From the IMG/VR virus record IMGVR_UViG_3300028581_000141, positions 1 to 32,734 of that record: a stretch of DNA of 32,734 nucleotides, one strand, 5' to 3'. This DNA comes from a virus. A program made the position numbers and the translations under genes. The first letter of the stretch is position 1, and every line of letters starts with the position of its first letter. Shown here one piece after another: positions 1 to 32,734 of this stretch. The notes beneath the pieces were generated by a model. It did not search any database. It had not been told where the DNA came from and worked only from the letters and a program-made list of their open reading frames with translations.

Positions 1-1187
1 ACAGTTTCGCAACCGCTTATTATTTCTTTTTCGTTTGATAAAATGCTATTAAAACAATCAACAAAAGCTTTCTTTATGCTTTCCCCGTTAAAATGTGGAG
101 TAGAACATTTATTCTTAAACTTTGAATTGCACTGCCATATTGTCCTTTTATATTTGCTTGTGGAGTGCCATATCTTACTACCGTAGACGTCACCACAATC
201 ACCACATATAATTTTGCCTGAAAGAACATTGTTGCCACACTTCTTGTTACCGCCTTGCTTTCGCTTTTTAAGCTCATGCTGAACCAAGTCAAATGTTTCA
301 GGTGGTATAATTGCTGGATGGCTATTTTCAACAAAATATTGTGGTATTTCGCCATTGTTAATCTTTTTCTCTTTAGTTAAAAAATCAACTGTATAGGTTT
401 TTTGCAATAGTGCATTTCCACAATATTTCTCGTTGCTCAAAATACTTAAAACCGTACCCCTATGCCACTTTCTTTTCCCGCATGGTGTAGTAATTTCTTT
501 ATTTTCAAGTTCGGTGACAATTGCGTTAATGGCTTTTCCCTCAAAGAACATCTTGTAAATAAGTCTTACAACTTCTGCTTCACTATCAACTATTTTCGGA
601 AGTCCATCTTCTCCCTTTTCATACCCAAGGAATCGTCCATATGGTAGACTTACCTTTCCATCAGCAAACCTCTTTCGTTGCCCCCAAGTGACATTTTCAG
701 AAATACTTCTACTTTCCTCTTGTGCCAGCGAGCTCATAATAGTAATAAGCAATTCACCCTTGCTATCCATCGTATAAATATTCTCTTTTTCAAAAAACAC
801 CTCAACGCCCTTTTCTTTAAGCTGACGGACGGTGGTAAGGGTATCAACAGTATTTCTTGCAAACCTACTAACCGATTTTGTTATGATGAGGTCTATTTTG
901 CCATCCAAGCTATCTGCAATCATACGGTTGAATCCATCACGTTTTTTTGTAGAGGTGGCTGATATACCCTCGTCCGAATACACCTCAACCATTTTCCAAG
1001 CAGGGTTTTCTTCAATCTGCCTTGTGTAATAATCAACTTGTGCTTCATAGCTACTTTGCTGCTCTTCATTATCGGTCGAAACACGAGCGTAGGCGGCTAC
1101 ACGCTTTTTATCAGGTATGCCTATAACAACGGGTGCAAATCTACCGACTGTTGCTGGTATAAATGTTATTTCCTTTTCTAATAGCAT
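1..1187 (-). CDS. Large serine recombinase (integrase family), C-terminus cut by window edge
   Basis: The reading frame is open from the ATG at 1187 to the window edge (395 complete codons). Resolvase domain at about residues 28-170: KRVAAYARVST with the likely nucleophile Ser37, then the helix segment DLIITKSVSRFARNT and the SLAQEESRSISENV motif. A recombinase domain follows (KWHRGTVLSILSNEKYCG), then a zinc ribbon starting GKIICGDCG. Serine integrases of this family cut both DNA strands through phosphoserine links to integrate or excise phage DNA. The start overlaps the end of the upstream recombinase by 10 bp (1178-1187), which implies translational coupling; AAAGGA lies upstream. It is a paralogue of the neighbouring recombinase. 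Which of the two acts as integrase cannot be told from sequence. Confidence 0.93.
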   Translation of the reverse strand, partial: MLLEKEITFIPATVGRFAPVVIGIPDKKRVAAYARVSTDNEEQQSSYEAQVDYYTRQIEENPAWKMVEVYSDEGISATSTKKRDGFNRMIADSLDGKIDLIITKSVSRFARNTVDTLTTVRQLKEKGVEVFFEKENIYTMDSKGELLITIMSSLAQEESRSISENVTWGQRKRFADGKVSLPYGRFLGYEKGEDGLPKIVDSEAEVVRLIYKMFFEGKAINAIVTELENKEITTPCGKRKWHRGTVLSILSNEKYCGNALLQKTYTVDFLTKEKKINNGEIPQYFVENSHPAIIPPETFDLVQHELKKRKQGGNKKCGNNVLSGKIICGDCGDVYGSKIWHSTSKYKRTIWQCNSKFKNKCSTPHFNGESIKKAFVDCFNSILSNEKEIISGCET

Positions 1188-2500
1188 TGGCTATTCATCC
1201 TTTCAATCGACTTTTGACGAGCAAGCTCTTTAGCTTCATCACTCCAACTTTCACTACGTGATTTGTTTTGCCATTGTTTTTCTATTGTATCACCATTGTT
1301 AAGCACAAAAATAAGCAAATTTGAACTCTGCACTCGTATTTCTTTAATATTTTGCATAAAAATTCTTTCATCAAACTCTGTTATTCCCAAAGTCTCTGCT
1401 GTAAGTAAAGTCAATATGCCCTCTGGTATCTGCTTTGACTGACAATGCGTTTTGCCTAGGGTGTTAAAGGTGGAGCAAATCCAAACCGCTTTTTGATATT
1501 TCGTGCCAGCGTTATTAAGTTTACGGCGATAATTTTTGCCACAAACACCACAAACAATTTTGCCTGTAAAAGGATAAGTAGCAACCGTGGTTGACTTTGC
1601 CTCATACCGCTTTGCCCGGCTTTCCATTTCTACCTGTACCCTGTCAAATACTTCTCTGTCAATTATGGGCTCATGATTATTTTTTACTAAGTATTGTGGT
1701 AATTCACCGTTGTTCGTTTTGTTAATTTTAGTTAAATGGTTAGCTATGAACACCTTTTGCAAAAGCAAATCACCACAATATTTTTCGTTCTTTAATATTT
1801 CCCTTATTTTGGTGCTATCCCAAGCACCACCGTTTTTAGGTCTAATGCCCATTTCGTTCAATTTCTTAATAATTGAAACCCTACCCATACCGCTTAGAAA
1901 ATTTGTAAATATTATTTTAATAATCTTTGCTTCTGTTTCGTTTACTGTGATATTGCCCTTTTCAAAATTATAGCCTAAAATAGCAAAAGTGTTTGAAATT
2001 CCGTCTTTGAAGTTATTTCGAATACGCCACTTGCAATTTTCGCTGACCGATAAGCTCTCCTCTTGTGCAAAAGAAGAGAGGATAGTAAGCATAAGCTCAC
2101 CATCCCCTGAAATACTGTGAATATTCTCTTTTTCGAACCAAACATCGACATTTAGTTGTTTTAACTCCCTTACAGTTTCGAGCATTGTAACAGTGTTCCT
2201 TGCAAGCCTTGAAATGGACTTTGTTATAATCATATCAATTTTACCATTACGGCAATCTGTAAGTAGCCTTTGGAACTCTGCCCTATTTTCCTTTGTGCCT
2301 GTCAGCGCCTCATCTGCATATACGCCAACATACTCCCAACCACGGTGTTTTTGAATAAACTCGCTATAATAGCTAACCTGTGCTGACAGTGAATGGAGCA
2401 TTGCTTCCTTGCCACTTGAAACTCTTGCATAGGCTGCAACTCGCTTTTTAGTTGGCAATTTTAATACCGAAGGCTCTATTTTCCTTATGATTCGTGCCAT
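1178..2500 (-). CDS. Large serine recombinase (integrase family)
   Basis: 440 residues from the ATG at 2500, preferred over an upstream GTG at 2518 because GGGGTG lies 7 nt before this ATG. The N-terminal resolvase domain has KRVAAYARVSS with likely nucleophile Ser28, then MIITKSISRLARNT and SFAQEESLSVSENC. The recombinase domain follows (KIREILKNEKYCGDLL) and then a zinc ribbon with CGVCG and a later Cys pair. It shares domain order and many motifs (KYCG, NNGE-PQY) with the recombinase that follows, so the two are tandem paralogues. Such tandem serine recombinases at the end of the lysis module are common in clostridial prophages. Expected role: site-specific integration and excision, perhaps as a heteromeric pair. 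Confidence 0.93.
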   Translation of the reverse strand: MARIIRKIEPSVLKLPTKKRVAAYARVSSGKEAMLHSLSAQVSYYSEFIQKHRGWEYVGVYADEALTGTKENRAEFQRLLTDCRNGKIDMIITKSISRLARNTVTMLETVRELKQLNVDVWFEKENIHSISGDGELMLTILSSFAQEESLSVSENCKWRIRNNFKDGISNTFAILGYNFEKGNITVNETEAKIIKIIFTNFLSGMGRVSIIKKLNEMGIRPKNGGAWDSTKIREILKNEKYCGDLLLQKVFIANHLTKINKTNNGELPQYLVKNNHEPIIDREVFDRVQVEMESRAKRYEAKSTTVATYPFTGKIVCGVCGKNYRRKLNNAGTKYQKAVWICSTFNTLGKTHCQSKQIPEGILTLLTAETLGITEFDERIFMQNIKEIRVQSSNLLIFVLNNGDTIEKQWQNKSRSESWSDEAKELARQKSIERMNSQCY

Positions 2501-2559
2501 GTAATCACCCCTTTTCACTGTCTATGTTAACTCTTATGTTGATACATATCAAGTGATTT

Positions 2560-2718
2560 TTAGTTATAAACTGCAGTTACAGGGCGATATTTAGCCACTA
2601 ACATTGTATCAATTGCACAATAATCTTTGTCCGAGATTACCCCTTGTTTTAGCATTGATTTTACAATTGATAAAGTTACTCTATAATTCTTTTCACGTTG
2701 AAACTGCTCGTGCGTCAT
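2560..2718 (-). CDS. 52-residue SHOCT-like small protein next to the recombinases
   Basis: Starts MTHEQFQREKNYRVTLSI and ends in KYRPVTAVYN. A short middle segment (KSMLKQGVISDKDYCAID) resembles the SHOCT motif, a small oligomerisation or nucleic-acid-associated motif in which a helix carries L-x-x-x-G-x-I-T/S-x-x-E/D-F/Y. Its ATG lies inside the end of the upstream zinc-finger gene (26-bp overlap, 2693-2718), so it is probably translationally coupled. I recall genes of this size and type beside tandem serine recombinases in clostridial prophages. Its role is unknown; a recombination accessory or directionality factor is an inference from position only. Confidence 0.75.
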   Translation of the reverse strand: MTHEQFQREKNYRVTLSIVKSMLKQGVISDKDYCAIDTMLVAKYRPVTAVYN

Positions 2719-3130
2719 ATTTATTACCGCCTTCCTTAAATTTTATATAACAGGAATGGGAACAGTATTTACGACCTTTATTACCATAACTATCAAATTC
2801 AATTCCACATTGCTTGCATATAATTTTGTATATTGCTTTTTTCTTCACCTTATCTTGATTTTTGTTCCACCAATTATGTCGGCATGTGTCATCACAGAAC
2901 ATCTTTAATTTAGCATTTTTATTTTGAACAATGTCTTTACCGCAGCATTTGCAAAATTCGCCCTTTTCGAAAGGCTCCTGAGTTGGCACAGTTTTAGGTA
3001 AATAAATCTTATTTCTACTACAGAAAGCCTTTATTGTTCCTTCTAAAATGTTTACTGCAGTGGCGATTTGCGAATAACTATTACCCTCAAGTCGCATTCT
3101 TCGAATTGTTCTTTTCTGTTCACTTGTCAT
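2693..3130 (-). CDS. HTH plus zinc-finger putative DNA-binding protein
   Basis: 145 residues from the ATG at 3130. A GTG 15 nt upstream is open in frame, but GGAGG sits 8 nt before this ATG and overlaps that GTG. N-terminal residues 1-45 look like a sigma-70 region 4 or homeodomain-like helix-turn-helix (TIRRMRLEGNSYSQIATAV). Two Cys clusters of similar layout follow: CKCCGKDI...FCDDTCRHNWW and CKQCGIEF...YCSHSCYIKF, each able to bind one zinc. It lies between the amidase and the SHOCT-like and recombinase genes, and overlaps the next gene by 26 bp. A role in regulating or assisting the recombinases is inferred from position; no function is established. Confidence 0.8.
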   Translation of the reverse strand: MTSEQKRTIRRMRLEGNSYSQIATAVNILEGTIKAFCSRNKIYLPKTVPTQEPFEKGEFCKCCGKDIVQNKNAKLKMFCDDTCRHNWWNKNQDKVKKKAIYKIICKQCGIEFDSYGNKGRKYCSHSCYIKFKEGGNKYDARAVST

Positions 3131-3166
3131 AAGGTTAACCTCCACTGTTTTTTAAACATAACAATA

Positions 3167-3832
3167 TTATTTAAGCTTTTCAGCCACCCTCTGAATTAAC
3201 AATCCTGTATATTCACCGTTTACCGACTTTCCATTAACAGCATTTTGCACCCAATAATCAGGAGTATTAACAACACCCTTTGCCACAAGTACATTTACTG
3301 CATCAGCAAGTGACATAAGCTGTGACCCTTTCAGCTCGTTTATCCTCTGTTGCACAGCCCATCTAAAATCATCAACTGTTTTATTGTATTCAGCAAAATA
3401 TGAAATAGGGTCAGTGTGTTTTGTTTCATGCCATTTAGCAGAAACTTCAGCGTGTGACATAAGGTTGTCCTTTGTTACAGTGGTTACGCCTATCTGCTCA
3501 ATGAAAATATCTGCAAACAGATTAACGGCTGTATCCCACACTTCTTTAAATTTTGCCTCATCATGCTCTTTTGGTCGACACAGTTCAACACCTATCATAC
3601 TTAGGTTTGCAGTTCTGCCTGCGTGCCACGAAACCTCATTGTAAGGTATAAGCTGAATTGCTTCGTTCCAATCTACCACAGCTTGAACTGATGAACCTCT
3701 ATTTTTAGCATTCCAATAATCAAAGTGATTTTGTGCCGTTCCTCCTGGGTTGCCTGTTTCATGCACAACAACGCCCTTTGGTTTAAGCCTTGTTCCTGGT
3801 CTATTGTTTTTTATTAACATTTGTTTATACAT
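3167..3832 (-). CDS. N-acetylmuramoyl-L-alanine amidase (endolysin)
   Basis: 221 residues. Residues about 15-150 form an Amidase_2 (T7 lysozyme-like, zinc-dependent) domain: GVVVHETGN with zinc ligand His24, SWHAG at 69-72, and SHAEVSAKWHETKHTDP at 126-142 with the second zinc histidine and the third ligand region. The enzyme cleaves the amide bond between MurNAc and the stem peptide to lyse the host. The last 50 residues form a separate small helical domain, probably for wall binding, of a type I do not recognise with certainty. There is no signal peptide, consistent with release through the holin encoded two genes upstream. The RBS AGGGG lies 6-7 nt before the ATG. Confidence 0.93.
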   Translation of the reverse strand: MYKQMLIKNNRPGTRLKPKGVVVHETGNPGGTAQNHFDYWNAKNRGSSVQAVVDWNEAIQLIPYNEVSWHAGRTANLSMIGVELCRPKEHDEAKFKEVWDTAVNLFADIFIEQIGVTTVTKDNLMSHAEVSAKWHETKHTDPISYFAEYNKTVDDFRWAVQQRINELKGSQLMSLADAVNVLVAKGVVNTPDYWVQNAVNGKSVNGEYTGLLIQRVAEKLK

Positions 3833-3842
3833 AATACACCCC

Positions 3843-4148
3843 TCATCTCTCTGTTGGTAGTTCTTTTAATTTTTCTATTAAATCTGCAATAACGCCATTC
3901 CCACTTAGTGCCTTATACTGCTCATAAAGCTCTTCAATATTCTCACGTTCATAAATTGGCAGGTATCCACGCACCATATATACGTTATAAACTTGAATAA
4001 TCTGTGCTCTAAGGAGTGCCTGAACACCCCTTTGTATTGCAACGCCATTTTTATGCATCTTTATATAACATTTCCACAGCCAGAAAATTGCAGAGCTAAT
4101 TATTCCAAATCCAGCCTCAATCCAATACTTAAGTATAAATTCTCTCAT
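3843..4148 (-). CDS. Small membrane protein of the lysis cassette
   Basis: 101 residues. One N-terminal transmembrane segment (about residues 5-27, YWIEAGFGIISSAIFWLWKC) is followed by a basic, helical cytoplasmic-type region with the pattern AQIIQVYNVYMVRGYLPIYERENIEELYEQYKALSGNGV. I recall similar short proteins between holin and amidase in many clostridial prophages, usually annotated as phage protein or holin. It could be a second holin, an antiholin or an accessory factor. GGAG lies 6 nt upstream of the ATG; the gap to the amidase gene is only 10 bp. Confidence 0.7.
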   Translation of the reverse strand: MREFILKYWIEAGFGIISSAIFWLWKCYIKMHKNGVAIQRGVQALLRAQIIQVYNVYMVRGYLPIYERENIEELYEQYKALSGNGVIADLIEKLKELPTER

Positions 4149-4161
4149 GTTGTTCTCCTCG

Positions 4162-4566
4162 CTACTTCGATATTTTTACATATTGTTCAATTTTACTATC
4201 AATCCATAAATCAACCTCACCACTGCTAAGTTCTTCCTTTAGAACCTCAATAGCTTTGAGTCCCATAATTGATAATGCCTTTTGCTTAGCTATCATAAAG
4301 GCTTTTTGTTGCTCGTCGACAGTAAAAGCTTTTTCCTTTTTGAATGAATCGACGTAAACTTGGCTCACAGCTATAACAGCAGTTTTAATTGCATCTTCTG
4401 CAACACCAAGATATTTTTTAAGCCTTTCGTTTTTGATATCCTCTGTAAGCTGTTTGGTTTTAAGTTCAATAAAACTGATGAAATATTTTGCAATTACTAT
4501 AATCAGCGGAACAATCACCGCTGTGGAAAGCAGGTTAATATTTTCTTGCGTTAATAAATTATTCAT
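4162..4566 (-). CDS. Phage holin, LLH family
   Basis: 134 residues from the ATG at 4566 (MNNLLTQENINLL). An in-frame start 45 nt upstream is open, but AGAGGA is placed correctly for this ATG. One hydrophobic segment at about residues 14-33 is followed by a long charged helix (KQLTEDIKNERLKKYLGVAEDAIKTAVIAVSQ) and an AFTVDEQQKAFMIAKQKALSIM segment, the pattern of the Phage_holin_6_1/LLH family. Holins form membrane lesions that release the endolysin. It precedes the small membrane protein and amidase genes, which supports a lysis cassette. Confidence 0.85.
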   Translation of the reverse strand: MNNLLTQENINLLSTAVIVPLIIVIAKYFISFIELKTKQLTEDIKNERLKKYLGVAEDAIKTAVIAVSQVYVDSFKKEKAFTVDEQQKAFMIAKQKALSIMGLKAIEVLKEELSSGEVDLWIDSKIEQYVKISK

Positions 4567-4588
4567 AACAAATCCTCTTTTCTTTAAT

Positions 4589-5260
4589 TTAATATAGTAG
4601 TATTGGGTCAAACTTCATAGAACCAAAGCCGCCCCTCGGGTACCAAGTATCAAGTAGCCACGCACTGACCGTTGTGGGGTTTACAGCATTTGCAGGAATT
4701 AAAAATTCAGCAGAAGTTGCCCTTGTGTCTAACAAATTGTACCACCTATCACCAATCTTATAGTAAATGGTGTTACCACCTTCGATTATTGAATTTATAA
4801 CATTATCTGCTATATAAAAAGATGATTCCAACTGATAAGCATCAACTCCAACCCTAACGCTGTTATTTTCCACACTGTTAATGTTAATTGGGAAGTCAGG
4901 TATAGTTAACGTTTTTTGGAGTGAAACCGTTAAATCCTCTCCACCAATTTTAAAATCAAGTGTTGTACCTCTTAGCGCCGTTGGTAGAGTAAATCTAAAC
5001 AAAAACGTACCATTTGTAGTAGTGGCTTGTTGGTCTATAAAAACAATGGTGCTACTACTGATTCCAACATTACTTTTTGAAACTAATAACGTTATTTGCT
5101 TACCTGCACCACTTGATAGGTTTCCAGTTATATCTATCCTTCCACCCTCATACAAGTTAACATTATAATTAACGGAAGATGATGAAACAAAAATTGGTGT
5201 AGCCAGTAAAAAGCAAAAAAGCAGTGCCAGGCACATGCTTTTAATTATAATTTTATTCAC
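4589..5260 (-). CDS. Exported protein with bacterial Ig-like N-terminal domain, function unknown
   Basis: 223 residues, starting at a GTG that overlaps the end of the upstream gene by 8 bp. The N-terminus is a clear Sec signal peptide (KSMCLALLFCFLLATPIFVSSS, cleavage probably near residue 27). Residues about 31-115 look like a beta-sandwich: a G-rich strand pattern with SSGAGKQITLLV, a DQQATTTNGTFLFRFTL strand and a TTLDFKIGGE strand, as in Ig-like repeats of Firmicutes surface proteins. The C-terminal 100 residues are unfamiliar (IYYKIGDRWYNLLDT...). There is no sortase motif. A secreted protein between fibre and lysis genes is not a typical virion part; it may be a lysogenic conversion gene or a wall-associated factor. 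Confidence 0.7.
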   Translation of the reverse strand: MNKIIIKSMCLALLFCFLLATPIFVSSSSVNYNVNLYEGGRIDITGNLSSGAGKQITLLVSKSNVGISSSTIVFIDQQATTTNGTFLFRFTLPTALRGTTLDFKIGGEDLTVSLQKTLTIPDFPININSVENNSVRVGVDAYQLESSFYIADNVINSIIEGGNTIYYKIGDRWYNLLDTRATSAEFLIPANAVNPTTVSAWLLDTWYPRGGFGSMKFDPILLY

Positions 5261-5846
5261 TTATAACACCGTCCTTAACAGCAATAGTGAGCTTTCCATC
5301 TTTAAGCTTTCCAACCGCTATAACTTCTTGTAGCTTAAATATCCTTAGTTCAATAAGTTCAGGAACTGTAAAAATCAGTGGCGGTGCAAGTATTCTACCG
5401 TTTGGCAATAGCTGTTTGTCTACATATTGACCGTTTAAATAAAGCTCATATAAATCTGCATTTAAGCTTTTGGGAATATCAATACTAAGCTCTGATTTAT
5501 TTCTATCAACCTTTTTAATAGCGTATGTACCCTCAACAATTATGTTTCCGCTAATTCCGAATAGTTCAAGAGTTGTCAGCGGTGCTTGTGTTGGTGTGAC
5601 TTTAACCTCAACAGCTGGTGCTTTTGTTGGCTTTGGTGTTGCTTTGGGGGTTTTGCTAGGTAGCGGTTTTGGTGTTGCACTGGGAACAGGTGTCTGCTCT
5701 ATAATTGCCGCTTGCTCAATTGGTGGCACAACATTTGGCATAGTTTTCTTTGGCACTAAAACACTACCGCCAATTGCAAGAGACACTGCAACTAAAGCAG
5801 CTGTTGCAGTTGCCACAACTTTTTTCTTTTTACTAAGTTTAGCCAT
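5253..5846 (-). CDS. Membrane-anchored protein with Pro/Thr/Lys-rich stalk, function unknown
   Basis: 197 residues; GGAGGG precedes the ATG. The basic start (MAKLSKKKK) leads into one hydrophobic segment (VVATATAALVAVSLAIGGSVLV, about 10-31), an uncleaved signal anchor or signal peptide. Residues about 50-90 form a low-complexity stalk (PVPSATPKPLPSKTPKATPK...) typical of wall-spanning regions. The last 100 residues form a compact domain with beta-strand patterns (GNIIVEGTYAIKKV, ELYLNGQYVDK). It overlaps the next exported-protein gene, so the two are co-translated and probably act together outside the membrane. No enzyme motif is visible. Confidence 0.7.
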   Translation of the reverse strand: MAKLSKKKKVVATATAALVAVSLAIGGSVLVPKKTMPNVVPPIEQAAIIEQTPVPSATPKPLPSKTPKATPKPTKAPAVEVKVTPTQAPLTTLELFGISGNIIVEGTYAIKKVDRNKSELSIDIPKSLNADLYELYLNGQYVDKQLLPNGRILAPPLIFTVPELIELRIFKLQEVIAVGKLKDGKLTIAVKDGVISE

Positions 5847-5857
5847 TAAATACCCTC

Positions 5858-6550
5858 CTAATTTTTGACCATCAATGCACCAAGCTCAAAAAATACATTG
5901 CTCTGTGTTTTAACAAGCTTTGTAATAACTGTTGGCTGCGTAGACGGTTGTGTATAATTTCGTTCATCGTAAAATGCAATACTAACCCTGCTTGATTCAA
6001 AAGTAATTGGCACTGTGGTAAATGCCTCTGTTATACTAAGTTTTCCGCTAATATCTTGGCTATCAATAATAACCGCATACCTTGATAGTGCTTTTGATGG
6101 GGCTAAAGGTTGCACCTTAAATTCTGCACTAACACCGCTTATGAGGTCAGTAACCGAATAAGTAGCAATTAAGTCGTTTAATAAACTAAAGTCAAATTGA
6201 CCTGTTGCTCCTGTTTCTCCAACATTACCCTTTTCGCCTTGAACACCTTGCTCACCAACATCACCTCGTTCACCTGTGTCACCCTTTTCGCCTTTATCAC
6301 CATCAAAATAATCAATACCTTTTATAGGTGTATAACCGTCGTTACCCTTATCTCCTCGGTAATAGTCATTTGCCACTTTTTGCTCTAAGTCCTCGCTTAT
6401 TATGGTAGCTCGGTCTATTGCAATATTTGTTTTTTCTTCTAAATCGACTGGTATTTTTTCAACCTGTTCACTAAGGTCAGCAACCGTCCTTGCTAATTCA
6501 TTTAAATCCTCTTGCGTTGCAAGTTCAATATCTCCGACCGACATACCCAT
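5858..6550 (-). CDS. Collagen-like tail appendage protein
   Basis: 230 residues with GGGGGTG 7 nt before the ATG. The N-terminal region (about 10-60) has heptad-like hydrophobic spacing (LNELARTVADLSEQVEKI) and looks like a coiled coil. About residues 69-116 are collagen-like G-X-Y triplets (GDKGEKGDTGERGDVGEQG...), interrupted near 72-82 by YTPIKGIDYF. The C-terminal 110 residues form a globular beta-rich tip. Collagen-like triplets in phage fibres form trimeric shafts, so this is probably a host-binding appendage. The position next to other fibre genes agrees. Confidence 0.8.
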   Translation of the reverse strand: MGMSVGDIELATQEDLNELARTVADLSEQVEKIPVDLEEKTNIAIDRATIISEDLEQKVANDYYRGDKGNDGYTPIKGIDYFDGDKGEKGDTGERGDVGEQGVQGEKGNVGETGATGQFDFSLLNDLIATYSVTDLISGVSAEFKVQPLAPSKALSRYAVIIDSQDISGKLSITEAFTTVPITFESSRVSIAFYDERNYTQPSTQPTVITKLVKTQSNVFFELGALMVKN

Positions 6551-6563
6551 ACATATTCACCCC

Positions 6564-7436
6564 CTAATTTTCCTTAATAACCTGCAAAATACTATCAGCA
6601 GGTGTTGTATTATTGTAATATTGAAATAAAAGTATATAATAAACGCTCCCTTGCGAGAGCGTGAATGTTTTGCTATCGAAGTAGTCAGTATTTAGCTGAT
6701 TAAAGCTACTGTCATACAGCCAACCATCGTGGTCACCTGTTGCTTGTTTTATTTTAAAAGTGTAATTTCCTGCAACTGTTGGAGTAAATTCAAAAACTGC
6801 AAAATCCTCTTTGTTTGTTGTTTGAAGCCTGCCAGATGGAACAGCAGTAATTTCGGTCAACGTACCACCCACGTTTGCAAATATACGTTTTGCTTTTACG
6901 ATATTTCCATCAACATTAACAGATACCTCGTTCAATGCAGTTGGAGTTACCCCATAATAGTTTGCGAGCATACCCTTGAAATAGCCATTTGCCGACAAGT
7001 CCAATGTATTCAAATTAGTAACAAGCTTCATGTTTTCAAGACTCATTGAAGTAAACCACTGTGTATATCCGCTTGGAAGGTAGCTTGGAACAGCAACAAC
7101 CTTTGTTATTGTTCTCGCCGTAAACGAAACATCTATGTAAACCTGCGTTGCCTCTTGCACAAAAACTGTTCCTACATTCTCCCAACCATAATTCTGTCGA
7201 TACGCATATATGTACCAATTGCGATCAGTTACATATCTTGTGTAGGCAGGGTCTTTTGTAATAAGCAGCCCAACTCTTAGTCCAACGCACCTTGGAATAG
7301 GGTTATTAAATATATATGGCCATACATTGCAGCTATTTATACTCTCCTGCGTGCTTGATATCTGGTAACCATATTTTTGAATAGTAGTGTAATCAAAATA
7401 CGGATATTTCATTATAAAATCTATATTTCTGCCCAT
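6564..7436 (-). CDS. Putative tail fibre/appendage protein with C-terminal beta domain
   Basis: 290 residues starting MGRNIDFIMKYPYFDYTTI; GGCGG precedes the ATG. The centre contains an unfamiliar beta-rich region (VYIDVSFTARTITKVVAVPSY). Residues about 205-290 (FAVFEFTPTVAGNYTFKI, then a predicted YYILLFQYYN strand) resemble the bacterial pre-peptidase C-terminal (PPC) fold, a beta-sandwich often used for substrate or surface binding. It sits between the collagen-like gene and a short fibre gene, so a receptor-binding or baseplate-peripheral role is likely. No enzymatic motif is seen. Confidence 0.6.
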   Translation of the reverse strand: MGRNIDFIMKYPYFDYTTIQKYGYQISSTQESINSCNVWPYIFNNPIPRCVGLRVGLLITKDPAYTRYVTDRNWYIYAYRQNYGWENVGTVFVQEATQVYIDVSFTARTITKVVAVPSYLPSGYTQWFTSMSLENMKLVTNLNTLDLSANGYFKGMLANYYGVTPTALNEVSVNVDGNIVKAKRIFANVGGTLTEITAVPSGRLQTTNKEDFAVFEFTPTVAGNYTFKIKQATGDHDGWLYDSSFNQLNTDYFDSKTFTLSQGSVYYILLFQYYNNTTPADSILQVIKEN

Positions 7437-7446
7437 AATTCACCGC

Positions 7447-8067
7447 CTAAAAAATTTTCAATAGTACATCGCCGCTTTGAGTTACAGGTGGAGTATCCCC
7501 CGATGTCCAAAATACAATGTTTCTAATCTGCCTTGTTGTATAAGCAGTATTGCTTTGTGCGGTTACCTTTGCCGCCAAAGTGCTGTCGGCATTTGACCTC
7601 ACAAAATTACTATCCACATAATCCTTGTTTGCAATATCAGCACCAATAGCAGGATTTGCAACCTGAGCTCTGCCACTTGCATCTCTTATAATCAATCTGC
7701 TTGCAGTATTAGCACTTACGGCATTATCAAGCTTTTGTTTGTCGCTTGAACTCATAAAACCATTAGCTGAAGTTGTTGCATTTGCGTGAGTGCCACTGTT
7801 AATATGAGAAAAGCAATTTTCAAGAGTGGTAGCAGGTGTTTCCCACCAGTTAGTTTTTCCTGTAATAGCTTTTATACGGTTAGCAAGCCAGCCAATGACC
7901 GTAGACAGTTTACTTTTTGTAGCAACAGCAGGTGGCGCCACACTCTGGTCAGCGGTTACCATAAGTGCCTCGTCAAGTATGTCACAGTTTTCGTTTAGCA
8001 CAGCTACATCCGCATTTTCAGCCAAGTAAGGCTTTTTAAATCCGTAGTTCGGAGTTATGTTTGGCAT
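7447..8067 (-). CDS. Tail fibre-like protein
   Basis: 206 residues, beginning MPNITPNYGFKKPYLAENAD and AVLNENCDILDEAL, an N-terminal motif I recognise from short tail fibre proteins of Firmicutes phages. This part probably attaches to the baseplate. The middle contains SGTHANATTSANGFMSSSDKQKLD, the H-x-x-A-T-x-x-x-x-G-F-x-S-x-x-D-K-x-K-L-D pattern common in phage fibre shafts. The end is short and may be a foldon or tip. GGGGTG lies upstream of the ATG. Confidence 0.8.
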   Translation of the reverse strand: MPNITPNYGFKKPYLAENADVAVLNENCDILDEALMVTADQSVAPPAVATKSKLSTVIGWLANRIKAITGKTNWWETPATTLENCFSHINSGTHANATTSANGFMSSSDKQKLDNAVSANTASRLIIRDASGRAQVANPAIGADIANKDYVDSNFVRSNADSTLAAKVTAQSNTAYTTRQIRNIVFWTSGDTPPVTQSGDVLLKIF

Positions 8068-8071
8068 TATT

Positions 8072-10003
8072 TCACCCCTTAAACCATATCATTATTTTAT
8101 CTTCTGCTACTCTTTTTAGAACCTTATACCCATTATTTATAGCTTTTGTAGCCTTGCCATCTTCATTTGGCTGGCACAATCCACCAACCTCGCAAGTACA
8201 ATCATCGTAAACGATTAGCTTTCCAAGAACCCCAACTGCTGACCATTCCTTACGTTTCAAGCGTGGAATGTACTCACTCGTAGCGTCATATTCAGGGTTT
8301 AAAACAGCCTGGCTTTCTATATGTTCTTCCTGCATTACCACCGTTTTCTTTTCTGTCTTGCCGTCCTCACCCAAAACTTCACGTTCTTCTGTCACAGCAT
8401 GAACAGTTACATCGTGATATAGTACCCTTCCAAAATCATCGGTCATATATTTGCCATTCCAATGTAGTTCAGCACTATCTCCAAGTATTGCAGGATTACC
8501 ACTGACAACACCTAAAACAAACGGCTCAAAGAGTCCTGACTTTTTAATTTTTCCACCATCAAGAGTAACGAAATATCCAACTCTATCTTCATTATTGGGG
8601 TTTCCGTCCGACCATTCAAAAAGCTCGGCATAATCCGCACAGGGCGAGGAATATGTGCCATCAATAAACATATTACCGTTTTGCAGTATCTTTGCCGCAA
8701 GTCCCATGCTATTAAAGGATGTACCATTCGCTAATGCCCATGCATATGCTTCAGGCGACACGCCATATTTGCCACAGATGACAGTACCCTCATGTGCTGC
8801 TATTGCATATAGCCCGCTTGCCTGCGAATAATTATATCCTGCCATAGACCACCCAAAGACAGCATTAGCTGAATAATAATCCTCAGCTCGGAAAATATAA
8901 CCGTCTGGCATTAATGCTTCACCATAACCGCCCCAGCCTAAATCACAATCAACATATATTTTTTGCCCTGAAACCGATAACACTTTAGCGCATGAGTGAA
9001 TGATAGTATTGGAATTATTTTTCCAACGTATAAGCACATAATTTCCTTCAAGATAACTAACATCCTCTGTGTTTGCGGCAGTTACTGATTTTTCGACAGA
9101 ACTAAAACCAATACATTTGATTGCTCTTCCTGCGGTATAACCAATATTAAAAGCAACACTTCTGCCACCGTAGGCTTGACCATCACCAAAAGCTGATGCC
9201 TTTTCTCGGTAGGCTTTACCGTAGTTTGCGGCAAAAGTCTGATAATTTTCTGCATAGCCACCGTTGCAAGCAAATGAAAAGTATCCCTTTGCGTTGCCAC
9301 CATTTGCTGCAAAGGCTACCGAACCTTCTGCGTTCCCGTAGTTTACAGTTGTAGCATTAGCCCCAGTAGCTGAACTTCCCATAGTGACACCACCGTTGCC
9401 GTTTATCTTATATAAATCAGAAAGTGGCACAAAAGTGCTTATATATACCATATCTAAATATGGATATCCCACAGGTGGACTACTTGGCAAACGCAGGTCA
9501 GCAACTGTTAAATAATTGTATTCTGTATTAATGTTGGTGATTTCAGTAATATACCGTCCGCTATCCCAAGAGCTATATGCAGACCAGTCTTGGTTAGAGT
9601 AATTGCAATATATGCTCAAAGCTACCTTATCTCCAACAGATATTGGTATTTCACCCTCGCTAAAATAGAAATTAATACGGTGGTTTGCAATGTCCACACT
9701 ATCTGCGTAAAAGTTATTTGAATTCATGATAATCTTTTTGCTGCCTATTATAATGAGATTATCACCAACAACAACATTTCCGCTTCCTATAATTTGATTG
9801 TTATTACCATAAACAATATTGTCATTTCCCTCAATTACATTGTTTTCCCCTTGAATATATAGCTGATTCAAGGCTTGATTTCCACTTCCTGATAAAATTT
9901 CATTTATTGCAGGAACAATCTGCTTGCTGTTGGTTTGTAGACCCGCCACATCACCAACATCCGAAGCTAATACCAAGCCTATATCTGTACTTTGTAATGC
10001 CAT
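8072..10003 (-). CDS. Large repeat-rich tail fibre with C-terminal self-cleaving (Peptidase_G2-type) domain
   Basis: 643 residues. Residues about 52-93 carry six 7-residue repeats (GENNVIE, GNDNIVY, GNNNQII, GSGNVVV, GDNLIII, GSKKIIM), suggesting a beta-solenoid or trimeric beta-helix. Residues about 221-285 contain five 13-residue repeats of the type NYGNAEGSVAFAA, as in the YadA-like head of trimeric adhesins. From about 455 the sequence SPCADYAELFEWSDGNP and EDRVGYFVTLDGGKI, then VLGVVSGNPAILGD, matches the Peptidase_G2 autoproteolytic (IMC) domain, which acts as an intramolecular chaperone and is cut off after trimer folding, as described for the phi29 pre-neck appendage. It lies directly after the baseplate genes, as expected for the main host-recognition fibre. 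Confidence 0.85.
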   Translation of the reverse strand: MALQSTDIGLVLASDVGDVAGLQTNSKQIVPAINEILSGSGNQALNQLYIQGENNVIEGNDNIVYGNNNQIIGSGNVVVGDNLIIIGSKKIIMNSNNFYADSVDIANHRINFYFSEGEIPISVGDKVALSIYCNYSNQDWSAYSSWDSGRYITEITNINTEYNYLTVADLRLPSSPPVGYPYLDMVYISTFVPLSDLYKINGNGGVTMGSSATGANATTVNYGNAEGSVAFAANGGNAKGYFSFACNGGYAENYQTFAANYGKAYREKASAFGDGQAYGGRSVAFNIGYTAGRAIKCIGFSSVEKSVTAANTEDVSYLEGNYVLIRWKNNSNTIIHSCAKVLSVSGQKIYVDCDLGWGGYGEALMPDGYIFRAEDYYSANAVFGWSMAGYNYSQASGLYAIAAHEGTVICGKYGVSPEAYAWALANGTSFNSMGLAAKILQNGNMFIDGTYSSPCADYAELFEWSDGNPNNEDRVGYFVTLDGGKIKKSGLFEPFVLGVVSGNPAILGDSAELHWNGKYMTDDFGRVLYHDVTVHAVTEEREVLGEDGKTEKKTVVMQEEHIESQAVLNPEYDATSEYIPRLKRKEWSAVGVLGKLIVYDDCTCEVGGLCQPNEDGKATKAINNGYKVLKRVAEDKIMIWFKG

Positions 10004-10004
10004 T

Positions 10005-10661
10005 TTAAATCACGCTCCTTGCAAACGGTTTCCCGTTTTCATAATATATAAAGGCGTTCCCGTTACCTACATCTCGATAATACACTAAGCCATTTTCAGT
10101 ATAAAGCTTATTAACAATATTACCATCAAAGGTCATCAAGCTTTCCCATGAATAACTCTTTGCCGCCTGCCAATCAGATAACATACTTTTGACTTCTTGC
10201 CACATTCTATATGTGAAAATATATTCCACAGCTAAATGTGCGGGCTTTATATCCTCAATCGCTGCCTTTATGTCCTCTATATTTGGTGGCACACCCTTTT
10301 TACTTATAAACTTTACAATAAAGGTGTAATTATTCGGTTGCTCTATAATGTCTATCTCACCATAAACAAAGGAATTTGCTACATTGCGAATCATTGCCTT
10401 TGTAACAGTGCCTGTGCCACGAAGACGAGAGAGGATTTTTCCTCTGCGTGTATCCGCCGAAAGACTACTTTCAACTGCAATTCCTAAATCTTTTTCGTAC
10501 CGCCAAAGCTCTCTATCAGTTAGCACCACAAAGAACTGATTTTCTGTATCAATAACATCATTTAAAGCAGTATCGCATTCAAGGTTCAGCCCCTTAAAAA
10601 CCTCTTTCATTACCTTTGAATTTCGATAATAGTTAGGTAGATGTGTCATTAAATCATTCAT
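10005..10661 (-). CDS. Baseplate/tail protein, YmfQ (DUF2313)/XkdU family
   Basis: 218 residues starting MNDLMTHLPNYYRNSKVMKEV, with the family's L-P-x-Y-Y opening and the central LSADTRRGKILSRLRGTGTVTKAMIRNVANSF segment. A PAHLAVEYIFTYRMW segment follows. Proteins of this family (Mu gp48, PBSX XkdU) sit at the baseplate rim and link wedge to fibres. The start overlaps the J gene stop by 4 bp (ATGA), so the two are translationally coupled. Order J then YmfQ then fibre is the usual one. Confidence 0.88.
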   Translation of the reverse strand: MNDLMTHLPNYYRNSKVMKEVFKGLNLECDTALNDVIDTENQFFVVLTDRELWRYEKDLGIAVESSLSADTRRGKILSRLRGTGTVTKAMIRNVANSFVYGEIDIIEQPNNYTFIVKFISKKGVPPNIEDIKAAIEDIKPAHLAVEYIFTYRMWQEVKSMLSDWQAAKSYSWESLMTFDGNIVNKLYTENGLVYYRDVGNGNAFIYYENGKPFARSVI

Positions 10662-11698
10662 GTAAGCACCACCTCACCAAGTACAGCAACCTCATTTTCA
10701 TCAATATCAATGTTAATTGTACCGCCATTAACCAATAAATCGGTATAATCCAAAACACCGTCAACGGACAAAATTGCACCGCCAATATGGGCATAAGAAA
10801 TATAGTCCTGCGAAAAGGCTGTGCGTTTTAAATATGCTCCAATTAAGCTTTCAATTTTAGGAATTACGGTTTCAAGTGATGTGCTGGCAAGAAGGGTTAA
10901 TGTAGCCGACACATTAATACTAAGCGGAACAGCACTTTCTACTGTAATACTTGCCCCAATTGGACGGCTATCCTCAATTTTAGCTGTTACCTCATCAATT
11001 AGGCTTTGGCTTGCCACACCTCTGTTTGAGTTGATTATGATTACTTTTACCGTGCCAGCACCGTTCCATAATGGTAATACCTTAACATCACCAACCCCTG
11101 TGACCTCTTTTGCCCAGTTAATATAGTGATATTTATTACCACTTGAAACTGGTGCAGATACCTTATCAAAGTACCTCTGACGAAGTTCCTCGTCCGTTTC
11201 AGTATCATATCCGCCAGTAATTGCATCAACATTTGTTACCCCAGTAAGCCCTGCCAGAGTTACAGGGAATTTCTTTATACTGCCAATTGGAACATTACCA
11301 ACAGAGCCTGCGGTGTCGCACTGCACATTAACTGTAATACTGCCACCAACAGGTATGGTTTTAGTTTCGATGCAACTAAATACAACACTATCGGAAGAAA
11401 CCTTGTCACCTGTGTTAATTACAGTTCCAACGGTTCCAGTTATGGTAACACTACCCTTTGCAAATGTAGCAATCTTGCGTATTAAACCCTGCTCGGCTAC
11501 CTTGTTGTCTAAATATGCACCAGTTGCTGTAACAGCAAAACCATTAAGCAAAATATTTTCAAGCTTTGCATAAGTTTGCTCTAATTCTATCGCAAGTGGT
11601 TTGCCTACGTCATAAAAAAAAGACCCAACGGTCTTGTCATATTCACTACTTATTTGGTCTAATAATCTTTGTAATATCTGTTCTTTACTATCCGACAT
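10658..11698 (-). CDS. Baseplate J-like protein (XkdT family)
   Basis: 346 residues of the gpJ/XkdT wedge family. Diagnostic stretches are DKTVGSFFYDVGKPLAIELEQ near the start, GAYLDNKVAEQGLIRK at about 60-75, ETDEELRQRYFDKVSAPVSSGN at about 167-188, and HYINWAKEVTGVGDVKVLPLWNGAGTVKVIIINSN after it. The protein forms the baseplate wedge that triggers sheath contraction. It overlaps the upstream XkdS-like gene by 11 bp and the downstream YmfQ-like gene by 4 bp. Confidence 0.93.
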   Translation of the reverse strand: MSDSKEQILQRLLDQISSEYDKTVGSFFYDVGKPLAIELEQTYAKLENILLNGFAVTATGAYLDNKVAEQGLIRKIATFAKGSVTITGTVGTVINTGDKVSSDSVVFSCIETKTIPVGGSITVNVQCDTAGSVGNVPIGSIKKFPVTLAGLTGVTNVDAITGGYDTETDEELRQRYFDKVSAPVSSGNKYHYINWAKEVTGVGDVKVLPLWNGAGTVKVIIINSNRGVASQSLIDEVTAKIEDSRPIGASITVESAVPLSINVSATLTLLASTSLETVIPKIESLIGAYLKRTAFSQDYISYAHIGGAILSVDGVLDYTDLLVNGGTINIDIDENEVAVLGEVVLT

Positions 11699-12131
11699 TT
11701 AAACTTACCCCACTTCCTAAGGTACTACCGTCCTTTAATACTACTGTAAATTCTGCCGTAATTCCTGCTTCATCTCTTATTAAAGTTAGCCCACTAATAC
11801 TACTTATTTGCGGATGTTGAAATAGTGCTTCCTCAATTTCACGTTTTAATTCGCTCTCGACAAAGGATATGGAATAATTCGTCCCAACAATTAAGTCCTC
11901 GATACTCGTTCCATAATTTAAGCCCTCATATACAGCAAATCTACCTTTTTCTGTACGTAGTATCTTTTCAACCCATACCTTTATAACTGTTACATCATCA
12001 GAAACAACAAGCCTTCCATCATTTATAATGAAGTCACCTGTTGTAAAATCAAATATATATGACTTGCCCATTGTAGCTGTTGCATTATTTACAACAATAT
12101 CACTTGGTAAATCCGTTGTTTGTGGAAACAT
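11688..12131 (-). CDS. Baseplate protein, XkdS (DUF2634)/gp25-like family
   Basis: 147 residues with SYIFDFTTGDFIINDGRLVVSDDVTVIKVWVEKILRTEKGRFAVYEGLNYGTSIEDL, the DUF2634/XkdS signature: an F-D-F-x-T-G-x-F-x-x-x-x-G segment followed by W-x-x-K-x-L-x-T-x-x-x-R. XkdS is the counterpart of the gp25-like wedge protein in PBSX-type tails. It sits between XkdR-like and J-like genes, and overlaps the latter by 11 bp. Confidence 0.88.
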   Translation of the reverse strand: MFPQTTDLPSDIVVNNATATMGKSYIFDFTTGDFIINDGRLVVSDDVTVIKVWVEKILRTEKGRFAVYEGLNYGTSIEDLIVGTNYSISFVESELKREIEEALFQHPQISSISGLTLIRDEAGITAEFTVVLKDGSTLGSGVSLNVG

Positions 12132-12132
12132 A

Positions 12133-12393
12133 TTAATTCACCACCCCAATTACAATAAAATTTTGACCATCTGCGTACGGCAGAAGCACAACCTCACGCC
12201 CAATGTCGCTGTATTCCGCATTATGTTGCAACACCACACACATAGTAAGGTGTGAACCATCAAGGATTATCTTATCACCCAAACGAATGCGTACAACAGG
12301 AAGCTCAATAATGCTTCCAATCATAGGCGAGTAAACTCCCTGGTTTTCTCTTTCCTTAAATAATTTTGCAAGCTCTGACACTGAATCCAACAT
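12133..12393 (-). CDS. XkdR-like baseplate protein (DUF2577)
   Basis: 86 residues from the ATG at 12393 (MLDSVSELAKLFKERENQG). An in-frame GTG 6 nt upstream overlaps the GGGGTG ribosome binding site. The body fits DUF2577: YSPMIGSIIELPVVRIRLGDKIILDGSHLTMC, with an E-L-P-x-x-x-I-x-x-G-D-x-I-x-L pattern, ending in a short beta segment. These proteins cap or plug the hub in PBSX-type tails. The start lies next to the stop of the hub gene (2 bp apart), a tight operon. Confidence 0.85.
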   Translation of the reverse strand: MLDSVSELAKLFKERENQGVYSPMIGSIIELPVVRIRLGDKIILDGSHLTMCVVLQHNAEYSDIGREVVLLPYADGQNFIVIGVVN

Positions 12394-12395
12394 TA

Positions 12396-13343
12396 TCACC
12401 CCAAATCAATTTTCATTTTGTGAACTCCATTTGACAATGTGTGACTCACACTCTCAATTAGATACACACCTTCAATTCCTGTCATAGACTCTGAAAGTTC
12501 AAGGTACCTTCCTGCCCTGACATTATCATCACCCAAAAGTTCAATGCTTGATTTTACCGAAACCTTTGCAAGCTTTGAAAGTTCACTATTTGCCACTGTT
12601 CCTGCATCTTGTCCGTCTTCTAATTTTATAACATCCTGCAACAAGCCATAACGATTTATAAGTGTATTATCTTTAACAGTTTTTAGGACTTTAAAGCCTT
12701 TTTCATCGCCCGATATAACCTTAATGCTGTTTTTCAACTCTTCAATGCTACGAGTTACCTGTGGATTAGAAATCAATTTATTTATTGGTGTAGGTGTAAG
12801 ATTTTCAGCAAAAGAAAAAACACCACTAGTTGTGATGTTTTCAGGTTTATTAATATATAACCCTTCTGGTCGCATTTCCATATAATAACCATCACCAAGA
12901 ATATCCTTTATAATATCCGAAAGTGGTTTATCTGTATATATTTTCGTTATAGTTGACGGAAGTGGACAAATGTATGAAACTGGCACATCAAAGTCACTAC
13001 ATATTTTGCGTATAGCCTTGCCTGCGTTCATACGGTTGAATTGGTATGTTTCCTTGCTTTTATTAAGATAAAATGCAAAGTCACATGCGGTATACTTCCT
13101 TGCTGACCTACCATTCCTATTTTCAGTTAGTATAATTCCCTTAAATATTTCATCTCCATTTTTAAGAGATATTACATCACCTTCAGCAATTGGTGCGGTG
13201 GTAAAATATCCTGTATCGGAATATGCAACCTCAAAATCCATTGTAACTGCAAGTTCATTTATACTTGATTTCCAAGATAAATTACCAACAACTCCCGTTA
13301 TATTGTGCCACTGGCTTTCGTGGTAACACCATAGTTCATGCAA
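12396..13343 (-). CDS. Tail hub protein, XkdQ-like (gp27/gpD family)
   Basis: 315 residues if translation starts at the TTG at 13343 (reads LHELWCYHESQ). A longer frame begins with TTG at 13358, but that codon overlaps the GGAGG motif, which lies 8 nt before the TTG at 13343. Family features are WHNITGVVGNLSWKSSINELAVTMDFEV at the N-terminus, GDVISLKNGDEIFKGIILTENRN, and TACDFAFYLNKSKETYQFNRMNAGKAIRKICSDF. These match XkdQ-type hub proteins that join the tube end to the baseplate. The toxin gene stop lies 60 bp upstream of this start. Confidence 0.88.
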   Translation of the reverse strand: MHELWCYHESQWHNITGVVGNLSWKSSINELAVTMDFEVAYSDTGYFTTAPIAEGDVISLKNGDEIFKGIILTENRNGRSARKYTACDFAFYLNKSKETYQFNRMNAGKAIRKICSDFDVPVSYICPLPSTITKIYTDKPLSDIIKDILGDGYYMEMRPEGLYINKPENITTSGVFSFAENLTPTPINKLISNPQVTRSIEELKNSIKVISGDEKGFKVLKTVKDNTLINRYGLLQDVIKLEDGQDAGTVANSELSKLAKVSVKSSIELLGDDNVRAGRYLELSESMTGIEGVYLIESVSHTLSNGVHKMKIDLG

Positions 13344-13403
13344 AATAACCACCTCCAAAATGACATAAGAAAACCCTATGTTAATTAAACATAAGGCTAA
13401 ATT

Positions 13404-13664
13404 CTAACTTATAATACCATGATGACCTATATCTAATAATATAATTATAATATCATCGTCATATCTCCAAAGAATCCTAATATCCATATTTACACTCATT
13501 TCAAAAAGATTACGAATCCCTTGAACTTTTTTTGTCCTCAATGATGGATAAAAAGGGTCTACTGACAGCATTTTAATTTTCTTCGCAACCATTTTTTGCT
13601 CTTCAAAAGACAGCTTCTTAAGATTTTTTTCAAAATCCTTCGTGAACTTCAGTTTATAGTTCAT
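13404..13664 (-). CDS. RelE/ParE-superfamily toxin
   Basis: 86 residues from the ATG at 13664; a TTG one codon upstream is open. The fold pattern is RelE/ParE: a basic first strand and helix (MNYKLKFTKDFEKNLKKLSFEEQKMVAKKI), then VQGIRNLFEMSVNMDIRILWRYDDDIIIILLDIGHHG, with the conserved R-I-x-W and the GHH ending seen in RelE/YoeB-type toxins. Such proteins are usually ribosome-dependent mRNA endonucleases. The start overlaps the AbrB-type antitoxin gene by 11 bp, the usual antitoxin-first layout. It interrupts the tail operon between the XkdP-like and hub genes and is probably a moron cassette. Confidence 0.85.
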   Translation of the reverse strand: MNYKLKFTKDFEKNLKKLSFEEQKMVAKKIKMLSVDPFYPSLRTKKVQGIRNLFEMSVNMDIRILWRYDDDIIIILLDIGHHGIIS

Positions 13665-13944
13665 CAATCTTTATACCCATATCACCAAACATTTCTGCTA
13701 CATTATCGTATGATTTCAAGTCCTGTTTAACGCCTTCTGTTTCTTTTATTATTCTTGCTATCTCTTTTATTTTGTCTTTTGGATATACAACAACTGGGCA
13801 GAGAAATATGCCACCATCTTTTGCTATGACATCGAATTTATCGCCTTCGATTACGCCTATAGATTTGGTTATCTCAGCAGGTATGGTAATTTGAGAACGC
13901 CCTCTTAATTCTACTAACATAATGGTCAACTCGCTTTCTGACAT
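13654..13944 (-). CDS. AbrB/SpoVT-type antitoxin
   Basis: 96 residues from the first ATG (13944); an internal ATG at 13920 (MLVELRGRSQITI) is the more usual family start and gives 88 residues. The swapped-hairpin DNA-binding domain is clear: ELRGRSQITIPAEITKSIGVIEGDKFDVIAKDGGIFLCPV. The acidic C-terminus (GVKQDLKSYDNVAEMFGDMGIKIDEL) is the likely toxin-binding tail. A promoter with a perfect -10 hexamer lies just upstream (13965-13993), so the pair can be expressed in the lysogen while late genes are silent. It probably represses that promoter with its toxin. Confidence 0.85.
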   Translation of the reverse strand: MSESELTIMLVELRGRSQITIPAEITKSIGVIEGDKFDVIAKDGGIFLCPVVVYPKDKIKEIARIIKETEGVKQDLKSYDNVAEMFGDMGIKIDEL

Positions 13945-13964
13945 TCTGATTTTCTTACAATTTC

Positions 13965-13993
13965 ATTATACTCCTCATCAACTTATTATGCAA
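13965..13993 (-). promoter_or_regulatory. Sigma-70-type promoter of the toxin-antitoxin pair
   Basis: On the minus strand TTGCAT (13993-13988) and TATAAT (13970-13965) are separated by exactly 17 nt. Transcription would start near 13958, about 13 nt before the first antitoxin ATG. It lies in the only clear gap between the XkdP-like gene and the antitoxin gene. Quality is good for -10 and moderate for -35. Confidence 0.65.
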
Positions 13994-14011
13994 CAATTTT
14001 TAAAAAATATT

Positions 14012-14407
14012 TTAAATAATTTTAAATTCAGAGAAACTTATTGTATAACCCAAATCACCATCTGCTTTTATAGTGTACTCAAAACTGTCAATTACAACAG
14101 CCATATTTATTGGAGTATCAGTAATTATGAGCCTCATCGGAACACGCCTTGCAATCCAGGTGTCAATTGTGTACACATAACCGAAACCTTTATCGCTCCT
14201 ATCCCTTAGAAACGGGTAATCTCTTACAGGGAAGAAACTGGAAAAGCTAAGGCTTTTAAGCCCTGTAAGTCCTATTAATTTAAGTTCACCTTGTGTTATA
14301 GTTTCAAACGTATCATTCTTTTGTGGCTTTGTTACAGTAAAAGCAGAGGGCAGGACTGGAAATTTCATAACCTGCTCTCTGTTATTAATTGAAAGATAAA
14401 TGTCCAT
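14012..14407 (-). CDS. XkdP-like tail protein lacking a LysM domain
   Basis: 131 residues; GGGGGC precedes the ATG. It matches the N-terminal domain of PBSX XkdP-type proteins: FPVLPSAFTVTKPQKNDTFETITQGELKLIGLTGLKSLSFSSFFP, then RDYPFL, and WIARRVPMRLIITDTPINMAVVIDSFEYTIKADGDLGYTISFSEFK at the end. PBSX XkdP continues into a LysM domain; this protein stops before one. The role is attachment of hub to tail tube. It directly follows the tape measure gene, as usual. Confidence 0.82.
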   Translation of the reverse strand: MDIYLSINNREQVMKFPVLPSAFTVTKPQKNDTFETITQGELKLIGLTGLKSLSFSSFFPVRDYPFLRDRSDKGFGYVYTIDTWIARRVPMRLIITDTPINMAVVIDSFEYTIKADGDLGYTISFSEFKII

Positions 14408-14419
14408 TAGCTGCCCCCT

Positions 14420-16459
14420 CTACATATTTGAAAGTGCCAACTTTAATCTTGGAACAAGCTCACCGATAATTTCATCAACCGTTAAATTTGTGCCGTTGAT
14501 GTTTATATTAATATGGTTTTCCGTTTTGTTTCCTGCCTTATTAAGTGGTGTAACAGATGCACCTCTTGGTAGGTTTAATATTTCAGCACCACGTTCACCG
14601 ACCATTACACTTCCTGCCCTTTGAATAAGACCGCCACTTGCAAGCATTGGTATCTGTGGCACAGGTAAGTTTGGTATTGCAGGAATGCCGAGTGCTCCCG
14701 ATACAGAGTTCACGCCATTTATTAATCCGTTTATGCCTCCGACATAGCCTTTTATTAATATATTGATTGCACTGCAAATGCCATTTATAACACCTTTAAT
14801 AATATCGCCTGCGGATACAATAGCACCTTTTATTCCCTCCCACATGCCAATGAAGAAGTTTCTGAACCCTTCGTTGTTTTGCCAAAGCAGGGCAAATACA
14901 CCAACAATCGCCATAACACCGAGAACTATCCACCCAATAGGGCTTGCTAAAAATGCAGCATTTAAAAGCCACTGTGCTCCAGTTAATGCACCAGTTGCAG
15001 CAACCTGTACCCATGTAACAACAGCATGTGCTCCCTTAACGATTGCATCCCATGCATACATACCAATTAAAATACCAGTTTGTATAATATCTTTACCTCT
15101 CCAAATAGCCCACGCTAATTCTATGCCTAATGCCCCTGTTTGTGCTGCTTTCCATAAATTAATTGCACCAGTGTATATATTCATTGCGATAGTTACTGCC
15201 TTAGTCCAAGCTGTGGATATTAATAATGCACCGTTGTATATTATTATTGCATTTGTTACTCCCTCAACGATTGGTTTAATTTGTGACCAGTTATCGTTAA
15301 AGTAGTTATATATGTCAGATATTTTTTGCACGACATCTGCAAGTATTCCTACAAGTGCAGGCAAGCCCACATCTTTAACCCAGTTAATACTTGGCTGTGC
15401 ATTGTCAAATGCAGATTTAAGTTTCAAACCTATATCTATAAAAACAGCCTTTATACTTTCAAACTTAGGTCTGTTAGCTTCAATAGCTGATTTTATATTA
15501 TTAAATGCAGAAACACCCCAGTCACGCATATTCATAAAAGCAGTAACGAGTGGTGGTATGATATTATCTTTAATCCATAAAAGTGGTGGTTTTATGGCAC
15601 CGACCGCACCTGATATTGCAGAACTTACCACTGGTATTTTAGAAGCCATAAAACCCAATACCATTGTAATTACTGGATATAGCTCACCGCCTATGGTTTC
15701 TTTAACATCGCCCCATGCATTTTTAAGTTGTATAATTCTGCCCTCTGGTGTTTGTGCCATTTTCTCTGCAAGACCACCATAGTTCTGCTTTAGGACTTGT
15801 ATAAGGGTTGTGGTCTTTTGAGCTTCTGTACCGTTTTTAAGGATTGATTCTTGTGTCTTATCAAAGGTTACACCAACACGAGATAATGCTCCAACCTGTC
15901 CTTGCATAACCTTACCCATAAGATTTACACTACCAATAACCTGTTCTTGTGTTACATTTACCCCATATGTACCAACTGCTAAATCATTCATAGCAGGTAA
16001 TAGTTTCTTAATATTGTTACCATTTAAAGCAAATGTAGCAAGCTGTGATGCACCAGCAATTGCAACGTCGTCCTCAACAACTGTTAGCTTTTGTAGTTCA
16101 CTTGCATATGATTTTACAGCATCAATTTGTGCTAAGGTAGTACCTTTTACGTTGCCCATAAGCTGGTCAAGCCTTGCGTTAGCATTCGCTGATTCATTGG
16201 CGGCTGTAACACTGCTCATTAGAAAGTCCTTAATTGCAGAAAACCCTGCATAAGCAGCAACCAAACCGACAGCTTTCTTTGTTAGAGAAGCAATTGAGTT
16301 GCCTGTAATACCACTCTGACTGCCCATTTTTTTAAGCGAACCTGTAGCATTGGTGGTTGAGTTTCTAAGGTTATTTGTACCAGTTATAGCGTTTTTTATA
16401 CCTGATGTAAATCCACCATCTCTTAAACTAAGCGTTGCCCCTATGTTTTTACGCCCCAT
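14420..16459 (-). CDS. Tail tape measure protein (XkdO-like)
   Basis: 679 residues. The start (MGRKNIGATLSLRDGGFTSGIKNAITGTNNLRNST) and the TKKAVGLVAAYAGFSAIKDFLMSSVTAANESANANARLDQLMG segment are typical of phage tape measures. The region at about 120-260 (VTQEQVIGSVNLMGKVMQGQVGALSRVGVTFD) is the conserved TMP segment, and hydrophobic stretches at about 400-530 include ASPIGWIVLGVMAIVGVFALLW. The C-terminus has LASGGLIQRAGSVMVGERGAEILNLPRGASVTPL, a common TMP end. The protein sets tail length; it is shorter than PBSX XkdO, so the tail should be shorter. Its ATG shares one base with the stop of the preceding chaperone frame (TAATG). Confidence 0.95.
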   Translation of the reverse strand: MGRKNIGATLSLRDGGFTSGIKNAITGTNNLRNSTTNATGSLKKMGSQSGITGNSIASLTKKAVGLVAAYAGFSAIKDFLMSSVTAANESANANARLDQLMGNVKGTTLAQIDAVKSYASELQKLTVVEDDVAIAGASQLATFALNGNNIKKLLPAMNDLAVGTYGVNVTQEQVIGSVNLMGKVMQGQVGALSRVGVTFDKTQESILKNGTEAQKTTTLIQVLKQNYGGLAEKMAQTPEGRIIQLKNAWGDVKETIGGELYPVITMVLGFMASKIPVVSSAISGAVGAIKPPLLWIKDNIIPPLVTAFMNMRDWGVSAFNNIKSAIEANRPKFESIKAVFIDIGLKLKSAFDNAQPSINWVKDVGLPALVGILADVVQKISDIYNYFNDNWSQIKPIVEGVTNAIIIYNGALLISTAWTKAVTIAMNIYTGAINLWKAAQTGALGIELAWAIWRGKDIIQTGILIGMYAWDAIVKGAHAVVTWVQVAATGALTGAQWLLNAAFLASPIGWIVLGVMAIVGVFALLWQNNEGFRNFFIGMWEGIKGAIVSAGDIIKGVINGICSAINILIKGYVGGINGLINGVNSVSGALGIPAIPNLPVPQIPMLASGGLIQRAGSVMVGERGAEILNLPRGASVTPLNKAGNKTENHINININGTNLTVDEIIGELVPRLKLALSNM

Positions 16460-16632
16460 TAATAACCACCTCCTAACGCACGTGCTTTTTCAATTTCCTC
16501 TTCAATTGCTAAATCCATACTTGCCCTATAAAAAAGCTTATCTATGTATGGCAAATTAATAATCTGTTCAGGGTTGAATCCACGCTGAAGATAGTGATGT
16601 ATCATATAAATCTCACCATCTTCGGTTATTAG
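16459..16632 (-). CDS. Second frame of the tail assembly chaperone (gpT-like), reached by -1 frameshift
   Basis: Frame of 57 codons plus stop, from the slip point (16632) to TAA at 16461-16459, with no stop between. It begins LITEDGEIYMIHHYLQRG and ends AIEEEIEKARALGGGY. If translated as a fusion with the upstream 125-residue chaperone it makes a 182-residue protein. An internal ATG at 16605 could give a separate 48-residue product, but no convincing ribosome binding site precedes it. By analogy with lambda gpG/gpGT and related Gram-positive phages, the longer form binds the tape measure during tail assembly. The next gene is the tape measure, as expected. Confidence 0.8.
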   Translation of the reverse strand, partial: LITEDGEIYMIHHYLQRGFNPEQIINLPYIDKLFYRASMDLAIEEEIEKARALGGGY

Positions 16633-17006
16633 TTTTTTATTTCTTTTACCTTTTCAACGCCATCAATATATCCTGCGAGTTTCAAGGCTTCCTGTGCAAT
16701 CTGTGGAATTTCACCCTCGTCAAATAGCACCTTTACAATGTCCATAGGTTCAATGCAACCAAATTCTGCCTGAAGTTCCTTGTCTTTCAGATTTGGCTCT
16801 ATAACACATTGATAAACAGCATAAATATCACCGTTGTCCATACCAACTGCATCTTGTGCAATACCTGCATCTGGTGCTTTTATTGTTATAACCCCATCAA
16901 GGGATTTAATATAAAGTTGTGCTGTCTTGGGTGTTTTCTTGCTTTCTAAAATAGCTTGTTTCTTGGCTATAATATCTTTTAAGGTTAATGCTGTATTTTT
17001 GTTCAT
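16629..17006 (-). CDS. Tail assembly chaperone, XkdN-like (gpG equivalent)
   Basis: 125 residues, AAGGAG upstream of the ATG. The N-terminus LTLKDIIAKKQAILESKKTPKTAQLYIKSLDGVITIKAPD and the centre DNGDIYAVYQCVIEPNLKD fit the XkdN-like family, proteins that coat the tape measure before tube polymerisation. The gene lies between tail tube and tape measure, the fixed position of this chaperone. Its last sense codons form a -1 slippery heptamer, so a fraction of ribosomes should make the longer fusion. Confidence 0.9.
   Translation of the reverse strand: MNKNTALTLKDIIAKKQAILESKKTPKTAQLYIKSLDGVITIKAPDAGIAQDAVGMDNGDIYAVYQCVIEPNLKDKELQAEFGCIEPMDIVKVLFDEGEIPQIAQEALKLAGYIDGVEKVKEIKN
16632..16638 (-). 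promoter_or_regulatory. Programmed -1 ribosomal frameshift slippery site A AAA AAC
   Basis: Reading the minus strand in the chaperone frame, the last codons are ATA AAA AAC TAA. The heptamer A AAA AAC (16638-16632) fits the X XXY YYZ rule in the correct phase and lies immediately before the zero-frame stop. A shift of -1 leads directly into the gpT-like frame. I saw no strong downstream hairpin by eye. Confidence 0.8.
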
Positions 17007-17029
17007 AATATTAAAACTCCTTCTGTTTT

Positions 17030-17470
17030 TTATTTTGGAACCACAATATCGGCAAAATAGTAATCTGTAAATCCGCCACCGAACTCCTCTTCACCTATTT
17101 TGCCACTTTCAAATTTCATAAGTGTTAACTCATTCAACCAGCAATTCTCCAATATTAATCGTTCACTGCCATAGGAATCAGGGTCATCAATTTTCCCTAT
17201 AAACTGGCTGCGGACATCTCTACCTTCCTTGATAGCATTGGCAAAAAGTATCTGTCCACGAGAGAATATCTTTTTAATTTTAAAACTATACTCGCCCGAA
17301 AAACCTGTCATTTTGCTATCTTTACCCATTGTGCCAACAAACGAAATGTCCTCACGGTCTATTTTAATCTTTGCTTCAAATGAATCTACCTCAAAAATGG
17401 GCTCTCCATTCCAATATAGCATGCCATATTTTCCGTTCATTACCCTTGGTGCTGTTGGTTTAACTGCCAT
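17030..17470 (-). CDS. Tail tube protein (XkdM-like)
   Basis: 146 residues from the ATG at 17470 (MAVKPTAPRVMNGKYG). An in-frame TTG 6 nt upstream is less likely because AGGTG lies 7 nt before this ATG. Diagnostic features are the NGKYGMLYWNGEPIFEVDSFEAKIKIDREDISFVG start and the GEYSFKIKKIFSRG and DDPDSYGSERLILENCWLNELTLMKFE segments. The protein polymerises into the inner tail tube. It follows the sheath gene by 16 bp. Confidence 0.93.
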   Translation of the reverse strand: MAVKPTAPRVMNGKYGMLYWNGEPIFEVDSFEAKIKIDREDISFVGTMGKDSKMTGFSGEYSFKIKKIFSRGQILFANAIKEGRDVRSQFIGKIDDPDSYGSERLILENCWLNELTLMKFESGKIGEEEFGGGFTDYYFADIVVPK

Positions 17471-17486
17471 TTTCAATCACCTACCT

Positions 17487-18539
17487 TTACATATAAATTT
17501 TGAAGGTTAAATCTTCAATTGCATCTTGTATTTTCACCTGTGCCATAACAAACAGGTTTGAGCCTGTTGCTGCTTGTTTTATATCCGTTTCGCTCCAGTC
17601 ATCAATTACAGTAGTAAGTTTCAACCACTCTGTTTGGGCTGTAATATCAATGTCCGCCTTGTTGTCGAACTTATCATATAGCACACCCTGCGACTCTAAA
17701 TCCTTAAAATAGCGATTAACAGCTGCAATAAATAAGATTCTGTTATCATAGCTATTAGCAACCTTACCAACATAGTTATTTTCAAAGGTTGAGCGAATAT
17801 CGTCCCTTATTAAATCAATGGCTTCAACAATCTTAATCTTTTTGAATGATTCACCCTTTATATCAGTAATTGTTGTAAGTGAATTTACACCTCTACCAAT
17901 CTTTATTTTACTACCGTCATTAACAAGAATAAGCTTCCCTGCATCAATATCTGCGTCAGGCGTTACACTTTCCGTTATGCTCTCAACATCTGTCAAAACA
18001 AAGTATGTAGAGCTTTGGCTAAGTGGTAATCCTGCCAATATCCCTGCAATTCGTGCTGTATATTCCATTTCCGTATAAGTTTTATTGCCAACCTTAATTC
18101 CAGCTGTGCAAAAACTAACAACTCCCTCATAATTGGAATTAGCGTTTGGTAGCACAGCCTTAAAGGTCTTTTTGTTTGTGTCACGTTGTTCTTTAATCCA
18201 AGTAACTATTGTAGCAACATCAGCAGTTATAATCCCCGGAATGGCTAAATAGTTAAACACTTTGTTTTTCAGCCTACCGAGAGCAGCGGTGTATGTATCA
18301 GTAGTGCCGATACGTTCTACAATTACTCTTGATGGATTGCCCATAAAGGCTTTTGAAATATAATCCTTGTTTGTAGCAGTCCAATGCGAAGTAACAATCT
18401 CGCTCTCACTTGTATAAACCTTATTATCAAATGTTCCTGTATTATCCTTTAGGATAAGTGCCACAATGCCACGTTCACTACGCTTTATAACGCTATCAGC
18501 TTTGGTTTTAAAATCAATTAGAATTTGTGGTAACCCCAT
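17487..18539 (-). CDS. Tail sheath protein (XkdK-like)
   Basis: 350 residues starting MGLPQILIDFKTKADSVIKRSERGIVALILKDNTG. The middle has TWIKEQRDTNKKTFKAVLPN and EYTARIAGILAGLPLSQSSTYFVL, the A-G-x-x-A-G-L-P-L-x-x-S motif of PBSX-like sheaths. The C-terminal region (TSFENNYVGKV-like segment, then NRILFIAAVNRYFKDLESQGVL) forms the inner sheath domain that contacts the tube. The contractile sheath drives the tube through the cell wall. The gene overlaps the upstream gene by 26 bp. Confidence 0.94.
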   Translation of the reverse strand: MGLPQILIDFKTKADSVIKRSERGIVALILKDNTGTFDNKVYTSESEIVTSHWTATNKDYISKAFMGNPSRVIVERIGTTDTYTAALGRLKNKVFNYLAIPGIITADVATIVTWIKEQRDTNKKTFKAVLPNANSNYEGVVSFCTAGIKVGNKTYTEMEYTARIAGILAGLPLSQSSTYFVLTDVESITESVTPDADIDAGKLILVNDGSKIKIGRGVNSLTTITDIKGESFKKIKIVEAIDLIRDDIRSTFENNYVGKVANSYDNRILFIAAVNRYFKDLESQGVLYDKFDNKADIDITAQTEWLKLTTVIDDWSETDIKQAATGSNLFVMAQVKIQDAIEDLTFKIYM

Positions 18540-18963
18540 CAGTCCTCAACTCCTCACTTATTTTTATATCTTGCATTTTCTCATATTCTGGCAAGGTTGC
18601 ATTAGTATTTTGCATAAAGGTAATATTGAAGTTCAAAATAAGGGCACTTGCATCCATTTCAAATGTTAACCCTTCTGCGTTTAAATACCTATCATCAACC
18701 TTTAATGGGTCAGCAAACATTTCCTTTAAAGTTTGCGAAACAATTATACACGCCTCTGATGTTTCCAAAAGAGGTATATACCGTATTTCTACATTAACTG
18801 TTGCCAGTTCATAAAATACATTTTGTGTTTCAATATCTGCTGGCAATATATCAATGAAATATGCGGGCTTTGCAAAACCCTCTTTTACCTCACTTGCTAT
18901 TACAATCCCACCAATACTCTTAATTCGTTCAGCAATGGCTGTCTTTATATCAATTAATATCAT
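18514..18963 (-). CDS. Tail terminator-like protein (DUF6838-type)
   Basis: 149 residues, MILIDIKTAIAERIKSIGGIVIASEVKEGFAKPAYFIDILP. The order (after an HK97-gp10-like protein, before the sheath) and the pattern A-Y-F-I-x-x-L-P near residue 40 with R-Y-I-P near 59 match phage tail terminator-type proteins that close the tube at the head end. The start overlaps the gp10-like gene by 4 bp and the end overlaps the sheath gene by 26 bp. Family naming is from memory. Confidence 0.78.
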   Translation of the reverse strand: MILIDIKTAIAERIKSIGGIVIASEVKEGFAKPAYFIDILPADIETQNVFYELATVNVEIRYIPLLETSEACIIVSQTLKEMFADPLKVDDRYLNAEGLTFEMDASALILNFNITFMQNTNATLPEYEKMQDIKISEELRTDGVTTNSN

Positions 18964-19421
18964 AATTCCAAATCTCCTAAAAGTTTATCCATCATTTTTT
19001 CCACATCATTATTAAAAGAGGTGGTTACTGCCTTCATAGCTTTTTCAAGCATAAATTTACCTTCGACACGACCACCGACAGTTATGCCACGAACAGCACG
19101 TTGCACAACATTAAGCTCACGACCACCTTGCCTAAGCTTACCTCCACGAACTAAGAGATGTCCTAATTCGACAAGATGTGCATGTGGCGCTTGTGATTGC
19201 ACCCTAACAACACGTGACTGCCTATAAGTCTTTGGAGGCTTAACTCTCCACGATGCTCGCAGTTTCTTTGTTTTGCCAACAGGAGTGTCGGCCTTTGTTT
19301 TGCTTTGGGCTAACCTTGCACCAGCTATAAGCAGTGCATCTGACTTTTCAGGGTACTTATTTACTGCTTTTTTAAAGGCTTTGTCCAAATCATCAAAACC
19401 GAACAAACTGTTATCAGCCAT
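18960..19421 (-). CDS. HK97 gp10-like tail completion protein
   Basis: 153 residues; GGGGG upstream of the ATG. It has the HK97-gp10 pattern: an N-terminal helix (DDLDKAFKKAVNKYPEKSDALLIAGARLAQSKTKADTPVGKTKKLRASWRVKPP), the R-V-x-x-Q-A-P-H-A-H-L-V-E-L-G-H segment (about 89-105), and a final helix. These proteins join neck and tail. Strongly basic overall. Confidence 0.88.
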   Translation of the reverse strand: MADNSLFGFDDLDKAFKKAVNKYPEKSDALLIAGARLAQSKTKADTPVGKTKKLRASWRVKPPKTYRQSRVVRVQSQAPHAHLVELGHLLVRGGKLRQGGRELNVVQRAVRGITVGGRVEGKFMLEKAMKAVTTSFNNDVEKMMDKLLGDLEL

Positions 19422-19433
19422 AATATAATCCCC

Positions 19434-19907
19434 CTATGAAAAATCTTGTGCAGTATTTTTATCCGTTTCGGTGCAAATAATCTGCAATTCACGGTTACGT
19501 TCCTCAACATTTAGCACTGATTGAATAAGCAGTTCCTTATTTTTAAACAGTATCCTCATATCTGAAGTAATACCACTAAAATATCTTGTTGTAACCCTGT
19601 ATGTGGTTTCAGCCCTTATCTTTTGGGCTTCTTGATATTCTCTGCCAGTCATAGGGTTAACATCACCTGCTACCGAATATTCAGATATGGCAAGTTCATG
19701 TGCATATGGCGTACCATCTTTCATAACAAGAATTGCATTGCCTATATTATCGTGCATAACATAAACATCACCATCAGATACGTTAAGATTATTATTTAAT
19801 CCAGGCTTGAACGGAATATATGCAGGAATTGTTTCGCCCATTGAGTTTATAATATTATTACTTGGCTTTAGAAATATAATCCTATTCTTTAATTTACTAA
19901 ACTGCAC
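19434..19907 (-). CDS. Head closure protein (SPP1 gp16-like adaptor)
   Basis: 157 residues, GTG start abutting the stop of the connector gene. The C-terminal half holds the family signature: AETTYRVTTRYFSGITSDMRILFKNKELLIQSVLNVEERNRELQIICTE. The N-terminal MQFSKLKNRIIFLKP also fits. The first 90 residues contain an unusual insert (SDGDVYVMHDNIGNAILVMKDGTPYAHELA) compared with typical closure proteins of about 110 residues. It seals the connector after DNA packaging. Confidence 0.88.
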   Translation of the reverse strand: MQFSKLKNRIIFLKPSNNIINSMGETIPAYIPFKPGLNNNLNVSDGDVYVMHDNIGNAILVMKDGTPYAHELAISEYSVAGDVNPMTGREYQEAQKIRAETTYRVTTRYFSGITSDMRILFKNKELLIQSVLNVEERNRELQIICTETDKNTAQDFS

Positions 19908-20174
19908 CTAAAACGCCGCCTTTCTATATGGGTTTAACAACATATATACAACGCTTGGCATTCCTTCTTTTGTGCCTTCACGGTTTTCAAAAAAGTATCC
20001 GATTATAATTAGCATCGCTTGTTTTAGTGCTAACGGCATTTCTTGGGGTAATTCCTCAAGCCTTAAATAATTTAGCACCATTTCAGATGCTAAAAGGATG
20101 AGCACATTTAAGTACCCATCCTCGTCTGAAACATCGACCCTTAAAAAAATTTTAACTTCACTCAGTTGTAACAT
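19908..20174 (-). CDS. Head-tail connector (gp6-like)
   Basis: 88 residues from the ATG at 20174 (MLQLSEVKIFLRVD). A GTG at 20183 is in frame but is part of the AGGTG ribosome binding site. The L-x-x-x-K-x-x-L-R-V-D-x-x-x-D-D/E-x-x-L opening and the helical remainder (ALKQAMLIIIGYFFENRE) are those of the phage gp6-like connector family. It forms the ring under the portal. The start overlaps the preceding small gene by 17 bp. Confidence 0.9.
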   Translation of the reverse strand: MLQLSEVKIFLRVDVSDEDGYLNVLILLASEMVLNYLRLEELPQEMPLALKQAMLIIIGYFFENREGTKEGMPSVVYMLLNPYRKAAF

Positions 20175-20328
20175 TTTTAGCACCTGCTTTTGGTATAGCG
20201 ATCTTTATTTCCTCAGCATAATCAGCCTCTATCCACTGCTTTGCTACAACGTTATCAACATCAACTTCTTCCCCTGCATGATAACTAAAATTAACACCCG
20301 ATAATGAAACTTTAAGCAATATTTTCAT
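20158..20328 (-). CDS. Small phage protein between capsid and connector
   Basis: 56 residues, MKILLKVSLSGVNFSYHAGE then EVDVDNVVAKQWIEADYAEEI. The G-x-x-F-x-Y-x-x-G-x-x-V-D-V-D-x-x-x-A-x-x-W-I-x-A-x-Y-A-E pattern is common in a small protein encoded after the major capsid gene in many Firmicutes phages; its function is not known to me. AAGGTG precedes the ATG. The stop lies inside the next gene. Confidence 0.8.
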   Translation of the reverse strand: MKILLKVSLSGVNFSYHAGEEVDVDNVVAKQWIEADYAEEIKIAIPKAGAKNVTTE

Positions 20329-20329
20329 A

Positions 20330-21523
20330 TTACACCTTCATTTGCATTACTTTTACTGCTTCAGCAAGAGTAAGCTTTCCATCTACACGTTCGGATGCTT
20401 TGAAACCTACCTGACCATTTACAGCATATAGCTCATTTAACCTTTGAAATGCTCTGCCTTGACGGTCTGCAATCCAATAGTGTGAGAAATCACCAAAGGC
20501 TATAACTTTAGCAGTAGAAGCAATTGTAGGTATAAACACTGATGTCTTCACTGGTCTGTTTAAAATAGTGTCAGGTGTTCCTGCTTGTACAGAAGGCTGC
20601 CATAAATAATTTCCTGTGCTATCTTTAAGTTTGCGGATAACCTTAACAGTGCTATCATTTAATAACCAAGCTGAATTATTTCTGTATGGTTCACGCAATG
20701 AATAATATAAATCAATAATTTCATCAAATGTTATAGCGTTATTAACAGCAGTTGTTACACCAAGCTCTGCCATATTTACTATACCTGTTGGCTTGCCAGT
20801 ACCGTTTCCAACAACAAAAGCCTCTTCCTCAGCAGAACCAATACGTCTTGCAAATTCCTTGGCAATATAGCTTTCCAAGTTAAAAACGCTGTCATTTAGC
20901 AGTTCCTCTGAAACTTTAATCATAGTTACAAGTTTATGAGCACCCAATGTAATCTGCCCAAAAGCATCATCACTTTCTGGTGCAGGAGCTTCCTCAGCTA
21001 CCCACGAAGCGGTACCCCTTGAAGCCACAACAGGAATAATCTTATCTCCAAATGAAGTGGTTATGGTCTTAGCAAGGGAACGCATAATGTTATTATCAAC
21101 AAGCGATGCTATTAAAGTCTTTTCAAATTCATCAGGAACAAGGTAACCGCCTTCTGCATCTGTTCCAATTTGCAAAGCATTATATACCTCGCCATTAGTA
21201 CCCTTGCTACGCATATTCTTCCAAAATGCGTCTTTGTATGTGTTGCTTGCCCTGCCTGTTTTATTTTCATTATTAAGATTATCAAGTGGATTTGGTTTAA
21301 TGGCCTGATTTACTGGCTTGTTTAGTTCCATATCCATTGCTACTTGGCGTTCTAATAGGTCAATTTCACGACCCATTGCAACAATATCGCCCTCCATTTT
21401 TTCGTATGTAGTCATATCCTCTGCGGAAAGCTTACCATTATCAGCCTTTTTACTGTCTAAAAATGCCTTGGTATCCTCCCAAAGTTTAGCCCTGCTTTGT
21501 CTTAATTCTAATATTTTTGACAT
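20330..21523 (-). CDS. Major capsid protein, HK97 family
   Basis: 397 residues; GGGGG upstream of the ATG. The first 70 residues form a long helix (KILELRQSRAKLWEDTKAFLDSKK...MGREIDLLERQVAM), the scaffold-like delta domain removed by the prohead protease. The mature part starts at roughly 90-100. Conserved capsid features are DAEGGYLVPDEFEKTLI at 122-138, SLAKTITTSFGDKIIPVVASRGTASWVAEEAPAPESD, HKLVTMIKVSEELLNDS, and RQGRAFQRLNELYAVNGQVGFKASERVDGKL near the end. It directly follows the protease gene. Confidence 0.95.
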   Translation of the reverse strand: MSKILELRQSRAKLWEDTKAFLDSKKADNGKLSAEDMTTYEKMEGDIVAMGREIDLLERQVAMDMELNKPVNQAIKPNPLDNLNNENKTGRASNTYKDAFWKNMRSKGTNGEVYNALQIGTDAEGGYLVPDEFEKTLIASLVDNNIMRSLAKTITTSFGDKIIPVVASRGTASWVAEEAPAPESDDAFGQITLGAHKLVTMIKVSEELLNDSVFNLESYIAKEFARRIGSAEEEAFVVGNGTGKPTGIVNMAELGVTTAVNNAITFDEIIDLYYSLREPYRNNSAWLLNDSTVKVIRKLKDSTGNYLWQPSVQAGTPDTILNRPVKTSVFIPTIASTAKVIAFGDFSHYWIADRQGRAFQRLNELYAVNGQVGFKASERVDGKLTLAEAVKVMQMKV

Positions 21524-21539
21524 AATATAAATCCCCCTA

Positions 21540-22247
21540 TTATTTTATTAGTTCTAAACGCTTACTTAACTGCTTGTACTCGTCATCGTTGCTTTGTGAT
21601 GCTGGTTCTGGTGTTTTCTTTTTGGTTAGCTTATTTGCAAGGCTTGCTACTACCGTACGCTTATCAAACATAAATGAATTGAAAGCAAAATCTACCTGCT
21701 CATCTGCCTGTTCTGGTTTGTATAACATTTTATCCGCAAAGCCCATTTCAACAGCCCTTTTTGCACTGAGCCACGTTTCGGCATCCATCATATTTGAAAT
21801 CTTTAGCCTTGACATGCCAGTTTTAAGTTCATACACATTAATAATTGATTCCTTTACTTCATTTAACATTGCAATTGCACCCTCGAAGTCACCTGTTTCA
21901 CCAAATACCATTGTTGCAGGATTGTGAATCATTAGCATTGCACTCGGTGACATTTCCACACTATCACCAGCCATTGCAATAACTGAAGCAGCACTTGCTG
22001 CAAGCCCATCAACCTTGACGGTTATATTTCCATCATGCTCTTTTAGCATAGTGTAAATCTGCGCCCCAGCGAAAACATCGCCCCCTGGACTATTAATCCA
22101 TACAGTAATATCACCACTGCGAAGGCTCAATTCACTTTTAAATTGCTTAGGTGTAACTTCGTCACCCCACCAGCTCTCTTCGGCAATAATGCCGTCAATT
22201 CGCAGTGTATTCTCTTCGCATTTTACCCAATTCCAAAATTTAAACAT
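21540..22247 (-). CDS. ClpP-like prohead protease (head maturation)
   Basis: 235 residues from the ATG at 22247 (MFKFWNWVKCEEN); an upstream in-frame start at 22313 is unlikely because AAAGGGGG fits this ATG. The ClpP/crotonase fold shows INSPGGDVFAGAQIYTMLKEH, GLAASAASVIAMAGD with probable nucleophile Ser85, and MLMIHNP with His108; the acid lies in the following helix. It cleaves the capsid delta domain and itself during head maturation. The start overlaps the portal stop by 8 bp. Confidence 0.93.
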   Translation of the reverse strand: MFKFWNWVKCEENTLRIDGIIAEESWWGDEVTPKQFKSELSLRSGDITVWINSPGGDVFAGAQIYTMLKEHDGNITVKVDGLAASAASVIAMAGDSVEMSPSAMLMIHNPATMVFGETGDFEGAIAMLNEVKESIINVYELKTGMSRLKISNMMDAETWLSAKRAVEMGFADKMLYKPEQADEQVDFAFNSFMFDKRTVVASLANKLTKKKTPEPASQSNDDEYKQLSKRLELIK

Positions 22248-23490
22248 TGCTTGTTCCCCCTTTCGTTCCATCATATTTTTGTGTCCATAAGCCAGCCTGA
22301 GATAATTTTGCAAAATTACCGTTTACATGCATATCATCTCCGCCTTCTTCAGCTGGGATAAGGTTCATATCCTCAAGCTCCCTGATATTATTAACACTCA
22401 TCCAACCATTTTGCCTTGCAACAGCATAGCCTTCCATTCGTGTTTTAAAGTCACCACGAAGGAGTCCTTCAACCGCAAATTTAGGAAAATATATACCCTT
22501 TTCATTTGGTAGCAATAGGCTTTTAGCCATTGCTTGCTCCAAGCGAATTAGCCAAGGGCGGATGGTGTATATAACAAACTCTAATGATTGGTTTTCTATA
22601 TTAGAAAATGTACTACGCTCTAAATCACCAACCATATGAGCGGGAACTCTAAACATTCTGCAAATTTCTGCAATTTGGAACTTCCTTGTTTCCAGAAACT
22701 GTGCCGCATCTGGTGGTATACCTATTGGTTTATATGACATGCCCTCCTCGAGCACAGCAACCTTATGAGCGTTATTACTCCCTTGATATACAGCGTTCCA
22801 AGAGTCACGAACCCTTGCTGGGTCTTTCACCACACCTGGATGTTCAAGCACCCCACCTGGGTTAGCACCATTTGCAAAAAATTTAGCACCAAATTCCTCT
22901 GTGGAAAGCGAAAGTCCAATTGCTTCCTTTGCCATAGAAATTGGTGAGTATCCAATAAGACCGTCATATCCCAAAGCTGGTATGTGCATAACTTCATCTG
23001 CCCTAAGGTTAAGCTCACCGCTACTTGTTTGGTAGCAATAATATATTTCACCACTATTACCAAGCCTGCCAACTCGCATACGGTCTGGCAAAAGTGGCCA
23101 TAGTTCTATAACATTGCCCCTGCCGTCACGCACGATATATGTGTAGGCATTACCCCATAACAAAAGATGACTCATAAGCGTTTCCCTAAACACAAATGAA
23201 GTCATCTCTGGATTTGGTGCATCGTGTAGTAGATAATATAGCGGATGTTTATATGCCTTTTCCTTGCCAGTATCTGTATAATTATACGTATGCAGTGGCA
23301 AGCTTGCGATAGTTTCTGATAGTATGCGAACGCAGGCATTAACAGCTGTGGTCTGCATTGCAGTTCGTTCATTTACCGCTTTACCTGAACCTGACATACC
23401 ACAGGCATAAAGAAACCCACTAAAGAAATCATTAGTGGGGCTTGCTCTTGAATTAAAAAATCGTTGTAAAAATGGTAGTTTCAAACGCAT
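22240..23490 (-). CDS. Portal protein, HK97 family
   Basis: 416 residues. Family features are ERTAMQTTAVNACVRILSETIASLPLHTYN, HPLYYLLHDAPNPEMTSFVFRETLMSHLLLWGNAYTYI, and the FQIAEICRMFRVPAHMVGDLERSTFSNIENQSLEF segment that marks HK97-type portals. The portal dodecamer is the DNA entry channel. The ATG lies only 2 nt after AGAGG, so the TTG two codons later (23484, spacing 8 nt) could be the real start. Confidence 0.95.
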   Translation of the reverse strand: MRLKLPFLQRFFNSRASPTNDFFSGFLYACGMSGSGKAVNERTAMQTTAVNACVRILSETIASLPLHTYNYTDTGKEKAYKHPLYYLLHDAPNPEMTSFVFRETLMSHLLLWGNAYTYIVRDGRGNVIELWPLLPDRMRVGRLGNSGEIYYCYQTSSGELNLRADEVMHIPALGYDGLIGYSPISMAKEAIGLSLSTEEFGAKFFANGANPGGVLEHPGVVKDPARVRDSWNAVYQGSNNAHKVAVLEEGMSYKPIGIPPDAAQFLETRKFQIAEICRMFRVPAHMVGDLERSTFSNIENQSLEFVIYTIRPWLIRLEQAMAKSLLLPNEKGIYFPKFAVEGLLRGDFKTRMEGYAVARQNGWMSVNNIRELEDMNLIPAEEGGDDMHVNGNFAKLSQAGLWTQKYDGTKGGTSNV

Positions 23491-23574
23491 TACCTCTATT
23501 CTATAATTTTTTGCATATTATCAAATATAAATCATATAATAATATTGTTCGGATATAATTGGTGAAAATAGTAA

Positions 23575-23612
23575 CCGAGATACGAATCTCGGGGGGGCAT
23601 TAAAAAGATGCC
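23575..23612 (-). other. Two short hairpins in the terminase-portal gap
   Basis: CCGAGAT and ATCTCGG (23575-23581 and 23586-23592) pair around a 4-nt loop; ggcat and atgcc (23596-23600 and 23608-23612) pair around 7 nt. They follow the terminator hairpin at 23615-23651. The rest of the 164-bp gap (23491-23574) is very AT-rich with no confident promoter. Confidence 0.45.
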
Positions 23613-23614
23613 AA

Positions 23615-23651
23615 GCAAAAAGAGCTGTGTATCCCGCATAGCTCTTTTTGC
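23615..23651 (-). terminator. Hairpin terminator after the large terminase gene
   Basis: Perfect 12-bp arms GCAAAAAGAGCT / AGCTCTTTTTGC around a 13-nt loop, starting 3 nt after the terminase stop. The arms end in a run of T, so it can act on either strand. It implies that terminase and head genes are partly separate transcription units, or that antitermination is needed. Confidence 0.65.
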
Positions 23652-23654
23652 AAT

Positions 23655-25256
23655 TTACACGCTTAAAATGCCTCTCGTATCATAGACTGAACCACCTGCA
23701 TTCTGGCACTTTATTGCTCTATCAAGTGCCATTATTAGTGCCACAGCACCATCTATTTTTTCAGTTGACTTTTCTTTATCAGGCTTTATATTACCTGCTG
23801 GGTCTGTTTTAATAAATATATTATCCATATTCCACCTAAGTACAGGCTGTCCACCGTGAGCTATTTTTTCTGATAGAGTTAGTCGCATAAGATCCTTTGT
23901 TGGTCCATTCATATCCTTGTAGCCTTGCCCGAATGGCACAACCGTAAAGCCTAAATCATCAAGATTTTGTGTCATTTGGGTTGCGTTCCAACGGTCAAAT
24001 GCAATTTCCTTTATATTATATTTTGTATTGAGCTCCTCAATAAAGGCTTCAATAAAACCATAATGAACAACATTCCCTTCAGTAGACTTTATATAACCTT
24101 GTTTTTCCCAAGCATCATAGTTAACATGGTCACGCCTAACTCTTAGTGGTATAGTTTCTTCTGGTAGCCAAAAGAATGGTAGAATTTGATACTTATCATC
24201 ATCATTAAGTGGAGGAAATACCAATACCAATGCTGTTATATCTGTTGTACTTGATAAATCAAGCCCGGCATAGCACTCACGTCCTCTTAAACTTTCTGCA
24301 TCTACTGCAAAATTACATTTATCCCAAATGTGCATCGGCATCCAACGTACTGATTGTTTAACCCAAAGGCACAATCTTAGCTGTTTAAATGAGTTTTCCT
24401 CTGATGGATTTTGCCTTGCATTTTCACAGGCAATAGCCAGTTTTTCTGCATCAACGGTAACCCCTAAGCTTGGATTAGCTTTTTTCCATGTTGCAAGCTT
24501 TGTCCAATCATCGTTTTCATCAGCAGCATAAATGGTGGGGAAAAAAGTATAGTCAGTCTTTCTGCCTTTTAAAATATCTACCGCTTTAGAATGCATTTCA
24601 TACCCAATACTATGCATATCATTACCAGCAGTAGTAATAAGGAAGTTTAAAGGTTGCCTTCTTGCATCAGATGCACCATGAAGCATAACCCTTGCCATCT
24701 CCCTATTTGCAACATGAAGCTCATCATATAAAACCGCATGTGGATTTATACCGTGCTTTGAATACGCCTCGCTTGATAGAACTTGATAAAAACTATTCGT
24801 ATCTGCGCAGGCAATACGCTTTTGTGATGCCATAACCTTGAGCCTTTTGCTCAGTGCTGTAGATAAACTAATCATATCAACAGCAACAGTATATATTAAA
24901 CTTGCCTGTGCTCTATCTGCTGCACACGAGTATATTTCAGCACCATATTCACCATCAGCCATTAACATATACAGTGCAAGTGCTGCGCCGAGCTCTGTTT
25001 TACCTTGTTTCTTGGCCACTTCAACATATGCAGTAGTAAATTGCCTATACCCGTTAGGTTTTATAATTCCAAATACATTACGAACAATTTCTTTTTGCCA
25101 AGGCAATAGTTTGAAAGGTTTATTGTACCACTCACCTTTAGTGTGCCTTAAACTTTCAATGAAGGCGACTGCATATTCAGCTTTGTTATTATCATAGGTT
25201 GATGTTGGCAGTGCAAATTTCGTAGGAGTAAAGATTTCGTGCTTTCTTTTTGCAAT
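23655..25256 (-). CDS. Terminase large subunit, probably starting at AUU
   Basis: 533 residues if started at the ATT at 25256. The frame from there encodes IAKRKHEIFTPTKFALP and a further conserved-looking stretch up to LPWQKEI, where the first ordinary start (TTG, 25106) lies. GGAGG lies exactly 8 nt before the ATT; no ATG, GTG or TTG exists in frame upstream. Walker A is at about 81-87 (AKKQGKT), Walker B at 175-180 (VLYDEL), and the nuclease begins at CYAGLDLSSTTDITALVL with a later IAFDRWNATQM. It packages DNA into the prohead by ATP hydrolysis and cuts it. Homologues of this type begin with a methionine at the same place, as I recall. Confidence 0.93.
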   Translation of the reverse strand: MAKRKHEIFTPTKFALPTSTYDNNKAEYAVAFIESLRHTKGEWYNKPFKLLPWQKEIVRNVFGIIKPNGYRQFTTAYVEVAKKQGKTELGAALALYMLMADGEYGAEIYSCAADRAQASLIYTVAVDMISLSTALSKRLKVMASQKRIACADTNSFYQVLSSEAYSKHGINPHAVLYDELHVANREMARVMLHGASDARRQPLNFLITTAGNDMHSIGYEMHSKAVDILKGRKTDYTFFPTIYAADENDDWTKLATWKKANPSLGVTVDAEKLAIACENARQNPSEENSFKQLRLCLWVKQSVRWMPMHIWDKCNFAVDAESLRGRECYAGLDLSSTTDITALVLVFPPLNDDDKYQILPFFWLPEETIPLRVRRDHVNYDAWEKQGYIKSTEGNVVHYGFIEAFIEELNTKYNIKEIAFDRWNATQMTQNLDDLGFTVVPFGQGYKDMNGPTKDLMRLTLSEKIAHGGQPVLRWNMDNIFIKTDPAGNIKPDKEKSTEKIDGAVALIMALDRAIKCQNAGGSVYDTRGILSV

Positions 25257-25288
25257 AACAATCGCCTCCTTCCAATAAAATGAGCAAC

Positions 25289-25325
25289 AAAAAAGGCCCC
25301 AACTTGAAATTGAGTGCCTTTAAAA
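25289..25325 (-). terminator. Terminator-like hairpin upstream of the large terminase
   Basis: On the minus strand AAAGGC-A-CTCAA pairs with TTGGG-GCCTTT (one bulged A, loop of about 7 nt) and ends in a run of six T. It lies after the stop at 25341 and about 20 nt before the terminase ribosome binding site. No promoter is evident between it and the terminase gene. Confidence 0.6.
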
Positions 25326-25340
25326 AAGTATTGCTTTTTG

Positions 25341-25862
25341 TTATCTTTCCCCAGTGAGTATAAATTTCGAATATTCCTTTCTATGGTATTCAATCAAGAA
25401 ATATAGCTCATCGAAGTTTTTATGATGTGCCTCTTGTTGTACTTCTGCCGCCGAGAACATGTTAAACTTACCTTCATTTTTTATAAAAATAATTTGTTCG
25501 ATTACCTTGTCGGATAAGATATAATTCTTATGCTCCGCTATTAGCTCTGTGCAATCAGGAATATAACTTGAGTACCTTAGATAATGATACCCCTCACAAT
25601 TTCCAATTATAATATCACTACCGCCATCTGCCATAATACCGATGCAATGCCACAGTCTATTGGTGTCAATGTATTGGAATTCTGCGTTGTTGCTTATAAA
25701 ATCAAAATCATCAAGCAGGTTTTCTTTGAAATGCTCCCATTGGTTAATTGGTAGTTCAATTATTTTCTCTATAACAAATTCTGATTTATCACGTTCTTGA
25801 CCAGTTCTGCTTTTAAGCTCATCAATATTTACAGCTTTTCTTGCGAAAAATGCTTTGCTCAT
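25341..25862 (-). CDS. DUF6329-like phage protein
   Basis: 173 residues, MSKAFFARKAVNIDELKSRTGQERDKSEF. The opening K-A-F-F-A-R-K-A-V-x-I-D-E-L-K and the later CIGIMADGGSDIIIGNCEGYHYLRYSSYIPDC match a family I know as DUF6329, found in gut Firmicutes phages and elements. No function is established. It sits where a small terminase often lies but has no HTH region or other small-terminase feature I can see. A terminator-like hairpin follows it. Confidence 0.6.
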   Translation of the reverse strand: MSKAFFARKAVNIDELKSRTGQERDKSEFVIEKIIELPINQWEHFKENLLDDFDFISNNAEFQYIDTNRLWHCIGIMADGGSDIIIGNCEGYHYLRYSSYIPDCTELIAEHKNYILSDKVIEQIIFIKNEGKFNMFSAAEVQQEAHHKNFDELYFLIEYHRKEYSKFILTGER

Positions 25863-25867
25863 AATTT

Positions 25868-26275
25868 TTACCCTACCCTTCTGTATCCTAAATCATCTTT
25901 ATTAAAATAGCTATATCCGAGTTCCGAGCAGTCAGGGTAGGTGGCATTGTAACAAAAGCAGAACTCACCATCTTTCGAATCCAATTTATAGCCACGCTCT
26001 GCTATTTCCTCTGCGGTTTTAAGTGGCAGGGTAATTAGCACCATATCGTCTAAAGTGTTTACCGCAATGTGCGTTATAACTGTTGTTTTATCTTCCACGT
26101 ACCTAAATGCTAACCTTAACACCTCGTCGCTATCTATTCCAGGCTGATTTGCATTTTTGAAAAACACATCAAAATAGTTTAACAAACCTTTGATTACCTC
26201 GGCATCGCCCTTTACTGGCACGAACATTCCCATAAGTGATGCCTCAGCTCTTGCCGATATTTCACTCTTAGTCAT
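25868..26275 (-). CDS. Phage protein of unknown function
   Basis: 135 residues from the ATG at 26275 (MTKSEISARAEASLMGMFVPV); an upstream in-frame start overlaps the previous gene and lacks a better binding site. GAGGTG lies about 10 nt upstream. The C-terminus (FCYNATYPDCSELGY) has a Y-P-D-C-S/T-E-L string that also appears in the next gene's product as YIPDCTELI, so the two may be distantly related. Nothing points to a function. Confidence 0.6.
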   Translation of the reverse strand: MTKSEISARAEASLMGMFVPVKGDAEVIKGLLNYFDVFFKNANQPGIDSDEVLRLAFRYVEDKTTVITHIAVNTLDDMVLITLPLKTAEEIAERGYKLDSKDGEFCFCYNATYPDCSELGYSYFNKDDLGYRRVG

Positions 26276-26276
26276 T

Positions 26277-26531
26277 TTACTGGGACACCTCTTTTTCATA
26301 ATAACATTTATCACCAAAATGGTTTGTTATACGTTCAATTATATAATCGCTATCGAATTTTTGTTCTTTTACAGTAATGGTAAGGCAAGGGTCTGAGTGG
26401 GTTAGTGCAATTTGACCTTTAAAATTAAACGATGCGATATACCTTTCACCAGTCTTTTTACCCTCCACATATATCCAGTTATGAAAATCGTCTAAAGTGT
26501 CGTATTTTTTTAATAATTCGCAATTTGTCAT
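26277..26531 (-). CDS. Small phage protein of unknown function
   Basis: 84 residues, MTNCELLKKYDTLDDFHNWI. It overlaps the previous gene's stop by 4 bp (ATGA) and its own stop is followed after 1 nt by the next start, so the block is one operon. I recognise no domain. Confidence 0.6.
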   Translation of the reverse strand: MTNCELLKKYDTLDDFHNWIYVEGKKTGERYIASFNFKGQIALTHSDPCLTITVKEQKFDSDYIIERITNHFGDKCYYEKEVSQ

Positions 26532-26746
26532 TTTACTTTGCCACTCCTTATACCAGGGAAATTATAGTTTCCAAGTTTTATCTGTTCGTGGTCAGCTTCA
26601 ACTGCTTTTTTGTAGTCTGGGTCTTGCCTTTCTTTGTTAGAGCAGGGGATACAGATGCAGTCCGTACTAAACATTGAGCAAATCCTCCCATCTTTAAGTG
26701 AGCCGCCACAATGCGTGCAGGTAGTGCGAGTGAAAAAATCATCCAT
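26528..26746 (-). CDS. Small zinc-binding phage protein
   Basis: 72 residues from the ATG at 26746 (MDDFFTRTTCTHCGGSLKDG). A longer frame starts 24 nt upstream inside the previous gene. Cysteines at 10, 13, 30, 32 and 35 (CTHC...CICIPC) can form a zinc site; the YNFPGIRSGK end is also recurrent. I recall proteins like this in many clostridial phages and conjugative elements, without a known role. Confidence 0.65.
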   Translation of the reverse strand: MDDFFTRTTCTHCGGSLKDGRICSMFSTDCICIPCSNKERQDPDYKKAVEADHEQIKLGNYNFPGIRSGKVK

Positions 26747-27074
26747 TGTTAACCATTGCCCCTTCCTCATATAACTCTTTTTGCACCATCAGCATTTCAA
26801 CAATAATTTTAGCATAAATGCCATTATGTGCTTTGCGGTCTATTGCGTATAAATCACAGCCCTCAGCAAAGTCAAACCAAACATCAAAAATGCCAACGTC
26901 CTCGTCAATAGTGGTATTGAAATTAACGAATATTTCTGTTTTTAATATATCTTTATCCTTTTTGCCCCATTCCCTTTTAACTAATTCTGTCAATTCCCTG
27001 ATTATTTCTTTCGAAGGCACAAATGCAAAACATACGCATTCGCCATCTGAGCTTATTTCTACTTTTTTATCCAT
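26739..27074 (-). CDS. Phage protein of unknown function
   Basis: 111 residues from the ATG at 27074; the ATG 6 nt earlier is too close to the GGGGGG ribosome binding site. The N-terminus (MDKKVEISSDGECVCFAFVPS) leads into an acidic alpha/beta region (NTTIDEDVGIFDVWFDFAEGCDLY). Its end overlaps the zinc-binding protein start by 8 bp. No family recognised. Confidence 0.6.
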   Translation of the reverse strand: MDKKVEISSDGECVCFAFVPSKEIIRELTELVKREWGKKDKDILKTEIFVNFNTTIDEDVGIFDVWFDFAEGCDLYAIDRKAHNGIYAKIIVEMLMVQKELYEEGAMVNNG

Positions 27075-27089
27075 TATCATTGCCCCCCA

Positions 27090-27317
27090 TTAATTAGTTC
27101 CGAATAACAAAACAGTAGCCTTAGTGCCTTCTTCTTGCGTATCATAAAATTCATTGTAGCCAAGTTTAGGGGTCATAAATCCTTCGGCTAAAAATTGCTC
27201 ATTTCCAATGTGCGACTGACCATTTCCCTCGCTGTCAATAGAAATTGCAACCAATGCATCAGGTTTTTTTAGTTCTTTCAAAGCTATAATAAGCTCCCTT
27301 ACAGTAATTGCTTTCAT
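27090..27317 (-). CDS. Small phage protein with phage-type E-L-x-x-L-x-x-P-D start
   Basis: 75 residues. MKAITVRELIIALKELKKPDALVAISIDSEGNG resembles a small family common in phages (helix, P-D-A-x-V, strand, D-x-E-G-N). Function unknown. GGGAG lies upstream of the ATG. Confidence 0.65.
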   Translation of the reverse strand: MKAITVRELIIALKELKKPDALVAISIDSEGNGQSHIGNEQFLAEGFMTPKLGYNEFYDTQEEGTKATVLLFGTN

Positions 27318-27343
27318 TGCAAAGCTCCCTTCAAATATATAAT

Positions 27344-27361
27344 GCCACCATTTAGGGTGGC
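27344..27361 (-). terminator. Short hairpin after the 130-residue gene, possible weak terminator
   Basis: GCCACC and GGTGGC pair around a 6-nt loop directly after the stop at 27362. The minus strand continues ATTATATATTTG, AT-rich but not a clean T run, so termination would be weak. Confidence 0.4.
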
Positions 27362-27754
27362 TTAGTTCATATGATACTTGTAAATTCTAATTTGCTCTGA
27401 TAATAATTTGACCTTTGCACCAGCTAATGTTAGCCCATCAACTTTGGTTACATAAGCTCCACCAAAATCAGTAGCTAAATGAACTGTTATATTTTGTGCC
27501 TCTGCTATAACCTTTAGCTTTGCTTCTTCAAATTCGGCTATTGCCTCGTCAAGCTGTTTTTCTAATTGCTTTAAATAGCAATCCGTTTTAGTTTCAACAA
27601 TTATGAATGCGCCTGTTTCTAAAAGCTCATCAATCTCACTTTGGCTGTAAATAAGCACCTCATTGTCCTTGCTATCGAGGGAAGCGAAAACCTTATCCTT
27701 GCCATTTACCCCCACCAATTTGTAAGTTTGCCCAGCCTTTGTCTTTATTGTCAC
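27362..27754 (-). CDS. Phage protein with central coiled coil, unknown function
   Basis: 130 residues, GTG start overlapping the previous stop by 4 bp (GTGA). N-terminal beta region (IKTKAGQTYKLVGVNGKDKVFASLDSKDN) is followed by a charged helix at about 62-90 (LKQLEKQLDEAIAEFEEAKLKVIAE) that looks like a coiled coil. No domain recognised. Confidence 0.6.
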   Translation of the reverse strand: MTIKTKAGQTYKLVGVNGKDKVFASLDSKDNEVLIYSQSEIDELLETGAFIIVETKTDCYLKQLEKQLDEAIAEFEEAKLKVIAEAQNITVHLATDFGGAYVTKVDGLTLAGAKVKLLSEQIRIYKYHMN

Positions 27755-28008
27755 TCTGACGCACCCCCATCAATGTTGTGAAATTCCTCAAATTCCTGAA
27801 TGTGTTTGTCCATCAAGACCTCAGCTATCGTTGAATCAAAATCATTAAGCAGGTTGTCATCAAAATCCCAAAAGCCAAGCATATCTTCTAAGACCTCTCT
27901 TAGCTTTTCAACATCTGCCTTTGAATCGTCTTGCCCTAATACTAAAATCTTTTCAACTGCTGTTTGTGTTAAGCCTCTTGCTGTAGCCATCATAGTAATT
28001 TCGCTCAT
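27751..28008 (-). CDS. Small acidic protein, unknown function
   Basis: 85 residues; GGGGG precedes the ATG. The C-terminal half is strongly acidic (EDMLGFWDFDDNLLND, then EEFHNIDGGASE). It is the first gene after the methyltransferase and may have its own promoter (28040-28068). Acidic small phage proteins sometimes mimic DNA, but nothing specific supports that here. Confidence 0.6.
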   Translation of the reverse strand: MSEITMMATARGLTQTAVEKILVLGQDDSKADVEKLREVLEDMLGFWDFDDNLLNDFDSTIAEVLMDKHIQEFEEFHNIDGGASE

Positions 28009-28039
28009 TTACAATCCCCCTAATCTATAATTAGTGTAT

Positions 28040-28068
28040 AGTATAGCTCTAATAAGGGTATATTGGAA
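28040..28068 (-). promoter_or_regulatory. Possible promoter for the small-gene and packaging operon
   Basis: Minus strand TTCCAA (28068-28063) and TATACT (28045-28040) are 17 nt apart; the -10 matches five of six consensus bases, the -35 only weakly. It lies in the 98-bp gap between the methyltransferase stop and the next start. It could keep downstream genes expressed despite the upstream insertion. Confidence 0.35.
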
Positions 28069-28106
28069 CATATAATAGCTACAATGATTAAGGTTATATT
28101 TGTGTA

Positions 28107-28790
28107 TCAACCACAAACTTTAACTATGCCAGCCATAACGAAATTAACGCATGGAAGTGAAACACCATTCCCCCACATTTTATATTCAGCACTATCAGAA
28201 TAAGGGTTTTTAAGCCACTTTATAATTTGTTTTATGCTTTTTGGTTTAGAAGACGTTCCAATAATTTTTCGGTGAGTTTCAAAAACATCAGCCCAAAATG
28301 ATATATCAACATCGGTTGGGTTTTCAGTTTCCAAATCAGAACACCAAAAGCTTGGAAACCCTTGCAATTTTAGACACTCAAATGGTGTAAGCCTTCTTAC
28401 AGTGTATGTAGGTTCAACTATTCCGTTTTGATAACCAGGATTAGTACCATTTACTATTGTATTTGCCTTTCCGTCCTGGCGATAACACTGGCTCTCTGCC
28501 TTCATTTGTGGGTAAAAGCTTGCTGGTTGTGCAACAGCTGATGGTCCCTGTGCATTTAAGGTAGATGTTTTACCATCTGCGCTTATCCCAAGGTTTCGTG
28601 CAAAATTTTGCCCACAATTAAAGGTTTCACGGTCAATTGCATATACAACACCATGTCGGTCAACAGTATTTAATGTAAAACTAACATCTTCATTAATACC
28701 ATCGCCCCTTGGGCCATTCTTATCAGCTCTACCAATCATGCTACCTTGCAAGGCAACAACAGCAATACCACCTTGATTATTATTCCGCAT
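28107..28790 (-). pseudogene. DNA cytosine-5 methyltransferase, C-terminal fragment (split by RIT element)
   Basis: 227 codons from an ATG that belongs to the inserted element (28790) to TGA at 28109-28107. The phage part begins at NQGGIAVVALQG. Conserved m5C methyltransferase motifs visible are TVRRLTPFECLKLQGFP (motif IX region) and YKMWGNGVSLPCVNFV (motif X); motifs I to VIII with the catalytic Cys lie beyond the right window edge. The fragment joins the right-hand piece exactly as ...GGNPACN|QGGIAVV... once the element is removed. Alone it cannot methylate, but it could be translated from the element's own GGAGG and ATG and might complement the N-terminal part in trans, which is speculation. 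Confidence 0.88.
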
Positions 28791-28866
28791 AATAAGTTAT
28801 CCTCCATTTCATAAAAATACCGAAGAATACTGCAAAAAAAATGCATATTCTTCGGAATAATATTTT
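28774..28866. repeat. Left inverted repeat of the RIT element (93 bp)
   Basis: Starts TGATTATTATTCCGC and ends AATATTTT, matching the right repeat in inverse orientation over 93 bp with very few differences (a G/A change and loop-region indels). It contains a palindrome at 28820-28855 (CCGAAGAATA...TATTCTTCGG) with one unpaired base, and TTATTCCG occurs in opposite orientations at its two edges, which may be recombinase binding arms. The inner edge touches the stop of the third recombinase gene. Read outward it also carries GGAGG, a 10-nt gap and ATG. The palindrome followed by TATTTTTAT could end the recombinase transcript. Confidence 0.9.
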
Positions 28867-28867
28867 G

Positions 28868-29905
28868 TTACTTCAAGCAATAAAGACGTTTAATAATATT
28901 ATCATCGCCTTCCCAAACGGCAAGGACATCAGATATTGCTGTGTTTTTTGACGTTGCTTTTTTTAGTGCTTCGCTTTTCATTTCAGTATCTGCGTAAGCA
29001 TAAATTTTGGTGGTGCTTGTATTTGCATGTCCCAAATATTCGCCAACCAGTGGAAGCGGTATCCCAGAACGATACAAATGAATGGCTCTTGTGTGACGGA
29101 ATTGATGAGGGTGTACTTTGAGTGGAACATGCGGGTTTTCTTTTCTTGCTTCTCTGCCGTAATTCTTTACAAAACGAGCTACAGTGTCAGGCGACATTTG
29201 ATGTCGTTGCTTGTGAATTACAGTATAAAAAAGAAAATCATCATTGCATCTTGAATCAATTGGGTGAAAAAAATTAAGGTAGCGGCGCAAATGCTCCACG
29301 GTTTTTTCCATCAAAGGCACAGAACGTGGCTTTTCGCCCTTTCCGATGAGGTAAATATACGGCGTTCCATGGTCGAGAATTAAATCGCCAATCTTAATAT
29401 CAAGCATTTCTTGACATCTTGCTGCCGTATCATACATCAAAAGCATAAAGAAGCCATTTCGAAGACCCCAATGGTTTTTCATATCCGGCAAAGCGAGTAG
29501 CGTTTTCATTGCATCTTCCGTAAGGAAATCCACCACTTTGCCCGGGACTTTTTGTATTACAACATCATCAATAGCGATTTTCAGGTAAACATTTGCAATA
29601 TCGGATATCTTGCAATAATTAGCAAATGAACGCAACGCCATTAATCTTTGGTTCCGAGTGCTGCTGCTACAATGTCTTTTTTCTTGTAGCCAATCAAGAT
29701 ATGCATTAACATTTTTTGCAGTGAAATCCTCAAATGTTAGCTTGACAATGGATATGCATTGTTCCTGCGTCAAAAAATCAACAAACTGATTAAGTGCAGT
29801 TTTGTAAGATTTTAACGTGTTTGGTCTGGAACACAGCTGTTTTGGTAAATATATAGTCAAATAGTCACGCACCATCTTGAAAAAGGAATCATCTTTAATT
29901 TTCAT
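28868..29905 (-). CDS. ritC: RIT tyrosine recombinase C (third gene)
   Basis: 345 residues. N-terminal SAM-like core-binding domain at about 8-115 (LKSYKTALNQFVDFL), catalytic domain from about 125. Active-site residues visible: Arg163 in YDTAARCQEM, Lys189 in IGKGEKPR, His267 and Arg270 in HPHQFRHTRAIHL, His293 in YLGHANTSTT, and nucleophile Tyr302 in IYAYAD. All six catalytic positions are present. The start overlaps the ritB stop by 4 bp (ATGA), with GAGG 7 nt upstream. The stop is 1 nt from the left inverted repeat, so no cargo follows. Confidence 0.93.
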   Translation of the reverse strand: MKIKDDSFFKMVRDYLTIYLPKQLCSRPNTLKSYKTALNQFVDFLTQEQCISIVKLTFEDFTAKNVNAYLDWLQEKRHCSSSTRNQRLMALRSFANYCKISDIANVYLKIAIDDVVIQKVPGKVVDFLTEDAMKTLLALPDMKNHWGLRNGFFMLLMYDTAARCQEMLDIKIGDLILDHGTPYIYLIGKGEKPRSVPLMEKTVEHLRRYLNFFHPIDSRCNDDFLFYTVIHKQRHQMSPDTVARFVKNYGREARKENPHVPLKVHPHQFRHTRAIHLYRSGIPLPLVGEYLGHANTSTTKIYAYADTEMKSEALKKATSKNTAISDVLAVWEGDDNIIKRLYCLK

Positions 29906-30873
29906 CGCTCTACCTCTGGTATCAGCACAGAAAATCTCGCTGATATTTCAGGCGGAAGCTGTGAAAAGAGTTCAGGAACAAGATGAATGTAATAATATGT
30001 GTGTTCAAATCGTTCGTGTCCCATATATGCGCTTAAATACGGAACACAATTTTCTAAATCACGACCTTCTTCAAGCCAACGATAAAGAGTGTGAGTTGCG
30101 AATGTATGTCTAAAATCATATGGTCTTGGCGGATTGCCGGCAATTTCCGTAAGTCCGGCATTGTTTAAGCAACGAGATAAGATATCTCTTACCCAGTGTC
30201 TTCCATATGCTTCAGAGTTTTTTCCGTTGCTCGGAAAAAAGTAGTCACTGTTAGGCATTACCCGCCTAACCGCAATATCATATTTCCTGCAAAGTTCAAG
30301 CATACTGCTGTCCATAACGATAATTCTATCTCGATATCGTTTGGATTCAGGGATAAAAATAGTACCTTTTTCTAAATCAATATCCTTTCGTTTTAGTAAC
30401 CGCCCCTCATAAGGGCGCAAGCCTCCAGCATACAGTAACCGTAGTAGAACAGGAGCAACCAAGTGATTTGTTGGGTAGTTATGATCGGCGTACAAGGCGT
30501 CCACCGCTTCAAATATTAGCGTTAATTCATTCTCTGTGAAAATGTGCGGTACATAGCGACGATTAGGGCATTTACCACAGTTTCTCGGGATTACAAAGGC
30601 TGGGATATCGTTTCGTGTCATATATCGAGCTAACTCTCTGATAGAACTCATGCGCCTTGAAAATCCTTCTTTGCCTTCGTCAGAATATGCTTTGCCCCAC
30701 GACATCGCCATCTCACGCGTCAACGTTGTTTCTTTTGGGAATGACACCATACACATTGCATCAAAGTTAATTAAATATCGTATATTGCTTTCGTATTTAA
30801 ATCCGAATGCACGCTTTTGTTGTAAAAAACTTTCAATATACTGTGCCAAATTGCTATTAAATGTTTCGTTCAA
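29902..30873 (-). CDS. ritB: RIT tyrosine recombinase B (second gene)
   Basis: 323 residues if started at the TTG at 30873, which overlaps the ritA stop by 4 bp (TTGA) with AGGAG 8 nt upstream; an ATG at 30921 inside ritA is open and would add 16 residues. Core-binding domain at about 5-100, catalytic domain after it. Catalytic Arg153 (GGLRPYEG), Lys178 (ESKRYRD), Arg255 in YDFRHTFATH, His286 in MGHERFEHT, Tyr295 in YYYIHL. The first His of the H-x-x-R motif is replaced by Tyr252. A Cys pair (NCGKCPNRRYVPHIF, about 98-112) may be a small zinc site. Confidence 0.92.
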   Translation of the reverse strand: MNETFNSNLAQYIESFLQQKRAFGFKYESNIRYLINFDAMCMVSFPKETTLTREMAMSWGKAYSDEGKEGFSRRMSSIRELARYMTRNDIPAFVIPRNCGKCPNRRYVPHIFTENELTLIFEAVDALYADHNYPTNHLVAPVLLRLLYAGGLRPYEGRLLKRKDIDLEKGTIFIPESKRYRDRIIVMDSSMLELCRKYDIAVRRVMPNSDYFFPSNGKNSEAYGRHWVRDILSRCLNNAGLTEIAGNPPRPYDFRHTFATHTLYRWLEEGRDLENCVPYLSAYMGHERFEHTYYYIHLVPELFSQLPPEISARFSVLIPEVER

Positions 30874-32114
30874 GCTGTCCACTCCTTTCGACTTTGATAT
30901 TTCCCCATCGGCATAGCGCATTGTCTTAAATGTTCTATGTCAAGAGCCATATATCGCTTCGTGGAGCTTAACCTTGCGTGTCCCAAAACCTCGCTTATTA
31001 CACCAACCGGAACATCAGCTTCAAGCATTAACACTCCAACGCCTCGTCTAAAGCTGTGAAAGCTTATCTTTGCCGATGTTGTTTGTGCTACGCCTGCAAT
31101 GCCAGCGTACCGCTCGACTACGTCACTGATATCCGAGAGTCCGATATATGGATGTGAATTTCTCAGGAATACAGTGTTATCCTTTGAAGGCGGTCGCGCA
31201 TTAAGAATGTAATCAGCAATTGCATTACCGACAGAGTTATCAAGTGGCAGCACATTGGGCTTATTCGTTTTACTTTGGACTATACGAATTTCATGTGTTT
31301 CCCAAACAATGTCACGAAGTTGTAACTGCTTTATATCAACAGCGCGAAGACCGGTATAGCTTGCCAAAAGCATCATGGCATAATCTCTTTTGCCAAGTGT
31401 GCTTCTTTTGTCAACTGCGGATAATATTTTGTTTTCTTCATCTTGCGTGAAGCCGTAATAAATCTTGCGTAAGCGCGGTGTTTTAATATCTAATGCTATC
31501 AACAATTTAGCATCAAGCATTTCGCAAGCAACATAATACGCAAGAAATTGTTTGATGCTTACTACTATATCGGTCATGGAAAACTTTCTGCGTTCGGCTA
31601 AAGCTGTCAAAAAGTCCGATATCATTGGTGAAGTAATGCTTTTTAAGTCAAAAATCGAACAATCCTCCAAATGGCATAAAAATATTGTGATGCCACTTGT
31701 TTTACTATCAATGGTTCGTTTTTTGTGCATTTTGGCTATAGACTCTAAAAAATTATCAAGCAGTGCTTGATAGCATTCTGTTAACTTTCGTTTATTTATC
31801 GGAGATAAACACCTACGAGTTATGTGTTCGTATAAATAATACTCGTCTGTCATAGACGTGAATTTGCGCAACCTTTGAAAGCAATTTAATGATACAGAGC
31901 CTTTTTCAACCTCTTGATTCATAAGTTCCAAGTAGTTTTTTGTAACTGCGGGCGAATACAAGAGTATGTTATTGCATTTGTAAAATCGTGAAACTTTGTA
32001 AAAGGCAGTTTTGTATGGCTTAATCGTTGCATAAGGGTGACCGTTATCTTTAAGATACGTCATCACAGCTTCGCAAACGACTTGAGCGGGTATTTCTTTG
32101 GCATGTTTAAGCAT
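30870..32114 (-). CDS. ritA: RIT tyrosine recombinase A (first gene)
   Basis: 414 residues with GAGGTG upstream of the ATG. An N-terminal extension (about 1-110) precedes the SAM-like core-binding domain (about 112-210) and the catalytic domain (about 215-400). Active site: Arg257 in SYTGLRAVD, Lys282 in QSKTNK, His353 and Arg356 in FHSFRRGVG, His379 in LGHARLSST, nucleophile Tyr388 in KRYMALD. All positions are intact. It is the longest of the three, as usual for RitA. Transcription probably starts within or next to the right inverted repeat, 40 bp upstream. Confidence 0.93.
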   Translation of the reverse strand: MLKHAKEIPAQVVCEAVMTYLKDNGHPYATIKPYKTAFYKVSRFYKCNNILLYSPAVTKNYLELMNQEVEKGSVSLNCFQRLRKFTSMTDEYYLYEHITRRCLSPINKRKLTECYQALLDNFLESIAKMHKKRTIDSKTSGITIFLCHLEDCSIFDLKSITSPMISDFLTALAERRKFSMTDIVVSIKQFLAYYVACEMLDAKLLIALDIKTPRLRKIYYGFTQDEENKILSAVDKRSTLGKRDYAMMLLASYTGLRAVDIKQLQLRDIVWETHEIRIVQSKTNKPNVLPLDNSVGNAIADYILNARPPSKDNTVFLRNSHPYIGLSDISDVVERYAGIAGVAQTTSAKISFHSFRRGVGVLMLEADVPVGVISEVLGHARLSSTKRYMALDIEHLRQCAMPMGKYQSRKEWTA

Positions 32115-32152
32115 ATTTTTATCACCTCATTGTTTAATATGCCCAATACCCT

Positions 32153-32245
32153 AAAATATTATTCCGAAGAATACTGCATTTTTTTGCAGTATTCTTCGGT
32201 ATCTTTATGAAATGGAGGATAACTTATTATGCGGAATAATAATCA
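32153..32245. repeat. Right inverted repeat of the RIT element (93 bp)
   Basis: Inverted copy of 28774-28866. Here the internal palindrome (32164-32199) is perfect: 15-bp arms CCGAAGAATACTGCA and its complement around six T. Read outward, GGAGG and ATG are also present, but the frame ends after eight codons (MRNNNHYP). Confidence 0.92.
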
Positions 32246-32270
32246 TTATCCTTAATTAGGGATAATGATT
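32241..32270. repeat. Palindrome across the right insertion junction
   Basis: Arms AATCATTATCC (32241-32251) and GGATAATGATT (32260-32270) pair perfectly over 11 bp around an 8-nt loop. The left arm begins in the right inverted repeat; the right arm ends with the TGATT that belongs to the methyltransferase gene. The 20 bp between (32246-32265) occur only at this end. Confidence 0.85.
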
Positions 32271-32734
32271 ACAGGCAGGGTTGCCACCTGTTTGATCGAT
32301 TGTTCTTGATGTTTCAGCTTCATAAATACCACTGCTCGGATTATCAGAAAGCATTGAATTACTTTTATCAGAGCAAATACCATAAGCCTTTTGTTCACTA
32401 ACCACAAACGGTTGATTATTTCCACCAGTTCCGTAATTAGCCATAACTGTTTGTGCTACATCAAGCGGGCCTATAAAACGGGTATCCTGTCCGTGGTTTT
32501 CGAATACACATTGCGGACCTTTAAAATCTGAATTAAGCAAAGCAAATGCTGTATTTTCAGAAATAGGTAGACCTTTTTGACGTTCACTCATAATCGCAAT
32601 ACATAATTGATTGTCACCCATTTGTGCTCTTAATGTGCAAGCTTGCTCACATGAAAAATGACCTCCCAATCTGCTCATTGCTCCTGGTTCAAAACTGATT
32701 GTCTCTCCAGTGCAACTTTTAGCATTGGGGGTAA
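32256..32734 (-). pseudogene. DNA cytosine-5 methyltransferase, middle part, split by RIT element and cut by window edge
   Basis: The frame is open to the window edge, so the gene starts outside. Visible sequence is ETISFEPGAMSRLGGHF, TLRAQMGDNQLCIAIM, and FENHGQDTRFIGPLDVAQTVMANYGTGGNNQPFVV, the variable target-recognition region found in phage-type m5C methyltransferases of Firmicutes. Phage sequence ends at ...GGNPACN (32268); the inserted DNA then adds HYP and a TAA stop. The remainder of the gene is at 28107-28778. Such enzymes methylate phage DNA against host restriction; as interrupted, the product lacks motifs IX and X. Confidence 0.88.

Follow-up and report, generated by a model that had tools for sequence, protein, structure and literature searches.

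Gene order and co-occurrence across different carriers establish, at the level of sequence, that two phage proteins with predicted export, P2 and P1, form one mobile, inherited three-gene module together with a virion domain, X. The original prediction described the P2-P1 pair and overlooked this third member. X, P2 and P1 probably form a matched set for handling attachment to bacteria, and the reading we prefer, tentatively and at a probability of roughly 0.4, is that P2-P1 may block X-mediated adsorption at the producing cell, as a form of superinfection exclusion or self-adsorption block matched to the module's own X. Exported phage proteins alone would not surprise a specialist; the surprise lies in their linkage to a portable domain that is found on fibre, baseplate-type and tail tube proteins.

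The window, i.e. the whole stretch of DNA that was analysed, is 32,734 bases long and comes from an IMG/VR virus record; its structural genes lie on the minus strand. In descending coordinates, baseplate-type genes (recognised by eye), a Peptidase_G2 fibre gene, two more tail-region genes and a collagen-like fibre gene are followed by P2, P1, a holin-like gene, a gene for 101 amino acids and an Amidase_2 endolysin gene. The features are as follows.

8072-10003, minus strand: Peptidase_G2 fibre (Pfam)
5858..6550, minus strand: collagen-like fibre gene with domain X at its C-terminal end (Pfam Collagen, E 1e-7; PHROG tail fibre families)
5861..6172, minus strand: domain X, residues 127-230 of the fibre, ~100 residues, delimited by comparison with relatives
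5253..5846, minus strand: P2, exported or membrane-anchored, 197 amino acids (ORF, N-terminal hydropathy)
5751..5819, minus strand: hydrophobic N-terminal segment of P2, residues 10-32 (hydropathy)
5583..5750, minus strand: Pro/Thr/Lys-rich stalk region of P2, residues 33-88 (sequence)
5256..5582, minus strand: C-terminal domain of P2, residues 89-197, a predicted beta-sandwich (AlphaFold2, mean pLDDT 84.0, pTM 0.77)
5269..5276, minus strand: Shine-Dalgarno-like AAGGACGG of P1, inside the end of the P2 gene
5253..5260, minus strand: 8-bp overlap of P2 and P1
4589..5260, minus strand: P1, exported protein, 223 amino acids (ORF, N-terminal hydropathy)
4904..5173, minus strand: predicted Ig/FnIII-like domain of P1, residues 30-119 (AlphaFold2, Foldseek, VIA-align)
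4592..4903, minus strand: C-terminal domain of P1, residues 120-223, akin to segments of large exported bacterial proteins
4162..4566, minus strand: holin-like gene, directly downstream of P1 (PHROG 13712, E 4.4e-28)
3167..3832, minus strand: Amidase_2 endolysin (Pfam, E 3.1e-16)

Profile scans of 2.9 million IMG/VR viral contigs placed P1 on seven contigs. A scan of a bacterial collection gave one P1 locus, in a Bacillota assembly (a narrower earlier profile had given none), and genome searches added P1 loci in G292 and G309. Eight groups result: the window with L002 and L003 (96-100% identical to it), L005 (two contigs), L006, L012, L013, L017 (from a Bacillota assembly), L042 and L043. The gene with domain X precedes P2-P1 clearly in six of these groups and weakly in the two distant ones, L042 and L043. 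The order X, P2, P1 is seen in the window, L002, L003 (whose contig starts inside X), L005, L006, L012, L013 and L017, and also, with the weak X, in L042 and L043; wherever the contig goes on, X is always followed by P2 and P1. The X of L042/L043 is 16% identical to that of the window. With an X profile of the six nearer sequences, L043 (E 0.017), L042 (0.02) and L061 (0.022), the last being a second X gene of G309, were the top three of 186 ORFs, and the strong X matches obtained among genomes of the class of G003 and of the order of G309 come from a profile already holding those rows. In these distant loci, P2 was matched with E 1.2e-14 and 2.7e-14 and P1 with E 2.8e-30 and 1e-44. The linkage argument is carried by the six groups with a clear X.

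The proteins that carry X differ among the groups. By Pfam, the carrier has Collagen in the window, Collagen plus BppU_N in L005 and BppU_N in L013, with BppU_N standing N-terminal in both of the latter; by PHROGs, it belongs to tail fibre families (window and L005), to a minor tail protein family (L013) or to a family of unknown function (L017 and L043). In L012 the carrier is a major tail protein (PHROG 2645, E 3.3e-95, residues 1-223 of 320) with X behind it, and the L006 carrier is 71% identical to it. Both phages also keep a plain major tail protein gene (in L012 matching PHROG 2645 with E 4.3e-102), X being on the second copy.

L012, 3882-4538 and 6374-7336: pair of major tail protein genes, one plain and one with C-terminal X
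L006, 1887-2543 and 4379-5338: pair of major tail protein genes, one plain and one with C-terminal X

In L042, X lies inside a 498-residue protein and not at its end, and no family was found for this carrier; the position of the L042, L017 and L043 carriers suggests that they are structural. According to PMC8718954, the Ig/FN3 domains at the C-terminus of tail tube proteins face outwards, and in SPP1 plain and extended subunits occur side by side; by analogy, the tail tube is most likely the place where X is exposed in L006 and L012. Its position there is that of the C-terminal Ig/FN3 domains of lambda gpV, T5 pb6 and the extended form of SPP1 gp17.1, but X differs from these in standing on a second gene copy and in having two exported partners. 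X gave no match to the extensions of related tail proteins. Several of these relatives have a different C-terminal extension of about 100 residues, which was a Big_5 Ig domain in three of three tested. Two copies, or an extension of Big_5 type, were seen in other phages with a tail protein of the L012/L006 family as well.

Scans of IMG/VR with the P1, P2 and X profiles found the identical seven contigs, and no contig with X only, P2 only or P1 only. The profiles were built from these phages and contain the loci that they found again, so re-finding them is by construction and the linkage rests on the absence of such single-member finds; the scans start from exact peptide patterns, by which distant members may be missed, and they may omit near-window records. 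Among 391 genomes of the class of G003, P2 was found in three, and X matched strongly in the same three; P1 matched 36, over a long stretch in the same three as P2 and mainly over the Ig-like half in the best matches of the other 33, except for G333, where it was the C-terminal half. A weak second P1 match was seen in G110 (over 44-193, E 3.9e-4). Weak X matches in G042, G099, G148 and G194 (E 0.001 to 0.005) were read as chance, since their neighbours look like housekeeping or exported host genes. In the order of G309 (95 genomes), X and P2 were found in the same two genomes, and P1, at an E limit of 1e-12, at full length in two and by its first part in two more; only 52 bases of contig remain beyond the second X gene of G309, which leaves no room for P2-P1. 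P1 was present in one of 51 genomes of the order of G003 and in one of 398 of a phylum sample, G003 itself both times.

The same association is seen from the structural side. Of 223 relatives of the major tail protein the best 80 were kept; two of these loci have X, P2 and P1 together, and the remaining 78 have none of the three (55 of the 80 loci reach 3 kb or more downstream). From the lysis side, the stretches fetched for 10 distant relatives of the holin-like gene (of 14 loci) contained none of X, P2 and P1, some of these stretches being short and L002 and L003 being left out of this check.

The layout of the P2-P1 pair is as originally described in coordinates, strand and 8-bp overlap, and its placement between fibre and lysis genes is confirmed by the Pfam and PHROG matches of the flanking genes. 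P2 starts with ATG at 5846, after a gap of 11 nt from the fibre gene, and P1 with GTG at 5260; the holin and lysin genes follow in the same direction. Across relatives, 8 of 10 rows share the 8-bp overlap; in L042 it measures 1 bp and in L043 11 bp. Both proteins are under purifying selection in the comparison of the window with L005 (P1, dN 0.150 and dS 1.35; P2, dN 0.148 and dS 0.74).

Export of P1 and P2, as judged from hydropathy and not from a trained signal-peptide predictor, is well supported. Among 45 gene models ranked by N-terminal hydrophobicity, P1 is first, the holin-like gene second and P2 third; the N-region is net positive in both P1 and P2, and comparable N-terminal segments are found in all other homologues scored (seven P1 and seven P2). 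The claim that the two are exported proteins agrees with strong N-terminal export segments that are kept in homologues. A lipobox of the form [LVI][ASTVI][GAS]C was not found near the N-terminus in eight P1 and eight P2 sequences.

In line with the further claim that the pair does not resemble known virion or lysis proteins, no structural family matched either protein. No convincing match to P1 or P2 was obtained in Pfam, PHROGs, NCBIfam, PADLOC or PDB sequences. The best match, for P2, was to a PHROG of unknown function over the stalk region (E 0.0065), PADLOC models gave 0 families up to E 1 for the six proteins given, and no PDB sequence matched P1, P2 or X with E below 0.2. By tblastn, 50,697 phage records contained no match to P1, P2 or X at E up to 1. 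A literature search, which covered titles and the start of abstracts and had subscription papers and bioRxiv preprints outside its scope, found no such module.

In P2, the predicted membrane anchor and the Pro/Thr/Lys stalk (residues 52-77 read TPVPSATPKPLPSKTPKATPKPTKAP) hold for the window, but not as a constant feature: the stalk is present in the window, L002, L003, L005, L006, L012 and L017 and missing in L013, L042 and L043, and is therefore optional. Structure prediction of the two C-terminal domains, which had been proposed as a check, gave a confident, beta-rich model for P2 but no usable one for P1 (AlphaFold2 pLDDT under 50). Structural matches to the P2 domain were weak to middling (best Foldseek E 0.028, best VIA-align Z 5.8), and Foldseek gave none at E 0.001 or better in the PDB or viral models.

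There is a hint only that this P2 domain may be related to X. In a first comparison with six-row profiles, which we did not accept as homology, P was 0.032, and column shuffling gave as high a score in 11 of 200 cases. With eight-row profiles, P was about 5e-4 to 6e-4, 0 of 500 shuffles reached the score, and the register was much the same in leave-one-out runs (seven true omissions); P rises to 0.032 when the L042 rows are dropped. The kinship is kept as a hint because a control pair, the P2 C-terminal against the P1 N-terminal domain, also beat shuffles (0/200). Profile comparison gave P 0.43 for P1 against X and P 0.39 for P1 against full P2.

For P1, the Ig-like domain that had been proposed appears in the predicted structure as a sandwich of seven strands (residues 30-119; AlphaFold2, block means of pLDDT 68-87 over 31-120), which falls among Ig/FnIII-like domains with VIA-align Z up to 9.9 over about 90 residues, in agreement with Foldseek; no Pfam Ig family was matched at E 0.1 by any of nine P1 members. 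The N-terminal half resembles the first domain of exported Clostridia-type proteins, where a like Ig-like domain comes right after a signal-peptide-like start. The C-terminal half matches the start of a 644-residue and the end of a 657-residue exported protein, both of G333; in G922 it matches the beginning of an exported protein, and in G889 a single site whose reading frame is unconfirmed. These resemblances to parts of exported bacterial proteins support export of P1. The Clostridia-type proteins read are bacterial and mostly longer (about 230 to 650 amino acids where complete or nearly so), whereas P1 is a two-domain phage protein. A domain like the P1 C-terminal half, with a core of YYxVG..WYDL type, also opens or closes large exported bacterial proteins in L044 (4735-8842, minus strand) and L067; the two proteins of L044 gave no Pfam match that passed a family's cut-off. 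Receptor mimicry by P1 was considered and set aside, as the C-domain profile has matches in just 3 genomes among the 58 from the order of G333, the G889 match has no confirmed frame, and there is no second P1-like match in G003.

How such a module might work can be outlined from these observations. X would be displayed on the virion through an available structural protein, be it a fibre, a BppU-type or a tail tube protein, as suggested by what is known of its carriers, whose identity is shown for most groups. P2 and P1 would be made together from the late transcript, exported, and then either retained on the surface of the producing cell or released there. Their linkage to X suggests that their partner is X itself or the receptor of X. 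With the receptor occupied, or X capped, by P2-P1, X-mediated adsorption would be blocked, and progeny and sibling phages would neither inject into doomed cells nor stick to cell fragments. Surface display, receptor masking and superinfection exclusion had been suggested at the outset; a surface or adsorption role, and with it masking or exclusion, is made likelier by the linkage of the pair to a virion-borne domain, but the lysogen-specific part of that suggestion is not supported. Weighing against exclusion, a protein of this kind brings less benefit when made late than when made early.

The closest precedent for the exclusion reading is T5 pb5/Llp. According to PMC9586334, the gene for Llp, a small exported protein, adjoins the receptor-binding gene pb5 on its downstream side, Llp blocks the receptor, and exclusion in T5 reportedly keeps phage from adsorbing to infected cells and to fragments. 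P2-P1 follow X throughout, X being a candidate receptor-binding domain. However, Llp is a single lipoprotein made early by a phage of a diderm host, whereas P2-P1 are two non-lipoproteins placed late; the lipobox cysteine of the Llp and Cor exclusion lipoproteins was not found in the eight P1 and eight P2 sequences; and, unlike Llp, P2-P1 are linked to a domain that switches carrier. If the exclusion reading is right, a virion surface domain and exported proteins would make up one heritable unit, which may be a general means by which phages control adsorption to the cell that produces them and would provide one reason why some phages decorate the tail tube.

The strongest rival, and the more surprising one if real, is assembly on X from outside. 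P2-P1 would then be accessory virion parts that are exported and bind X as virions exit the lysing envelope, completing or lengthening the adhesion device. This is a real possibility, if an unlikely one. The linkage is to a virion domain and not to lysogeny or lysis genes, and P1 is predicted to contain adhesion-type beta domains. Furthermore, in lactococcal TP901-1 the BppU upper baseplate protein has the BppU_N domain that is also found in the L005 and L013 carriers of X, and a receptor-binding gene (BppL) is expected downstream of BppU-type genes; what follows the BppU-type carriers of X, however, is P2 and P1 with their export segments, where a BppL-like receptor-binding protein would be expected. 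Against this, the N-terminal segment of P2 would keep it in the membrane unless cleaved, and parts of tailed phages seldom carry export signals. A broader version, in which an adhesin is completed from outside, with X as a socket, P2-P1 as its ligand system exported by the dying host and the set traded between unrelated carriers, among them the tail tube, is also unlikely. Here P2 would perhaps have an X-like domain and P1 would be built from modules like those of bacterial surface proteins, and the two would either assemble on X after lysis or serve as a matched receptor mimic and mask.

Lysogenic conversion, in which P2-P1 are displayed in the uninduced lysogen and alter its surface or exclude other phages, is improbable. 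It would agree with the exported, surface-protein-like domains and with the Ltp-type exclusion proteins that, according to PMC3952083, occur in temperate phages of Gram-positive bacteria. As described there, Ltp of the temperate Streptococcus thermophilus phage TP-J34 is a membrane-tethered extracellular protein; it is, however, a lipoprotein from the lysogeny module that is expressed in the prophage, whereas P2-P1 adjoin structural genes and no lipobox was found. By position, P2-P1 are placed in the late operon or late region, and their linkage is to a virion domain. Expression in the lysogen, as originally envisaged, is not supported by this position, by promoter-like sites at background in 3000-8100 (16 against 15.3 expected from shuffles), or by L006 and L012, where the pair sits between an amidase gene and tail genes; in a sequence scan around the module, terminator-like sites are also at background level.

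It is very unlikely that P2-P1 act as a tether, catching the phage's own virions through X at the surface so that phage would be spread to new places by the cells that produce it or survive: a stalked, probably anchored P2 linked to X would suit this, but the stalk is missing in L013, L042 and L043, and retention after lysis carries an obvious cost. A spanin-like lysis accessory, in which the overlapping exported pair helps to disrupt the envelope, is extremely unlikely, for although in the window, L005 and L017 the pair adjoins holin and lysin genes, two-component spanins have an outer-membrane lipoprotein partner and the P1 and P2 sequences tested show no lipobox, their domains are predicted to be beta, L017 comes from Bacillota, the 10 distant holin-gene relatives are without the module in the stretch fetched, and tail genes follow it in L006 and L012.

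Several other features of the window and its relatives were noted. L072-L081, whose contigs measure 9 to 402 kb, carry further members of the window's holin-like family, with 32-34% identity; two of these loci were read, and in one of them, L074, the holin-like gene precedes a gyrase-like gene (by eye), with no clear lysis cassette. Inside the tail gene region of the window, at 13404-13944 (minus strand), a gene for a ParE-like toxin (E 1.5e-4, just below Pfam's cut-off) and one for a MazE-type antitoxin (E 1.4e-5) overlap. Two tandem large serine-recombinase-like genes (by eye) lie at the low end of the record (3-2518, minus strand). Near its high end are three tandem tyrosine recombinases with Pfam Phage_integrase (28868-29905, 29902-30921 and 30870-32114, minus strand), flanked on one side by a C5 cytosine methylase-like piece (28107-28790, PF00145, E 8e-6) and on the other by a similar-looking stretch without a Pfam match (32256-32732); as a whole, 28107-32732 (minus strand) looks like a recombinase-trio element within a phage methylase gene.
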